Of a stretch of 64,000 nt of DNA, positions 1 through 64,000 are shown piece by piece. Numbering within the stretch: position 1 is the stretch's first letter; each line of letters opens with the position of its first letter. A program made the translations under genes and the position numbers. The notes beneath the pieces are model-generated. The model was not told the DNA's origin. It made no database searches and saw nothing but the letters and a program-made list of their open reading frames with translations. The DNA is from Tepidiforma bonchosmolovskayae (GTDB taxonomy: Bacteria; Chloroflexota; Dehalococcoidia; Tepidiformales; Tepidiformaceae), in the NCBI RefSeq assembly GCF_008838325.1, contig NZ_CP042829.1:434001-498000 (forward strand), given 5' to 3'.

Positions 1-54
1 GCCGTCGAGCGCGGCATCGAGCAGACGTGGGAGCGGCTGGGAGGCGAGCAGTGA
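1..54 (+). CDS. C-terminal end of a phage structural protein (partial)
   Basis: An open frame runs in from the left edge and stops at the TGA at 52-54, giving the last 17 residues of an unidentified protein. The next gene's GTG overlaps this stop as GTGA, the same coupling used throughout the tail operon, so it is probably a head-tail connector or closure protein. That function is inferred only from position, immediately before the tail completion and major tail genes. Confidence 0.5.
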   Translation, partial: AVERGIEQTWERLGGEQ

Positions 55-491
55 CGTGGGACATGCCGGGCGTCGTGACCGCGGTGGCCGACACGGTCCA
101 GTCGGCAGTGGGTATCACCCGCGTCTACCACGCCGCTGGCGTTGGGGCGCAGGCCATCCCTCCGGCTGTTGCCGAGTTCCCGGCGGTGCTCGTCTACCCG
201 GAGACGAGCGACCCGGTGACGGCGTATGCCGGCCAGCTGCGGACCACGCCGATCTACATCGATGTCCTCACCGGCCGGTGGGACGTCGGGCTCAACGTGG
301 CTACGGCACTGCAGGCGATGGAGGCCATCATCGAGCGGCTGCACGCCGACGTGGTGCTGTCGCCGTCTGCGCGCTGGGTGAGCTACACGGTCTCGTGGAC
401 TCTGCCCCTCGACTGGGGCGGCATCATCTACGTCGGAGGGCGCATCGTGGTGGACGTCGTCGAGGACCAGCAGGGGGTGCTGCAGCCATGA
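51..491 (+). CDS. Phage tail completion/terminator-like protein
   Basis: This 146-residue protein has no motif I can name with certainty. Size, position directly before the major tail protein gene, and an alternating strand-rich composition fit the tail terminator or tail completion role in siphoviruses, which caps the tail tube and joins it to the head. I chose the GTG at 51 because it overlaps the previous stop as GTGA with a purine-rich GAGGCGAG just upstream; a longer frame from 27 has no ribosome site. It ends overlapping the next gene by ATGA. The function is a context call. Confidence 0.6.
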   Translation: MTWDMPGVVTAVADTVQSAVGITRVYHAAGVGAQAIPPAVAEFPAVLVYPETSDPVTAYAGQLRTTPIYIDVLTGRWDVGLNVATALQAMEAIIERLHADVVLSPSARWVSYTVSWTLPLDWGGIIYVGGRIVVDVVEDQQGVLQP

Positions 492-685
492 GGCTGATCT
501 ACACCGGCCCGACAGGGCCCGACACCACGCTGCCGCTGCCCGAGGGCTGGGTGGCCGCAGACCACGACGAGCCCGACGAGACCGCCGCGGCCGCCAAACT
601 GGCCAGCGGCCTCTACCGCGAGGCGCCGGCTCGCGGGCGCCAGGTAAAGACGAGCAAGCAGGAGGACGCCAATGCCGGCGATTGA
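488..685 (+). CDS. Small phage protein, unknown function
   Basis: A 65-residue acidic-then-basic protein starting at an ATG that overlaps the preceding stop (ATGA) and running 14 bp into the major tail gene. It has a Pro/Gly-rich start, an Asp/Glu-rich middle and a Lys/Arg-rich end ahead of a final acidic stretch. It is too short for assignment. Its place between the tail completion and major tail genes suggests a small tail or neck factor. The overlaps on both sides support it being a real gene. Confidence 0.6.
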   Translation: MRLIYTGPTGPDTTLPLPEGWVAADHDEPDETAAAAKLASGLYREAPARGRQVKTSKQEDANAGD

Positions 686-1664
686 GCAACTGCGACGATT
701 CCAGGTCGGGAAAGAAACGACCGCTGGCACGGCGGTCGCGGCGACCCGGCTGCTGCGCGGTGGGGCCAAGCTCAGCGAGCAGCGCACCACCTACCGCAGC
801 GAATACCCCCACGGGGTACGCGGCACGGCCGGCGGTGTCGGCGTCGTTGTGCAGCGGGCCACCACGTGGGAGATCGAGACCGAGGCGTCGACTGAGGAGA
901 TCCTCTGGCCGCTCCTCACCGGCCTGCGGTCGGTCACCCCGACGGGGAGCGGGCCGTACACGTGGGCGTTCGAGCCAGACCTCGGCTCCGCCGACCCCGG
1001 CACCATCGCCACCATGAGCATCGAGCTCGCGGAGTCCGACGGTGCGACGAACCATTACGTCGCGGGCGCGGCCTACTGCGTGACCCAGAAACTCGGGCTC
1101 TCGGTCAGCCCGACAGAGATCGCCAAACTGAAGTACTCGGGGTTCGGCAGGGCCCGGCAGTCCATCACGCCGGCGAACGCTACGCCCTACTCCCAGCGCA
1201 CGCTCATTCCCGGCGGCCTGTTCCGCGTCTACTGGGACGCGACCTGGGCCGCGCTGGGCACGACGTTGCTGACCACGACGGTGAAGGGCGCCGAGTTCGA
1301 GATCGAGACCGGCTGGGAGCCGGACTACACGCTGGAGAACCGCGCCGACCTCGATTTCAGCCTGCTCAAGCCCGGGCCGGTCAAGGCCAGCCTCAAGCTC
1401 GACATGCTGCTCGACGCCGTCGGCGCCGCGCGCATTGCCAGCTGGCGAGCCAACAGCCCCGCGTTCGTACGCCTGCATGGTGTCGTCGACGCCAACAACT
1501 CGATCCAGGTCGACCTGTCGGCCAGGCTCGGGGATGACCTGTCGCTCGGGTCGGATGGCGGCGTCGTCACCGTGAGCCTCTCGCTGGAGGGCGTCTACGA
1601 CCCGACTGCGCAGAAACTGGTGCTTGTGACGGTCAAAAACAACATCGCCGGGGGTGGGCTGTGA
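672..1664 (+). CDS. Phage major tail (tube) protein
   Basis: A 330-residue protein whose N-terminus (MPAIEQLRRFQVGKETTAGT) and strand-rich body match the tail tube protein type seen in Gram-positive siphoviruses, where the opening reads roughly G-KE-T-G-T-A and the subunits stack into hexameric rings. It lies between the tail completion gene and the tail chaperone pair, the conserved place for this gene. A ribosome site (GGAGGACGCC) lies just before the ATG, and the gene ends in a GTGA overlap with the chaperone gene. Family is clear from context and opening; exact subfamily is not. Confidence 0.75.
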   Translation: MPAIEQLRRFQVGKETTAGTAVAATRLLRGGAKLSEQRTTYRSEYPHGVRGTAGGVGVVVQRATTWEIETEASTEEILWPLLTGLRSVTPTGSGPYTWAFEPDLGSADPGTIATMSIELAESDGATNHYVAGAAYCVTQKLGLSVSPTEIAKLKYSGFGRARQSITPANATPYSQRTLIPGGLFRVYWDATWAALGTTLLTTTVKGAEFEIETGWEPDYTLENRADLDFSLLKPGPVKASLKLDMLLDAVGAARIASWRANSPAFVRLHGVVDANNSIQVDLSARLGDDLSLGSDGGVVTVSLSLEGVYDPTAQKLVLVTVKNNIAGGGL

Positions 1665-2047
1665 GGCGGTTTGCTACACCGGGCGAGACGGTTCGGATCT
1701 CCCTCCGCGAGTTCGACGGCAGCGACGACTGGGTCGAGGTGCGCGCCGCGCTCAGCTATCGCGACCACATCGAGCTGCGCGCGATGGCCGTCTCGGGCGC
1801 CATCCAGACGCCGGACGGCGTGCAGCTCCAGATCGACACCGGCCGGGCTCAGCTGGAGCTGCTTTGTCGCTCCATCGTCGGGTGGTCCCTTCGGGCGGCC
1901 GATGGCGACCCATCCCCTGTCCCGGTTACGCGGGAGCTGATCGAACGGCTCGACCCGGCGCTGGGGGACTGGCTGGCCGAGCGCATCGACAAGCTGTATG
2001 AGGCGTCTCGCCCAAACTCTCAGCAGGGCAGCTCGCCAGGGCCCTAA
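1661..2047 (+). CDS. Tail assembly chaperone, short form (G-like)
   Basis: A 128-residue protein between the major tail gene and the tape measure gene, the fixed position of the lambda G / tail assembly chaperone family. Such proteins coat the tape measure protein during tail polymerisation. It starts with a GTG that overlaps the previous stop (GTGA). Its C-terminus after about residue 117 is low-complexity (Ser, Gln, Gly, Pro). Translation can leave this frame at a slippery heptamer at 2011-2017 to make the longer product listed separately. Confidence 0.75.
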   Translation: MRRFATPGETVRISLREFDGSDDWVEVRAALSYRDHIELRAMAVSGAIQTPDGVQLQIDTGRAQLELLCRSIVGWSLRAADGDPSPVPVTRELIERLDPALGDWLAERIDKLYEASRPNSQQGSSPGP

Positions 2048-2223
2048 GGGGGCGTGCAGAGCTGCCCGGGGAGGCCATCGTGGTGATGCTCGCCAGGATG
2101 TGGGGGTGCCGGCCGTCGGAGGTGCTCGATGAGCCGCTCTGGGCCGTTGAGGCCGCGTTGGCCCTCATGGCCGCCGAGGCCGACATCGCCGATGAGGAGC
2201 GCCGCCGATGGCAGCAGCGCTGA
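1661..2223 (+). CDS. Tail assembly chaperone, -1 frameshift long form (G-T-like)
   Basis: The short frame contains C CCA AAC at 2011-2017, a standard X XXY YYZ slippery heptamer in the correct phase. A -1 shift there opens a second frame with no stop until the TGA at 2221-2223, giving a product of about 187 residues. The added part is rich in Leu, Ala, Glu and Arg and ends inside the tape measure gene, overlapping its ATG by 16 bp. This layout is the classic G/G-T arrangement of long-tailed phages. The second frame has no good start of its own. Frameshifting itself is inferred, not shown. Confidence 0.8.
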
Positions 2224-4751
2224 GCTTCGTGGTCAAGGCCGTCGATGAGGCGACCAGTGTCCTCAAGGGCATCGGCGACGAGGCCGAGGGCCTCGGCGGC
2301 AAGCTGGCCAAGGTGGGCGATTTCGCCGCGCGCGGCTTCGAGCAGCTGGGCAATGCGACCCTGGCCGGTGGCGCCGCTCTTGCAGGGTTCGGCACCGCAG
2401 CGGTCACAGCTTTCGCCGGGTTCGAGAAGGGGATGAACGAGGTCGCCACGCTTCTCCCCACCTTCAGCGACCAGCAGCTCGGCGAGCTCTCCAACAAGGT
2501 CCTGAAGCTCTCATCCGACCTGGGCGTCATGCCGAACGAGGTCGTGCCTGCGCTCTACCAGGCGCTCTCCGCTGGCGTCCCCGCGGATAACGTTATCGAC
2601 TTCCTGCAGACCTCCTTCAAGGCGGCGACCGCAGGCGCGGCCGATATGACCACCGCAGTCGACGCGCTCACCACCGTGGTCAACGCTTACGGGCCGTCGA
2701 CGATCGACTTTGCCAAGGCGTCGGACATTATTTTCACAACTGTTCGGCTCGGGAAAACCGACTTCGATCAGCTCAGCAAAACGTTGTTCAACGTCATCCC
2801 AACTGCCGCCTCGCTCGGAATCAAGTTCGAGGAGGTCGGCGCCGCCATGGCCGTGATGACGGCCCGGGGCGTGCCCACCTCCGTGGCGACCACTCAGCTC
2901 CGGGCCCTCATGGTCGAACTCAGCAAGGAGTCCACCAATATCTCCAAGGAGTTCGAGCGCATCTCTGGTAAGAGTTTCCCCGAGTTCATCCGCAGCGGGG
3001 GCAATCTCTCGCAGGCCTTGAACATCATGCGGGGCTCGATCCCGGATGACGAGTTCCGGAACCTCTTCAGTTCTGTCGAGGCCGCGAGCGCGGCGCTCCT
3101 CATTTCCGGGCCAAACTCCGAGGCGATGATGTCGGCGCTGGAGGAGATGCAGAAGTCGGCTGGCGCGACGGATGCGGCCTTCGACAAGATGGACCAGGGT
3201 ATCGCGCGTACGTGGGCGCGCATCAAGGCCAACGCGTCGGTCGCGATGATCTCCATCGGCGCCGCGATCGCCCCGCTGGCCGACAAGGCCCTCGGTGCGC
3301 TCGCCGAGAAGCTGCCGGTCGTCATCGACAAGGTCGGGGAGTCGATACAGAGAGCCCGCGACATGGTGGAGCCCGTCGCGGCGGCCCTGCGCGACAGGTT
3401 GGAGCCGCCCCTGCAGGCGCTCGGTGACCTCATCGACCATAAAGTTCGGCCCGTTTTTGAGCAGTTCGGTGAGTTCCTCAGGCGTCACGCCGACGACATC
3501 CGCGGCCCGGTCGGTGCGGCAATCGGGGGCGTGCTTGTGACCGCGCTCGCCGCTGCCGCCGTTGCTGCGGGTGCATTCGCAGCCAGCATGGTCGTGGCTG
3601 CCGCACCGGTCCTCGCGGTGGTAGCCGCAGTGGCCGCCATCAGCGCGGGAATCTACCTGCTCGTGACCCACTGGGACGACCTCAAGGCGCGCTTCCCGAT
3701 CCTGCAGGAGCTGGAGGATACGTTCCGCCGGGTGGCCGGGCAGGTAGGCGCCATCGTCGCCGAACTTGGCGGCCTGCTCATGGCCATCATCGACCGTGTG
3801 CGCGACGTGGTCGGCCAGGTGCGCCAGCACTGGGGCACCATCACGGACATCATGAGCGGGCCGGTGCAGATGGTGGCGGCGCTGGTCGAGGGGGCATTCA
3901 ACAACGTGCGGATCATCATCGAGACGGTACTGGGCGTCATCCGGGGCGTCATCCAGACCGTGACTGCCCTCATCAAGGGCGACTGGCAGGGCGCGTGGGA
4001 CGGCATTAAGCAGATCGGCGAGACGGTCTGGACCGGGATTAAGGCGCTCGTCCAGAACGGGATCGACACGATCAAGGGCATTTTCGAGGGGTTCGTGACG
4101 TTTTTCGGCGAGATTGGCCCGCGGATCTGGGGGGCAGCGAAGTCGATCTGGGAGACCGTCAAGACCGACGGGTGGCAGCTCATGCAGGAGATGGGCCAGA
4201 AGATCATCGACGTGTTCACGGAACTGCCCGGTAAGCTCCTCGACCTCGTTCCCAAGCTCCTCGACGCGGGCAAGGACTTGATGGGCGCGATTTTCGACGG
4301 CCTGAAATCGGCAGCCTCGGCCGTCGGCGGGTTCGCCGCGGACATTGCGGAGACGGTCGGCCGGGCCATCAAGTCCTTCATCAACGAGTTCGTCATCGAC
4401 CGGCTCAACAGGGCACTGGAGTTCACGATTCCCAACCCGCTCGGTCCAGATATCCACATCGACCCGCCGGACATTCCGCGCCTCGCGAGCGGCGGCATCA
4501 TCACCCGCGCAGGACTCGCGCTCGTGGGTGAGAGCGGCCCCGAACTGGTGCTGATGCCGGCCGGCGCCGCGGTGCTGCCCAACGCCATCGCCGCCGCGGT
4601 AGCAGGCGCGGTGCGCGGCGCCGGCGGCCCGCAGGTCACCGTGCAGGTCCTGGGCCCGGTGACCATCTCCGGCGAGCAGGACACCGAGCGGTTCGCGTCC
4701 GACCTCGGTCACGGGCTCGCCGCCAGCCTGCGTGCGCGAGGTGTGATGTGA
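2208..4751 (+). CDS. Phage tail tape measure protein
   Basis: The largest prophage gene (847 residues) lies directly after the chaperone pair. Residues about 1-35 form a helical start, about 60-340 match the TP901-type tape measure core (Phe-rich segment with GVP and LRALM motifs), a very hydrophobic Ala/Val stretch lies at about 437-486, and the rest is amphipathic helix. Tape measure proteins set tail length and are ejected into the cell during infection; the hydrophobic stretch may insert into the membrane. Near the end is the segment SGGIITRAGLALVGESGPEL, common at tape measure C-termini. It ends in a GTGA overlap with the distal tail gene. Confidence 0.9.
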   Translation: MAAALSFVVKAVDEATSVLKGIGDEAEGLGGKLAKVGDFAARGFEQLGNATLAGGAALAGFGTAAVTAFAGFEKGMNEVATLLPTFSDQQLGELSNKVLKLSSDLGVMPNEVVPALYQALSAGVPADNVIDFLQTSFKAATAGAADMTTAVDALTTVVNAYGPSTIDFAKASDIIFTTVRLGKTDFDQLSKTLFNVIPTAASLGIKFEEVGAAMAVMTARGVPTSVATTQLRALMVELSKESTNISKEFERISGKSFPEFIRSGGNLSQALNIMRGSIPDDEFRNLFSSVEAASAALLISGPNSEAMMSALEEMQKSAGATDAAFDKMDQGIARTWARIKANASVAMISIGAAIAPLADKALGALAEKLPVVIDKVGESIQRARDMVEPVAAALRDRLEPPLQALGDLIDHKVRPVFEQFGEFLRRHADDIRGPVGAAIGGVLVTALAAAAVAAGAFAASMVVAAAPVLAVVAAVAAISAGIYLLVTHWDDLKARFPILQELEDTFRRVAGQVGAIVAELGGLLMAIIDRVRDVVGQVRQHWGTITDIMSGPVQMVAALVEGAFNNVRIIIETVLGVIRGVIQTVTALIKGDWQGAWDGIKQIGETVWTGIKALVQNGIDTIKGIFEGFVTFFGEIGPRIWGAAKSIWETVKTDGWQLMQEMGQKIIDVFTELPGKLLDLVPKLLDAGKDLMGAIFDGLKSAASAVGGFAADIAETVGRAIKSFINEFVIDRLNRALEFTIPNPLGPDIHIDPPDIPRLASGGIITRAGLALVGESGPELVLMPAGAAVLPNAIAAAVAGAVRGAGGPQVTVQVLGPVTISGEQDTERFASDLGHGLAASLRARGVM

Positions 4752-5587
4752 GGCCGTGGCGCATCACCCGGTTCGAGGACCGCTGGGACCCCACCATCGG
4801 CTGGAACATCCCGGAGGCCGACTACGAGTGGCAGGCCCAGTCCGGCATCAGGGTCGCCGCGACCCAGGCCGTCGGACGAGACTACGCCGTCGATCTGCTC
4901 GGCTGGGCGCGCGCTCCGCGCTCCGATGCGGTCGAGACCGTCCGATGTGCGCTGGTGGCGCCGGACCCGCAGGCATCCATCGCCCAGTGGATGGACATCC
5001 AGCGGACGCTGGAGCGCATCGGGCGAGGAAAACTGTGGGCTGAGCTGCCCGACGGCAGCCGGCTGTGGTGCGAGGCGCGGCTCCGGCAGGCGCCCAACTA
5101 CACGGTCTCGGCATACTCCTGGCTGCGGCAGGCCGTCTCTGTCCAGTGGCAGCGGCTCTCCCCGTGGTGGTCCGAGACAGCCTTGCAGTCCCAGTGGACG
5201 GTGATATCGAGCGGGCAGCAGCAGACCGTCACCATCGGCGGCACCAGTCCGACCGGCCGGGTCACTATCAGGCTGGTGGCCGGCACGGTGGGTGGGTACG
5301 CGAACCCGCGGATCGTCGACATGGCCGGCGGCGCCACAATCCAGTGCAGCAGGACCGCGGCGGTCAGCGGGGCCATTCTCGAGCTCGATGCATGGGCGCA
5401 GACCGCGCGCGAGTCGACCGACGGCGGCACCACGTGGACGGACGTGAGCTCATCGGTCAGTCTGCCAGCGTGGCAGGTGCCGTGGTTCGAGCTGCGCCCC
5501 GGCGTGGCCACGATCAGATACGAGCAGGACAGCGGATCGCCGTCAGTCACGGTGACGCTGACATGGGTGGACGCCTATGCGGGATGA
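4748..5587 (+). CDS. Distal tail protein (Dit-like)
   Basis: A 279-residue protein directly after the tape measure gene, where siphoviruses encode the distal tail (Dit) hub that links the tube to the baseplate. It has a Trp-rich N-terminal half and a strand-rich C-terminal half typical of a galectin-like C-domain, though no catalytic motif is expected or seen. It starts with GTG in a GTGA overlap and ends with an 11 bp overlap with the next small gene. The function is mainly inferred from order and size. Confidence 0.65.
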   Translation: MRPWRITRFEDRWDPTIGWNIPEADYEWQAQSGIRVAATQAVGRDYAVDLLGWARAPRSDAVETVRCALVAPDPQASIAQWMDIQRTLERIGRGKLWAELPDGSRLWCEARLRQAPNYTVSAYSWLRQAVSVQWQRLSPWWSETALQSQWTVISSGQQQTVTIGGTSPTGRVTIRLVAGTVGGYANPRIVDMAGGATIQCSRTAAVSGAILELDAWAQTARESTDGGTTWTDVSSSVSLPAWQVPWFELRPGVATIRYEQDSGSPSVTVTLTWVDAYAG

Positions 5588-5768
5588 CACGCGCGTGGTG
5601 GTGCGGGAGCGCATCGTGCTCAGGCGGTGGGACCACGACTGCCCCGCCGAGCATGGTGGACGATGTGAGCCGGAGACCGTTGTCCTGGAGTGGGAGGACG
5701 GTCAGCCGGTCGAGCCGGACGACTCTCGATGGGAGGTGCCACATGCCACTCCAGACGCTCGCACGTGA
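5577..5768 (+). CDS. Small phage protein, unknown function
   Basis: A 63-residue protein with two Cys and several His (Cys-Pro-Ala-Glu-His-Gly-Gly-Arg-Cys around residues 22-30), which might bind a metal. It overlaps the distal tail gene by 11 bp at its start and the next gene by 26 bp at its end, so it fits the packed tail operon. No family recognised. Confidence 0.55.
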   Translation: MRDDTRVVVRERIVLRRWDHDCPAEHGGRCEPETVVLEWEDGQPVEPDDSRWEVPHATPDART

Positions 5769-6123
5769 GATGTTCGCCGATGCCATCATCGGCGCCGCCG
5801 GGTTCAACAAGTTCACGCAGGCCAACACCTATCTCGGCGTTGGCGACGGTACGACCGCCCATAACCCGTCCCAGACCGACCTCCAGGGCACGAACAAGCT
5901 CAGGAAGCAGTGCGACAGCGGCTATCCGACGCGCTCGGCGAACGTCGTGACCTGGTCGGCGACGTTCGGCGTGAACGACGCGAACTTCGCCTGGCAGGAG
6001 GCCGGCGTGTTCAACGCCGCGAGCGGCGGCCAGATGCTGTGCCGCAAGGTGCAGAGCTTCGGGACGAAAACGTCGGGCACGGTCTGGATCCTCACCTACC
6101 AGCTGACGCTGAGCGTCTCCTAG
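5743..6123 (+). CDS. Phage tail-tip/baseplate protein, unknown family
   Basis: A 126-residue protein with a good ribosome site (GGGAGGTG) before the ATG at 5743; the longer open frame upstream is a shadow of the distal tail gene. It is rich in Gly, Thr, Asn and aromatic residues and strand-like throughout, as in small tail-tip or fibre-head proteins. It contains GVGDGTTAHNPSQTDLQGTN, a pattern I associate with phage tail fibre-associated proteins, without being sure of a named family. Confidence 0.6.
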   Translation: MPLQTLAREMFADAIIGAAGFNKFTQANTYLGVGDGTTAHNPSQTDLQGTNKLRKQCDSGYPTRSANVVTWSATFGVNDANFAWQEAGVFNAASGGQMLCRKVQSFGTKTSGTVWILTYQLTLSVS

Positions 6124-6130
6124 CGGCACC

Positions 6131-8209
6131 ATGCCGACCGTCACGCTTTACGGCGCTGGCACGCAGACGCGGTACGGCTCCTGGTACAACGACGGCGCGT
6201 CTGCGGGCCAGCCAAACAGCGTCTACGAGCGGCTACTCGGCAGCGGCCCTGGCACGATCGGCTGGACCCAGACGTGGGATGCGGGGCAGGAGGTCATCGT
6301 CACTGCCGCTGAGCTGACGGTGTGGGTGGACTCTCCGGACAGTCGCAACGTCACGGGCGGCGTGACACTGAACGGCTCAACGAACAGGACGGCCTCGATC
6401 GCATGCCCGTCAGGGACATCGGTGCAGACGGTGTCATGGAGCGACCTGTCGCTTCGGGCGCAGTACATCTCGGTCTACCAGTACCTCACGCAGATCGCTG
6501 ACTCCCCATCCGGCTTCGGCGTCGACGCGTTCAGCGTGACCCTCACCTATATGCCCGCCTACGAGTACCCAGGGGCGGCAGACTCGGGGACGATCTCAGC
6601 TGCGGAGTCTGTCACCGCGCAGCCGTCGACTGCTGCAGACGCACTGGATGCGGGCACAGTCACCGGCGATGACCAGCTCGCGGTGACGTGGCGGTGGGAC
6701 CTGGCCGATGCCGGCACCGTCACCGCCGGGGAGTCTGCCACATCTACGATCACCGCGCCCTACAGCGACACCGGGACGGTGAGTGCAGCAGAGACCGTTA
6801 ACGCGGCGCAGGTGCAGAACCCGGCAGATGATGCCGGGACGCTCTCCGCTGCCGACGTCTCCACACGGCTCATCCGCCCGGGATGGCAGGCGCTGCGCCT
6901 GAGGGCTGTCTGCCGGGATGCAGGCGGTGCGGTCGTGGCCGACCTGCGGCGCGTGATCGCGGCGAAATACCAGCTCGCCCTGTCGCGCATCGGGTCGTGG
7001 CAGGTGTCGGTGCCGGCGGAGGACGCAGTTGGGCTGTCGCTGGCCACTGCCAGGACCATCGACCTCTACCGCGAGGGTGAGGGGCTCGTAGTCTCGGGGG
7101 TGCTGGATGCGGTCGAGCTCCGTGTCGGGGACTCCGGCGAGGTCGTCGTCCAGCTCTCGGGCCAGACACGCGCCCGCGAGCTCGTGCTGCCGACCATCGT
7201 CTCCTACACGGCGACCGGCGCGTCGCTGGCGTCAGTCGTGAGCGCACTCATCGCGCCATACGGGTGGGCACTCGGTGCGTGCCCCAGCCGCATGGTCACC
7301 GTCACGCTGGCCGGTGTCTCGCCATGGCAGGCGGTTGCCCAGCTGGCGGAGCGGGTCGGCGCGACCGTGCGCGAGAACCCGCTCACGCGGACGATCGACC
7401 TCGTCACCGGGGCAACGCCGAGCGGCCTCGCATACCGCAACTCGGCCCCACCGCCAGATGATGGATATGCCACCCTGCTGCCGGTCCTCGGGGCGCAGGC
7501 CGTGGTGGACGGCACGGGCATCACCACACGGGTCATCCCGCTGGCCGAGACGGTAGCCGGGCGGACCGCGCGGCTCCAGAACTCGACGCGCACCTCGCCC
7601 TACACCATCCAGTCGGCGCTGGCAGAGGACGGGTCCACGTACTACTACCTCCAGCATCCCACCGCATCGCAGTACGGCGTCCGCGCGGTCGTCCAGACGT
7701 GGAAGGGGATCGCGCCGCTCGATGATACCAACGCCGAGGCCGAGCGGGCGGCGAACGACCTCTATGATGCCGCCGCGTCGTGGCTGACGGCGCATGCGCA
7801 GCCGGTGCTGCGGCTCAGCATCGACCCGGCGCCGACGTTCCATGTCAGCAGCGGCGGCGCGTACCGGCTGCTGCCCGGCCAGACGATCGAGGCTGGCATC
7901 CGCGCCTCCGTGACCCTTGAGGACGGCACCCGGGAGGCGGTGCTCGACGTCACCCAGTCGCTCTACGTCATCTCCATCGAGCGGACGTTCGGCCCGGCCG
8001 GCGATGACCGGTGGCGCCTGGAGACAGCCGATGTGCCCGTCCCGCCGCAGGACGATATCGACCAGCTCGCGGTCGCGCTGTCTGCCCTGCAGGTCGTGCA
8101 GCTCGGCGTGACCGGAGGCGGAACGGGCGGATCCAGTGGGGTGCGGACCATCTGGGACACTGTCATCGAGGCCTCGCTCCGCGGCGACCTCGGCACTCCG
8201 TGGTGGTGA
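6131..8209 (+). CDS. Tail hub / tail-associated protein with internal repeats
   Basis: A 692-residue protein. Residues 1-140 form a strand-rich domain. Residues about 151-244 hold five imperfect repeats built on D-(S/A/T)-G-T-(I/V/L)-(S/T)-A-(A/G)-(E/D), spaced some 20-25 residues apart. Residues 245-690 resemble the tail hub proteins of actinophages and related siphoviruses (the Gp37-like or tail endopeptidase group): an ARELVLPT-like core, alternating strands and an LLPGQTI loop. Such hubs close the tail tube and carry fibres. It follows the distal tail gene as expected. No protease triad is evident. Confidence 0.65.
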   Translation: MPTVTLYGAGTQTRYGSWYNDGASAGQPNSVYERLLGSGPGTIGWTQTWDAGQEVIVTAAELTVWVDSPDSRNVTGGVTLNGSTNRTASIACPSGTSVQTVSWSDLSLRAQYISVYQYLTQIADSPSGFGVDAFSVTLTYMPAYEYPGAADSGTISAAESVTAQPSTAADALDAGTVTGDDQLAVTWRWDLADAGTVTAGESATSTITAPYSDTGTVSAAETVNAAQVQNPADDAGTLSAADVSTRLIRPGWQALRLRAVCRDAGGAVVADLRRVIAAKYQLALSRIGSWQVSVPAEDAVGLSLATARTIDLYREGEGLVVSGVLDAVELRVGDSGEVVVQLSGQTRARELVLPTIVSYTATGASLASVVSALIAPYGWALGACPSRMVTVTLAGVSPWQAVAQLAERVGATVRENPLTRTIDLVTGATPSGLAYRNSAPPPDDGYATLLPVLGAQAVVDGTGITTRVIPLAETVAGRTARLQNSTRTSPYTIQSALAEDGSTYYYLQHPTASQYGVRAVVQTWKGIAPLDDTNAEAERAANDLYDAAASWLTAHAQPVLRLSIDPAPTFHVSSGGAYRLLPGQTIEAGIRASVTLEDGTREAVLDVTQSLYVISIERTFGPAGDDRWRLETADVPVPPQDDIDQLAVALSALQVVQLGVTGGGTGGSSGVRTIWDTVIEASLRGDLGTPWW

Positions 8210-8212
8210 CGC

Positions 8213-8557
8213 ATGGCGCAGACCCCGACCCTCACGCAGGCGCAGCTCGGCACCAGCGCTGCGGCCATCGTCACCGCAGCCAGCGGCGAGCGGCTCTACA
8301 TCTCGAAGGTCGTCGTGTGCAACACGGCGGCCGGCGCGCGGACCTACTCGCTCTGGGCTGTCCCGCCGAGCCAGACCGCGGGCAACGCAAGGGCACTCGT
8401 GCTCAATCGGCAGCTCGGGGCCTCGGGCAGCGTCACGGCGACGGAGGACGTGCGCGAGGTTGCCGGGCTGGTGCTGGATAGCGGGTGGTCGCTGCAGGGG
8501 GCTGCGTCGGTTGCGTCGAGCGTCACCATCCACGTGCAGGCGGTGATGATCACATGA
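8213..8557 (+). CDS. Small virion (tail-tip) protein
   Basis: A 114-residue strand-rich protein 3 bp after the hub gene. Its pattern (LYISKVVVCNTAAGARTYSL then hydrophobic strands) looks like the small beta-sandwich proteins found near tail fibres in Gram-positive phages. It ends in an ATGA overlap with the next gene. No enzymatic motif. The role is inferred from composition and place. Confidence 0.55.
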   Translation: MAQTPTLTQAQLGTSAAAIVTAASGERLYISKVVVCNTAAGARTYSLWAVPPSQTAGNARALVLNRQLGASGSVTATEDVREVAGLVLDSGWSLQGAASVASSVTIHVQAVMIT

Positions 8558-9102
8558 GCATGGGCATGCTGCGCGACCTCTGGGACCGCCTCCTCAACTC
8601 CGCCACCGGGGCGTCCGCCAGCGCGAGCGGGTCGCTCGCGCAGCAGGTGGCCTACACCGTCCAGCGCGAGGACGCGATCTACAGTGCGGTGACCGCGCTG
8701 CCATCCCCTGCGCTGCCCATCGTGCCCGGAGGGCCGAGCGCATACCCAGGGGCGACCGCAACCACATCATCAACCGCCAACCAGTTCGGAGCATGGGTCG
8801 AACTGTTTGCCAGTGCCAGCGGGAAGCTCATCCTCATCGGCGTGTCACAGACAACCACCTCCTCTTCCACGACCCTGAGCGAACTGGAGATCGGGTTCGG
8901 GCCCAGTGGGTCGGAGGTGACCCAGCTCGCGGTCCCCGTGCATACTCGCCTGAGCACCTCCGGCGGCGGTACAACGGGCACGCTCGCGGTGTACATCCCC
9001 GTCCTGCTGACCGTGCCGGCCAATACGCGCATCTCGGTGCGCATGCGCACCACTGTGGCGGCCGCCATCGCCTTCGTCGTGACCGGGGTGATCGTCCCAT
9101 GA
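8554..9102 (+). CDS. Phage structural protein, Ser/Thr-rich
   Basis: A 182-residue protein starting at the ATG of an ATGA overlap; a longer upstream frame is a shadow. The N-terminal 25 residues can form a helix, followed by strand-rich, Ser/Thr-rich sequence with the alternating pattern of a receptor-binding or tail decoration protein. It overlaps the endolysin gene by ATGA. No named family. Confidence 0.5.
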   Translation: MSMGMLRDLWDRLLNSATGASASASGSLAQQVAYTVQREDAIYSAVTALPSPALPIVPGGPSAYPGATATTSSTANQFGAWVELFASASGKLILIGVSQTTTSSSTTLSELEIGFGPSGSEVTQLAVPVHTRLSTSGGGTTGTLAVYIPVLLTVPANTRISVRMRTTVAAAIAFVVTGVIVP

Positions 9103-9770
9103 CCGAGCCCCAGGTCCGGTTCAGCCGCCTGCCCGTCGACGGCCGCTGGCCCATCACCGGGCGGTATGGCGAGACGTACCGCGACGGCAGCCGCGAGTGG
9201 ATGCACCTCGGCGTGGACTTCGGGTGCCCGACCGGCACTCCAGTCGTCGCCCCGGCCCCGGGCCGGGTCATCCGGCCGAACAATGACGGCTCGTTTGGAG
9301 TCGCGGTCGCGGTCGAGCATGCCGACGGCTGGATCACGCTCTACGCCCATCTGAGCCGCGCGGACGTCTGGCCCGGGGACGAGGTGCGGACCGGCCAGCA
9401 GATCGGGCTGTCCGGTGCGACCGGGTTCGTGACCGGGCCGCACCTGCACTGGCAGATGTGCGACACGTGGCTGTTTCCCCGGGACCCGGCACGCAACCGG
9501 GACCCGCTCGCGTACTACGTGCCCGGCATGCCGGGGGAGGATGATGAGATGACTGCCGATGAGCGAGAACTGTTGCTGCGGGTGGCGACTGTACTGTTCG
9601 GCTCGCCGAGCGGGGCGGATTTCCAGTCAGTCGCCGAGGCCCTGACCGCGGCGCGCCAGTTGACCGCCAACGACACCATCGTGCTGCAGGGGCTGGCCGA
9701 GACGCAGCGGCAACTCATCACGCACACGCACGGCCCCGACGGCAAGCCGGTGCTGCCGGGGAGGTTCTGA
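9099..9770 (+). CDS. Phage endolysin, M23 family metallopeptidase
   Basis: A 223-residue protein with an N-terminal LytM/M23 domain. The zinc ligands and catalytic residues expected of the family are present: H36 and D40 in HLGVD, H84 in YAHLS, and H115/H117 in GPHLHW. It should cut peptide cross-links of the cell wall during lysis or at the virion tip. Residues about 140-223 form a helical tail that may bind wall or virion. There is no signal peptide, so export would depend on the membrane proteins encoded next. The start is the ATG of an ATGA overlap. Confidence 0.85.
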   Translation: MTEPQVRFSRLPVDGRWPITGRYGETYRDGSREWMHLGVDFGCPTGTPVVAPAPGRVIRPNNDGSFGVAVAVEHADGWITLYAHLSRADVWPGDEVRTGQQIGLSGATGFVTGPHLHWQMCDTWLFPRDPARNRDPLAYYVPGMPGEDDEMTADERELLLRVATVLFGSPSGADFQSVAEALTAARQLTANDTIVLQGLAETQRQLITHTHGPDGKPVLPGRF

Positions 9771-9774
9771 GCCG

Positions 9775-10122
9775 GTGTCGCTCCAGCTCGCTACGCTCGT
9801 CGGCCTCGTCTCGGCGCTCACCGGCGCGCTGGTGACACTGGCGTCTGCGTGGCTGCAGGCGCGCACGCAGCGTCGCCGCGAGAGCGGCACTGTGACCACT
9901 GCCGATGCGCAGACGGTGTTCCAGGCCTACGGCCAGCTCAGCCAGATGCTGCTGCAGCTGACGCAGCAGACATCCGAGCGGATGCGGGCGATCGGAGACC
10001 AGCTGGAGCGCGTGTCGCAGCAGCAGGCCGAGCTGGTGAGGGCCCAGCGCGAGTTGCTCGAACTCCAGCGCCGCCAGATGGAGATCCTCGGGCAGATGGA
10101 GGCGCGGTCAAATGGCCACTGA
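9775..10122 (+). CDS. Holin- or spanin-like membrane protein with coiled coil
   Basis: A 115-residue protein: one transmembrane helix at about residues 6-26, then a long Gln/Arg/Glu-rich coiled coil to the end. It follows the endolysin gene by 4 bp with a GTG start and a GGGGAGG ribosome site inside the endolysin end. Topology and place suggest a lysis-cassette membrane protein (holin, antiholin or i-spanin-like). Which of these cannot be decided from sequence. Confidence 0.55.
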   Translation: MSLQLATLVGLVSALTGALVTLASAWLQARTQRRRESGTVTTADAQTVFQAYGQLSQMLLQLTQQTSERMRAIGDQLERVSQQQAELVRAQRELLELQRRQMEILGQMEARSNGH

Positions 10123-10366
10123 CGCCGCCGAGTGCTGGGTCCTTACGTGGGAGGCAGACGGGCGCTGGCACGTACTCGACGTCGCCGACCGCGAGGACGC
10201 CGAGCGGCTGGCAGTCAGGCTCACCGAGTCAGGCCGCCGGAACGTCGGCCTGTTCCACGCCGCCCTCGACATCCCGCCCAGCACCCGCGAGCGCATCTGG
10301 CAGCGGGTGCGGGAGCGGCTGGAGCGCGAGATCCCGGCAGACATCACCACCGGAGGACGACCATGA
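10112..10366 (+). CDS. Small phage protein in lysis cassette, unknown
   Basis: An 84-residue soluble protein (Trp-containing N-terminus, then Arg/Glu-rich helices) that overlaps its upstream neighbour by 11 bp and its downstream neighbour by ATGA. No membrane segment, no motif recognised. Confidence 0.5.
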   Translation: MATDAAECWVLTWEADGRWHVLDVADREDAERLAVRLTESGRRNVGLFHAALDIPPSTRERIWQRVRERLEREIPADITTGGRP

Positions 10367-10530
10367 CCCCAACCATGGCCACCCTGATCACCGTCGCAGT
10401 CATCGTCGCCATCGGCGCGCTGCGGCAGGCGGGCATCATCGACAGTTCGGTCGAGGACACGGCCGTCGCCGTGCTGCTCGGCGGCGGCGCTGGTTACGCG
10501 ATCGGCCGCGCTCAGAGGGTCGGGCAGTGA
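10363..10530 (+). CDS. Small holin-like membrane protein
   Basis: A 55-residue protein, too short for many gene finders, with a GGAGGACGACC ribosome site before an ATG that overlaps the previous stop (ATGA). It has two hydrophobic stretches at about residues 3-19 and 30-45, separated by a short polar turn. Size and placement between lysis genes suggest a holin or holin-associated protein. It ends in a GTGA overlap. Confidence 0.55.
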   Translation: MTPTMATLITVAVIVAIGALRQAGIIDSSVEDTAVAVLLGGGAGYAIGRAQRVGQ

Positions 10531-10733
10531 CGGGCCTCGTGTCGGTCCGGGTGCCGGTCTGGCTCGACCTCGCGACCGGCGAGGCGGAGTACATCACGCT
10601 CGAGGGCGAGCCAGACCGCGAGCACGGGCTCGTGTTCGGGCCCGACCAGGTCGAGCGCTGGCTGGTCGCCCGTGACGAGGCGGTGCGGCGGCGCGAGGTC
10701 CCCGGTCAGCGGCGCCGACGGAGGCGGGCCTGA
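10527..10733 (+). CDS. Small phage protein, unknown
   Basis: A 68-residue protein starting at a GTG in a GTGA overlap. The first two thirds are acidic and strand-like, and it ends in a run of Arg (about six in a row) that could bind nucleic acid or membrane phosphates. It overlaps the next gene by CTGA if the CTG start proposed there is right. No family recognised. Confidence 0.45.
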   Translation: MTGLVSVRVPVWLDLATGEAEYITLEGEPDREHGLVFGPDQVERWLVARDEAVRRREVPGQRRRRRRA

Positions 10734-11206
10734 CCCGGTGGGCCGCGGCGCTGGCGGCGGCTGCGGTGCTGGTCGGGTGCGGCGCGCCTGCCGAGCTGCC
10801 GGTTCCGCCTGGCATCGTTACGGCTACCCCGGCGCCTGCATGGCTGGCTGAGGCGCAGGCGTCGGCGCCGACGGACATCGACCCGCAGCCGGAGGCCACG
10901 CCATGGCCCGCACAGCTGACCGAGGCGCAGATGCGCGAGGTGCTGCGGTTGGCGGGTTGGCCTGCCGAGCTGGTTGATGAGGCGCTGGCTGTGTCGTGGT
11001 GCGAGTCGCGCTGGAGCCCGGGTGCTGTTGGTGACGGCGGGAGCTCGCTGGGCCTGTTCCAGCTGTGGGGCGGCTGGTTCGCGGCGGTCGGGCTGCCGCT
11101 CGAGCGCTGGGATGATCCCGTGGTAAACGCAACCGCGGCGCTCCGTGTCCTGGAGCTCCGCGGTAGGTGGGGTGGGCCGGGCGGGTGGAGCTGCTGGCCG
11201 CCCTAA
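10730..11206 (+). CDS. Lipoprotein lytic transglycosylase/lysozyme-like protein (CTG start)
   Basis: The frame has no ATG or GTG early enough to include a full signal peptide. Starting at the CTG at 10730, which overlaps the previous stop (CTGA) and has GGAGG five bases upstream, yields 158 residues: a positive start, an Ala/Leu core and a lipobox ending VLVGC. After a Pro/Ala linker, residues about 75-150 match the lysozyme-like transglycosylase fold, with the catalytic Glu in CESRW and the downstream GLFQL motif. It would degrade peptidoglycan from the membrane surface. If the GTG at 10766 were used, the signal peptide would be lost. Confidence 0.65.
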   Translation: MTRWAAALAAAAVLVGCGAPAELPVPPGIVTATPAPAWLAEAQASAPTDIDPQPEATPWPAQLTEAQMREVLRLAGWPAELVDEALAVSWCESRWSPGAVGDGGSSLGLFQLWGGWFAAVGLPLERWDDPVVNATAALRVLELRGRWGGPGGWSCWPP

Positions 11207-11220
11207 TGGAGGCAGACCAT

Positions 11221-11538
11221 CTAGCGTCGCCACACGCGGTGGATACCGGCGGCCGCGAGGTCCTCGATGACCTCAGGCGGGACGCCCTCGATGTCCTCGA
11301 GCCACTCCTCAGGCGCCAGCGGGTAACCCGAGAGGGGGCTCGTCTGCCCCTCAGGGCCGCACAGCGTGAGTGTGCGGCTGCCGTCGGCGAACTGGAGCAC
11401 CGTCCACTCCCAGCCATCTGCAGCGAGGGCTGTGGCTGCCCGGTCGGCCATCGCGTCGAGGATCGCCAGGCACGGGCCGATGCCCGTACCGTCAACCCGG
11501 ACAAGGCCCCAGTCAGTGGGGGTAACATTGGCAAGCAT
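11221..11538 (-). CDS. Prophage protein of unknown function
   Basis: A 105-residue acidic soluble protein with a strong AGGAGGAAAAG site before its ATG. It follows the 75-residue gene in the same direction and probably shares the promoter at 11871-11900. The C-terminal half has two helices rich in Glu and Leu ending in Arg-Arg. It converges on the lysis operon with only 14 bp between the stops. Position next to the repressor suggests an accessory, immunity or superinfection gene, but nothing in the sequence proves it. Confidence 0.5.
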   Translation of the reverse strand: MLANVTPTDWGLVRVDGTGIGPCLAILDAMADRAATALAADGWEWTVLQFADGSRTLTLCGPEGQTSPLSGYPLAPEEWLEDIEGVPPEVIEDLAAAGIHRVWRR

Positions 11539-11613
11539 CTTTTCCTCCTATGGCCTGCCTCATCAGTACCCCGGAGGCCACCCGGGGCAGACGGGGCCGA
11601 CGCCCAGTTTCGG

Positions 11614-11841
11614 CTAGCTGGCCTTGGGGGTCTTGGATTGCAGCCAGCTGATGAGTTCGCTGGCCTGGGCCGTCGACAGGCTAGTCATCCAGGCCTTCAC
11701 GGACTGCAGCCGCGCAGCGTCGCGGCTGCTGAAGCTGATGTCCCGCGGCAAATCTGCCGCGAGCTTGCTGCTGAGATACCGGCCGTAGCCGGCCTTCTCG
11801 ATGAGGGCGACTGCGTAATCGATCTGCTTGGGGGTTGCCAT
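11614..11841 (-). CDS. Small prophage protein, repressor-controlled, unknown function
   Basis: A 75-residue helical protein opening MATPKQIDYAVALIEKAGYG. Similar small proteins opening with a MAT-x-KQ-x-x-YA pattern occur in actinophages, to my recollection. GGAGGATGA lies five bases before the ATG. The promoter at 11871-11900 reads straight into it and carries a palindrome between its -35 and -10 boxes, so expression is probably silenced by the neighbouring XRE protein. Confidence 0.6.
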   Translation of the reverse strand: MATPKQIDYAVALIEKAGYGRYLSSKLAADLPRDISFSSRDAARLQSVKAWMTSLSTAQASELISWLQSKTPKAS

Positions 11842-11870
11842 CGGTTCATCCTCCGTGGTGGTCTGACCAC

Positions 11871-11900
11871 AGAGTACTGCAGAATGCAGTAGGCGGTCAA
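11871..11900 (-). promoter_or_regulatory. Prophage promoter with operator in the spacer
   Basis: Reading leftward: TTGACC at 11895-11900, an 18 bp spacer, TACTCT at 11871-11876. The predicted transcript starts about 22 bases before the ATG at 11841. The whole spacer is occupied by the palindrome at 11875-11891, so repressor binding would exclude RNA polymerase. Confidence 0.7.
11875..11891. promoter_or_regulatory. Palindromic operator 1 (CTGCA-N3-TGCAG)
   Basis: TACTGCAGAATGCAGTA is a perfect 17 bp inverted repeat with a 3 bp centre. Its 13 bp core CTGCA-N3-TGCAG recurs upstream of the XRE gene at 12139-12151. Two copies at the two control points of one immunity region indicate a dimeric repressor site. 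Confidence 0.7.
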
Positions 11901-12115
11901 GGGGTTTTGGGGCTCCCCGGGGAAAATTTTTTGTCCTCGACGAGCCGCTCGAGGGCGAGGCGGAGGTAGGGCGGCGGTCGGGTGAGGCCGAGCTCCCAGC
12001 GCTGCAGGGTCGTCAGAGCGACGCCCAGCGCGCGGGCGAGTTCGACCTGCGTGAGCCCGAGCTGCCGCCTGGCGGCGACCACGTCATCAGGTGTGAGGGG
12101 GGTGACTGGCATCAT
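11897..12115 (-). CDS. XRE-family phage repressor
   Basis: A 72-residue protein that is almost entirely one Cro/CI-type helix-turn-helix: VVAARRQLGLTQVELARALG, then the ALTTLQRWELG recognition helix. It has no C-terminal cleavage domain, so SOS-type self-cleavage is not expected. I placed the start at the ATG at 12115 because TACGCT ends six bases before it, as in a leaderless mRNA; a GTG at 12139 would add residues with no ribosome site and sit inside the operator. The operator at 12139-12151 lies near its -35, suggesting autoregulation. Confidence 0.75.
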   Translation of the reverse strand: MMPVTPLTPDDVVAARRQLGLTQVELARALGVALTTLQRWELGLTRPPPYLRLALERLVEDKKFSPGSPKTP

Positions 12116-12138
12116 GGCGCCAGCGTAGCACCGCGGCA

Positions 12139-12151
12139 CTGCAGTCTGCAG
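12139..12151. promoter_or_regulatory. Palindromic operator 2 (CTGCA-N3-TGCAG)
   Basis: CTGCAGTCTGCAG repeats the core of operator 1 with a different 3 bp centre. It lies 24-36 bases upstream of the repressor ATG, over the probable -35 region of the repressor's own promoter (-10 TACGCT at 12122-12127, leftward). Confidence 0.65.
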
Positions 12152-12184
12152 CGTTTGCCGTACGTTATGGGCGCAATCTTAGCA

Positions 12185-12204
12185 TTTGGCTACATTTTGG
12201 CTAC
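12185..12204 (+). repeat. Tandem TTTGGCTAC pair near the prophage end
   Basis: TTTGGCTAC occurs at 12185-12193 and 12196-12204, an 11 bp period, in an AT-richer patch about 150 bp inside the tRNA attachment core. Short direct repeats at one helical turn are typical of arm-type integrase sites. No integrase is in the window, so the assignment is tentative. Confidence 0.35.
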
Positions 12205-12340
12205 GCGCTGGTTGCCAATGGTGCGCTGAGCGGCGTCAATCCACGACGCTCAGCAATGCCGCGATGCCAGCCTGACGGTGACGACAAACCTGCGGCCATG
12301 ACATCGAGTTGACGGGCACCGAAGCGGCAAACGCCGACTG

Positions 12341-12389
12341 CGACCTTCCCAAGGTTGAGACGCGGGTTCGATTCCCGCCATCCGCTCCA
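12341..12389 (+). other. Prophage attachment site: 3' half of tRNA-Gly(CCC)
   Basis: The sequence gives an anticodon stem-loop (CGACC-TTCCCAA-GGTTG, anticodon CCC), a T arm (GCGGG-TTCGATT-CCCGC), the acceptor 3' strand CATCCGC and TCCA. The matching 5' half (acceptor strand GCGGATG, D arm) is absent upstream; instead there is phage-type sequence back to the repressor. A half tRNA at the phage-host border is the standard result of integration into a tRNA 3' end. The intact tRNA should be at the other prophage end, outside this window. The stretch 12152-12340 holds no gene. Confidence 0.8.
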
Positions 12390-12404
12390 GAACGGTGAAT
12401 GACG

Positions 12405-12435
12405 ACGCCCCGCGGGAAATCCCGCGGGGCGTTTT
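12405..12435 (+). terminator. Intrinsic terminator after tRNA-Gly remnant
   Basis: ACGCCCCGCGGG pairs perfectly with CCCGCGGGGCGT around an AAAT loop and runs into TTTT: a 12 bp stem 16 bases after the CCA end. It is probably the host tRNA-Gly terminator left on the host side of the junction. Confidence 0.85.
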
Positions 12436-12459
12436 GCTGCGGCGTTGGAAGGGGCGGGG

Positions 12460-13278
12460 TCAGGCGACCGCGGAGCGGGAGTTCTCAGCTGGAGCGGGGT
12501 GCTGGGGGCGGGCGCGGACGGCGGCGGCGATGCGGGCGCCGGGCTCGTGGTTGCGCGCTGCGACGAGGTCGCGCTGGGCGCGGCGGAGGAAGTCGCGGAC
12601 TTCGAGTTCGCCTTCGTAGCCGGTGAGGGAGACCACGGGGGTGAGCCGCGTGGCGTACTCGTTCGGGATGCAGGCTGCGAGGGCCGGGAGGAGCGCCTCG
12701 GCCTTCATCGCGGTCGTGGCGAGGCGGTCATCGGCGATGATGGCAGCGAAGATCGGACCCTGGAGGTGGGCGACGAAGTCGCCTTCGCCGATGGCCTGGC
12801 GGAGCGCCCGGCCGACAGCGGGCAGGAACCGCTCCTCCGGATTCTTGAGCGCCTCGTAGCCGGTCACATCGGTGAGGGCGAGAGAGAAACCGCGGCCGTT
12901 GCGGACGGAGCGCATCATCTGGCGGCGGAGTTCGAAGACGAAGTGGCGGCTGTTCGGCAGGGCGGTCACCTCATCTTCGTAGATGCGGCCGCGGAGCCGG
13001 TCGATGGCGCGGTGGAATCGGCGGCCCTGTTCGGATTCCTCGTACCAGAACTGGAGGTGGACCACGGTGAAGAGGAGGGTAGTGAAGCCAAGCACGAACC
13101 AGTTCGTGCCGCCGCCCCGGGCGATGACCGTTTGAGCCTGGACGCAGAAGACGAGCAGCCACACGGCAAAGGTGGCCGGGCGAAGGAGGCGGACGACGAG
13201 CGGCGTTTCGACGGAGCCGAGTGCGGACTGCTCGGTCGAGGGCAGGAGGAAGGCGTTAAGGACGGGCGGTTTGTTCAT
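12460..13278 (-). CDS. Membrane protein with degenerate GGDEF domain
   Basis: A 272-residue protein: two transmembrane helices at about residues 30-50 and 58-78, then a GGDEF-type fold from about 98 (DEVTALPNSRHF opens it as in diguanylate cyclases). The signature GGDEF loop is replaced by LQGPIFAA and the metal-binding Asp positions are largely lost, so cyclic-di-GMP synthesis is not expected. It could instead bind GTP or act as a signalling scaffold. The C-terminus is Ala/Pro/Arg-rich. No ribosome site of strength is visible before the ATG. Confidence 0.7.
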   Translation of the reverse strand: MNKPPVLNAFLLPSTEQSALGSVETPLVVRLLRPATFAVWLLVFCVQAQTVIARGGGTNWFVLGFTTLLFTVVHLQFWYEESEQGRRFHRAIDRLRGRIYEDEVTALPNSRHFVFELRRQMMRSVRNGRGFSLALTDVTGYEALKNPEERFLPAVGRALRQAIGEGDFVAHLQGPIFAAIIADDRLATTAMKAEALLPALAACIPNEYATRLTPVVSLTGYEGELEVRDFLRRAQRDLVAARNHEPGARIAAAVRARPQHPAPAENSRSAVA

Positions 13279-13370
13279 GGGCGGCCCCGTTCGGTCTCAC
13301 TGGTAGAGATCGAACGACGGGCCACCCTTCCGCAGGGAGCATGTGTAAACGGTGTGTAATTCGTGGAGGG

Positions 13371-14819
13371 CTAGCGCCGCGGTGCGGGCAGGCTCATGAG
13401 GTATTCGTGGATGGCTTCGGCGGCGCGGCGCCCGTCGGCGAGGGCGGTGACGACGAGGTCGGCGCCGTTGACGTTATCGCCGCCGGCGAAGACGCCGGGC
13501 CGGGTAGTGCGGCCTTTCTCGTCGACCTGGATGAGGGCCTTCCGGTCGGTGCGGATGCCGGAGGTGGTCTGCGGGACAACGGGGTCGGCGCCGTAGCCGA
13601 TGGCGATGACGACGGCGTCGGCGGGAATGACGAATTCGCTGCCGGGGACGGGGATGGGCCGGCGGCGGCCGGTCTCGTCCGGTTCGCCAAGCTGCATACG
13701 CTGGCATTCGACGGCGCGGACGCGGCCGTTTTCGTCGCCGAGGATGCGGGTGGGCAGGGTGAGCATTTCGAAGCGGACGCCTTCTTCGCGGGCGTTCTTG
13801 CGCTCCTCTTCGCGGCCGAGCATTTCGGCTTCGGTGCGGCGGTAGACGCAGGTGACGTTCTGGGCGCCGAGGCGGACGGCGGTGCGGACGCAGTCCATGG
13901 AGGTATCGCCGCCGCCGATGACGACGACGTCGTTCAGCTTCGGCAGGGGGGTGCGCAGGCGTTCGGGGAGCATTTCGGGGGCGAGGTTGCCGCGCACGAG
14001 GAACTCGGTGGCGGAGTAGACGCCCTCGAGGTCTTCGCCTTCGATGCCCATTTCGTTGCCGACGCCGGCTCCGGTGCCGATGAAGACGGCGTGGAAGCCC
14101 TGCTGGAAGAGTTCGTCGATGGTGATATCGCGGCCGACGTAGGTGTTGCAGATGAACCGGACGCCCATCGCCTCGAGGTGGGCGATGTACTCGTCGACGA
14201 TGTTCTTGCGCATTTTGAAGTTGGGGATGCCGTAGACGAGGACGCCGCCGGGCTCGGGCCAGTATTCGTAGACGGTGACGCTGTGGCCCTTATCGGCGAG
14301 CTGCTCTGCAACGGCGAGGCCGGCGGGGCCGGAGCCGATGACGGCGACCTTGAAGCCGGTCGGCTCGGGCATATAGCGGGGCATGGGGTAGCCGCCGAGC
14401 TGCTGGCGCTGGTAATCGGTGCAGAAGGCTTCGAGCTTGCCGATGGTGACGGGCGGCTCCTGCTTGCCGCCGGGCCGGATGGCGAACCCGACGACGCAGG
14501 CGCCTTCGCAGAGCTTCTCCTGGGGGCAGAGGCGGCCGCACATCTCGGGGAGGTTGGAAGTTTCGCGGAACTTGTCGGCGGCGCCGAGGATGTCGCCGGC
14601 TTCGATGAGGGCAAGCGCACCGGGGATATCGTTGTGGACGGGACAGGCCTCCTGGCAGGGCGCAGAGGGGCACTGGATGCAGCGCGAGGCCTCGATGCGG
14701 GCGGCGTTCAGGTCGAAGCCGAGGTAGGTTTCCTCGAAGTTGCGCTTGCGTTCTTCGGGGTCCTGCTTCGGAACGGGCTGGACGCTGATGGCGAGGCGGC
14801 GGGCGACGTCGTTGGCCAT
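13371..14819 (-). CDS. gltD: Glutamate synthase small subunit-like NADPH oxidoreductase
   Basis: A 482-residue protein close to the usual GltD length. Residues about 45-110 carry the N-terminal cysteine sets for two 4Fe-4S clusters (CIQC...CQEACP and CGRLCPQEKLCEGAC). An FAD-binding GxGPAG motif follows at about 160 (VIGSGPAGLAVAEQ), the NADPH-binding GGGDTS motif at about 300, and the final FAD contact in GVFAGGDNVNGADLVV. It would feed electrons from NADPH to a partner. No gltB is adjacent, so its partner may be elsewhere or it may be a GltD-like ferredoxin reductase. GGAGAAG precedes the ATG. Confidence 0.85.
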   Translation of the reverse strand: MANDVARRLAISVQPVPKQDPEERKRNFEETYLGFDLNAARIEASRCIQCPSAPCQEACPVHNDIPGALALIEAGDILGAADKFRETSNLPEMCGRLCPQEKLCEGACVVGFAIRPGGKQEPPVTIGKLEAFCTDYQRQQLGGYPMPRYMPEPTGFKVAVIGSGPAGLAVAEQLADKGHSVTVYEYWPEPGGVLVYGIPNFKMRKNIVDEYIAHLEAMGVRFICNTYVGRDITIDELFQQGFHAVFIGTGAGVGNEMGIEGEDLEGVYSATEFLVRGNLAPEMLPERLRTPLPKLNDVVVIGGGDTSMDCVRTAVRLGAQNVTCVYRRTEAEMLGREEERKNAREEGVRFEMLTLPTRILGDENGRVRAVECQRMQLGEPDETGRRRPIPVPGSEFVIPADAVVIAIGYGADPVVPQTTSGIRTDRKALIQVDEKGRTTRPGVFAGGDNVNGADLVVTALADGRRAAEAIHEYLMSLPAPRR

Positions 14820-14908
14820 GCTTCTCCGGTGCCGGGATTGCGGCGTGATTCCAGGGTCACCTGATCGTACCTGAGGGGAGGGAGGAAGTGAACCGGGCTG
14901 CTGCGGCC

Positions 14909-15400
14909 TCAGGCGCCGGCGGCGCGCTGCTGGTACTCGCGGTCGGCGCGCTTGCCGCGGTAGACGCGCATGTCGATGGCGCGGGTGACCTGGGGTTCAA
15001 GGCGGAAAAGGAGCCGCGGCTCGGTCTGCATGTTGGCGAAGAAGGCATCGACCGCAGGGGCGTTCGCAGGGTCACCGCGGCCGACGTACTTCTCGACGAG
15101 GAGGCGGGAAATCGGCCAGATGTCGAAACCCGGGAGTTCGAAGGGGGTGACGCGGCCGTCGAACTCGACATGGCCGGTTAGGGGCGGGCCGGACTCGATG
15201 CAGAGCGAGGCGCGGGGGTCGCGCAGGAGGTGCCTGCACCAGACGCGGTTGTAGGTGCCGGTGATCCAGATGCCATCGTCGCGGTAGAGCCACCAGACGG
15301 GGACGGTGTATGGCATGCCGTCGCGGCGGAGGGTGGCGATGACGCCGACGACCGGCAGCTGGAGGAATTCGGCGAGGGTTTCAGGCGTCATCCGGGGCAT
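14909..15400 (-). CDS. Pyridoxamine 5'-phosphate oxidase-fold protein
   Basis: A 163-residue protein with the split-barrel flavin-binding pattern: VVGVIATLRRDGMPYTVPVW, then WITGTYNRVWCRHLLRDPR. The group includes FMN- and F420-dependent oxidoreductases; substrate cannot be read from sequence. It overlaps the upstream GNAT gene by 20 bp and was probably translated from the same mRNA. A second ATG nine bases in (MTPETL) is an alternative start. Confidence 0.75.
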   Translation of the reverse strand: MPRMTPETLAEFLQLPVVGVIATLRRDGMPYTVPVWWLYRDDGIWITGTYNRVWCRHLLRDPRASLCIESGPPLTGHVEFDGRVTPFELPGFDIWPISRLLVEKYVGRGDPANAPAVDAFFANMQTEPRLLFRLEPQVTRAIDMRVYRGKRADREYQQRAAGA

Positions 15401-15965
15401 GGGCGGCGGGCTCCTCGGGAGCTGGCGGCGCGGGTTCCGCGGGAGGTTCGCGGAAGGCGGCCATCAGGATGCGGTCATCGTACCGCCCGTCGACCCAGGT
15501 GTGGGCGCGCTGGCAGCCTTCGACGGCGAACCCTGCGGCTTCGAAGCAGCGGCGGGCGCGCTCGTTGGAGGCGGGCACGGCGAGCCAGATCTTGCGGAGG
15601 TTCCGGAGCCGGAAGGCGTACTTAAGGAGAAGCCGGACGACATCGCGGCCGTACTTGCGGTTGATGTAGTCGCGGTCGCCGATGGTAATACGGAGCTCGG
15701 CGGTGCGGGCCGCTTCGTCGATGTTGCGCAGCATGCAGTGGCCGATGATCTTGCCGCCCTGGACTTCGATGGCGAACCAGGAGGGCCGGGGCGACTGGCC
15801 GGCGCAGAGGGCTTCGAAGCGCTCGGCGAGGTGCTCGGGCGTGAGCGGAACGGGGACATCTTCGCCGCCGAGGAGCTGGAGTTCGACGTCGTTATGGAAG
15901 TCGAGCAGCCGCTCGAGGTATTCGCGGCGCATGGGCCGGAGGATGGTGCGTTCGCCCTTGAGCAT
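15381..15965 (-). CDS. GNAT-family N-acetyltransferase (RimJ/RimL type)
   Basis: A 194-residue protein beginning LKGERTILRPMRREYLERLL, the usual opening of RimJ-like acetyltransferases. The acetyl-CoA loop is represented by NRKYGRDVVRLLLKYAFRLR and the C-terminal NERARRCFEAAGF strand-helix is clear. The last 25 residues are a Pro/Ala/Glu tail. It could acetylate a protein N-terminus or small amine; substrate unknown. GAGGGGG lies ten bases before the ATG. Confidence 0.8.
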   Translation of the reverse strand: MLKGERTILRPMRREYLERLLDFHNDVELQLLGGEDVPVPLTPEHLAERFEALCAGQSPRPSWFAIEVQGGKIIGHCMLRNIDEAARTAELRITIGDRDYINRKYGRDVVRLLLKYAFRLRNLRKIWLAVPASNERARRCFEAAGFAVEGCQRAHTWVDGRYDDRILMAAFREPPAEPAPPAPEEPAAHAPDDA

Positions 15966-16090
15966 GGCGTGGCCGCCCCCTCGGGGTTGCGGAGTTGAGG
16001 TGCTACCGGAAGGTATCGGCTGGACCGGTGGCGGGGAGCAGGGGAGTTACCGGGGCGACTGAAGGGACGCGGTGAGCGAAACTCCTGTTC

Positions 16091-17296
16091 GTGCCGAATC
16101 ACGCCGTGCTTCCCAAAGGCCGACTGCGTGCCGAGATTTTCCGGTCGGCGCGGCCGGACCTGCGCTTCCGGCTGCTGGTGTGGTTCTCTTGCGTGATTGC
16201 GACGCTGGGCCTGATTGCAGATTCGCCGGCGGTGGTGATCGGCTCGATGCTGGTTGCGCCGCTGCTGGGGCCGATTATGGCGCTCGGGCTGGCTTTGCTT
16301 GGCGGGGCCCGGAAGGAGCCCCTTCCGCCGCTGTGGGCGCTGGCAGAGGGGGTAGTGGCAGCGATCGTGCTGTCGTATGTCATTGCCGAGCTCCTGCGCG
16401 CTTCTCCATTTGCGGTCCTGGAGACGCTCCCGGGGGAGGTACAGGCGCGGACGCGGCCGAACCCGCTGGACCTTGGTATTGCGCTGGCCGGCGGCGCAAT
16501 CGGCGCATACGGCCTGGTGCGCATGCGCGCAGCGGACGCACTTCCCGGGGTGGCGATCGCGACAGCGCTCATGCCGCCGCTGTGCACGGTCGGCATCGGA
16601 CTTTCGCTGGGCGACCGCGGCGTCTGGGGCGGTGCGATGCTGCTGTTCGCCACGAACCTGAGCGCAATCCTGACGGCCGCCGCCGTCGTGTTTTTGCTGA
16701 GCGGGGTCCGGCACAAGACCCCGACGCATCCCGGGCCCCGTTTGGTGCTGGGCGCAATCCCCGTGGTCGTGCTTGGTGTAGCCCTTGCCGGGCTGACAAC
16801 GCGGGCGGTGCAGGAGGCGAGGGAGGAGGACCAGCTGGCGGCAGCAGCGCGGGAGGCCGTGGTGAACCTGTTCCCCGGCGGCTCCGTGGAGCGAGTGAGC
16901 CGGACGTCGGGGGATGACGGGAGCTTGCGCGTGCGCGTGGAGGCGCAGGTCGACCGGGAGCCGACTATTACCGATGCAGAGACAATCCAGGCGTATATCG
17001 CCCAGCAGACCGGCAAGCGAGTCCAGCTCGTCCTGGTGACGACGCCGGTGCTGGTGCTCGACCCGCTCAACCCGCCGCCCCCGGATGTCCGGCTTTTGAC
17101 CCCAACCCCGACACCAACTGCTACACCGACGCGCACGCCCACGCCCACACCGACGGCGACTTCCACCAGGACGGGGACCCCGGGAGCGACGTCATCGGAG
17201 CTGCGGACGCCGGGCTCCGGCGGCGCAGCTGGTGAGCCCGGACGGAACGCGTCGGCAACTCCGACGAAGAGTTCGACGCCGGGGCCGACCCCCTAG
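16091..17296 (+). CDS. DUF389-family membrane protein with Thr/Pro-rich tail
   Basis: A 401-residue protein with about six hydrophobic helices (residues about 28-75, 85-105, 130-155, 160-205, 215-240) and DUF389 signatures: DSPAVVIGSMLVAPLLGPIM and ATALMPPLCTVGIGLSLG. The family's function is poorly known. After a soluble domain (about 245-330), the last 65 residues are a Thr-Pro repeat-like stretch and a Ser/Gly tail, unusual for the family and probably extracytoplasmic. The GTG start has only a weak ribosome site. Its TAG shares the bases CTAG with the stop of the convergent gene. Confidence 0.75.
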   Translation: MPNHAVLPKGRLRAEIFRSARPDLRFRLLVWFSCVIATLGLIADSPAVVIGSMLVAPLLGPIMALGLALLGGARKEPLPPLWALAEGVVAAIVLSYVIAELLRASPFAVLETLPGEVQARTRPNPLDLGIALAGGAIGAYGLVRMRAADALPGVAIATALMPPLCTVGIGLSLGDRGVWGGAMLLFATNLSAILTAAAVVFLLSGVRHKTPTHPGPRLVLGAIPVVVLGVALAGLTTRAVQEAREEDQLAAAAREAVVNLFPGGSVERVSRTSGDDGSLRVRVEAQVDREPTITDAETIQAYIAQQTGKRVQLVLVTTPVLVLDPLNPPPPDVRLLTPTPTPTATPTRTPTPTPTATSTRTGTPGATSSELRTPGSGGAAGEPGRNASATPTKSSTPGPTP

Positions 17297-18297
17297 CGGG
17301 CGGCATCGGCGGCGGTGCCGATGAGTTCGTAGCGGGGCGGCTCTTTCCACTCGGCGGTCGGGGGGTTTTCCTGCCTGCGGAGCTCTTCGCGGCGCTTCTG
17401 TGTTTCGAGTTTGCGGGCTTTGGCGATGAGGAGGTCGCGCTGGCGCGCGTGCTCTTCCGCGCGCTGGATGGCGCGAGGGGACGGCGGACGGCGGGGGATG
17501 CCGGGATACTCGCGGATGCGGCCCTCCTCGGCGAGCTGTTTGAGGTGGGCGCGCACGTTATTGTCGGCGGCGCGCCGGAGCCGAGGGTCGATGTCGGGGT
17601 AGAGCTGGAGCATGATGTCCCAGCTGGAGAGGGCGCCGCCACCTTCGAGCACCTGGAGGATCTGGCGTTCGCGCATGTCGCGGTGGTCGATGTACATCTG
17701 GAGGCGCTCGCGGGGGTCGCGGACGATGCGACCGTGGCCGGGGCAGATGACGCGGAGGTTCGGCAGTTCGAGGAGGCGCCGGAGGGTGCGGCGGTAGCTG
17801 GCGAGGTCCCAGACGGTGGTGGTGGAGCTGCCGAGGAGGGTGTCGCCGGTGAAGAGGACGCCCTCTTCTTCGATGTAGTAGCAGAGTGAGTCGACGGAGT
17901 GGCCGGGCGTTGCGAGGACGCGGACGCGGACGCCGCCGTCGAGGTCGATGACGTCGCCGTCGCGGAGGGCCTCGACGTCGCGCGGGATACGGCCTTTGAG
18001 GAGCTGGCGGCCGTTTGCCGGGATGGCGACCTGCGCGCCGAGCTCCTCTTTGGCCCACTTGAGGTTGCCGGAGTGGTCGGCGTGGTGGTGGGTGATGGCG
18101 GCGATGGCGATCTCCTCGCGTTCGACGGCGGCGAGGTAGCCCTTGAGGAACCAGCGGTAGCGGTCGATCGCTTCGCCGGAATCGATGGTGAGCGCCTGCC
18201 GGCCCGGAGCGCCGACGAGATAGATGCAGGTGAATTCGGGGTGCATCGGATTGTCGTCGGGGACGAGAACGGCGCGGACGGACGGCGAAATCTGCAT
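17293..18297 (-). CDS. Metallo-beta-lactamase-fold hydrolase (LACTB2-like)
   Basis: A 334-residue protein from the ATG at 18297. The zinc-binding THHHADHSGN motif, the later TPGHSVDS and TGDTLLG motifs and a final PGHG place it in the metallo-beta-lactamase fold, closest in layout to the LACTB2 group, whose C-terminal winged helix is visible at about 215-265. Members act on nucleic acids or thioesters; this one's substrate is unknown. The last 70 residues are a charged helix. A TTG at 18318 would extend it by seven residues but lacks a ribosome site. Confidence 0.8.
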   Translation of the reverse strand: MQISPSVRAVLVPDDNPMHPEFTCIYLVGAPGRQALTIDSGEAIDRYRWFLKGYLAAVEREEIAIAAITHHHADHSGNLKWAKEELGAQVAIPANGRQLLKGRIPRDVEALRDGDVIDLDGGVRVRVLATPGHSVDSLCYYIEEEGVLFTGDTLLGSSTTTVWDLASYRRTLRRLLELPNLRVICPGHGRIVRDPRERLQMYIDHRDMRERQILQVLEGGGALSSWDIMLQLYPDIDPRLRRAADNNVRAHLKQLAEEGRIREYPGIPRRPPSPRAIQRAEEHARQRDLLIAKARKLETQKRREELRRQENPPTAEWKEPPRYELIGTAADAAR

Positions 18298-18342
18298 GGG
18301 CTGGCAACCGGGGAGCAAGGTTGGGGAAGTGTACGGGAGGGC

Positions 18343-18418
18343 TGGCGCCCCCGGCAGGATTCGAACCTGCGGCCAAACGCTTAGAAGGCGTCTGCTCTGT
18401 CCTCTGAGCTACGGGGGC
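18343..18418 (-). tRNA. tRNA-Arg (anticodon UCU)
   Basis: On the minus strand a complete 76-base cloverleaf is readable: acceptor GCCCCCG with CGGGGGC, D arm GCTC-AGAGGACA-GAGC, anticodon stem-loop with CTTCTAA (anticodon TCT), T arm GCAGG-TTCGAAT-CCTGC and an encoded CCA. TACAAT at 18427-18432, about eight bases upstream, is a good -10 box. Confidence 0.95.
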
Positions 18419-18516
18419 CTGCTGCCATTGTACCGGTGCGCCGCCCGGGGGCGGCTCGCGGGGAGCCGGCGGCGGGGGTAAGCTCAGCGGCCAAACGGGA
18501 GCAGGAGGGCAAAGCG

Positions 18517-19692
18517 ATGGCGCTGGAGCAGTATCTCGCGGCGAGGCCGGAGGACGTCGGCATCGACAGTGAGAAGCTGGAGGCGGTGTTCGCGCGGGCG
18601 AAACGGGACGTCGACGACGGCACCCTGAAGAGCGCGCAGGTTGCCGTGGCGCGGGAGGGGCGGCTCGCCGGGGTGCGGACGTTCGGAACGGTGCGCCACG
18701 AGGGGCGCGAGGGGGAGGTGCCGGCGACGAACGAGACGCTCTACACGATTTTTAGCTGCACAAAGGCGATCGTCGGGGCAGCGGCATGGGCGCTCTGCGA
18801 AGACGGGCTGCTCCGGGTTGAGGAGCGGGTGGCAGCGATCATTCCGGAGTTCGGCACGAACGGGAAGGAGCAGATCACGGTGGAGCAAGTGATGCTGCAC
18901 ATTGCAGGATTTCCATACGCGCCGTTTTCGCCGCTCGACTGGGATGACCGGGAACGAAGGCTGCAGCGGTTCGCGAGCTGGCGCCTGAACTGGGAGCCGG
19001 GGACGCGGTTCGAGTACCATGCGACGAGCGCGCACTGGGTGCTTGCGGAGATCATCGAGCGGCGGACGGGGAAGGACTTCCGGGCGTATATCCGTGAACG
19101 GGTGCTCGAGCCCGCTGGGGTGGAGGAGCTGTATGTCGGCCTGCCGACGGAGGAGAACCGGCGGGTGGCTGACGTGCGGCATCTCATCCCGCCGACGCCG
19201 CCGCCGGGGGGCTGGGGCGAAGTGACGCCGGAGGCGATCCTCCAGTTCAACCGGCCGGAGGTGCGGGCGGTCGGGGTGCCGGGAGGCGGCGGAATTGGGG
19301 GCGCGGCGCAGCTGGCGCTGTTCTACCAAACGCTGGTCAATGGCGGCGTGGGACCGAGCGGGAGGCGGGTGCTGAAGCCGGAGACCATCGAGTGGGCGAC
19401 CATCGTACGGACGAAGGAGCACCACCGGGTGCCGATCCTCGATTACCCGGTGAACCGGGCGCTGACGGTAGTGGTCGCCGGGGACGACGGCTTCATGCAC
19501 CTGCGGGGGTTCGGGCGGACGGCGTCGCCGCGGGCGTTCGGGCACGGCGGCGCCGGCGGCCAGATTGGGTGGTGCGACCCCGCGACAGGGATCTCGGTCG
19601 GCTACTGCACCGACGGGTTCCTCGACGAAGTGCAGCAGGGGCGACGGATCACGGCGATCAGTTCGCTTGCGGCCCAGTGTGCGATTTCGTGA
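18517..19692 (+). CDS. Serine hydrolase of the beta-lactamase (class C/esterase) family
   Basis: A 391-residue protein starting at an ATG nine bases after AGGAGGGCAAAGCG; a longer frame to 18436 has no such site. The nucleophile motif S-x-x-K appears as SCTK at about residue 81, the second motif as FEYHATSAHW, and a His-Gly segment (FGHGGAGG) near 355. This is the fold of class C beta-lactamases, esterases and D-aminopeptidases. No signal peptide is seen, so it acts in the cytoplasm and is more likely an esterase than an antibiotic resistance enzyme. Confidence 0.8.
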   Translation: MALEQYLAARPEDVGIDSEKLEAVFARAKRDVDDGTLKSAQVAVAREGRLAGVRTFGTVRHEGREGEVPATNETLYTIFSCTKAIVGAAAWALCEDGLLRVEERVAAIIPEFGTNGKEQITVEQVMLHIAGFPYAPFSPLDWDDRERRLQRFASWRLNWEPGTRFEYHATSAHWVLAEIIERRTGKDFRAYIRERVLEPAGVEELYVGLPTEENRRVADVRHLIPPTPPPGGWGEVTPEAILQFNRPEVRAVGVPGGGGIGGAAQLALFYQTLVNGGVGPSGRRVLKPETIEWATIVRTKEHHRVPILDYPVNRALTVVVAGDDGFMHLRGFGRTASPRAFGHGGAGGQIGWCDPATGISVGYCTDGFLDEVQQGRRITAISSLAAQCAIS

Positions 19693-19722
19693 CGGAGGCT
19701 GGGGCGGCACGGGATCCGGCGT

Positions 19723-20181
19723 CTACCGTGGCCCCGCGGTGGCTCCTTCGGGAGGGTCCTTGAGTCCGGTCAGGACGAGGACCGATGTCGTGATCATGGC
19801 GACCGTGAGGGTCCCGAGTCCGACGGCGATGAGTGCTTCCTCCGCTGCGCGGCCATGGAAGCCGGCCCCGGCGATGGGCATCAGCCGCTCCCCCGCACCG
19901 AGTGCGGCGGCCGCGAGAGTCGTTGCCCAGTTGGTGTAGGTACCGACCAGTGCCGCCGCCAGGGCGATGCGCAGCCAGCGCGCGGGAAGGTTCAGCCGGG
20001 GCCAAACCAGACCGACCAGGACGAGAAAGATGCCGTTGAGCACGCCTTCGAGGTGGCTCGACAGCACCATACGGCGGTTTTCAAGGACCGGGGCGAGCAG
20101 CCCGGTCAGGAGCCCCAGCAGGAACAGGAGAACTCCGGCACGAATGAGGACGTGCCCCTGTTGGTTCTGACCCCGCGGCAT
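19723..20181 (-). CDS. HabA/StyC-like four-helix membrane protein
   Basis: A 152-residue protein with four transmembrane helices (about residues 13-33, 45-65, 74-95, 120-142). The motifs SSHLEGVLNGIFLVLVGLVW and YTNWATT resemble the hydroxylaminobenzene mutase and styrene oxide isomerase group, small heme-dependent membrane enzymes. Identity beyond the family is uncertain. I took the ATG at 20181, with GAGGG seven bases upstream, over the ATG at 20187. Confidence 0.65.
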   Translation of the reverse strand: MPRGQNQQGHVLIRAGVLLFLLGLLTGLLAPVLENRRMVLSSHLEGVLNGIFLVLVGLVWPRLNLPARWLRIALAAALVGTYTNWATTLAAAALGAGERLMPIAGAGFHGRAAEEALIAVGLGTLTVAMITTSVLVLTGLKDPPEGATAGPR

Positions 20182-20333
20182 ACGCATACCCTCGCGGCGA
20201 GACTCGGCGGCACAGGTCTGGAAGCGGGGGCGCCCGCGAATGCTGCCGGTCCGGGGAGCAGCAGACCGCAAGCCGCCGGGCTGGCAGGGGTTGCGATGCC
20301 GGTGCGCGAGTTTCGATTGCGGCGCCCGGGGTG

Positions 20334-21167
20334 TCAATTGGCGGGTGGCGGGCTCCAGAAGCGGGGCTCGCGTTTTTCAAGGAGGGCAGCGACGCCCTCG
20401 CGGAAGTCGGGGCCGGCGGTCAGTTCGTCGAGGAGGCGCTGGGCTTCGCTGACGGCAGGGCCGACGCCGCGGTGGAGGTCGATGTAGACCTGGCGGCGGG
20501 TCTCGCGCAGGGAGGAGGGCGCCACGGTGCGCGCGAGCGTGCGGGCGTACTCGTAGACCGAGGGGAGGAGGTCGTCCCGGGGAAGGACGCGGTGGAAGAG
20601 GCCGAGCCGCTCGGCCTCTTCGGCGAGGAAGATGCGGCTGGAGAGAAGGAGCTCCATCGCCGGGGCCAGGCCGATGAGGCGTGGCAGCAGCCAGGAGAGG
20701 CCGTACTCGGCGGGGAGGCCGAGCTTCCCGTGGGCCGTGGTCAGCTTTGCGCCGGCGGCCGCGAAGCGGATATCGCAGAAGCAGGCGAGGACGAGTCCGA
20801 CGCCGGCGGCGGGGCCGTTGATGGCGGCGATGGTGGGCTTCGCGAGGCCGAAGTGATAGGCGAAGTCGTGGTCGAACTCGGGATGGACGCCGAAGCCGGG
20901 CCGGGGGATGTCGGGCGGGGTGCCCGGGTCGTAGCCGCCCTTTTCGACGTGGCCCTCGAGGGCGCGGGCATCGGCGCCTGCGCAGAATCCGCGGCCGGCG
21001 CCCGTGACGACGATTACCCGGACGGCGGGGTCGGCGTCGGCCTGCGCCAGGCACCAGCGGTACTCGGTGTGCATTCGCCCGGTCCATGCGTTGAGCCGTT
21101 CGGGGCGGTCCAGGGTGATGGTGGCGACCGGTCCATCGACCTCGTAGAGGGTGACTTTTAACTCCAT
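20334..21167 (-). CDS. Enoyl-CoA hydratase/isomerase family protein
   Basis: A 277-residue crotonase-fold protein. The oxyanion-hole strands GRGFCAGADARAL and GPAAGVGLVLACFCDIRFAA are present, with one catalytic Glu retained in LPAEYGLSWLLPRLIG. It fits fatty or aromatic acid degradation and may be a hydratase or an isomerase. The start is leaderless-like: TACAAT ends six bases before the ATG. A divergent leaderless-like start lies 50 bp away on the other strand. Confidence 0.85.
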   Translation of the reverse strand: MELKVTLYEVDGPVATITLDRPERLNAWTGRMHTEYRWCLAQADADPAVRVIVVTGAGRGFCAGADARALEGHVEKGGYDPGTPPDIPRPGFGVHPEFDHDFAYHFGLAKPTIAAINGPAAGVGLVLACFCDIRFAAAGAKLTTAHGKLGLPAEYGLSWLLPRLIGLAPAMELLLSSRIFLAEEAERLGLFHRVLPRDDLLPSVYEYARTLARTVAPSSLRETRRQVYIDLHRGVGPAVSEAQRLLDELTAGPDFREGVAALLEKREPRFWSPPPAN

Positions 21168-21216
21168 AGGCGGATTGTACCGGGAGTCTTACAGGCAGCC
21201 GGGTACACTGAACGGG

Positions 21217-22167
21217 ATGGGGATTTCGCCGGGAACGGAGGGTGCGCGGGAGCTGCCCCGGCGGTTGCCGAGTCCGGGGTTGGGCACGCTGCAGTACTGG
21301 AGCTGGCGGGCGGCGCGGGCGACGATCGGCCGGACGCCGGCGCCTGCGGCGTACCGGATCGCCGGGGGGCTCGGCGCTGCGGCGTACTGGCTCTGGCCGC
21401 GGGGCCGCCGGGCGATGCGGGCGAATTTCGCCCGGGTCCTGGGGACGGCCGAACAGGGGTTGGTCGACCGGGTGGGGCGCGCGTCGCTTGCGGCGTACTT
21501 CCGCTACCTGCTGGACTTCATGCGGCTGGGGAGCGGCAGGGCGCAGCTGCCGCGGGTGGATGGCGATGGGGCGTTCGCGGCGCTCGACCGGCTGCTGGCG
21601 CGGGGACGCGGCGCGGTGATTGTGTGCATGCATTATGGCAACTGGGATGCCGGGGCTGCCTACGCGGCATCGCGCGGCTATCCGCTCGCGGTCGTCGCGG
21701 AGGGATTCGGCGACCCGCGGCTGGATGCGCTGGTGCTGGGAACCCGGGAGCGGCTGGGGATGCAGGTCATCCGGATGGAGCGCGCGGGGCCATCGATGGT
21801 GCGCGTGTTAAAGCGGAACGGGCTGCTCGCTCTCCTCATCGACCGGCCCGTGCCGGGGGAGGGGGTCGAGGTGGAGTTTTTCGGCGAGGCAGTGCAGGTG
21901 CCGGCCGGGCCGGCGCGCCTGGCGCTTGCAACCGGTGCAGCCCTCGTGCCCGTGGCGTTCCGGAGGGTCGACCCCCTGGGCGAGCGGATGGAGGTCGTCG
22001 GCGATTTCTCGATCGTCCCCTGCGATGATGCGCGGCCGGAGTGCGTCCAGGTGCTGACGCAGCGGGTGATGCGGGCGCACGAGGCGTTCATCCGGGAGCG
22101 GCCCGAGCAGTGGTATATGTTCCGGGAGCTGTGGCGGGGGCCGGCGGACCGCCGGGGCGGAATATGA
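21217..22167 (+). CDS. LpxL/HtrB-type lipid acyltransferase (first copy)
   Basis: A 316-residue membrane-associated acyltransferase with the H-x4-D catalytic motif as HYGNWD (H139, D144), followed by the IDRPVPGEG and PAGPARLA blocks of the LpxL/PatA family. In actinobacteria PatA acylates phosphatidylinositol mannosides. It opens a five-gene operon with a second acyltransferase, a PHP protein, a PimA-like glycosyltransferase and a CDP-alcohol transferase. TACACT seven bases before the ATG and no ribosome site suggest a leaderless mRNA. It ends in an ATGA overlap. Confidence 0.8.
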   Translation: MGISPGTEGARELPRRLPSPGLGTLQYWSWRAARATIGRTPAPAAYRIAGGLGAAAYWLWPRGRRAMRANFARVLGTAEQGLVDRVGRASLAAYFRYLLDFMRLGSGRAQLPRVDGDGAFAALDRLLARGRGAVIVCMHYGNWDAGAAYAASRGYPLAVVAEGFGDPRLDALVLGTRERLGMQVIRMERAGPSMVRVLKRNGLLALLIDRPVPGEGVEVEFFGEAVQVPAGPARLALATGAALVPVAFRRVDPLGERMEVVGDFSIVPCDDARPECVQVLTQRVMRAHEAFIRERPEQWYMFRELWRGPADRRGGI

Positions 22168-23039
22168 GCGCGCAGGCGTGGGCGATGCGGGCAGCGCGTC
22201 TCGTGGCTGGCCGGCGGCCGGGGCCGTTCTATGCGGTGGCCCCGGCGGTTGCGCGGGTGACGTGGTGGCTGAATCCGCGGGTGCGTCGGCGTCTGACCCG
22301 GAACATGCTGCCGCTCTGCGAGGGTGACCGCTCGCGCGCACGGCGGGAGGGGCTCCGGGCGCTGCAGCATGTCCTGGAGTACTACCTCGACCTCGTGACG
22401 CTCCCCGGGCGGGATATGTCGCGGTTCGAGGCGGAGCACCTGGAGATTTTCCACGTCGAGCGGCTCGAGCTGCTGCGGACGAACGGCGCGGTGCTGCTGG
22501 TGAGCGCCCACACGGGCAATGCGGAGCTGGCGATCCAGGCGTTGACGTACCGCGGGCGGTCGTTTGTGGCGCTGGTCGAGCGGCTGGAACCGCGGGACTG
22601 GGCGGAGTACATGCTGAAGCTGCGCTCCTCGGCGGGGGGCACCTTTCTCGAGACAAACTTCGGCGGCGTTCGGACGTGCATCGAAACGCTGCGCGCGGGA
22701 GGGGTCGTGGGGATGATGGGCGACCGGGACATCCAGCACACGGGGGTGTGCACGCGGCTGTTCGACCGGCCGGTGCGGCTGCCGCGTGGGCCGTGGGAGC
22801 TGGCGCGCCGGACCGGGGCGCTGGTGATTCCGATCTTTTCGAGCCGGAAGCGAGGTGACCAGTTCCGGATCGATGTCGAAGAGCCGTTCAGGGTCGAGGA
22901 GACGGAGGACGCGGATGGCGATATCCGAGCCGCGGTGGAGCGGTTTGCGGGGCTGCTGGAGCGGCACCTGCGGCGGGACCCGGGCCAGTGGGCGGTGCTC
23001 GAGGATTTCTGGAGGGTGCACGCCTGTGGGGAAGGCTGA
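22164..23039 (+). CDS. LpxL/HtrB-type lipid acyltransferase (second copy, PatA-like)
   Basis: A 291-residue homologue of the gene before it, with the catalytic motif as HTGNAE, the H-x4-E form of PatA. GDRDIQHTG and LPRGPWELARRTGALVIPIF are the typical later blocks. Two divergent copies side by side suggest acylation at two positions of the same glycolipid. It starts inside an ATGA overlap and runs 14 bp into the PHP gene. Confidence 0.8.
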   Translation: MSAQAWAMRAARLVAGRRPGPFYAVAPAVARVTWWLNPRVRRRLTRNMLPLCEGDRSRARREGLRALQHVLEYYLDLVTLPGRDMSRFEAEHLEIFHVERLELLRTNGAVLLVSAHTGNAELAIQALTYRGRSFVALVERLEPRDWAEYMLKLRSSAGGTFLETNFGGVRTCIETLRAGGVVGMMGDRDIQHTGVCTRLFDRPVRLPRGPWELARRTGALVIPIFSSRKRGDQFRIDVEEPFRVEETEDADGDIRAAVERFAGLLERHLRRDPGQWAVLEDFWRVHACGEG

Positions 23040-23748
23040 CCTCCACCTCCACACGCGCGTGAGCGACGGCTTCGCGACGGTCGAGGAGCTGCTCGAGTGG
23101 GTGGAGCATGCCACGGACCTCGACGTCATCGCGGTGACGGACCACGAGGACGTCCGCGGCGGCCTGCGGGCGCGCGAGCTGGCCGCCCGGCGGAGTTACC
23201 GATTCGACGTCATCCCGGGTGCGGAGATTACGACGCTGCAGGGGCACGTGCTGGCGCTCTTCGTGGAGCGGGACCTGCCGAGCTTCCGGGGGGTAGAATC
23301 GACGCTCGCGATGATCCATGACGCCGGCGGCATCGCCATCGCGCCGCACCCGCTGAGCTGGCTGACGCGGTCGGTCGGCCGGCGGACGCTCGACAGCCTC
23401 CGGGAGCGGGCTGAGGCGGGCGTGCAGTTCGATGCCATCGAGCTGGCGAACCCGAGCCCGGCGGGCGTGCGGACGGGAGCGAAGGCTGCACGGCTGAATG
23501 CGGAGCTGTGGCGTTTGCCGGCGACGGGGAGTTCGGATGCGCACCACCTCGAGCATGTGGGCAGCGGCTGGACTGAGTTCCCGGGCCGGACGGCGGCCGA
23601 GCTGCGGCAGGCGATCGCCGACGGGACAACGCGGGCGGCAATGCGCCACCCGTCAGCGGTGCCGGCGGGCCGACTGGCGCTCGGGCTGGCGTGGGGCTAT
23701 ACGGCAACTCCGCGCAAGGTGGTGCGGATGCTGGGAGGCCGACGGTGA
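23026..23748 (+). CDS. PHP-domain phosphoesterase
   Basis: A 240-residue protein with the PHP metal-binding motifs in order: DLHLHTRVSDG at the start, VTDHED near residue 36, EITTLQGH near 65, HPLSW near 105 and SSDAHH near 165. The family includes phosphatases and exonucleases. Its place between the acyltransferases and the PimA-like gene suggests removal of a phosphate in glycolipid or inositol metabolism, which is an inference. GGAGGG lies nine bases before the GTG start; it ends in a GTGA overlap. Confidence 0.8.
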   Translation: MGKADLHLHTRVSDGFATVEELLEWVEHATDLDVIAVTDHEDVRGGLRARELAARRSYRFDVIPGAEITTLQGHVLALFVERDLPSFRGVESTLAMIHDAGGIAIAPHPLSWLTRSVGRRTLDSLRERAEAGVQFDAIELANPSPAGVRTGAKAARLNAELWRLPATGSSDAHHLEHVGSGWTEFPGRTAAELRQAIADGTTRAAMRHPSAVPAGRLALGLAWGYTATPRKVVRMLGGRR

Positions 23749-24899
23749 AAATCGCGCTTGTCAGCCCGTATGACTGGTGCGTCGAGGGCGGGGTGAAGAC
23801 GCATATCCGCCACCTTGCGGCGTCGTTCCGGGCATGGGGCCACGAGGTGGTGATCTTCGCGCCGGCGTCGGACGCGGAGCGGGTGAGGGACGAGGTTCAC
23901 GTGATGGGGCGGCCGTTTTCGATGCGGGTGAGCGGGTCGGTTGCGCGGATCACATTCGCGTGGAAGTCGCCGGAGGTGAAACGGGTGCTGCAGGAGCACC
24001 GTTTCGATGTGGTCCACCTGCACGAGCCGCTGATGCCGCTGCTGCCGTACCACTTCCTGCGATATTCACAGGCGGTGACGGTGGGGACGTTCCATGCAGC
24101 CAAGGACGGCGGGAACCGATTCTACGGGTACACTACGCCGCTCACGCGGCGATGGTTCCGGAAAATCGAGGGGAAGATCGCGGTTTCGCCGGCGGCGGCG
24201 AAGCTGGTAAGCCGGTACTTCCCGGGGTACTTCAACATCATCCCGAACGGGATCGATTACGAGCACTTCGCCGGGCCGGCGGAACCGTTCCCGGAGTTTA
24301 TGGACGGCCGGAAGAACATCCTGTTCGTGGGACGGCCGGAAAAGCGGAAGGGGCTCAAGTACCTGCTGAAGGCGTACCTGCGCATCCGGCAGCAGGAGCC
24401 GAACACGCGATTGATTGTGGTTGGCGCGGGCGATTTTTCGCGGTACGAGCGGGTCATGGCGCCATTCCCGGACGTGGTGTTCCGTCCGAACGTGCCGTAC
24501 GCGGACCTGCCCCGCTACCACAAGAGCTCGACGGTCTTTTGCGCGCCGAACACGGGGAACGAGAGCCAGGGGTATGTGCTGCTGGAGGCGCTGGCGGCCG
24601 GCGACGCGGTGGTGGCGAGCAATATCGAGGGGTTCGCCGGGGTGATGACGAACGAGGTCGAGGGGCTGCTGGTGCGCCCGAAAGACCCGGATGCCATCGC
24701 GGAGGCGGTGGTCCGGCTGCTGCGGAACCCGACGCTGCGGGAGACGTTCGGCGCACGGGGCCGGGAGCTGGCCCGGCACTACAGCTGGGACAACGTCGCG
24801 CACCGGGTGATGTCGTACTACGAACGGCTGCTCTACGAGCGGCAGCAGGTAGCGGAGACGCGGGCGCGGCGGGCTGCGCTGGCCGGGTCGGGCCGCTGA
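23745..24899 (+). CDS. GT4 glycosyltransferase, PimA-like
   Basis: A 384-residue glycosyltransferase of the GT-B fold. The start (KIALVSPYDWCVEGGVKTHI) and GTFHAA, NGIDYEHF, VGRPEKRKGL and NESQGYVLLEALAAG closely resemble PimA, the GDP-mannose:phosphatidylinositol mannosyltransferase. The E-x7-E donor-binding pattern lies in the last block. It should add the first mannose (or another hexose) to a phosphatidylinositol-like lipid on the cytoplasmic face. GTG start in a GTGA overlap; the stop overlaps the next ATG. Confidence 0.8.
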   Translation: MKIALVSPYDWCVEGGVKTHIRHLAASFRAWGHEVVIFAPASDAERVRDEVHVMGRPFSMRVSGSVARITFAWKSPEVKRVLQEHRFDVVHLHEPLMPLLPYHFLRYSQAVTVGTFHAAKDGGNRFYGYTTPLTRRWFRKIEGKIAVSPAAAKLVSRYFPGYFNIIPNGIDYEHFAGPAEPFPEFMDGRKNILFVGRPEKRKGLKYLLKAYLRIRQQEPNTRLIVVGAGDFSRYERVMAPFPDVVFRPNVPYADLPRYHKSSTVFCAPNTGNESQGYVLLEALAAGDAVVASNIEGFAGVMTNEVEGLLVRPKDPDAIAEAVVRLLRNPTLRETFGARGRELARHYSWDNVAHRVMSYYERLLYERQQVAETRARRAALAGSGR

Positions 24900-25489
24900 T
24901 GGGCGTGACGCTGCTGCCGACGCGGCTGCCGAAGGGCGTGCAGGATGCGATCGGCCGCTCGGTCGGCGGGCTCGGGATTACCCCGAACATGATTTCGCTC
25001 GCGGGCGCCGGGGGGAACGTCGCTGCGGCGGTGCTGGTGGCGCGTGGGCAGCTCCTGCCTGCGGGGCTCGTGTACCTGCTGTTTTCGGCGCTGGACCTGG
25101 TTGACGGGGCGGTCGCGCGGGCGACAGGGAAGGCGAGTCCGTTCGGGGCGGTCTTCGATGCGGTGCTCGACCGTGCGAGCGAGGCGATCGTGCTGGCCGC
25201 CTGCGCGTGGTACTTCGCGGAGCGCGGCGAGCAGTGGCAGACAGCGGCCTGCTTTGCGGCGCTCCTCGGCAGCGTATCGGTGAGCTACCTGCGGGCGCGG
25301 GCCGAGGTGGCAGGCGTACCCATGCGGGAAGGGCTGTTCCGCCGGCAGGAGCGGGTGGCCGTGCTCGGAGTGGGGCTGGTGCTCGGCTGGCTGACGGCGG
25401 CGATGGCCGTGCTGGCGGTGCTTTCGAACCTGACGGCGATCCAGCGGGCCTGGATGCTGGCGCAGGCGCTCCGGGACGAGCGCGGCTGA
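24899..25489 (+). CDS. CDP-alcohol phosphatidyltransferase (PgsA/PIP synthase-like)
   Basis: A 196-residue membrane protein with the full family signature D-x2-D-G-x2-A-R-x8-G-x3-D-x3-D, seen from DLVDGAVAR through FDAVLDR, and four to five hydrophobic helices. It transfers a phosphatidyl group from CDP-diacylglycerol to an alcohol. Next to PatA- and PimA-like genes, phosphatidylinositol phosphate synthesis is the natural guess, but glycerol phosphate cannot be excluded. It starts at the ATG of a TGATG junction. Confidence 0.8.
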   Translation: MGVTLLPTRLPKGVQDAIGRSVGGLGITPNMISLAGAGGNVAAAVLVARGQLLPAGLVYLLFSALDLVDGAVARATGKASPFGAVFDAVLDRASEAIVLAACAWYFAERGEQWQTAACFAALLGSVSVSYLRARAEVAGVPMREGLFRRQERVAVLGVGLVLGWLTAAMAVLAVLSNLTAIQRAWMLAQALRDERG

Positions 25490-25533
25490 GCGGCCGGCTC
25501 GATCGTCGCGGGGCGGCGTGCGAGGATGGAGCC

Positions 25534-26641
25534 ATGAACGAACTGCAGGCGCGCGCGCGCGAGCTTTCGGACCGGATCTCTGACCTCCTGGTGCGTCTTT
25601 GACCTCGCCAGGGATGAAGCTCGCGTAGCAGAACTCGAACAGCAGACCCTCGCACCCGGCTTTTGGGACGATGCAGCGACTGCGCGGAAGGTGATGCAGG
25701 AGCTGGCCGCCCGGCGTGAGCGCGTCGAAACGTGGCGCGGGCTGGAGCGGCGCGCCCGCGAGGCGGGTGAGCTGCTCGAGATGGCGGCAGCGGAGGACGA
25801 CGAGCAGACGGCCGAGGAGGTGCGGAAGGAGCTCGACGCCATCGAGGACGAGCTGCGGCGGCTCGAGTTCCAGCTGCAGCTCTCGGGGCCGTACGACATG
25901 CGGAACGCCATCCTGGCGGTACACGCCGGCGCCGGCGGGACAGATTCGCAGGACTGGGCCGAGATGCTGCTGCGGATGTACCTGCGCTGGGCCGAGCGGA
26001 AGGGGTTCGAGACCGAGATTCTCGACCTGACCGAGGGCGAGGAGGCGGGCATCAAGAGCGCGACGGTGGAGGTACGCGGGCCGTACGCCTACGGGTACCT
26101 CAAGAGCGAGCGCGGGGTCCACCGGCTGGTGCGGCTTTCGCCGTTCAACTCAGCGGCGACGCGGCAGACCAGCTTTGCGAAGGTGGAGGTGATGCCGGAG
26201 GTGGACGAGGTCGGCGAGATCGAGATCGACCCCGACGACCTGAAGATCGACGTGTTCCGCTCGAGCGGGGCCGGCGGCCAGAACGTGCAGAAGAACTCGA
26301 CGGCGGTACGCATCACGCATATCCCGACGGGGATTGTGGTGACGTGCCAGAACGAGCGGTCGCAGGCGCAGAACAAGGAGAGCGCCATGAAGGTGCTCGA
26401 GGCACGGCTGCTGGAGCTGGAGCTGAACCGGCAAGAAGAAGAAAAGGCGCGGCTGAAGGGCGAGCACGTTGACGTTTCGTTCGGGAGCCAGGTCCGCAAT
26501 TACGTGCTCCACCCGTATAAGCTGGTGAAGGACCTGCGGACGGGGTACGAAACGACGGACACGACAGCCGTTCTCGATGGCGAAATCGACCCGTTCATCG
26601 AGGCGTATCTGCGGGCGCAGGTCGGGCAGGAGGAGTCATGA
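25534..26641 (+). CDS. prfB: Peptide chain release factor 2 with programmed +1 frameshift
   Basis: The first frame (from the ATG at 25534) encodes 22 residues and stops at CGT CTT TGA, at 25594-25602. Skipping one base (T at 25600) continues as GAC CTC GCC into the long frame, giving 368 residues in all. This is the universal RF2 autoregulatory shift: poor TGA reading when RF2 is low allows slippage at CTT. The GGQ catalytic motif appears in SGAGGQNVQKN at about residue 247. The usual AGGGGG stimulator before CTTTGA is not evident. It overlaps the next gene by ATGA. Confidence 0.95.
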
Positions 26642-28017
26642 GGCGCGGGGCGCTTGCTGCGGCAGCGGCGCTGCTCGTGCTGGCGGCCGCCGGGCTGCCG
26701 CCGCGGGGTGCGGCTGCGTCTGCGGTGATCGAATCGATGACGGTGGAAAACGGCTATCCGCGGACGCTGACCTTCCGGGTGACGGCGCGGGCGGACGTTG
26801 ACATCACCGACGCAACCCTGTCGTACGCGATCAAGGGCAGGGGGACGCTGGCGCTGGGTAAGCCGGACAGTCTTACGCCCGGGCGGACGGTGACCGCCGA
26901 GGTGGTGCTCCAGGTGAACTCGGGCCAGAGCTACATCCCCGTCGGCTCGGAGTTCACCTATTCGTGGGAGATTCGAACGGCGGACGGCCAGGTGACACGG
27001 AGCGAGGAGCGGCAGTTCCTCTACCTGCCGCCGGACCGCCAGTGGAAGTCGGTGGCGAACGACTTCATGGTGGTGTACTACCACGGGGACCGGGAGACGC
27101 TGGCGAAGGCGTACCTCGACGCCGGGTCGGACACGTACCAGCGCATCGGCCGGGAGCTGTACGGGACCGAGCTGACGACGCTCCCGGTGAAGGTCATCCT
27201 GTTCGCGAACGAGGCAGAGATGGACCCGGCGCGGCCGGGCACGGGCGGGCGGTTCGATGCAGCTGTGACCACCTGCGGCACCAAGGTGACGAACGACATC
27301 CTGCTGATGATCCCGGTGCAGTGCGGTTCGACCGACCGGACGGACACGCTGCGGCACGAGCTGGGGCACATCCTGAACGACATCGCGGGGCAGGGTACGC
27401 TGGCGAAACTGCCGGCGTGGCTGGACGAGGGCGCGGCAGTCTACGCGCAGTCGTCGCCGGGGGATTACGAAGGCGCATTCCGGGCGGCGGTGCGGGCGGA
27501 CCGGCTGATTCCGTTCAACCAGATGGTGGTGCCGACCAGCAATCCGCAGCTCGTTGGGGTGTTTTACGGGCAGGCGTATTTCATGGTGAAGTTCCTGGTT
27601 GACCGCGAGGGTCCCGGGAAGTTCGCTGAGCTGATGCGGACGATGAAGAGCGGAGTCCGCTACGACCAGGCGATTCAGCGGGTGTACGGGCTGACGATGC
27701 AGCAGTTTGAGGACGCGTTCCGCGCGGCGTACGGCCTGGCGCCGCGCTCGGCGCCGACCGCGGCGCCTACGGCAGCGCCGACGCAGCGCCCGCAGCAGGC
27801 GCAGCCGACTCCGGCCCCGACGAAGGCGCCTGCCCAGGCGGGCGGGAGCGCGGGCGGGGACTCCGGGGTCGACCGCGGGCTGCTGATCATCCTGGGGCTG
27901 GCGGTGCTCCTGGCCCTTGCGGCGGTCTTCAGCTGGCTGGTGGCGATGCTGCTGGCGAACAACCGCGAGCGGGGCGCCGGCGGCGGGCCAAGCGCGCCGG
28001 GCTCAGGCGGAAGCTGA
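26638..28017 (+). CDS. Secreted, membrane-anchored peptidase MA-family protein
   Basis: A 459-residue protein: signal peptide (residues 1-27), an immunoglobulin-like strand-rich domain (about 30-130), and a gluzincin-type peptidase domain (about 140-370) with the zinc motif HELGH near residue 241 and a downstream Glu in LDEGAAVY. A Pro/Thr/Gln/Ala linker (about 375-415) leads to one transmembrane helix near the C-terminus. It would sit outside the membrane. Substrate unknown. It is translationally coupled to prfB by an ATGA overlap. Confidence 0.75.
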   Translation: MRRGALAAAAALLVLAAAGLPPRGAAASAVIESMTVENGYPRTLTFRVTARADVDITDATLSYAIKGRGTLALGKPDSLTPGRTVTAEVVLQVNSGQSYIPVGSEFTYSWEIRTADGQVTRSEERQFLYLPPDRQWKSVANDFMVVYYHGDRETLAKAYLDAGSDTYQRIGRELYGTELTTLPVKVILFANEAEMDPARPGTGGRFDAAVTTCGTKVTNDILLMIPVQCGSTDRTDTLRHELGHILNDIAGQGTLAKLPAWLDEGAAVYAQSSPGDYEGAFRAAVRADRLIPFNQMVVPTSNPQLVGVFYGQAYFMVKFLVDREGPGKFAELMRTMKSGVRYDQAIQRVYGLTMQQFEDAFRAAYGLAPRSAPTAAPTAAPTQRPQQAQPTPAPTKAPAQAGGSAGGDSGVDRGLLIILGLAVLLALAAVFSWLVAMLLANNRERGAGGGPSAPGSGGS

Positions 28018-28545
28018 GGGACGCCTCCAGGCGCCGGGATGCAGGGCTGCACGGCGGTCATCTGGTGCGCGCGTCATGTCGGCGAGGTGGGCAGCCAGGT
28101 GGGCAGCGCCGAAACCGGCGAGGTCCGGCGCCGGTGGCAGGTGGCGGGGTCCGAGGGGCAGCGGTTGTTTGCCGGCGACGGAGATCATCCCCTGAATTGC
28201 GAGTGCGACGGTCAGCCGGGAGGAACTCGCTGCGTAGCGGCGGATGCACTCCGAGGGTGGGAGGTCTCGCGCGAGGTTGGCAAGGAGGCGGTTGATCCGC
28301 TCCTCCTCGCCGGCGAGCCAGAGGCGGCGGGGAACGCCAAGCGCATCGGCAGGATGCGCGCCTTCGAGACGGGCGGCGGCGGCCAGGTTCCAATCGGCGA
28401 GATGGACGATGTGAACCTTCAGGGGCCAGCCGTTGGCGGCCGGGCGTTCGAGGGCCGCTTGAGAAAGCCGGCGGAAGGTTGCAACGGCGAGCCCGGCGAC
28501 GCGGGCAAAGCGCGCTGCATCGGTCTCGACCAGTGCGGATACCAT
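28003..28545 (-). CDS. DinB/maleylpyruvate isomerase-type domain protein
   Basis: A 180-residue four-helix-type protein. His residues in KVHIVHLADWN and near the C-terminus (AAHLAAHLADM) fit the metal site of the DinB/YfiT/MDMPI superfamily, whose members are often thiol-dependent transferases. The assignment is by pattern only. TACGAT five bases before the ATG suggests a leaderless mRNA. Its 3' end overlaps the convergent peptidase gene by 15 bp. Confidence 0.6.
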   Translation of the reverse strand: MVSALVETDAARFARVAGLAVATFRRLSQAALERPAANGWPLKVHIVHLADWNLAAAARLEGAHPADALGVPRRLWLAGEEERINRLLANLARDLPPSECIRRYAASSSRLTVALAIQGMISVAGKQPLPLGPRHLPPAPDLAGFGAAHLAAHLADMTRAPDDRRAALHPGAWRRPSASA

Positions 28546-28608
28546 GGACCATCGTAGGTGCAGCGGCCGTGCACAACGGAAGATCCACTTTCGCGCGGCT
28601 GGGAAAGG

Positions 28609-28640
28609 GAAACGGCCGCCCTTTGCAGGGCGGCCGTTTC
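28609..28640 (-). terminator. Hairpin terminator after acyl-CoA dehydrogenase
   Basis: GAAACGGCCGCCCT pairs with AGGGCGGCCGTTTC around a 4-base loop, a 14 bp perfect stem 30 bases after the dehydrogenase stop. The T run is only three bases and lies inside the stem, so it is a strong hairpin with a weak tail. Confidence 0.7.
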
Positions 28641-28669
28641 GGCGATCGCTGGTTGGAGCGGGGCGCGGG

Positions 28670-29854
28670 TCAGCCGCGCGGGAGGCCGAGGCCGCGGGTC
28701 GCGATGATGTTCCGCTGGATTTCGCTGGTTCCGCCTTCGATGGTGTTGGCGACGGAGCGGAGGTACATGTACTTGATGCGGCCGCGCAGCGGGGGCTTCG
28801 GGCCGTCGGTCCTGGCATCGAGCTGGCCGTAGAGGCCCAGGACCTTCATGCCGGTGCGGTAGATGCGCTGGTTCAGCTCGGTGCCGTAGAGCTTGGCGAC
28901 GGCGGCTTCGTGGCCGGGGGCGACGCCTTCCTTCGCCTGGATGGAGACGATCTTGAAGCTCATCATCTGGGCGACGCCGGCCTCGACGTAGCGCTCGACG
29001 AGCTCGTGGCGGATGGCCGGGTTATGCGCGAGGGTGCTCTGCCCGTTCGTGGCATTTTCGCGGGCGAACTTGATGAGGTCTTCGACGGCCTGGCGGGCGC
29101 CGACCGACCCGCCGATGTTGGAGCGCTCGAAGGAGAGGGTGGTCTGGGCGAGGTACCAGCCGCGGTTCTCCTCGCCGATGATGTTCTCGCGGGGAACGCG
29201 GACGTCCTCGAAGAAGACTTCGTTGAACTCGTGGGTGTAGGCGAGGTTGACGAGCGGGCGAACGGTGATGCCCGGGCTCTTCATATCGACGATGAAGTAG
29301 GTGATACCGCGGTGCTTGGGGGCATCGGGGTCGGTGCGTGCGAGGAGGATCATGTACCTGGCGAGGTGGCCGCCGGAGGTCCAAATCTTCTGGCCGTTGA
29401 TGATGTAGTCGTCACCGTCGCGGACGGCGCGGGTCTGGAGGGCGGCGAGGTCTGAGCCGGCGCCGGGTTCGGAGTAGCCCTGGCACCAGATGTCTTCGCC
29501 GCTGAGGATCCCGGGGAGGTACTTCTTCTTTTGCTCTTCGGTGCCGTGGACGATGAGGGTGGGGCCAGCGAAGCCGACGGCGATGCCGCCGGGGCGCGGG
29601 AGGCGGGCCTCGGCGAGCTCCCAGTTGAAGATGAACTGCTGCATGACGGAGAGGCCGGCGCCGCCGTACTCCTTCGGCCAGGCGGGTGCGACCCAGCCGC
29701 GGGCGGCGAGGGCCTTCGTCCACTCTTTGCTGCCGCCGAAGAAGGCGCGTTCGCCGTCGTCGTCACGGATGCGGGCCTTGTGGCCCTCTTCTTCGATAAA
29801 CTTGCGAACTTCGGCGCGGAACGCGGCCTCTTCCGGGGTGTCTCGGAAGTCCAT
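28670..29854 (-). CDS. Acyl-CoA dehydrogenase
   Basis: A 394-residue flavoprotein with the standard order: helical N-domain, CQGYSEPGAGSDLAALQTRA (FAD contact), INGQKIWTSGGHLARY, and the C-terminal GGTSEIQRNIIATRGLGLPR. The latter ending is usual for FadE-type dehydrogenases of fatty acids or sterol side chains. It would introduce the 2,3 double bond in an acyl-CoA. GAGAGG lies before the ATG at 29854, and TACAAT at 29883-29888 is a probable -10. The large open frame extending to 30937 is not coding. Confidence 0.85.
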   Translation of the reverse strand: MDFRDTPEEAAFRAEVRKFIEEEGHKARIRDDDGERAFFGGSKEWTKALAARGWVAPAWPKEYGGAGLSVMQQFIFNWELAEARLPRPGGIAVGFAGPTLIVHGTEEQKKKYLPGILSGEDIWCQGYSEPGAGSDLAALQTRAVRDGDDYIINGQKIWTSGGHLARYMILLARTDPDAPKHRGITYFIVDMKSPGITVRPLVNLAYTHEFNEVFFEDVRVPRENIIGEENRGWYLAQTTLSFERSNIGGSVGARQAVEDLIKFARENATNGQSTLAHNPAIRHELVERYVEAGVAQMMSFKIVSIQAKEGVAPGHEAAVAKLYGTELNQRIYRTGMKVLGLYGQLDARTDGPKPPLRGRIKYMYLRSVANTIEGGTSEIQRNIIATRGLGLPRG

Positions 29855-29959
29855 GGAGCAACCTCTCGACTGTAGTGGCTCGATTGTACACGCGTGTCGA
29901 AAAACGGGCTGTGGGCGAGCGGGGAGCGGCTGGGGCAGTGAGCGGGTAGGATGTTCGGC

Positions 29960-31138
29960 ATGCCGACGACTACGTTTACTCCCCCGACTCGTATCCTGAT
30001 GGGCCCGGGCCCGAGCGGGGCGCATCCCCGCGTGCTGACAGCTATGACGCGGCCGCTGCTCGGCCACCTCGACCCGGATTTTCTCCGCGTGATGGACGGC
30101 TGCCGGGCGATGCTGCGGGAGGTGCTCCAGACGGAGAACGAGGTCACGCTCGCGACGCCGGGAACCGGCACCAGCGGGATGGAAGCCGCGGTGATGAATC
30201 TCGTGGAGCCGGGCGACCGGGTGGTGGTCGGCATCTGCGGGTACTTTGGGGAGCGGATTGCGCAGATGGCCGAGCGGGCCGGCGGCGAGGTCACGAGGGT
30301 GCAGTCGCCGTGGGGGCAGCCGGTCGATGCGGCGGTCGTCGAGGCCGCGGTGAAGGCGGCCGGCAACGTGAAGCTGCTCGCCATCGTGCACGCCGAGACA
30401 TCGACGGGGGCGGAGACGCCGGTGGAGCCGTTCGCACGGATCGCCCGTGAGAACGGCGCCCTGCTGCTGGTGGACTGCGTGACGTCGCTGGGCGGCATGC
30501 CGGTGCGGGCCGACGCGTGGGGCGCCGATGCGGTGTATTCGGGGACGCAGAAGTGCCTGAGCGCGCCGCCGGGGGTGGCGCCGATCACGGTATCGGCGCG
30601 GGCGTGGGATGCGGTGCGCCGCCGGGAGACGCCGTGCAATACGTGGTACCTCGACCTGCAGCTCCTGGAGGCGTACTGGGACGAGCGGCGGACCTACCAT
30701 CACACGGCGCCGATTTCGATGGTCTACGCGCTGCACGAGGCGCTGTCGCTGGTGCTCGAGGAGGGGCTGGAGACGCGCTGGGCCCGGCATGAGCGGAACG
30801 GGCGGGCGCTGCAGGCGGGGCTTGAGGCGATGGGGCTGACGCTGCACGCCCAGGCGGGCTACCGGCTGCCGGTGCTGACGACGGTCCGCATCCCCGTGGG
30901 GGTGGAGGACACGGCGGTGCGGGGTGCGCTGCTCCACCGCTACGGCATTGAGATTGGCGGCGGGCTCGGAGAGCTGAAGGGCCGGGTGTGGCGCATCGGA
31001 CTGATGGGGGAGAGTTCGACGCCGGGGAACGTGCTCCTGCTGCTCAACGCGCTTGGGAAGCTGCTGCGGGAACAGGGGTTCAAGGCAGACATCCGGGCAG
31101 GGCTGGACGCGGCGACGGAGCGGCTCGGGGCGGGCTAG
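29960..31138 (+). CDS. Class V aminotransferase (alanine-glyoxylate/serine-pyruvate type)
   Basis: A 392-residue PLP enzyme: RILMGPGPSGAHPRVL opens the family, TPGTGTSGMEAAV binds phosphate, and the PLP lysine is in SGTQKCLSAPPG at about residue 197. It interconverts small amino and keto acids such as alanine and glyoxylate. I chose the ATG at 29960, with TAGGAT ending seven bases upstream, over the ATG at 29951 that lies inside that box. Its TAG shares CTAG with the convergent dehydrogenase stop. Confidence 0.85.
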   Translation: MPTTTFTPPTRILMGPGPSGAHPRVLTAMTRPLLGHLDPDFLRVMDGCRAMLREVLQTENEVTLATPGTGTSGMEAAVMNLVEPGDRVVVGICGYFGERIAQMAERAGGEVTRVQSPWGQPVDAAVVEAAVKAAGNVKLLAIVHAETSTGAETPVEPFARIARENGALLLVDCVTSLGGMPVRADAWGADAVYSGTQKCLSAPPGVAPITVSARAWDAVRRRETPCNTWYLDLQLLEAYWDERRTYHHTAPISMVYALHEALSLVLEEGLETRWARHERNGRALQAGLEAMGLTLHAQAGYRLPVLTTVRIPVGVEDTAVRGALLHRYGIEIGGGLGELKGRVWRIGLMGESSTPGNVLLLLNALGKLLREQGFKADIRAGLDAATERLGAG

Positions 31139-32412
31139 CCGCCAGCGGGCGTCGGCGGACGGCCAACGCCGAGGTAGCGGACACCGGCCGCTTCGACGGC
31201 GGTACGGTCGAGGGCGTTGCGGGCGTCGACGATGACGGGGGCGACCTGCGCCCAGTCGAGCCCGGCGTAGGCCCTGTGGTAGCTGTGGACGATGGCGGCA
31301 TCGTAGCCGCGGAGCGGTTCGGCGGCGCGCTGAAAGCCGAGCGAGGCGACGCCATCGGGCGTGAGGAGGGGGTCGTGGCCTTCGACGACGGCGCCGAGGG
31401 CTTCGAGCTCGCGGCGGAGGTCGACGGCGTTGGTGTGGAAGGTGACGGCAACATCGGGCCGGAAGGTGAGGCCGAGCACGACGACGCGGCGGCCTTCGAG
31501 CCCGCCGAGGAGCGCGGCGAGGCGGCGGACGACGTAGCCTGGCATGGCGTCGTTAACGGCGCGGCCGAGCGCTGAGAGGGCGGAGGGGCCTTCGCCCTGC
31601 ATGAGGAAGCGGGGGTAGACGGGGATGCAGTGGCCGCCGACGCCGGTGCCGGGGACGTGGATGTGGGAGTATGGCTGGGAGTTGGCCGCGCGGATGACCT
31701 CGGCGATATCGAGGCCGTGGACATCGGCGACCATGGCGAGCTCGTTGGCGAGGGCGATGTTGAGGTCGCGGTAGGCGCCCTCGGCGAGCTTCGAGAGCTC
31801 GGCGGCCTCGGCGCTGGAGAGGAGGAGGACCTCGCCGCCGAACGTCTGGCGGTAAAACTCAGCGGCGAGCCGGCCGCCTTCGGGGTCGATACCGCCAACC
31901 ACCTTGGGGTACTTGGTCAGGTCTTCGATCACGCGGCCCATGAGGAGGCGCTCGGGGGAGAAGGCGACGTGGAGGTCAACGCCGAGCTTCCGTCCGCCGG
32001 CTTCGAGGCGGGGGGCGAGCACACGGCGAGTGGTTCCGACCGGGAGGGTGGTATCGAAGATGCAGAGGGCGCCGGGACGGAGGGCGGCAGCGACGTTGTC
32101 GACGGCGGCGAGCAGGTGGGAGAGGTCGGCGCGGCCGTCGGCGTCGACATCGACGCGCACGGCGAAGAGGACCACGTCGGCGTCGGCGACGCCGGCGGCG
32201 GTGTCGGTCGTTGCGCGGAATGAGCCATCGGCGATGGTCCGGGCGAGGAGTTCGCCGAGGCCTGCCTCATCGGGGAGCGGGTTTTGTGCCCGGTTGATCC
32301 GTTCGACGTGGGCGGCATCGATATCGCAGCCGGTGACGCGGTGGCCGCGGGAGGCGATGGTGACGGCGAGCGGGAGGCCGATGCGGCCGATGCCGACGAC
32401 GGCGACGTTCAT
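31135..32412 (-). CDS. Nucleotide sugar 6-dehydrogenase (WbpA/WecC-like)
   Basis: A 425-residue NAD enzyme with GIGRIGLPLA at the start, FSPERLLMG in the middle and the catalytic Cys in GVGGHCIPVYPRF near residue 255. It oxidises the C6 of a UDP-sugar to the acid in two steps. Next to WbpB-, WbpE- and WbpD-like genes, UDP-N-acetylglucosamine or its manno epimer is the likely substrate. It is the last gene of the surface operon and overlaps the one before it by ATGA. Confidence 0.85.
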   Translation of the reverse strand: MNVAVVGIGRIGLPLAVTIASRGHRVTGCDIDAAHVERINRAQNPLPDEAGLGELLARTIADGSFRATTDTAAGVADADVVLFAVRVDVDADGRADLSHLLAAVDNVAAALRPGALCIFDTTLPVGTTRRVLAPRLEAGGRKLGVDLHVAFSPERLLMGRVIEDLTKYPKVVGGIDPEGGRLAAEFYRQTFGGEVLLLSSAEAAELSKLAEGAYRDLNIALANELAMVADVHGLDIAEVIRAANSQPYSHIHVPGTGVGGHCIPVYPRFLMQGEGPSALSALGRAVNDAMPGYVVRRLAALLGGLEGRRVVVLGLTFRPDVAVTFHTNAVDLRRELEALGAVVEGHDPLLTPDGVASLGFQRAAEPLRGYDAAIVHSYHRAYAGLDWAQVAPVIVDARNALDRTAVEAAGVRYLGVGRPPTPAGG

Positions 32413-33422
32413 GGGAGGGTGGCGACCTCATCGAGGCTGACGGGGAGGCCGGTTTCGCCGGAGCGGACGAGCGCCTCGGCGACAGCGAGGGCAGCGATGC
32501 CGGCGCTGGCGGGCACCGGGGGCGGCCCGCCGGCGAGGATGGCGTCGCGGAAGGCCTCAAGTTCGACGCGGAGCGGCTCGCGGCTGGCGATGGGGTAGCG
32601 GGTCATCGGGCCCTCGGTCACCGAGGCGTAGACGCCTTCGCGGGCGGCGGCGGCGTAGTTCTCGTAGAAGCAGAGCACCTGGGCGGCGTAGTCGACGGTG
32701 AACATGCCGCGCTCGCAGAGGACGGTGAGCGAGCGCTCCTTCGTCGGGGTAAGCCAGTTGATATCGAGGAGGCCCATCGCGCCGCCGCGGAAGCGGAGCA
32801 TGCCGGCGAAGAGGTCTTCGTTGCCGGTAGCGATGTGGGAGCGGGACTCGGCGTAGACGCGCTCGACCTCGTCGTCGAGGAGGTAGCGCATGATGTCGAT
32901 GTCGTGCGGGCCGAGGTCGTGGATGACGCCGACGTCGCGGATGCGGTGGGGGAAGGGGCCAACGCGGCGGGCGCGGACCTGGAGGACGCGGCCGCCCTGG
33001 CCTTCGTCGAGGCGGCGCTTGAGTTCGCGGACGGCGGGATTGAAGCGCTCGATGTGGCCGACGGTGAGGAGGACCCCGGCGCGTTCTGCGGCGTCGGCGA
33101 GTCGGCGCGCGGCATCGAGGGTGGCGGCGATCGGTTTTTCGACGAGGACGTGGGCGCCGGCTTCGATGGCGGCCATTGCGACCTCTTCGTGGAGGCCGGT
33201 GGGGACGACGACGCAGACGAAATCGGGCCGGGTTTCGGCGAGGAGGGCCGCGGCTGTTTCGAAGCCGGGAATCGGGCGGCCCTGGACGGCCTTGCGGACC
33301 CGCTCGGCGTCGGGGTCGGCGACGGCGACGAGTTCGACGCCGGGGGTATCGGCGAGGACGCGGGCATGGTTTGCGCCCATGGACCCGAGCCCGATGACGG
33401 CTGCGCGGAGCGTTCGACTCAC
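32409..33422 (-). CDS. Gfo/Idh/MocA oxidoreductase (WbpB-like)
   Basis: A 337-residue NAD-dependent sugar dehydrogenase with GLGSMGANHARVL for NAD binding, the EKPIA motif near residue 94 and IHDLGPHDIDIMRYL, typical of the WbpB/WlbA group that oxidises C3 of UDP-GlcNAcA. It fits between the 6-dehydrogenase and the DegT aminotransferase. I took the GTG at 33422, with TACCCT ending seven bases upstream; a longer frame to 33458 lacks a signal. Confidence 0.8.
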   Translation of the reverse strand: MSRTLRAAVIGLGSMGANHARVLADTPGVELVAVADPDAERVRKAVQGRPIPGFETAAALLAETRPDFVCVVVPTGLHEEVAMAAIEAGAHVLVEKPIAATLDAARRLADAAERAGVLLTVGHIERFNPAVRELKRRLDEGQGGRVLQVRARRVGPFPHRIRDVGVIHDLGPHDIDIMRYLLDDEVERVYAESRSHIATGNEDLFAGMLRFRGGAMGLLDINWLTPTKERSLTVLCERGMFTVDYAAQVLCFYENYAAAAREGVYASVTEGPMTRYPIASREPLRVELEAFRDAILAGGPPPVPASAGIAALAVAEALVRSGETGLPVSLDEVATLP

Positions 33423-33475
33423 GGGTTCGAGGGTAGCGCGGGATGGGCGGAGGTGCACGGGCAGGTCAGCCGGGG

Positions 33476-34570
33476 TCAGCCGCGGAGGCGGTTGAGGGTG
33501 GCCGCGATGTACTCGACGTCCTCGGGTTCGAGGCCGGGATGGACGGGGAGGGAGAGGACCTGGGCGGCGGCCGCCTCGGCGACGGGGAAGGCGCCTTCGC
33601 CGAGGCCTAGCTCGCGGATGATCGGCTGCTGGTGGATGGGCACGGGGTAGTGGATGGCGGTGCCGATGCCAGCCTCCTGGAGCTGCTGCTGGAGGCGGTC
33701 GCGGTCGCGCGGCACGCGGATGGTGTACTGGTGGAAGACGTGGCGGTCGCCTTCGCGGACGCGGGGGGTTTCGAAACCGCGGATGAGGCTGCTGAGGTGC
33801 TCGGCGTTGGCAATGCGCGCGCGGGTCCAGCCTTCGAGCTGCTCAAGCTGGGCGAGCCCGATGGCGGCGTTGAGGTCCTGCATGCGCCAGTTCAGGCCGA
33901 AGAGGTCGTGCCGGTAGCGGACCTCCTGGCCGTGGTTGCGGATGATGCGGGCGCGGCGGGCGATTTCGTCGTCGTTGGTGGTGATCATGCCGCCTTCGCC
34001 GGTGGTCATGTTCTTCGTCGGGTAGAAGCTGAAGCAGCCGGTGCCAAAGGTGCCGACGCGGCGGCCGGCGTGTTCGGCGCCGTGCGCCTGGGCGGCGTCT
34101 TCGATGAGTGCGAGGGAGAAGTCCTCGGCAAGCTCGGCGAGTTCGCTGATCCGGGCCGGGTGGCCGTAGAGGTGGACGGGCAGGATGGCCTTCGTCCGCT
34201 CGGTGATGGCGTCTTCGACCTTCTCGGGGTCGAGGTTGAGGTCGAAGGGGTCGATATCGACGAAGACCGGGGTAGCGCCGCAGGCGATGATGCTGGTCGC
34301 GGTGGCGATGAAGCTGAAGGGGGTGGTGATGACCTCGTCGCCGGGGCCGACGCCGTGCGCCTGGAGTGCGACGACCAGGGCGGCGGTGCCGGAGTTGACG
34401 GCGATGGCGTGGCGGGCGCCGATGTAGGCAGCGAAGGCGCGCTCGAAGGCTTCGACGCGGGGGCCGGCAGCGAGCTGGCCGGAATCGAGCACCTCCATGA
34501 CGGCGCGCTTTTCAGCTTCGCCGACGTGGGGGCGGGCGACGGGGATAAACGGGCGGGGAACGGTCGTCAT
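33476..34570 (-). CDS. DegT/DnrJ/EryC1 sugar aminotransferase (WbpE-like)
   Basis: A 364-residue PLP enzyme opening with IPVARPHVGEAEKRAVMEVL. It has the VNSGTAALVVAL phosphate-binding loop and the PLP lysine in FSFYPTKNMTTGEGG near residue 187. Such enzymes aminate a 3- or 4-keto sugar nucleotide; here 3-keto-UDP-GlcNAcA is expected from its neighbours. GGAG lies before the ATG, and the start overlaps the acetyltransferase stop by ATGA. Confidence 0.85.
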   Translation of the reverse strand: MTTVPRPFIPVARPHVGEAEKRAVMEVLDSGQLAAGPRVEAFERAFAAYIGARHAIAVNSGTAALVVALQAHGVGPGDEVITTPFSFIATATSIIACGATPVFVDIDPFDLNLDPEKVEDAITERTKAILPVHLYGHPARISELAELAEDFSLALIEDAAQAHGAEHAGRRVGTFGTGCFSFYPTKNMTTGEGGMITTNDDEIARRARIIRNHGQEVRYRHDLFGLNWRMQDLNAAIGLAQLEQLEGWTRARIANAEHLSSLIRGFETPRVREGDRHVFHQYTIRVPRDRDRLQQQLQEAGIGTAIHYPVPIHQQPIIRELGLGEGAFPVAEAAAAQVLSLPVHPGLEPEDVEYIAATLNRLRG

Positions 34571-35175
34571 GGGGACTCCGGGCCTGAGACTGGTTCGAGG
34601 ATAGCGGGCGATTCGCCGGCGAGGCGGTAGCGGCGCCCGCAGGCGGGGCAGACGAGGTCGGCGCCCAGGGGGCGGGCGCAGACGCAGGCCCAGCCGACCT
34701 GGCGGGCGGGGTTCCCGGCAACAAGGGCGAAATCGGGGACGCTGCGGGTGACCACGGACCCGGCGGCGACGAGCGCCCAGCGGCCGATGACCAGGCCCGG
34801 GAGCACGACCGAGCGGGCGCCGATGGCTGCGCCGTAACAGATGCGGGAGCCGGAGAGCTCCCAGTCTGCGGCGGCCTTGAGGGTGCCGTCGGGGTTGATG
34901 GCGCGCGGGTAGCGGTCGTTGGTGAGGACGACTTCGGGGCCGATGAAGACGCCGTCCTCGAGGGTGTTGCCCTCGTAGACGCAGGAGTAGTTCTGAACCT
35001 TGCAGTTGGCGCCGACGGTGACATCGGCGCCGATGTAGACGCCTTTGCCAATGATGCAGCCGGGGCCGACGTCGGCGCGCTCGCGGACCTGGGCGTGGTG
35101 CCAGATGCTGGCGCCGGCGCCGATGCGGGCGGCGGGGGAAACCTCGGCGGTGGGGTGGATGCGCGGCGCAGTCAC
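34567..35175 (-). CDS. wbpD: UDP-amino-sugar N-acetyltransferase (WbpD-like) with Cys motif
   Basis: A 202-residue left-handed beta-helix acetyltransferase, beginning with IHPTAEVSPAARIGAGASIW and containing the WbpD/WlbB signature FIGPEVVLTNDRYPRA. It N-acetylates the 3-amino group made by the DegT enzyme. The last 40 residues hold CVCARPL and CPACGRRY, a zinc-ribbon-like Cys pair set, an addition I do not recall from the Pseudomonas enzyme. GTG start overlapping the upstream stop (GTGA). Confidence 0.8.
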   Translation of the reverse strand: MTAPRIHPTAEVSPAARIGAGASIWHHAQVRERADVGPGCIIGKGVYIGADVTVGANCKVQNYSCVYEGNTLEDGVFIGPEVVLTNDRYPRAINPDGTLKAAADWELSGSRICYGAAIGARSVVLPGLVIGRWALVAAGSVVTRSVPDFALVAGNPARQVGWACVCARPLGADLVCPACGRRYRLAGESPAILEPVSGPESP

Positions 35176-37076
35176 GACGGGAGGGCCTCGCTTTCGGGGG
35201 CGTCGGCGGCGGCATCGTCGCGGGAGAAGCGGCGGGCGACGAGGTGGATGCGGCGGCGAACTTCCTCGGGGTCGCCCCACATGACCTGCCGGATTTCGTC
35301 GATGAGCCGGAGGATTTCGCGCTCGGTGACTTCGACGGAGGCGGTGAGGCGCATGACTTTAGGGTGCGCGGTCGGCTGGAGGTGTTCGAAGTCGGCGACG
35401 AGCTCTTCGCGGAGCTTTTCGCCGGGGCGCGGGCCGGTGAAGACGACCTGGATATCCTGGCCGGGGCGAAGCCCGCGCAGGCGGATCATCCGCTCGGCGA
35501 GTTCGAGGATGTTGATCTCCTCGCCCATGTCGAGCATGTAGATATCGCCGCGGCCGCCGAAGGTGCCGGCCTGGATGACGAGGGAGACGGCCTCGGGGAT
35601 GGAGATGAAGTAGCGCTGCATCTCGGGGTGCATGACGGTGACGGGACCGCCGCGCTCTATCTGCTTCATGAAGGTGGGGACGACGGAGCCGCGGGAGCCC
35701 ATGACGTTCCCGAAGCGGACGGCCGCGAAGCGGGTGTGCGTGGATTCGCGGGCAAGGGCGATGACAAGGAGCTCGGCGATGCGCTTGGTGGCGCCCATGA
35801 CGCTGCTGGGCCGGACCGCCTTGTCGGTTGAGATGAGGACGAAGGTGCCGACCTGGAATTCGCGGGCGGCGCTGGCGCAGTAGAGGGTGCCGAGCACATT
35901 GACGCGGAAGGCTTCGGCGGGGTGCTCTTCCATGAGCGGGACGTGCTTGAGGGCTGCGGCGTGGTAGACGAGGTCGGGCCGGGTGCGGGCGAAGATTTCG
36001 CGGACGCGGGGCTCATCGGTGACACTGGCAACCCAGAGGCGGATGGCCGTCTCGGGAGAGACGCCGGCGAGCTCGAGGGAGAGGTCGTGCAGGCCGGTTT
36101 CGTTGTTGTCGAGGAGGTGGAGCTCGCGCGGACGGAAGGTGAGGACCTGGCGGCAGAGTTCGGAGCCGATGGAGCCGGCCGCGCCGGTAACGAGGACGAC
36201 GCGGTCGCGGACGGACTGGCTGCAGGCGGCGAAATCGACCTGAACCGGTTCGCGGCCGAGGAGGTCGTCGAGGGTGATTTCGCGCAGGGTGTCGTGGCCG
36301 TGGCCGAGGACCCAGTTATCGACGCCGGGGACCATGCGGACGGGAATGTTGAGCCGCTGGCAGGTGCCGACGATCTGGCGGACGAGCTGGCCGCTGGGCC
36401 GGTCGAGCGCGATGGCGACGATTTCGGCGTCCATGCGCTCGAGGACGTGCTCGAGTTCGGCGATGGTGCCGTGGACCTTGAGGCCGTGGATGCGGTGATG
36501 GAGGAGCTTTTCGTCGTCGTCGACGAACCCGACGGGCTGGTAGGGGAGCGAAGGGTTGGCCTGCAGTTCGCGGGCGAGGAGCTGGCCGGTATGGCCGGCG
36601 CCAACGATGAGGAGGCGGCGTTCGCCGGTATCGACCCAGGGGAGGCGGACCAGCAGGCGGGTGCGCATCTTGACGACGGCCATCCCCGGGAAGACGAGGG
36701 CGCCAGCGATGAGGATGACGGAGAGGGGGAGGAGCCGTTCTTCGAGCCAGAAATTGATGCCGAAGAGCAGCAGGGTGACGAGCAGAACCGGCCGGAAGAG
36801 GCCGATGATGTCGCCGATGCTGCCGTAGGCCCAAACGGTGCGGTAGACACCGAAGACGAAGTTGCCGAACACGTAGGCGGCGGCGATGAGCGGGAAGACG
36901 CGGAGGACGAATTCGGCGTTGCGGCGGGGCACCTCGGCATCGAAGCGGAGGAGCATCGCGCAGGCGAGGGCGGCGCCGACAACGAGAACATCGAGAGCGA
37001 CCGCCAGGAGGGTGGCCAGCGGGTCGCCGGGGGCGAGCCGGCGGAGGGCGGCGAGGGGACCGGCGTGGCGGTTCAT
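35172..37076 (-). CDS. WbpM/CapD-type nucleotide-sugar dehydratase (membrane-bound)
   Basis: A 634-residue protein: four transmembrane helices (about residues 15-125), a CoA-binding-like Rossmann domain (about 140-270) and an extended SDR domain from about 285 with TGAAGSIGSELCRQ for NAD binding. The active site reads ISTDKAVRPSSVMGATKRIA, the Met-x3-Lys form of the WbpM/FlaA1 family in place of Tyr-x3-Lys. It converts UDP-GlcNAc to a 4-keto-6-deoxy sugar. Overlaps both neighbours by 4 bp. Confidence 0.85.
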   Translation of the reverse strand: MNRHAGPLAALRRLAPGDPLATLLAVALDVLVVGAALACAMLLRFDAEVPRRNAEFVLRVFPLIAAAYVFGNFVFGVYRTVWAYGSIGDIIGLFRPVLLVTLLLFGINFWLEERLLPLSVILIAGALVFPGMAVVKMRTRLLVRLPWVDTGERRLLIVGAGHTGQLLARELQANPSLPYQPVGFVDDDEKLLHHRIHGLKVHGTIAELEHVLERMDAEIVAIALDRPSGQLVRQIVGTCQRLNIPVRMVPGVDNWVLGHGHDTLREITLDDLLGREPVQVDFAACSQSVRDRVVLVTGAAGSIGSELCRQVLTFRPRELHLLDNNETGLHDLSLELAGVSPETAIRLWVASVTDEPRVREIFARTRPDLVYHAAALKHVPLMEEHPAEAFRVNVLGTLYCASAAREFQVGTFVLISTDKAVRPSSVMGATKRIAELLVIALARESTHTRFAAVRFGNVMGSRGSVVPTFMKQIERGGPVTVMHPEMQRYFISIPEAVSLVIQAGTFGGRGDIYMLDMGEEINILELAERMIRLRGLRPGQDIQVVFTGPRPGEKLREELVADFEHLQPTAHPKVMRLTASVEVTEREILRLIDEIRQVMWGDPEEVRRRIHLVARRFSRDDAAADAPESEALPS

Positions 37077-37666
37077 CGGGCGCCGCTCCCCTTGAGGACT
37101 GCGAGGAGGGTCTTCAGGAGGATGGCGATATCGCCGCGGAGGGAGTGGTTATCCACGTAGGCGAGATCGTAGGTAATCGTTTCGTCATAGGTCAAATCCG
37201 AGCGGCCGTTAAGCTGAGCGAGCCCGGCGATGCCGGGGAGGACGTCGTGGCGGCGGTGGTAGTGGGCCGGGTACTGGGCGACGATTTCCGGGATCTCGGG
37301 CCGGGGACCGACGAGGCTCATTTCGCCCTTGAGCACGTTGATGAGGTTGGGGAGCTCATCGATCGAGGTCTTGCGGAAGAAGGCGCCGAGGCGGGTGATG
37401 CGGGGATTGGGTTGATCCGGGGGTGAGAAGACGAAGGTGCGAAAGTCGTCGATGACGTAGCGGTCTTCCTTTCCGGGACGGGCGTGACGCATAGTGCGGA
37501 GCTTATACATCGTGAACAGCCTGCCGTGGAGGCCGATGCGCTGCTGGAGGAAGAAGGGATTGCCGCCGAGGTCGATGGCGAGGAGGAGGGCGGCGAGGAG
37601 CATGATGGGCACCCAGACCGGGGCGGTGACGAGCACGAGGGTGACATCGAACAGGCGTTTGCCCAC
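37073..37666 (-). CDS. Initiating sugar transferase (polyprenol-phosphate type)
   Basis: A 197-residue protein: N-terminal membrane segment (about residues 10-33) and the bacterial sugar transferase domain with YKLRTMRHA, RKTSIDELPNLINVLKGEMS and LVGPRPEIPE. It loads the first sugar phosphate on undecaprenyl phosphate to begin a polysaccharide repeat. It opens the operon: TAGGCT ends six bases before the GTG, with no ribosome site, suggesting a leaderless mRNA. Confidence 0.85.
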   Translation of the reverse strand: MGKRLFDVTLVLVTAPVWVPIMLLAALLLAIDLGGNPFFLQQRIGLHGRLFTMYKLRTMRHARPGKEDRYVIDDFRTFVFSPPDQPNPRITRLGAFFRKTSIDELPNLINVLKGEMSLVGPRPEIPEIVAQYPAHYHRRHDVLPGIAGLAQLNGRSDLTYDETITYDLAYVDNHSLRGDIAILLKTLLAVLKGSGAR

Positions 37667-37725
37667 GGTTTCAGCCTATCCCCGGGCGGGGCTACGGGCA
37701 CGAGGAGCGCGGGCGTTTCCGTTCG

Positions 37726-38202
37726 CTACCGGTGAAGGAGGACAACGGCGATGGCGGCCATCGCCTCGCCGCGGCCGACGGCATCGAGCCCTTCGCCGGA
37801 CTTGGCTTTGACGCTGACGGCGCCTGTTTCGATGCCGGCAATCTCGGCGATCCGCTCGCGGATGTGAGGGATGTACGGGGCAAGCCGGGGCCGCTCGGCC
37901 CGGACGGTGGCGTCGATGTTGCCGAGGGTCCATCCGGCTTCGCGGGCGAGGCGGAGGGCGGTGCGGAGGAAGTCGGCGCTGTCGGCGTGGGCGTAGCGGG
38001 GGTCGCTCGGAGGGAAGTAGGCGCCGATATCGCCGAGGGCGGCAGCGCCAAGGACGGCGTCGGTGATGGCGTGGAGGAGGACATCGGCGTCGGAGTGGCC
38101 GCGCAGGCCGGGGCCCTCTTCGATAATGACGCCTCCGAGGACGAGCGTGCGGCCGTCGTCGACGGGGTGGAGGTCTTCGCCGATGCCGACCCGGATGTTC
38201 AC
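37726..38202 (-). CDS. ispF: 2-C-methyl-D-erythritol 2,4-cyclodiphosphate synthase
   Basis: A 158-residue protein of normal IspF length, with metal ligands in GIGEDLHPV and GHSDADVLLHAITDA and the conserved IGAYFPPSDP. It cyclises CDP-ME-2-phosphate in the MEP isoprenoid pathway. GTG start overlapping the ispD stop by GTGA, so the two are coupled. Confidence 0.95.
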   Translation of the reverse strand: MNIRVGIGEDLHPVDDGRTLVLGGVIIEEGPGLRGHSDADVLLHAITDAVLGAAALGDIGAYFPPSDPRYAHADSADFLRTALRLAREAGWTLGNIDATVRAERPRLAPYIPHIRERIAEIAGIETGAVSVKAKSGEGLDAVGRGEAMAAIAVVLLHR

Positions 38203-38873
38203 CGGGCGGCCTCCCGGGCGGCGAGGAGGCGGGCGGCGAGGTCGAGGTCGAGCGGGCGGGTGACCTTGAGGTTGTCGTAGGAGCCTTCGACGACGGCGCA
38301 TTCAAGGCCGAGGCGGCTGAGCATGGCGGCGTCGTCGGTTTCGTCGTTGTCGGACATGGCGGCGGCATCGAGCCAGGCCTGGCGGAGGACGACCTGCGGC
38401 GTCTGGGCGGCCCAGAGGAGGGAGCGGTCGGGGTGGCCGACGATACGGCCGCCGCGGACCTCCTTGATGGTGTCGGTGACGGGCACTGCGGCGATGGCGC
38501 CGGGGAGCCCCTGGGCGGCTTCGATGGTCCGCTCGATGAGCGCGGGCGTGACCAGCGGCCGGGCGCCGTCGTGGATGGCGACGTAGCGGCTGGAGCAGGT
38601 GCGGAGGCCGGCCTCGACGCTGTCGCGGCGGCGGGCGCCCCCGGCCACGACGCGGAAGCAGACGCGGGGACACCAGGTCCGGGCAAGTTCCTCGAATTCG
38701 GCTTCGCGGCCGGGCGCGGCGACGACGACGAGGCAGCCGAGGCCGCGGACGGCCTCGAAGGCGGCGAGCGACCAGGCGATGAGCGGGCGCCCGGCGAGGT
38801 CGGCGGTGAGCTTGTCGGCGCTGCCGAAGCGGGTGGAGGCGCCGGCGGCGACGATAACGGCATCGGTCGGCAC
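38199..38873 (-). CDS. ispD: 2-C-methyl-D-erythritol 4-phosphate cytidylyltransferase
   Basis: A 224-residue nucleotidyltransferase with the CTP-binding opening VIVAAGASTRFGSADKL, VAIHDGARPLVTP, and WAAQTPQVV. It makes CDP-ME from MEP and CTP. The start is a GTG with AAGGA nearby. With ispF downstream it forms an isoprenoid operon, which would supply the undecaprenyl carrier needed by the sugar operon beyond it. Confidence 0.9.
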   Translation of the reverse strand: MPTDAVIVAAGASTRFGSADKLTADLAGRPLIAWSLAAFEAVRGLGCLVVVAAPGREAEFEELARTWCPRVCFRVVAGGARRRDSVEAGLRTCSSRYVAIHDGARPLVTPALIERTIEAAQGLPGAIAAVPVTDTIKEVRGGRIVGHPDRSLLWAAQTPQVVLRQAWLDAAAMSDNDETDDAAMLSRLGLECAVVEGSYDNLKVTRPLDLDLAARLLAAREAAR

Positions 38874-38998
38874 GTCCTTGAGTATCGCCGACCGGCGGCC
38901 AGGGGTCAGCCCGGGGCGTGCTATGGATGGGGGGCGCCGGCTGCTACGATGGGATCTTGCCTGCGGTGCTGCTCACCCACTGCATGGAGGATTGTTTG

Positions 38999-40909
38999 AT
39001 GGCAACGGTTGCAATCGACGGACTGCTCGCGCGGGTTTCGAAGCCCTCGCGGTACACGGGCGGCGAGTGGAACAGCGTGGTGAAGGACTGGGAGTCGACG
39101 AACGTCCGGATTGCGCTGGCCTACCCCGACGCCTACGACATCGGGATGTCGAACATGGGGCTCGGCATCCTGTACGACATCCTGAACCGAATTGAGGATG
39201 TGGCCTGCGAGCGGGTCTTCGCACCATGGGACGACATGGAGGCGGAGATGCGGCGAGACGGGGTTCCGCTCTGGAGCCTCGAGACGCGGCATCCGCTGCG
39301 CGAGTTCGACCTGGTGGGGTTCACGTTCCAGTACGAGATGACGTACACGAACGTGCTGAACATGCTGGACCTCGCCGGGATCCCGGTGCTTTCGCGGGAG
39401 CGGACGGACGAGGACCCGATCGTGATTGCTGGCGGGAGCGGGGCGTTCAACCCGGAGCCGATGGCGCTGTTCATCGACGCGTTCGTGCTCGGGGAAGGCG
39501 AAGAGGTGGTGGTCGAGCTGACAGACCTGGTGCGGAACTGGAAGCGGGAAGGGGCGCCGCGGGAGCGGCGGCTCCGCGACCTGCTTCGGGTTCCGGGGGT
39601 TTACGTGCCGGCGTTCTACGAGGCGCGGTATGACGATGCCGGGCATTTCCTTGCGCTGGAGCCGACGGTGCCCGAAGCGCCGCGGGTCATCCGGCGGCGG
39701 ATCGTGGAGAAGCTGCCGCAGCCGCTGGTGAAGCCGATCGTGCCATTCCTGCAGACGGTGCACGACCGTGCCGCGGTCGAGATCCAGCGGGGCTGCACGC
39801 AGGGGTGCCGGTTCTGCCAGGCGGGGATGATCTACCGGCCGACGCGGGAGCGTTCGCCGGAGGAGGTGGTTCAGGCGGCGGCGGACCTAATGGCGAACAC
39901 CGGGTACGACGAGCTGTCGCTCCTTTCGCTGAGCACGACGGACCACAGCGAGATTGTGCCGATGGTGCAGATGCTCACCGAGCGGTTCCCGAACCTGAAG
40001 GTGAGCCTGCCGAGCACGCGGGTCGACACGTTCTCGGTCGACGTGGCGAACGCGATTGCGAAGGGGAAGAAGCACACCCTGACGCTGGCCCCTGAGGCGG
40101 GCTCGCAGCGGCTGCGGAACGCGATCAACAAGCTCGTGAGCGATGCGGACCTGCTGGGCGCCGCCGAGAACGCGTTCCAGCGGGGCTGGACGGGCATCAA
40201 GATGTACTTCATGGTGGGCCTGCCGACGGAGACGATGGAGGACGTGGCGGGGATTGTGGAGCTGGGGAAGCAGGTGAAGGCGATCGGGAAGAAGTACGTC
40301 GGCGGGCGCGCGCGGGTGCGGGTGAGCACGAGCAACCTGGTGCCGAAGCCGCACACGCCGTTCCAGTGGGCGCGGCAGGATACGGCCGAAGAGCTGCAGC
40401 CGAAGCACTTCCTGCTGAAGGACGGCTGCCGGGCCGCCGGTGTGGAGTTCAGCTGGAACGACCCGCGGGACAGCTTCATCGAGGCCGTGCTTTCGCGGGG
40501 CGACCGCCGGGTCTCGGAGGCGGTCTACGAGGCGTGGCGCCGGGGCGCGAAGTTCGACGCCTGGAGCGAGCACTTCAGGTTCGAGACCTGGCAGGCCGCC
40601 TTTGCCGCGGTCGGGGTCGACCCGGCGTGGTTCGCGCACCGAGAGTGGGATACGCGCGAGCCGCTGCCCTGGGACCATATCGACTGCGGGGTGACGAAGG
40701 CGTACCTGCGGGGGCAGTGGCAGGCGGTGCATTCGACGAAGACGGTGGGCGACTGCCACCACGGTGCGTGCAACGTCTGCGGGATGCAGAACTTCGATGC
40801 GCTGCGGGGGGAGAAGGGCGTTGCGGATTGCGTGGTGAAGGTGGGGAAGCTGGCGGAGCTGCGCCGCGGCGCCCGGAAGTACGAAGGGGAGCTCCTGGAG
40901 CTCGTGTAG
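38999..40909 (+). CDS. Radical SAM protein with B12-binding-like N-domain (TIGR03960 type)
   Basis: A 636-residue protein starting at an ATG ten bases after GGAGG. The N-domain has YPDAYDIGMSNMGLGILYDI; the radical SAM Cys cluster is RGCTQGCRFCQAG at about residue 267. The layout and the LAPEAGSQRLRNAINK block match the TIGR03960 group, whose biological reaction is not well defined. The usual DUF2344 partner gene is not adjacent here. The C-terminus carries a CHHGACNVCG motif that could hold a metal. Confidence 0.85.
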   Translation: MATVAIDGLLARVSKPSRYTGGEWNSVVKDWESTNVRIALAYPDAYDIGMSNMGLGILYDILNRIEDVACERVFAPWDDMEAEMRRDGVPLWSLETRHPLREFDLVGFTFQYEMTYTNVLNMLDLAGIPVLSRERTDEDPIVIAGGSGAFNPEPMALFIDAFVLGEGEEVVVELTDLVRNWKREGAPRERRLRDLLRVPGVYVPAFYEARYDDAGHFLALEPTVPEAPRVIRRRIVEKLPQPLVKPIVPFLQTVHDRAAVEIQRGCTQGCRFCQAGMIYRPTRERSPEEVVQAAADLMANTGYDELSLLSLSTTDHSEIVPMVQMLTERFPNLKVSLPSTRVDTFSVDVANAIAKGKKHTLTLAPEAGSQRLRNAINKLVSDADLLGAAENAFQRGWTGIKMYFMVGLPTETMEDVAGIVELGKQVKAIGKKYVGGRARVRVSTSNLVPKPHTPFQWARQDTAEELQPKHFLLKDGCRAAGVEFSWNDPRDSFIEAVLSRGDRRVSEAVYEAWRRGAKFDAWSEHFRFETWQAAFAAVGVDPAWFAHREWDTREPLPWDHIDCGVTKAYLRGQWQAVHSTKTVGDCHHGACNVCGMQNFDALRGEKGVADCVVKVGKLAELRRGARKYEGELLELV

Positions 40910-40935
40910 CGCGGGCTGCCCGGGCGCAGGATGAG

Positions 40936-40965
40936 AGGGGGCGGGGCCGAATGGCCCCGCCCCCT
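40936..40965. terminator. Bidirectional hairpin between convergent genes
   Basis: AGGGGGCGGGGCC pairs with GGCCCCGCCCCCT around GAAT, a 13 bp GC-only stem between the radical SAM stop and the rpoC stop. There is no T run on either side, so termination would depend on the hairpin alone or on Rho. Confidence 0.65.
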
Positions 40966-40999
40966 GGTGTGTGGGTGCGGCGGTGGGACGGGACCGGAC

Positions 41000-45422
<4,423 letters not shown>

Positions 45423-45439
<17 letters not shown>

Positions 45440-48400
45440 TGAAGAAATCCTCCTCGCGTTCGAAACCGGTCAGGTTGAGGCCGAGCTCGGGCAGGTCGTT
45501 GGCGGAGTCGTCGATGAAGGAGACGGAGCTGCCTTCGTCGTTGGAGACCTCGACGGCGAGGCCGAGGCTCTGGAGTTCTTTGACGAGGACCTTGAAGGAC
45601 TCAGGGACGCCCGGTTCGAGGACGTCCTCGCCCTTGACGATGGCCTCGTAGGTTTTGACGCGTCCGACGACGTCGTCGGATTTGACGGTGAGGAGCTCCT
45701 GGAGGATGTGGGCGGCACCGTAGGCTTCGAGGGCCCAGACCTCCATTTCGCCGAAGCGCTGGCCGCCGAACTGGGCCTTGCCGCCCAGGGGCTGCTGGGT
45801 GATGAGGCTGTAGGGGCCGGTGCTGCGGGCGTGGATTTTGTCTTCGACGAGGTGGATGAGCTTGAGCATGTAGATGTAGCCGACGGTGACCGGCTGGTCG
45901 AAGGGTTCGCCGGTGCGGCCGTCGTAGAGGCGCATCTTGCCGAAGAGGGGCGGCGGCACGTTGGTGTCGCGGTAGACCTCTTTGGCGAGCTCATCGAGCT
46001 CCTCGCGGGAGTAGCGGCCGGGCTCGATGGGGGGCTGGCCGGTTTCTTTGCGGTGGCGGTTGAGCCAGATTTCGAGGCAGGCGCGGGCGGGTGCCCCGTC
46101 CTCCGGGCTGGTGTAAATGGCGTCGGGGTCGTAGCCCTGCTCGGCGATCCAGGCCTTGAGGCGTTCGGGGTCGAAGCCGCGGTCGCGGGGGTCGACGTAG
46201 TAGTAGGCGCCGGCCTCGTGGGCCATCCAGGCGAGGGCGAGGGCGTCATCGATCTCGTAGTCGCGGGCGCCATCGAAGACCGGGCTGATCGCGCGGAACC
46301 CGAGGGTATTGGCGGCCCAGCCGAGGTGGGTTTCGAGGACCTGCCCGATGTTCATGCGGCTGGGGACACCGATGGGATTGAGGATGATATCGACCGGGGT
46401 GCCGTCTTCGAGGTAGGGCATGTCCTCGCGGGGGAGGATGCGGCTGATGACGCCCTTATTGCCGTGGCGGCCGGCCATCTTGTCGCCCTCGGAGATTTTG
46501 CGGCGCTGGGCGATGGAGACGCGCACGAGCTTGTTGACGCCGGCGGGCAGGCCATCGTGGTTGTTGCGGTCGAAGACCTTGACGTCGATGACCTTGCCGC
46601 GCTCGCCGTGGGGGACGCGGAGGGAGGTGTCCTTCGTTTCGCGGGCTTTTTCGCCGAAGATGGCGCGGAGCAGCTTTTCTTCGGCGGTGAGTTCGGTTTC
46701 GCCCTTGGGAGTGACCTTGCCCACGAGGATGTCACCTTCGCGGACTTCGGCGCCGATGCGGATGATGCCGTCTTCGTCGAGCTGGGCGAGGGCGTCGTCG
46801 CCGACGTTGGGAATGTCGCGGGTGATTTCTTCGTCGCCGAGCTTGGTCTGGCGGGCTTCGACCTCGTGCTTCTCGATGTGGATGGAGGTGAACTTGTCTT
46901 CGCGGACGAGGTTTTCGGAGAGGATGATGGCGTCCTCGAAGTTGTAGCCCTCCCAGCTCATGAAGGCGCAGAGGATGTTCTGGCCGAGCGCGAGGTCGCC
47001 GCCCTGGGTGCTGGAGCTATCGATGATGGGCTGGCCGGCGGCGACGCGTTCGCCGCGGAAGACGATCGGCCGCTGGTTGAGGCAGGTGCCCTGGTTGGAG
47101 CGGGTGAACTTGGTGAGGCGGTAGGTGCGGCAGGCACCGCCGTCGTCGGTATTCAGGGCAGGGTCGTCGTAGCGGATTTTGATGTGGGTGCCGGTGGCTT
47201 CGAGGACTTCGCCGGGGCCATCGGCGAGGATGACGTGGCCGGAGTCGACAGCGGCGCGGCGCTCCATGCCGGTGCCGACGAGCGGCACCTCGGGACGGAC
47301 GAGGGGGACGGCCTGCCGCTGCATGTTGGCGCCCATGAGCGCGCGGTTTGCGTCGTCGTGCTCGAGGAAGGGGATGAGCGCGGAAGCGACGGAGACCATC
47401 TGCTTGGGGGAGACGTCGATGTAGTCGACCTCGATGGGCGGGACGGTCATGAACTTTTCGAAGAGGCGGATTTCGACGCGCTCATCGATGAAGTGGCCGT
47501 CGTTGTCGATGCGGGTGTTGGCCTGGCCGACCTTGAACTTGTCCTCTTCGTCGGCGGTGAGGTAGACGATCTCGTTCGAGACCCACGGCTGGATCGCCAC
47601 CGTTCGGCCGGCGGCGGCGAGCTTCTCGGCGAGGGCGGCATCGATGCGCGTGCCGCGGGGCGCGATGACATTGCCGTCGCGGTCGAGGGCGTCTTCGCGG
47701 AGGATGCGGCCGACGAGGTTCGGGTTATCGGAGACCATTTCGCGGTAGACGCGGCGGTAGGGGGTCTCGATGAAGCCGAACTTATTCAGCCGGGCGTAGG
47801 TCGCGAGGGACCCGATGAGGCCGATGTTCGGGCCTTCGGGGGTTTCGATGGGGCAGATGCGGCCGTAGTGGCTGTGGTGGACGTCGCGGACGTCGAAGCC
47901 GGCCCGGTCGCGGGAGAGGCCGCCGGGGCCGAGCGCTGAGAGGCGGCGCTTGTGGTTGAGCTCGGAGAGCGGGTTCGTCTGGTCCATGAACTGGGAGAGC
48001 TGGCTGCCGCCGAAGAACTCCTTCATGGCCGCGACGACGGGCCGGATGTTGATGAGGGCGCTGGGGGTTGCCTCTTCGGGGTCGGTGATGGTCATCCGTT
48101 CGCGGACAACGCGCTCCATGCGGAGGAGGCCGACCCGGAACTGCTGCTGGATCAGTTCGCCGACTGCGCGGACGCGGCGGTTGCCGAGGTGGTCGATATC
48201 GTCGTGGTGGCCGCGGCCGTTGTTGATGTTGATCTGCTCGCGGATGATGGCGACGAGGTCGTAGGGGCGGAGCCAGCGCTGGTCGGTGGGGTCTTCGAGC
48301 TCGAGGCGCTTGTTGAGCTTGTGGCGGCCGACCCGGCCGAGGTCGTAGCGGCGGGGGTCGAAGAAGAGCTGCTTGAGGAGGTTGCGGGCGTTGTCGGTTG

Positions 48401-49304
48401 TGGGCGGGTCGCCGGGGCGGATTTTGCGGTAGAAATCGAGCAGGGCGTCGTGCTTGTTCTGGACGCCGGGGTCGCGCGGCTCTTTTTCGAGGGTAGCGCG
48501 GACATACTGGCGGATATCGCTCGTGTCGACGGCCTCGAACATGGCGAGGATGCGTTCGGCGGTGCCGAGCTCCTGTTCGAGGTCGCGGAGGGCGGCTTCG
48601 CGGGCACGCTCATCACCGGAATCGACGGCCTTCCAGTACTTTTCGAAGCGGGGGTTGTCGCGGTCGCCGGGGACGAGGCCGGGGACGTCGATGGCGCGGA
48701 TGAAGGTGGTGACGGGGACCTTGCGCTTCCGGTCGACTTTGACGTAGAGGACGTCGCGGTTCGAGGTTTCGAATTCGAGCCAGGCACCGCGTGCGGGGAT
48801 GAGCTTGCCGTGGCAGAGGCGCTTGCCGGTGGCCTGGTCGGTTTCGATGGTGTAGTAAACGCCGGGGGAGCGGACGAGCTGGGAGACGACGACGCGCTCG
48901 GCGCCGTTGATGATGAAGGTGCCCCGGTCGGTCATGAGGGGGAAGTCGCCGAAGAAGAGGCGCTGTTCTTTGATTTCGCCGGATTCTTTGACGCGGAGCT
49001 CGACATCGACGAAGAGGGGGGCGGCGTAGGTCATGTCGCGCTCCCGGCACTCTTCCATGGAGGCCTTGGGGGCGCGCAGTTCGTAGTCGCCGAAGATGAG
49101 GTCCATCCGGCTGCCGGTGAAGTCCTGGATGGGGGAGAGCTCATCGAACAGCTCGCGGAGGCCTTCGCGGAGGAACCAGTCGAAGGAATCGAGCTGGATG
49201 CGGATGAGGTTGGGGAGCTCTAGGACGTCTGGGATGCGGCCGTACGTTTTGACGGTGAGCGGGGCAATGGTGCCCCCCGGGACCACGTCGCGCGTTGTGG
49301 TCAT
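45423..49304 (-). CDS. rpoB: RNA polymerase subunit beta
   Basis: A 1293-residue beta subunit. Recognisable blocks include [21 protein letters not shown] (the rifampicin region, near residue 440), [17 protein letters not shown], and the C-terminal [20 protein letters not shown]. It carries no gross insertions. AAGGAG precedes the ATG by ten bases, and the promoter at 49409-49437 gives a leader of about 100 bases. No rplJ or rplL lies upstream, unlike in many bacteria. Confidence 0.98.
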
Positions 49305-49408
49305 CCTGTGGCAACTCCTTCAGGACCTGGGTGCGGGGAAACGAGAGAGACAGAACAGTACAAGCGGCAAGTGGTGGGGAAATCGATGGGCATAGCGGCG
49401 CCCAAGTA

Positions 49409-49437
49409 ATGGTAAGGGGAACCGAAGGGCGAGTCAA
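49409..49437 (-). promoter_or_regulatory. rpoBC promoter
   Basis: Leftward TTGACT at 49432-49437, 17 bp spacer, TACCAT at 49409-49414. Predicted transcription start near 49402, about 97 bases before the rpoB ATG. The rest of 49440-49729 holds no gene that I can see, only hairpins (49511-49524, 49522-49545) and the short repeats at 49610-49646. Confidence 0.75.
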
Positions 49438-49609
49438 CGCCCGGGGCGCGCTGAACGCACAACGCGACCACCAACTTGATGGCCGAAAGCGTGAATTTCC
49501 CAAGGACCGAGGCTCCGGGGAGCCACGTCTGCGAAGACGTGTGGCGTCAAAATCGCTCGCTGTCCAGCGTGCTATGTCACCTGTGGGCAGTGGCAGGCGA
49601 AAGTCCCGG

Positions 49610-49646
49610 GTACTGAGGCCGGGTACTGAGTACACTGAGTACTGAG
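49610..49646 (+). repeat. Short GTACTGAG repeats
   Basis: GTACTGAG occurs at 49610-49617, 49623-49630 and 49639-49646, with a variant TACACTGAG between the last two. Spacing is 13 and 16 bp. Function unknown; it may be a remnant of local duplication between rpoB and the broken kinase gene. Confidence 0.6.
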
Positions 49647-49729
49647 GGCAGCCGGCACCGGGGCAGTGGGGGAAGTCGGGCATCGCTGGGGGCTGCGCTC
49701 GTAGCAGTGCGTCCGGGGACAATGCTGCG

Positions 49730-50631
49730 ATGGCTCGAATCACTGGCGATGATCTCCCGGCGGCGGTGCGTAGCCATGCTCAGGCGGTCGGGGCGGTGCA
49801 TTGGCTCGAAGCGCTACCCGAAACGGTGGCCCACCTCGAGGCTGAGTGGGGGATGGCGGTTGGTCGGGTGTTGCCGGGCGGGAGTGAGGCCCTGGTCGCG
49901 GAGGTCAGGCTCGACGATGGCACGCCCGCAGTACTGAAGCTGCTCTTGCCGACGGGCGGCACGGTCGGCGGGCACGAGATCACGGCTCTCCGCCTGGCGC
50001 GCGGAGAGGGCGCCGCCCTGCTGCTTCGCGCCGATGCCTCACGAAACGCCATGCTGCTCGAACGGCTCGGTGAACCCCTCGGGGCCAGCTCGCTGACACC
50101 GGTGGAGCGCCGCACAGAGCTTTGCGCCGCGGCGACGCGCTTCTGGCGACAGGTCCCTGATACCTCCTTCCCGACTGGCGCGGAGAAGGGGCGCTGGCTC
50201 ATCGACTTCGTCCGGAGCACGTGGGCCGAGCTGGGAGAACCGTGCTCGGCGCGGGCGGTGAGCTTCGCAATCGCGTGCGTCGAGCGGCGAATCGCCGCCC
50301 ACGACGCGGGACGCGCGGTGCTCGTGCATGGCGATATTCACGAGTGGAACGCGCTGGCGAGCAAGTCCGGGTACAGCTCATCGACCCTGACGGCCTGTTC
50401 GCCGAGGCGGAGTACGACCTCGGCGTGATCATGCGGCAGGACTCCGTGCACAAAGCGCAGGCTTCGGCGCGCTGGCTTGCTGACCGCACTGGCCGGGACG
50501 CAGCGGCGATCCTCGATTGGGCGACGATCGAGCGCCTCGCGACGGCTCTCCACTGCACCCGCCTCGACCTCCAGCCCACCGGCCGCACCCTGCTACAGGC
50601 CGCCGAGTTGGCTGCGGAAACCGGGGAGTAG
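49730..50631 (+). pseudogene. APH(6)/streptomycin-6-kinase-like gene, frameshifted
   Basis: The first frame (49730 to about 50370) encodes a phosphotransferase N-domain and the catalytic VHGDIHEWNAL motif. Just after it the protein sense moves to the -1 frame, where QLIDPDGLFAEAEYDLGVIM, the metal-binding and following block of the APH(6)/hydroxyurea kinase family, continues to the stop at 50631. A one-base deletion around 50354-50375 explains this. The family phosphorylates streptomycin-type aminoglycosides. I see no slippery site, so this is decay or a sequencing error. Confidence 0.75.
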
Positions 50632-50639
50632 GCGCGGCT

Positions 50640-50917
50640 TCGCGGTAACCCCAGTAGTTGTTGGCTGCGGCGATCGTCGCGAACTCAAGGGCGACGACGT
50701 GGCCGGCGGCGGTGAGGGAGTCGGCGTTGCAGGCGTAGGCGGAGCGCAGGGCCGAGCGCATCTCGTCGTCGGGCTACATCGCCTTGATGGTCAGGCGCGC
50801 CATGCGGATGGCGAGTTCGCGGACGGACTCGGGACCCGGGGTGATAAGGGAGTTTTCGGGGACGAGCAGGGCATGCGACCTTCTTTCATGGTTGGTGAGC
50901 CATTGTTGGCATTCCAG
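50640..50917 (-). pseudogene. Unidentified decayed gene fragment
   Basis: On the minus strand one frame reads as protein-like (LLVPENSLITPGPESVRELA, then a TAG at 50774-50776, then YACNADSLTAAGHVVALEFA and onward to about 50640). The stop in the middle and the lack of a start mark it as a remnant; the family is not recognised. From 50920 to 51018 there is more protein-like but interrupted sequence. No intact gene lies between 50632 and 51018. Confidence 0.35.
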
Positions 50918-51018
50918 CTAGAGGGTTGCAACAGGCGACGCGCCGAGCGCATGTCGCGGTTCCAGCGCATGAAGAGCGCGGGGAACGAGGATGTAGGCGA
51001 CGAGCAGCACTGGCTGGC

Positions 51019-51447
51019 CTAGGTGTTCCCGGCCTGCTCCGACGAGATGAGCTGCCAGTTTCCGGACGTGTCCTTCTCAAACACGAGGTGGAAGATGTAG
51101 TCGCTCCCGGCCACGCCGACGTTCACCTCGAAGCGCTGGCCCTGGTCCGACTCGCGGGTGTGGCACCACTCAGGGGTGTCGCCGCGCGGCTTCCATTCCC
51201 CGGGGCATTCGCCGATGTAGACGCCGCCCTGGTCATGAACGAAGGCTTCGATTCCGCTCTGCACGCCGGGCGGGAGCGTGGTGGTGCTGCCGTTCGAGGA
51301 AGGCGACGCGGCGGGGGTGACGCTGGCAGTGGTTTCGGACGGCGGTGCTGGCGCGGTGTCGCGGCTCCCACCACCGCCGCAGGCGGCGAGGACCGGAACG
51401 GCGACGGTCAGGATGGCGATCAGGACGAGAATGCGGGCATGAGCCAT
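51019..51447 (-). CDS. Small secreted lipoprotein
   Basis: A 142-residue protein with a lipoprotein signal peptide ending in the lipobox VLAAC at residues 18-22, a Ser/Thr/Pro linker to about 58, and a small folded domain with two Cys (CPGEWKPRG and EWCHTRES) probably joined by a disulfide. It is the last gene of a three-gene secreted cassette and its ATG shares one base with the previous stop. No family recognised. Confidence 0.65.
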   Translation of the reverse strand: MAHARILVLIAILTVAVPVLAACGGGGSRDTAPAPPSETTASVTPAASPSSNGSTTTLPPGVQSGIEAFVHDQGGVYIGECPGEWKPRGDTPEWCHTRESDQGQRFEVNVGVAGSDYIFHLVFEKDTSGNWQLISSEQAGNT

Positions 51448-52136
51448 CAGTAGGTGATCCAGTGCAACCAGTTTTGGGACGAGTCACCCGTCGGGTTTAT
51501 CTGCACGCCCGGAACCGAGGGATCATCGTCGGCATCAACCGCCCAGTTGGTCCACAAGAAGGGCGCATTGTGCGTGCCGCTCTGGTGCAAATGGCTTCCA
51601 GTGGAGTTGCAATTGCCAGTTCCCGGGCCCGACACGACTGAACCGATTGGTTGGATAGTCCAACCTCCGCCGCTTACGTAGAAGCCAGTGCCGAAAGTTT
51701 GGCTAACATTGACCTGAACGAAATTCACGTAGCCAATCCAAGTCCCGACAGAGGAATCGGGATACGGGACCCACAGCGCCACGTCCGCCCCGGGACAGGC
51801 ACTGGTCCCGTATTGGTGATTGGTAATGACGCCATAGGCGTAGCCTGACCGGGTGTAGGACTGGAAGTAGACTGCTGCGCCCCCGGTTGCGCCGGTGGTG
51901 TTCGTCAGGTCTAACGCGGTATTGTTCGGGTGATTTCCTTCATCACAGTGCCAATACGCGGTTCCGCAAGCGTGCGGATGGTACGTGAGGGTGGCCTCGG
52001 TTGTGGCCATTCCCACGATCACACGAATGTCTCCGCTTGCCGCGTTAGCAGGGCTGGGGAGCGCGACCGCCGATGCCACGGCCAGCAGCATGAGGGCAAT
52101 GCCCGTTGCCAGCCGGGGATAAAGACTGGTGGGCAT
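51447..52136 (-). CDS. Secreted M23 peptidase-like protein
   Basis: A 229-residue protein with a signal peptide (about residues 1-33, cleavage near ANA-AS) and a strand-rich domain. HPNNTALDL and GSHLHQSG occupy the places of the HxxxD-type and HLH metal motifs of M23/LytM peptidases, but the spacing in the first is longer (H-x6-D), so activity is uncertain. Four Cys could form disulfides. GGAGGTGAG lies before the ATG at 52136; a long frame upstream is not coding. Confidence 0.6.
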   Translation of the reverse strand: MPTSLYPRLATGIALMLLAVASAVALPSPANAASGDIRVIVGMATTEATLTYHPHACGTAYWHCDEGNHPNNTALDLTNTTGATGGAAVYFQSYTRSGYAYGVITNHQYGTSACPGADVALWVPYPDSSVGTWIGYVNFVQVNVSQTFGTGFYVSGGGWTIQPIGSVVSGPGTGNCNSTGSHLHQSGTHNAPFLWTNWAVDADDDPSVPGVQINPTGDSSQNWLHWITY

Positions 52137-52137
52137 G

Positions 52138-52827
52138 CTACTCACCTCCGACAAGCTTGGCAGCCAGGTCAATGAGCCTGTCTTGACCCATGGAAGGCGA
52201 CCGCAGAACGATCTCCTGGCCTTCCAGCCATACGCGAACGTAACCAACGTTGGGGGCAGGGCCAGCCGAGGGTTGTTCAACGATAGCCGGTCGGCCAGCG
52301 ATGGTGGTGGTGAAAACTTCCAGGGGGCTGTCCGTGGGATAGAGGTAGACATCGAGCGGCAACATCCAGTCTGGGACGGCAGCGGAAGAGACGATGAGCG
52401 CATCACCGGCATCATTTTTCCAGTAGGAATCAATCCCGATGACCTGCCCGTCGCGGACGGTTCCTCGCTCGCTTGAAACGGAAAACCCTGGGAGCGGCTC
52501 GAAATAGAGCGCAGAGCGACGAAGGACGTCCGGCGACGAAGTCTCCGCAAAGTCTCGCGCGCCGGTGTCACCAGGATAGGTCCGCTCAATGTAGAGAGTG
52601 CCCGGAGGCAGCAGCCGATACGGCCCGACCTGTTCTGCCCCTCCCGCGTACGGCCTCGCCGGATTCTCTAGCCAGGTCAGTTGTCCGGTCTGTCCCGACG
52701 GCCCGCGCTCCGGGCCCGGCACCTCGTCAGACCAGCCGCGGGGGCCGTCCGCCGCAGCCAGCGCGGTAAGCATGACTGAGAACGCGATCGCCAATGTCAC
52801 GACAGCAAGCAATGATGTTACCCGCAT
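52138..52827 (-). CDS. Secreted protein of unknown function
   Basis: A 229-residue protein with a signal peptide (about residues 1-26, ALAAADG). The mature part is strand-rich with many Pro, Gly and Trp and no Cys. It is the first gene of the secreted cassette, with the M23-like gene starting one base after its stop. It may be a surface partner of the other two proteins; no family recognised. Confidence 0.6.
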   Translation of the reverse strand: MRVTSLLAVVTLAIAFSVMLTALAAADGPRGWSDEVPGPERGPSGQTGQLTWLENPARPYAGGAEQVGPYRLLPPGTLYIERTYPGDTGARDFAETSSPDVLRRSALYFEPLPGFSVSSERGTVRDGQVIGIDSYWKNDAGDALIVSSAAVPDWMLPLDVYLYPTDSPLEVFTTTIAGRPAIVEQPSAGPAPNVGYVRVWLEGQEIVLRSPSMGQDRLIDLAAKLVGGE

Positions 52828-52925
52828 AACGCCACTTCATCAGGATGAAATTGGCGGCAATCTGGCTCATTGAAGACTAACTGTCAAGGGGCTTCCTTTA
52901 CGTGGCGGCGAAACAGACATACGAG

Positions 52926-52951
52926 CGAGGGGCCGGTTTGCACCGGCCCCT
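52926..52951 (-). terminator. Hairpin after clpC
   Basis: GAGGGGCCGGT pairs with ACCGGCCCCTC around TTGC, an 11 bp stem 28 bases after the clpC stop. As with other hairpins here there is no T run on the clpC side. Confidence 0.65.
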
Positions 52952-52978
52952 CGTGTTGGGTGTGTTGACCGCCGGGGG

Positions 52979-55456
52979 TTAGCCGACGGGCTGGGGTTCG
53001 CGGACGGTTTCGATGGTGAGTTCGTCCGCATCGGGGTTGCGGTCGACCTTGACCCTGTCGCCGGTACCGAAGTCGCCGGCGAGGAGCATCTCGCTGAGGC
53101 GGTCTTCGATGTTGTCCTGGATGACGCGGCGGAGCGGCCGGGCGCCGAAGACCGGGTCGTAGCCCTTTTCGCCGAGCCAGTCTTTGCCGGCCTCGGTGAC
53201 TTCGAGGCGGACACCCTTCTGATTGAGCGTCTTCTCGACCTTCTTGAGTTCGTTGTCGACGATCTTCCGGATGTCTTCCTTGGTGAGGGAGCGGAAGACG
53301 ACCGTGCTGTCGATGCGGTTCAGGAACTCGGGCTTGAAGACGTTCTTCAGCTCGGTGAGGACCTTCTCCTTCATGCGCTGGTAGCGCTCTTCGTGGGTCT
53401 TGACCTCGTCGGTCGTGGTGGCGAAGCCAAGGGCGCTGTCTTTCTTGATGAGGTCGGACCCGACGTTGGAGGTCATGATGATGATGGTGTTGCGGAAGTC
53501 GACCTTCCGGCCCTTGGCATCGGAGAGGCGGCCCTCATCGAAGATCTGGAGGAGCAGGTTGAAGACTTCGGGGTGCGCCTTTTCGATTTCGTCGAGGAGG
53601 ACGAGGCAGTAGCTCTTGCGGCGGACGGTGTCCGTGAGCTGGCCGCCGTCGTCGTAGCCGACGTAGCCGGGGGGCGCGCCGACGAGCCGCGAGACGGTGT
53701 GCTTCTCGCTGAACTCGCTCATGTCGAGCTTAATCATGTTGTCCTGCGAGCCGAACATGAACTCGGCGAGGGCGCGGGCGAGCTCCGTCTTGCCGACGCC
53801 AGTGGGCCCGCAGAAGAGGAAGACGCCGATTGGGCGGCGCGGGTCCTTGAGGCCGGCGCGGGCCCGGCGGACGGCGCGGGCGATGGTTTCGATCGCTTCG
53901 TCCTGGCCGATGACGCGGCTGCGGAGGGCTTCCTCCATGCGGAGGAGGCGTGCGCTTTCTTCGCTGGCGATGCGGGCGACGGGGATGCCGGTCCACATCG
54001 AGACGACCTCGGCGACGTCCTCTTCGGTGACGACGGGGGTCGCGATACCGGCCTCGCCCTCCTCCCACTCGCCCATCTCGCGGATTTTGTCCTGGAGCTT
54101 GACCTCGCGGTCGCGGAGCTCAGCGGCGTATTCGTACTGCTGGGCGGCGATCGCCTGTTCCTTTTCGCGGCGGAGGCTTTCGAGGCCCTTCATCGCTTCC
54201 TTAAGGGAAGGCGGGGTGGCCGCGCGGCGGATGCGGACGCGGCTGGCGGCCTCATCGATGAGGTCGATCGCCTTATCGGGCAGGTAGCGGTCGCTGACGT
54301 AGCGGGCCGAGAGCTCGGCGGCGGCCACGAGGGCAGCGTCGCTGATCTTGAGCTTGTGGTGCTCTTCGTAGCGCGGGCGGATGCCCTTGAGAATTTCGAT
54401 AGCTTCTTCGACGGTCGGCTCTTCGACCATGACCGGCTGGAAGCGGCGCTCGAGGGCGGCGTCGCGCTCGATGTGCTTCCGGTACTCGTCAAGGGTGGTG
54501 GCGCCGATGCACTGGAGCTCGCCGCGTGCGAGTGACGGCTTGAGGATGTTGGCGGCATCGACGGCGCCTTCGGCGGCGCCGGCCCCGACGAGCATGTGGA
54601 GCTCATCAATGAAGAGGATGCAGTTGCCGGCGGCCTTGATCTCCTCGATGACCTTCTTGAGGCGCTCTTCGAATTCGCCGCGGTACTTGGTGCCGGCGAC
54701 GAGGGAGCCGATGTCGAGGGTGAGGAGGCGCTTGTTCTGGAGCGTCTCGGGGACATCGCCGGAGACAATCCGCTGGGCGAGCAGCTCGGCGATGGCGGTC
54801 TTCCCGACGCCCGGCTCGCCGATGAGCACCGGGTTGTTCTTGGTCCGGCGGGAGAGAATCTGGACGACGCGCTCCAGCTCGTTGGAGCGGCCGATCACGG
54901 GGTCGAGCTGGCCGTTGCGGGCGGCGGCAGTCAGGTCGATGCCGAGCTGGTCGACGGTGGGGGTGCGGCTCGCCTGGCGGGCACCTGCGCCGGAGGTCGC
55001 GGCCTGGGGCGCGCTCTGGCTGAGGATGCGGGTCGTTTCGGCGCGCACGCGCTCGAGGTTGACGCCGAGGCTTTCGAGGACGCCGGCGGCGATGCCTTCG
55101 CCCTCGCGGACGAGGCCGAGGAGCAGGTGCTCGGTACCGATGTAGCTGTGGTTGAGGCGGCGCGCCTCATCGACGGCGAGCTCGATGACCTTCTTGGCGC
55201 GCGGGGTGAGCCCGATTTCGCCGAGGACGGTGCGGTCGCCGCGGCCGATGATGAATTCGACGGCCGAGCGGACCTTGTTGAGCTCGACGCCGAGGTTGGC
55301 GAGGACCTTAGCTGCGACGCCGTCACCTTCGCGGACGAGTCCCAGGAGGATGTGTTCGGTGCCGATGTAGTTGTGGTTGAAGCGGTGGGCTTCTTCCTGG
55401 GCGAGCGTCAGGACGCGCCGCGCCCGTTCTGTGAATTTGTCAAACCGATCGGCCAT
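52979..55456 (-). CDS. clpC: AAA+ protease ATPase ClpC
   Basis: An 825-residue Hsp100 protein: two Clp-N repeats (residues 1-150, each with NHNYIGTEH or NHSYIGTEH), first ATPase with GEPGVGKT at about 212, a UVR-type motif in the middle domain ([13 protein letters not shown] near 420), and second ATPase with GPTGVGKT at about 549. It unfolds substrates for ClpP and handles stress-damaged proteins. No ctsR or mcsAB genes are adjacent. A GGGAG site lies eight bases before the ATG. Confidence 0.97.
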
Positions 55457-55494
55457 AGGTGTACTCCCTTCCCCTGGGTGCGCCCAAAGAACGT

Positions 55495-57231
55495 CTAGGA
55501 GCCGTCAGCAGTTTCCTCCTCTGTTGCGGCTGGTGCTTCGGCGGGGGCCGTTTCCGACCCCTCACCATTATTGTGCGGCATTTGATCGGGGGCCGTCTCC
55601 CCGGTGGAAACCCGAGTTTCGGCGTCGCCGATCCCGGAGTCTGCGGCGGCCCGGGCCTCGGCAGCGGGCGCCGCCTGGGCCGTCTCTTCGGCGGCTGCCG
55701 GGGCCTCGGCGGGAGGCGCGGCTTCGGCCACCGGCTCAGCAGCGGGCGCCGCTTCGGCCGGGGACTCGGCGGCTTCGGCCGGGGCAGGCGGCTCAGCAGC
55801 CGGAGCCTCGGCAGGAGCAGGCGCCTGGTCCTTCGGGGCGAGGCCGGCGACCTGGGCGACCGTCTCGGCGATGCCGTTGCCGGCTTCGGCGTTTTCGAGG
55901 GCCTGCGCAAAGGCTGCGGCGAAGGCCGACATCGGCTCGGGGTCGCGGGCGACGGCCTGTTCGATCGCCTCCTGCGCGGTGCGCGGCTCGCGGCGGGCCG
56001 GCTGGGCGGTGGTATCGCGCGGCGGCAGGCCGAACTGCTCGCGCACGTCGTCCGGGTAATCGATGACGGAACCGTTGGCGTCGAAGACGAAGCCCATGGC
56101 TTCGGCGTCGCTGCGGGCCTGTCGGAGGCTGAGGCCGAGGCGGTGGCGGTCCTTTTCGATGCGGACCAGCTTGACCGGCACAACGTCGCCTTCCTTGACG
56201 ACTTCCTTCGGGTGCTGAATGCGCCGGTTGGAGAGCTCGGAGATGTGGATGAGGCCTTCGACCGGGCCTTCAAGGCGGACAAAGGCCCCAAACGGCATCA
56301 GCTTCGTGACGCGGCCGATGAGGATCTGGCCGATAACGAAGCGGTCGACGGTGGTGTCCCAGCGCTCGGGCTGGGCGCGCTTGAGCGAGAGCGAGATCTT
56401 TTTGTTCTCGCGGTCGACTTTCAGGATGTAGGCCTGGACTTCGTCGCCGACTTGGAAGAGGTCCTTCGCCTTCTTGCCGCGCTCCCAGGTGAGTTCAGTC
56501 ATGTGGGCGAGGCCGTCGGCGCCGCCGAGGTCGATGAAGACGCCGAAGTCGGTGATGGAGGAGACGCGGCCGGTGCGGATCTGGCCCTCCTGGAGCTCCT
56601 CGAGGACGCGGTCCTTCTGCTCCTTGCGGATTTCGGCCATGGCGGCGCGCTCGGAGAGGATGACGCGGTTCCGCTTCCGGTTGAGCTCGACGACCTTGAG
56701 CTTGATGACCTGGCCAACCAGGCCGGCGAGCTGGTTTGCGGCGTCGGGGTCATCGTGGCGGACGGATTCGACCTGGGAGAGCGGAACGAAGGCGTTGACG
56801 CCGTCGACGTTGACGAGGAGGCCGCCGCGGTTGTGACCGGTGACCTGGGCTTCGAAGATTTCGCCGGATTCGAACCGCTTCTGGAGGGTTTCCCAGCCCT
56901 CCTCGCCGCGGGCGCGGTCGAGGGAGACGATGGCGTGGCCTTCGGCGGTTGAGGGCTGGAGGACCATGACGCGGACGGTATCGCCGGCCTTGAGGCGGCT
57001 GGCGCCGTCGACGCCGAGGGAGAGCATTTCGTTGTGGGGGATGACGGCCTCCATCTTGGTGCCGACATCGACGATGAGGCCATCGGGGGAAGCGCCCATC
57101 ACCATGCCCTCGATGATTTCGCCACGGCGAAGCTGGCCGCCGCCGGACTGGGCGGCTTCAAGGTCGAGGAGGGCGCCCATATCCATTTCGGCTTCGGGGG
57201 GAGTGGTGGGCTGGGCGGTATCTGCTGACAA
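55495..57231 (-). CDS. rpsA: Ribosomal protein bS1
   Basis: A 578-residue protein with four S1 RNA-binding domains (about residues 35-110, 120-190, 205-280, 290-365), recognised by repeated G-x-V-x-x-x-x-x-F/L-G-x-F/L-V patterns such as ITDFGVFIDLGGADGLAHMT. Residues from about 400 onward form a long Ala/Pro/Glu-rich tail. It helps mRNA bind the ribosome. The start is TTG at 57231 with GGAG seven bases upstream; the first ATG is 15 codons further in. Confidence 0.93.
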   Translation of the reverse strand: MSADTAQPTTPPEAEMDMGALLDLEAAQSGGGQLRRGEIIEGMVMGASPDGLIVDVGTKMEAVIPHNEMLSLGVDGASRLKAGDTVRVMVLQPSTAEGHAIVSLDRARGEEGWETLQKRFESGEIFEAQVTGHNRGGLLVNVDGVNAFVPLSQVESVRHDDPDAANQLAGLVGQVIKLKVVELNRKRNRVILSERAAMAEIRKEQKDRVLEELQEGQIRTGRVSSITDFGVFIDLGGADGLAHMTELTWERGKKAKDLFQVGDEVQAYILKVDRENKKISLSLKRAQPERWDTTVDRFVIGQILIGRVTKLMPFGAFVRLEGPVEGLIHISELSNRRIQHPKEVVKEGDVVPVKLVRIEKDRHRLGLSLRQARSDAEAMGFVFDANGSVIDYPDDVREQFGLPPRDTTAQPARREPRTAQEAIEQAVARDPEPMSAFAAAFAQALENAEAGNGIAETVAQVAGLAPKDQAPAPAEAPAAEPPAPAEAAESPAEAAPAAEPVAEAAPPAEAPAAAEETAQAAPAAEARAAADSGIGDAETRVSTGETAPDQMPHNNGEGSETAPAEAPAATEEETADGS

Positions 57232-57448
57232 GTGCGGCTCCGTCTGGGGGCACGTATCCCATCTGATGGGTGTACGCGCCGGGGTGAAGTGAGGGATCTC
57301 AATCCCGATTGTATCGCGGCGGATCCGTGGAGGGAATCGACCGCGCGGCCCCGCGCGTGGCGGGGACTATTGAGGAGAACGCCGTGAGGTGCAGGCGGGT
57401 TACCTGCCGCGGGCGGCTCCGCTCAGCCGTGGGCGGCCCAGAGATGCG

Positions 57449-57467
57449 AAAACCGCCTTGCGGCGGC
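57449..57467 (-). terminator. 5S rRNA terminator
   Basis: Leftward GCCGCC-GCAA-GGCGG followed by TTTT, starting about a dozen bases after the 5S 3' end. A stem of 5-6 GC pairs with a short T run. Confidence 0.75.
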
Positions 57468-57478
57468 TTCGTAAAGTA

Positions 57479-57594
57479 CCCGGCGGCGGCCTATTTTCCC
57501 ACCCGGTTGCCCGGGCAGTATCGTCAGCGCTGAGGCGTTTCACTTCCGTGTTCGGGATGGGAACGGGTGGGTCCACCTCGCTCTAGCCACCAGA
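57479..57594 (-). rRNA. rrf: 5S ribosomal RNA, free-standing
   Basis: The minus strand reads as 5S rRNA: GAGGTGGACCCACCCGTTCC, CCGAACACGGAAGTGAAACG, and a terminal helix pairing TCTGGTGGC with GCCGCCGGG. Length is about 116 bases. 23S should lie upstream (to the right) in a normal operon, but a protein gene on the other strand starts 80 bases away, so the gene stands alone, with its own promoter at 57602-57631 and terminator. Confidence 0.95.
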
Positions 57595-57601
57595 TGGTCT
57601 G

Positions 57602-57631
57602 ATTATGGGCGGGTCCGGGCGGATCGTGCAA
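57602..57631 (-). promoter_or_regulatory. 5S rRNA promoter
   Basis: Leftward TTGCAC at 57626-57631, 18 bp spacer, CATAAT at 57602-57607, with the 5S gene starting seven bases later. The spacing puts the transcription start exactly at the 5' end of the RNA. Confidence 0.75.
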
Positions 57632-57674
57632 GTCCCGGTTGCGGGAAGGGCGGAGCGGAGGCACGCTCCCCGGC

Positions 57675-58175
57675 ATGCGGGTGCTGATTGCCTTCGCACT
57701 CGGCGCGCTGGCCGGTGCGATCGGGGTGGTGCTCTGGTTCACGATCGACCCGGACTTCGAGGCGCAGACGGAGGCCGTGGCCGGGGGCGGCAACATCGCC
57801 GTGGCGTTCGACGAGCGGGCGCTGGCGGCGATCATCGCGGAGGAGCTTGCGACCCTGCCGGGGGTGAGTGCGCGGCCGGTGGTTGAGGTTGAGGTCCAGC
57901 AGGAGGGGCTGATCCTGGTCACTTTTGCCATCGGGAGCCAGGGCATTGGTGTGCGGGGGTCGATCCGCTTCGACCCGAACGTGGCGGACGGGCGGCTGCG
58001 GCTCGATGTCGCGGGCGCCTCGCTCGGGGGACTGGCGGCGCCGGAGGCGGTGGCGGCGCTGGTCGAGCCCCCGCTGCAGGCGCGGCTGGACGAGGCGGCC
58101 GGTTCGCTGCCGTACCGGCTGGTCGCCATCCGGACGACGGACCGCCGCCTGACGCTGGACCTGGCCATCGACTGA
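57675..58175 (+). CDS. Membrane-anchored protein, LmeA/DUF2993-like
   Basis: A 166-residue protein: one transmembrane helix or signal anchor (about residues 4-26), then an alpha/beta domain of alternating strands that resembles the LmeA/DUF2993 or TULIP-type lipid-binding domains of Gram-positive bacteria. The resemblance is by pattern only. The start is the ATG at 57675; GGAGG lies 13 bases upstream, rather far. It is divergent from 5S. Confidence 0.55.
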   Translation: MRVLIAFALGALAGAIGVVLWFTIDPDFEAQTEAVAGGGNIAVAFDERALAAIIAEELATLPGVSARPVVEVEVQQEGLILVTFAIGSQGIGVRGSIRFDPNVADGRLRLDVAGASLGGLAAPEAVAALVEPPLQARLDEAAGSLPYRLVAIRTTDRRLTLDLAID

Positions 58176-58182
58176 GGGGCGG

Positions 58183-59313
58183 CTAAATGCCGGTGCTGAC
58201 GCCGATGAGCCTGCCGATGCCAAAGGTGATGGCGGAGGCTGCGAGGCCGAAGCCGAGCATGCGCGAGCCCGAGAAGAGGACGCCGCGGCCGGTATAGAGG
58301 GTGATGGCAGCACCCACTCCGAACAGGCCGAGGGCGCTGGCGGCCGCGCTGGCCGCGACACCCGCGACGCCGCCGACGATGAGCCACGGCAGGACGGGGA
58401 TGATGGCGCCGGCGCTGAAGGTGAGGAAGGAGGTAATGGCCGCGACCCAGGCGTTGCCGGCCTCTTCTTCGGACATGCCGAGCTCTTCGCGGGCGAGGGT
58501 ATCGAGCGCCTTTTCGCGGTTGGCGAGGATGCGGGTAGCCGTGGCGCGGGCTTCCTCCTCATCGAGGCCCTTGGCGCGGTAGATGAGGACGAGTTCTTCG
58601 AGCTCTTCATCGGGCATGAGGGCGAGCTCGTCCCGCTCGATTTCGAGCTGCCGGGAGAAGGCCTCGGCGGAGCTGCGGACGCTGATCCACTCGCCGAGGG
58701 CCATGCTGAGGGCGCCGGCGAGGAGGCCGGAGATGCCGGCGAGGAGGACGACGCTGCGGCCGGGGTTCGCGCCGGCGACACCCATAACGAGCGAAAGATT
58801 GGAGACGAGGCCATCGTTGGCGCCAAGGACCGCGGCACGGAGGGCGTTCCCGGTGCCGCCGCGGTGGCGGCCTTCGAGGCGGGCGATGTCGACGTCGACA
58901 GGACGGCCGCGGGTGGAGCGGGCGAGCTCGCGGAAGAGGCGGGCGTGTGAGCGCTCGTCGCGGGGGAGGTCTGCGGCGATGGCCTCGGGCTGGTTGTCGT
59001 ACATGGTGTAGGCGGACGCCTCCATGCGGGCGACGATGGGGCTGACTGCAGCGGTCCCGAAGCGGCGGGCGAGCCAGCCGAGGACGCGGACGCGGAACGA
59101 GGGGCGGTAGGCCGGAACTTCGGCGCCTGCTTCGCGCAGCTTCTGCTCCCAGAGGTCGCGGTGGCGCTCTTCGCTCGCCGCGAGGCGGAGGAAGACCTCG
59201 CGAAGGTGGGGGTCGTTTTCGGCCTCGGCGAGCGCGCGGTAGAGCGCGATGCCATCGACCTCGTCGCGGAGGTTGCGGCGATAGCGTTCGATGTCAGCGG
59301 GTGTGGCGGTCAT
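58183..59313 (-). CDS. Rubrerythrin-VIT1 fusion (MbfA-like iron transporter)
   Basis: A 376-residue protein. Residues 1-140 form a ferritin-like di-iron domain (E-x2-H pairs such as EERH and DERSH). From about 155 follows a VIT1/CCC1-type transporter domain (GANDGLVSNLSLVMGVAG, then ALSMALGEWISVRS) with five hydrophobic helices. Membrane-bound ferritins of this build export iron. TAGAAT lies eight bases before the ATG. It ends seven bases from the convergent LmeA-like gene. Confidence 0.8.
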   Translation of the reverse strand: MTATPADIERYRRNLRDEVDGIALYRALAEAENDPHLREVFLRLAASEERHRDLWEQKLREAGAEVPAYRPSFRVRVLGWLARRFGTAAVSPIVARMEASAYTMYDNQPEAIAADLPRDERSHARLFRELARSTRGRPVDVDIARLEGRHRGGTGNALRAAVLGANDGLVSNLSLVMGVAGANPGRSVVLLAGISGLLAGALSMALGEWISVRSSAEAFSRQLEIERDELALMPDEELEELVLIYRAKGLDEEEARATATRILANREKALDTLAREELGMSEEEAGNAWVAAITSFLTFSAGAIIPVLPWLIVGGVAGVAASAAASALGLFGVGAAITLYTGRGVLFSGSRMLGFGLAASAITFGIGRLIGVSTGI

Positions 59314-59401
59314 ATGGAACGATTCTAAGTTTGGACCCGGACAATGCGCGCGTGGCGCTGCTGGCCCGGGCGATTAGGCGGCGCGTACTGCGCGCGGGGG
59401 G

Positions 59402-60460
<1,059 letters not shown>

Positions 60461-60551
60461 CCGGCAGGGAGTCTAGCGGCAGCGGGCGCCGGTGGGACGG
60501 CCAGGCCGGAAAGACGACAGCGTTTGTCGCGATCGGGGAGCGGCGCGGGGT

Positions 60552-61184
60552 CTAGACCTTGCGGTTAAAGGCAGCAGCGGCGGCATCGACGCCGGAGGCG
60601 ATGATGGTTTCGACGGCATCGGCGGCGCGGTCGGCGGCGGCCTCGAGCAGTTCGCGGTCGGCAGGAGAGGGCGGCGAGAGCACCCAGTCGGCGACGATGT
60701 CGGGGTCCCAGGAGGGCTCGCCGTTCACGGTGGGGCGGCCGATACCGATGCGGACGCGGATGAAGTCGAGGCCGGCGTGCTGGGCGATGCTCTTGAGGCC
60801 GTTATGTCCGCCGTGGCCGCCGCCGGCGCGGACGCGGATCTGGCCGACGGGGAGGTCGAGTTCGTCGTAGACGACGATGGTGCGGGCGAGGGTGCAGCCG
60901 GTCCACTGGAGGGCCTGGGCGACAGCCCGGCCGCTGGCGTTCATATACGTCTTGGGCCTGACGAGGGCGATGCGCTGGCCCTGGAGCGTGCCGACGCCGA
61001 TCTGCATCAGGCTGCCGACGGACTTCGGCTGGGTGCCCGCGCGCTTTGCAAGGCGGTTGACCACCCAGAAGCCGACGTTATGGCGCGTACGGGCGTACTC
61101 TTCGCCGGGGTTGCCGAGCCCGACGACGAGCCAGTCGGCGGCGAACCGCGGGCCGGGGGCGCCGGAGCTCCTGCGGAAGGGCAT
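60552..61184 (-). CDS. pth: Peptidyl-tRNA hydrolase
   Basis: A 210-residue protein with the catalytic His in VVGLGNPGEEYARTRHNVGF, the conserved PKTYMNASG, the VVYDELDLPVGQIRVRAGGG block and HNGLKSIAQH. It releases tRNA from stalled peptidyl-tRNA. The start at 61184 has no clear ribosome site; CACACT ends six bases upstream. The longer open frame to 61802 is a shadow. Confidence 0.95.
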   Translation of the reverse strand: MPFRRSSGAPGPRFAADWLVVGLGNPGEEYARTRHNVGFWVVNRLAKRAGTQPKSVGSLMQIGVGTLQGQRIALVRPKTYMNASGRAVAQALQWTGCTLARTIVVYDELDLPVGQIRVRAGGGHGGHNGLKSIAQHAGLDFIRVRIGIGRPTVNGEPSWDPDIVADWVLSPPSPADRELLEAAADRAADAVETIIASGVDAAAAAFNRKV

Positions 61185-61250
61185 GGTTGGAGTGTGGCAT
61201 GGCGGGTTCCTTCGCCCAACGGCGTCGGCGGGAATGCGTAGAATCGGGGC

Positions 61251-61421
61251 ATGCCGCTGGTGGAGTTCGCGACGGACCTCGTCTTCGGAGGGCTGTACGG
61301 GGCGCTCCTGTGGGTGATTGCCCTGGCTGCCGCGATTCCCTATGCGGCGTTGCAGGGCATCCGGCGGCTCCGCCGGGCGATTGGAGGAACGGACCATGGC
61401 GACACGCGAACAGGTCGATGA
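61251..61421 (+). CDS. Small membrane protein (leaderless), unknown
   Basis: A 56-residue protein with one hydrophobic helix (about residues 13-33) followed by an Arg-rich segment. TAGAAT ends six bases before the ATG with no ribosome site, the leaderless pattern seen elsewhere here. Its end overlaps the DinB gene by 26 bp and carries that gene's GGAGG ribosome site, so the pair is probably coupled. No homologue recognised; the promoter supports at least transcription from here. Confidence 0.5.
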   Translation: MPLVEFATDLVFGGLYGALLWVIALAAAIPYAALQGIRRLRRAIGGTDHGDTRTGR

Positions 61422-61965
61422 GCTGCTGGAGAAGATGGCGGCTGAACGGGCCAACCTTATCCGGGTGGCAGAGGGGCTGAGCCCGGAGGATGCGCTCCGG
61501 GTGCCGGTCGACGCGGAGGGGGAGGAGCAGTGGACGGCGCTGGAGCAGCTTGCCCACCTGTGCGAAATGGAGCGGACGTATGACGCCTGGGTGCGGGCGG
61601 CGCTCCGGGAGGAGAACCCGGACCTTTCGAAGGTGCCGTGGCAGACCGTGCCGATCCCGGTGGAGGAGGCGAACCGGTACACGGTGGCGGACCTCCTGCG
61701 GCAGCTGGAGCTGGAGCGGCAGTACACGCTGGGGCTGATCGATGGGATGCGGCTGGAGGACTTCGACCGGGTGGCGACAAGCCCGATGTTCGGGACGCTC
61801 ACGGTGCTGCAGTGGCTGCGTTCGTTCTACCGGCACGACCGGCAGCACACGGCGCAGATTCTCGGGCGGCAGAGCGACTACCAGCCGAACTTCAAGGGGC
61901 GAGAGCCGAACCAGCGGAAAGCGCGCCTCGAGCTGGTGGCGCGGAGGCAGCAGGGACTCGCCTGA
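61396..61965 (+). CDS. DinB-family protein
   Basis: A 189-residue four-helix protein with His residues placed as in the DinB metal site: EQLAHLCEME near residue 52 and RHDRQHTAQIL near 152. DinB-like proteins are often thiol-dependent transferases; substrate unknown. GGAGG lies eight bases before the ATG. Confidence 0.75.
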   Translation: MATREQVDELLEKMAAERANLIRVAEGLSPEDALRVPVDAEGEEQWTALEQLAHLCEMERTYDAWVRAALREENPDLSKVPWQTVPIPVEEANRYTVADLLRQLELERQYTLGLIDGMRLEDFDRVATSPMFGTLTVLQWLRSFYRHDRQHTAQILGRQSDYQPNFKGREPNQRKARLELVARRQQGLA

Positions 61966-61974
61966 GGACGCGGG

Positions 61975-62142
61975 TCAGGCGGAGGAGCGAAGGCGCGACT
62001 CGTCGCCGGGGAGCGGGGCGAGCTCGACCGGGATGACCATGCGGCGGCCGCAGACGGCGCATTCGCGGATGCGGATGGCGCGGGTGCGGACGTCGACGAG
62101 GTAGCGCCATTCGTGACGGCAGGGGTCGTACGTGCGTTCCAT
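61975..62142 (-). CDS. Small zinc-ribbon-like protein
   Basis: A 55-residue protein with Cys8, His10 and CAVCGRR (Cys33, Cys36), which could form one zinc site. It is below common length cut-offs. GATACT ends six bases before the ATG at 62142, again without a ribosome site. It converges on the DinB gene with only nine bases between the stops. No family recognised. Confidence 0.55.
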   Translation of the reverse strand: MERTYDPCRHEWRYLVDVRTRAIRIRECAVCGRRMVIPVELAPLPGDESRLRSSA

Positions 62143-62234
62143 GCCATCAGTATCGGCTGAGGAGATGAACGAATCGTTTCTGATGACGGCGACATGTCAG
62201 GTTGGCGTGCGGGGTGCACCTGCAGCCGTTTGCG

Positions 62235-62264
62235 TTGCCCGGGGCCGTGAGGCGGCCCTATAGT
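62235..62264 (+). promoter_or_regulatory. Promoter of the PHP gene
   Basis: TTGCCC at 62235-62240, 18 bp spacer, TATAGT at 62259-62264, 13 bases before the ATG of the PHP gene. Confidence 0.6.
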
Positions 62265-62277
62265 ACCGGGCAGCCCC

Positions 62278-62964
62278 ATGCTCATCGACATCCACAGCCA
62301 CACGTGGCCCCGGTCGCACGACAGCGTATTGAACCCGGATGACCTGATTGTCCGGGCGAAGGCGGCGGGGCTCGATGCGATTGTGTTCACCGAGCACGAC
62401 ACGGTCTGGGACTACAAGGCGATCGAGGAGCTGCGGGCGAAGCACAACTTCCTGGTGCTCGCCGGAGTAGAAATTTCGACGGACGACGGGCACATCCTTG
62501 CGTTCGGCATCGACAAGTACGTGTTCGGGATGCACCGCTCGCGGGAGCTTGCGGCGTACGTGGAGAAGGTGAACGGGGCGCTGATCGCGGCGCACCCGTA
62601 CCGGCGGCAGATGCCGTGGTTCTCGCGGAACGACGATGAGTACCGGGCGGCGCTGGAGAAGGCGGCGCGGAACCCGGCGTACCAGTACGTCCAGGGGCTG
62701 GAGGAGATTAACGGGCGGGGCTCGGACAAGGAGAACGAGTTCTCGCAGCGGCTGTGCGAGATGATGCACCTGCCGGGGACGGGCGGGACCGATTCCCACG
62801 CGATCTCGGACATCGGCAAGTGCGCGACGTATTTCGAGCGGGAGATCCGGGACGAGCGGGAGCTGATCGAGGAGCTGCGCGCCGGGCGGTTCTATGCGGT
62901 GGACCTGCGGACGGGGAAGCCGATCGCGGTGCGCGATGCGCGCCGGGAGCGAATGCGGGAGTAA
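62278..62964 (+). CDS. PHP-domain metal-dependent phosphoesterase
   Basis: A 228-residue protein with PHP motifs DIHSHTWP at the start, FTEHDTVWD near residue 37, EISTDDGHILAFG near 66, AAHPYRR near 100 and GTDSHAISDIG near 170. It is distinct from the PHP gene at 23.0 kb and stands alone with its own promoter. Substrate could be a small phosphate ester or nucleic acid. Confidence 0.8.
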   Translation: MLIDIHSHTWPRSHDSVLNPDDLIVRAKAAGLDAIVFTEHDTVWDYKAIEELRAKHNFLVLAGVEISTDDGHILAFGIDKYVFGMHRSRELAAYVEKVNGALIAAHPYRRQMPWFSRNDDEYRAALEKAARNPAYQYVQGLEEINGRGSDKENEFSQRLCEMMHLPGTGGTDSHAISDIGKCATYFEREIRDERELIEELRAGRFYAVDLRTGKPIAVRDARRERMRE

Positions 62965-63010
62965 TCCCGCGCAGGTCGTCATGGCCGGGATGCCGGGTTG
63001 CCCGCTCTTC

Positions 63011-63040
63011 TTCACAGACCGCGGGGCCGAATAGTAGTAT
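63011..63040 (+). promoter_or_regulatory. Promoter of the ferredoxin gene
   Basis: TTCACA at 63011-63016, 18 bp spacer, TAGTAT at 63035-63040, about 55 bases before the ATG. Confidence 0.55.
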
Positions 63041-63094
63041 GCGAGACGCCCACGCGGCAGGAACGCAGCACCCCCGACGGGAGAGGAGCCCCGA

Positions 63095-63385
63095 ATGGCC
63101 TACGTAATCACGGAACCCTGCATTGACGTCCAGGACCAGGCATGCGTCGAGGTCTGCCCGGTCGACTGCATCCACTTCGACGAAGGCGAGGACCGGATGC
63201 TGTACATCAACCCCGACGAGTGCATCGACTGCGGTGCATGCGAGCCTGCCTGCCCCGTGACGGCGATTTTCGCGGAGGATGACGTCCCGGCGGACCGCGC
63301 GGTGTATAAGGAGATCAACGTGCTCTGGTACAGCGATAAGGCGGCCGCGCGCGCCAAGGTGAACGAGCTGAAGCCGCCGGCCTGA
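63095..63385 (+). CDS. fdxA: Seven-iron ferredoxin
   Basis: A 96-residue ferredoxin opening [20 protein letters not shown], with the first cluster set of C-x7-C-x3-C for a 3Fe-4S centre and [13 protein letters not shown] for the 4Fe-4S centre, as in the FdxA proteins of actinobacteria and thermophiles. It is a low-potential electron carrier and could serve the radical SAM enzyme or the GltD-like oxidoreductase. GGAGAGGAG lies before the ATG. Confidence 0.92.
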
Positions 63386-63412
63386 TCTTCCGGCACCCGG
63401 CAACGACGACGA

Positions 63413-63446
63413 AGCGAGCCAGCCGGTCGCCGGCGGGCTCGCTTTT
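63413..63446 (+). terminator. Ferredoxin gene terminator
   Basis: AGCGAGCC pairs with GGCTCGCT around an inner GCCGG-CCGGC helix and is followed by TTTT at 63443-63446, 28 bases after the stop. Confidence 0.8.
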
Positions 63447-63458
63447 CGTTGCGCAGGC

Positions 63459-63486
63459 TTGACCCTGCGAGGGCCTCGGCTAGATT
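63459..63486 (+). promoter_or_regulatory. Promoter of the bL25 gene
   Basis: TTGACC at 63459-63464, 16 bp spacer, TAGATT at 63481-63486. The leader holds a 6 bp hairpin GCCACG-TATGGAG-CGTGGC at 63498-63516 just before the ribosome site. Confidence 0.65.
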
Positions 63487-63531
63487 TGAACTGTTGCGCC
63501 ACGTATGGAGCGTGGCTGAGGGAGTACCCAG

Positions 63532-64000
63532 ATGGCTGAACGCGTGACCATCGAGGCGGCGCCCCGGACCGTCCTCGGCAAGAAGGTGAAGCAGCTCCGG
63601 GCCGAAGGCCGGCTGCCGGCGAATGTGTACGGGAAGGCGATCCCGTCGCGGGCGATTGAAATTGATGCGCGCCAGTTTGCGCGGACGATTAAATCGGCCG
63701 GCCTGCGGGCGATGATCGAGCTCAAGGTGGCGGGCGAGACGGAGCCGCGGTACGTGATCCTGCGCGGGATTGCGCGGGCCCACGGAACCGGGGAGCCGAT
63801 CCACGTGGACTTCTTCCAGGTCGACCCGGAGCGGCCGATTACGGCGAACGTCCCGCTGCGGCTTGTCGGCGAGGCGCCGGCGGTGCGCGACCTTGCGGGG
63901 ACGCTCCTCCCCGGCATCGAAATTGTGTCGGTGCGGTGCCGCCCGCTGGATATTCCGGACACCATCCCGGTCGACATTGCACCGCTCAAGGGGTTCGACT
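63532..64000 (+). CDS. rplY: Ribosomal protein bL25 (CTC type), 3' end outside the window
   Basis: The first 156 residues of a bL25/CTC protein. KQLRAEGRLPANVYGK is the family's 5S-rRNA-binding signature, followed by a strand-rich domain and the HVDFFQVDPERPI link to the C-terminal domain. bL25 binds 5S rRNA on the large subunit. GAGGGAG precedes the ATG. The frame stays open to the edge, so the long CTC form is expected. Confidence 0.9.
   Translation, partial: MAERVTIEAAPRTVLGKKVKQLRAEGRLPANVYGKAIPSRAIEIDARQFARTIKSAGLRAMIELKVAGETEPRYVILRGIARAHGTGEPIHVDFFQVDPERPITANVPLRLVGEAPAVRDLAGTLLPGIEIVSVRCRPLDIPDTIPVDIAPLKGFD

Follow-up and report, generated by a model that had tools for sequence, protein, structure and literature searches.

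Results

Five genes follow one another on the plus strand of the window, by which we mean the whole stretch of 64,000 nucleotides of the Tepidiforma bonchosmolovskayae genome that was analysed. The first two encode PatA-type acyltransferases, AT1 (21217..22167, ATG start, Lip_A_acyltrans 122.5 bits) and AT2 (22164..23039, ATG start, Lip_A_acyltrans 90.5 bits). They are followed by a PHP phosphoesterase, a candidate PIP phosphatase (23026..23748, GTG start, PHP_C 48.7 bits), by a predicted PimA-type phosphatidylinositol mannosyltransferase of family GT4 (23745..24899, GTG start, GT4 domain 108 bits), and by a CDP-alcohol phosphatidyltransferase assigned as PIP synthase, PIPS (24899..25489, ATG start, CDP-OH_P_transf 49.1 bits). 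Read from the sequence, the successive overlaps are 4 bp (ATGA), 14 bp, 4 bp (GTGA) and 1 bp (TGATG). All five are genuine genes and are coupled in translation. The initial annotation had proposed this coupling by overlaps of 1-14 bp, and it was also right in placing a PHP enzyme in the middle of the unit and in assigning H-x4-D to AT1 and H-x4-E to AT2, both of which are found in the sequence. Since the identical order recurs in many other genomes, the unit is far beyond chance. The gene that comes next after the CDP-alcohol transferase is prfB, which lies outside the unit.

Among NCBIfam models the CDP-alcohol transferase matches PIPSynth best (NF045883, 122.9 bits, under the cut-off of 170), and in the PDB actinobacterial PIP synthases come first with 71.8 bits, against at most 27 bits for the serine, choline and glycerol-phosphate enzymes. 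The protein has the motif D-x2-DG-x2-AR-x8-G-x3-D-x3-D, whose four Asp are present in all 113 aligned homologues. The inositol-phosphate ligands of MtPgsA1 named in PMC6506517 (R94, S132, Y133, R137, R152, R155, R195) are all seven found in the window protein; five of them (R94, Y133, R152, R155 and R195) are invariant among the 113 homologues, S132 is kept in 109 and R137 in 104. A phosphatidylglycerol-phosphate synthase, the grouping that the initial annotation had named as contrary to its reading, is ruled out by the NCBIfam and PDB matches and by the kept ligands: the closest enzymes are PIP synthases. The inositol-1-phosphate synthase gene that it had proposed to look for is present elsewhere in the genome (INO1, PF01658, coordinates 1513386-1513724, 119.6 bits for a cut-off of 27). 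The PIM-like reading is supported because the family and residue tests fit and INO1 is in the genome.

By sequence, the GT4 protein is PimA-like: it matches PimA structures over its full length with 186.5 and 186 bits, and the next family in the PDB reaches 62.5. Both acyltransferases resemble PatA. The best NCBIfam model for AT1 is the PIM acyltransferase (NF005919, 171.6 bits), with which AT2 scores 109.2 bits, both being under the cut-off of 209. Against the PDB, AT1 scores 98.8 bits with PatA and 24 with LpxM, AT2 57.1 and 21.5. When aligned with PatA, AT1 retains H126, D131, E149 and R164, with E200 replaced by D and H284 by Y, and AT2 retains H126, E149 and R164, with D131 replaced by E, E200 by D and H284 by A. 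The catalytic His with a relay acid and the mannose-site residues E149 and R164 of PatA are consequently found in both. In a tree of 204 sequences the first copies group apart from the second, the branch that splits them having a support of only 0.41 and one copy among 173 being misplaced. These data are best explained by two old acyltransferase lineages that would acylate two positions.

The PHP protein matches the PHP domain with 23.0 bits, slightly below the cut-off of 26.4, besides its PHP_C match. Its structural model (pLDDT 93.1, pTM 0.90) has the PHP fold, with 192 aligned residues, a Z of 21.6 and an rmsd of 2.3 to 3e38, and a Z of 21.5 to 2anu. The solved structures nearest to the model are uncharacterised proteins, and the best PDB match by sequence reaches only 43.6 bits. 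Twenty columns are invariant among 56 orthologues, including H9, D14, H40, E67, H74, H108, D171 and H173, whereas H7, which belongs to the metal motif, is replaced by Q in 12 of 66. A C-terminal helix predicted at 214-237, considered as a possible membrane-binding element, has a best 18-residue hydrophobic moment of only 0.39. Fold and metal motifs are in common with CehA/McbA, RNase AM and 3',5'-nucleoside bisphosphate phosphatase, and the family, which includes nucleases and phosphodiesterases, is chemically diverse. We know of no enzyme of these three kinds that acts on a phospholipid.

The order INO1-AT-AT-PHP-GT4-PIPS recurs across classes of Chloroflexota, also in permuted form. In a second phylum, the Goldbacteria, 10 of the 18 fetched loci have the order PIPS-INO1-AT-GT4-AT-PHP, and one further locus shows the last five genes of this order before its contig ends. 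The initial PIM-like reading is supported, with the reservation that the arrangement is widespread in Chloroflexota and not peculiar to this lineage. When loci were fetched by PHP similarity alone (n=80), GT4 or PIP synthase adjoined PHP in 72, and three (L211, L238, L247) had no pathway neighbour despite enough flanking sequence; PHP-only loci were also met in the Goldbacteria set and in a set of 121 loci. Within the class of the host, a PIP synthase in the same orientation lies no more than 4 kb downstream for 60 of the 74 PHP orthologue matches, and for none of the 27 strongest paralogue matches. Six loci of Ktedonobacteria have PHP and PIPS only. Three complete genomes with such loci all have INO1 and lack a PimA orthologue, their best GT4 scoring 64.3, 59.3 and 54.6 bits, whereas that of Thermogemmatispora reaches about 355. 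Because PHP and PIPS alone remain there, without a PimA orthologue, PHP follows the PIP synthase and not the acyl or mannosyl steps. PI is a major polar lipid of Dictyobacter, which belongs to the same family as Tengunoibacter.

A tie between PHP and acylation can be set aside, since PHP occurs without an acyltransferase at L070, L071, L088, L177, L188, L198 and L204, and acyltransferases without PHP at L153, L156, L157 and L159-L161. Among the 148 genomes of the host's class INO1 is found in 142, PIP synthase in 144 and PHP orthologues in only 73, about half the class thus having the first two without the third, and 26 of the 121 loci have INO1-GT4-PIPS without PHP, so that either another phosphatase exists there or PHP has a different role. 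PgpA (PF04608) has no match in this genome; it is absent from 145 of the 148 genomes of the class and found in three. A second PHP-family gene adjoining INO1 (NCBIfam PRK06361) was considered as a stand-in for PHP and rejected: it occurs in PHP-bearing and PHP-less loci alike and hence does not complement a missing PHP.

Discussion

We consider it reasonably probable, judging from the sequences, that the product of this operon is a phosphatidylinositol of mycobacterial kind bearing mannose and acyl chains, with the PHP enzyme as PIP phosphatase. From the genes observed, their families, their conserved residues and their linkage in two phyla, we infer the substrates, the role of PHP, the sugar transferred and the sites of acylation as follows. 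INO1, encoded elsewhere in the genome, would provide inositol-3-phosphate, which the CDP-alcohol transferase would join to CDP-diacylglycerol, yielding PIP. PHP would then remove the phosphate from the inositol of PIP to give PI, GT4 would transfer mannose from GDP-mannose onto PI to give PIM1, and AT1 and AT2 would add one acyl chain each.

PHP is the sole phosphoesterase of the gene set and the sole member otherwise left without a step. The initial annotation named no function for it, and the wider comparison suggests the conversion of PIP to PI. Genomic linkage makes it a good candidate for the PIP phosphatase, and we find this the best explanation. The operon might be PIM-like and its PHP enzyme nevertheless act on another phosphate ester, a general lipid phosphatase then dephosphorylating PIP. 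The chemistry of PHP enzymes is diverse enough for this, and many genomes that have PIP synthase and INO1 lack a PHP orthologue. Candidate substrates would include a glycolipid head group, a phosphodiester of cyclic or lyso-lipid type, and free inositol phosphate, which PHP might hydrolyse to supply inositol or to keep the precursor low. But PHP still adjoins PIP synthase where the locus has lost GT4, acyltransferase and INO1, which disfavours a glycolipid substrate, and a phosphatase of free inositol phosphate, the substrate of PIP synthase, would be expected to drain the pathway. On balance we see such a different ester as unlikely. One might also speculate that the linkage reflects shared regulation or chance, PHP having no role in lipid synthesis, as PHP is not universal and some orthologues stand alone. 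This is at odds with its retention across two phyla and at least four gene orders, its metal-site residues being conserved, and seems to us very improbable.

The nature of the sugar can also be questioned. The GDP-mannose pyrophosphorylase family TIGR01479 has no match in this genome and a GT4 alignment cannot by itself reveal the donor, so mannose might be replaced by another sugar in the inositol glycolipid produced, the PimA-like GT4 having an altered donor. Yet the alignment with PimA runs end to end, and the gene at 541740-542429 of the genome has its best match in the Rv-type mannose-1-phosphate guanylyltransferase (228 bits, under the cut-off of 440, against 127 for the next). We regard a non-mannose sugar as distinctly unlikely and retain the mannosylated product.

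A bolder proposal, possible but on which we would not insist, is that PHP serves solely as PIP phosphatase and has no kinship with the PgpA-like enzyme of Bacteroides, that AT2 is a second, dedicated acyltransferase providing the inositol acylation left unassigned in mycobacteria, and that the six-gene operon of the relatives is a full route to diacylated PIM1. If so, this operon would lead from glucose-6-phosphate and CDP-diacylglycerol to diacylated PIM1 in one locus, outside Actinobacteria and in at least two phyla. A PHP enzyme acting on PIP would be, to our knowledge, the first to act on a phospholipid.

Bacterial inositol phospholipids of mycobacterial kind are made via a phosphorylated intermediate. 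The PIP phosphatase was called unidentified in mycobacteria in papers of 2019 and 2022 (PMC6506517; PMC9385802), as was the inositol acyltransferase responsible for the second acylation (PMC9490103). The PHP gene of this operon is a directly testable candidate for the phosphatase missing from the mycobacterial-type pathway, and the pair of acyltransferase lineages offers a way into the second acylation. Our reading would also add Chloroflexota and Goldbacteria, two phyla with poorly known envelopes, to the bacteria with mannosylated inositol lipids. Our searches of the open-access literature gave no published account of this operon.

The closest known system is the actinobacterial PIM pathway (PgsA1, PatA, PimA), to whose solved structures the PIPS, GT4 and acyltransferases described here are most similar. 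It differs in that here PHP lies inside the operon, two PatA paralogues replace one, and INO1 comes first in the operon of relatives of this bacterium. Gene order differs as well, and its initial description as reversed is fair against the actinobacterial order. The other comparison is with the inositol-lipid cluster BT_1522-BT_1526 of Bacteroides (PMC9246714), where the available part of the account mentions neither PimA nor PatA. According to that part, the genes for INO1 and PIP synthase are likewise clustered with one for a PIP phosphatase, but this phosphatase, BT_1525, is PgpA-like instead of PHP.

Results

Start and stop codons in the sequence bear out the five genes that the initial annotation had placed at 21217-25489 as a PIM-like glycolipid operon with an added PHP enzyme. 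Two PatA-type acyltransferases, AT1 (21217-22167) and AT2 (22164-23039, overlapping AT1 by 4 bp), are followed by a PHP phosphoesterase (23026-23748, 14 bp overlap with AT2), the PimA-type mannosyltransferase GT4 (23745-24899, 4 bp overlap with PHP) and the CDP-alcohol transferase PIPS (24899-25489, 1 bp overlap with GT4). The genome is a single contig of 2.75 Mb, in which the operon lies between a divergent enoyl-CoA hydratase gene upstream and prfB downstream. Directly 3' of the operon, prfB (25534-26641) carries CTTTGAC, read CTT TGA C, at 25597-25603, which we take to be the classical stop-frameshift site; this places the true prfB start near 25534, not 25691. A gene for a tape measure (minor tail) protein of phage type (110 bits) lies near the start of the window (2208-4751).

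Curated cut-offs exceed the scores of several families in the operon. PIPS scores best with phosphatidylinositol-phosphate (PIP) synthase models and structures, and keeps the four motif aspartates and all inositol-phosphate ligands of Mycobacterium tuberculosis PgsA1, as named in passages of PMC6506517, with almost no exceptions among 113 homologues. The PimA match of GT4 spans the full protein (187 bits, next family 62), and GT4 keeps H118, R196 and K202, as numbered in the PimA alignment, the chain numbering being shifted for the tag. Inositol-phosphate synthase (INO1) is encoded by one gene elsewhere in this genome, unlinked to the operon (L001:550-2073; contig C1, near 1513386), whereas in many relatives a short INO1 is the first gene of the operon. 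The unlinked gene encodes a long form of 509 aa, whose extra N-terminal part is weakly YdaS-like (21.6 bits, below cut-off). Two other genomes of the class, G074 and G142, have two full-length-domain INO1 matches each. GDP-mannose would be supplied by one gene, closest to the Rv-type guanylyltransferase model with a score well under cut-off; the classical pyrophosphorylase family (TIGR01479) was not found in the genome. For a nucleotidyltransferase gene (L254, C1:1446673-1447023) the nearest model is the DIPP enzyme of Thermococcales, in its inositol-1-phosphate cytidylyltransferase half (105.6 bits against a cut-off of 580); the gene may represent a second use of inositol-phosphate.

Both acyltransferases have PatA as best match. 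Judged by the residue set taken from parts of PMC4792965, they keep the catalytic His, E149 and R164, and an acidic relay partner, as Asp for E200; H284 is replaced in both. For the two ACYLTRANSFERASES (AT1 and AT2), a tree of 204 sequences has one branch (support 0.41) that groups 85/85 first copies with 1/88 second copies and 12 others. The motif H-x4-D is commoner in first copies (75/95) and H-x4-E in second copies (57/95), neither strictly. By sequence, the copies look like paralogues of old divergence, each with its own role.

We compared 121 loci picked around PIPS or PHP matches: the window, 80 from its class and 40 from the phylum. The commonest arrangement is INO1-GT4-PIPS (26), followed by INO1-AT-AT-PHP-GT4-PIPS (25), INO1-AT-PHP-GT4-PIPS (11), PIPS alone (11), GT4-PIPS (8), AT-AT-PHP-GT4-PIPS (7, the window among them) and PIPS-INO1-AT-AT-PHP-GT4 (5). 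One locus from the window's own family (L043, genome G060) has AT-AT-PHP-PIPS without GT4, the PHP and PIPS domains being 89 bp apart. An operon without PHP has a PMT_2-like membrane glycosyltransferase gene between AT and GT4 (L158:9497-11170; 21.8 bits, below cut-off). A second set, the best 80 of at least 459 relatives by PHP similarity, comes from named genomes and shares some with the first, e.g. Bacterium HR29, a member of the window's family. GT4 or PIPS adjoins PHP in 72 of these 80. As for the rest, sequence ends within 450 bp downstream of PHP in four (L189, L205, L245, L248), only acyltransferases adjoin it in L216, and no pathway neighbour was found in L211, L238 and L247.

Over the 148 genomes of the class, PHP matches fall into two groups, 74 matches in 73 genomes scoring at least 129 bits and the rest at most 84. 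Of the 74, 60 have PIPS at most 4 kb downstream in the same orientation; none of the 27 strongest low-scoring matches does. For the other 14, PIPS is 4.2 kb away (1), on another contig (12) or has no match in the genome (1); some are contig breaks and others look like true separations, among them L064/L063 and L066/L065, in which PHP retains INO1, AT and GT4, with PIPS elsewhere. The metal-site residues are invariant across 56 aligned orthologues, except H7, which is Q in 12/66. The predicted model (pLDDT 93.1, pTM 0.90) adopts a PHP fold, and its nearest structures, 3e38 and 2anu, are both uncharacterised. PHP occurs twice in another genome of the genus; one of these copies, on a 23-kb contig (G118:C7:21722-22441), shares 99% identity with that of the window, possibly through a binning error. 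Many Dehalococcoidia carry another PHP-family gene (PRK06361, 268 bits, cut-off 117) that adjoins INO1 in opposite orientation (L079:4154-4840 plus 17 other loci).

PHP stands immediately before PIPS in six Ktedonobacteria-type loci (L228, L236, L237, L239, L241, L242), and GT4, AT and INO1 are absent from the locus. Three of these loci belong to named genomes that are complete or nearly so: Ktedonospora formicarum, Ktedonobacter racemifer DSM 44963 and Tengunoibacter tsumagoiensis. All three have INO1 elsewhere and a best GT4 match of 54-64 bits; in two Thermogemmatispora genomes, where AT-AT-PHP-GT4-PIPS is retained, the match reaches about 355. Passages of PMC12453558 describe phosphatidylinositol (PI) as a major polar lipid of Dictyobacter halimunensis by TLC, alongside glycolipids of no assigned identity; this species and Tengunoibacter share a family. 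Among 18 loci fetched after a search of 45 genomes from the Candidatus Goldbacteria phylum, ten have PIPS-INO1-AT-GT4-AT-PHP and an eleventh has the last five of these genes up to the contig end; no pathway neighbour was found in the other seven, which have lower PHP scores.

Discussion

The recurrence of the six genes in a different order and a different phylum is strong evidence that INO1, the two acyltransferases, PHP, GT4 and PIPS belong to one pathway. Once the other five are assigned, conversion of PIP to PI is the sole step without an enzyme and PHP the sole enzyme without a step. PHP is thus a candidate PIP phosphatase, on the basis of gene linkage rather than activity, and it stays with PIPS where later pathway steps are gone. 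What speaks against this role is that only 73/148 genomes of the class have a PHP orthologue, against 144/148 with PIPS and 142/148 with INO1; lineages with INO1-GT4-PIPS would need a different solution for this step. The family scores below curated cut-offs and the GDP-mannose supply, which would depend on one low-scoring gene, likewise weigh against the overall reading.

The second acyltransferase could be imagined as a counterpart of the enzyme that acylates inositol in mycobacteria, where, according to parts of PMC9490103, PatA acylates mannose and inositol acylation has no assigned enzyme. Against this reading of AT2 counts the same authors' speculation that the inositol acyltransferase is distinct from PatA.

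For the candidate PIP phosphatase, known systems offer two points of comparison. The mycobacterial enzyme is called unidentified in passages of papers from 2019 (PMC6506517) and 2022 (PMC9385802). That of Bacteroides, BT_1525, is described in part of PMC9246714 as PgpA-like. PgpA was not found in 145 of the 148 class genomes, the window's included, and the three that have it are all of one family.
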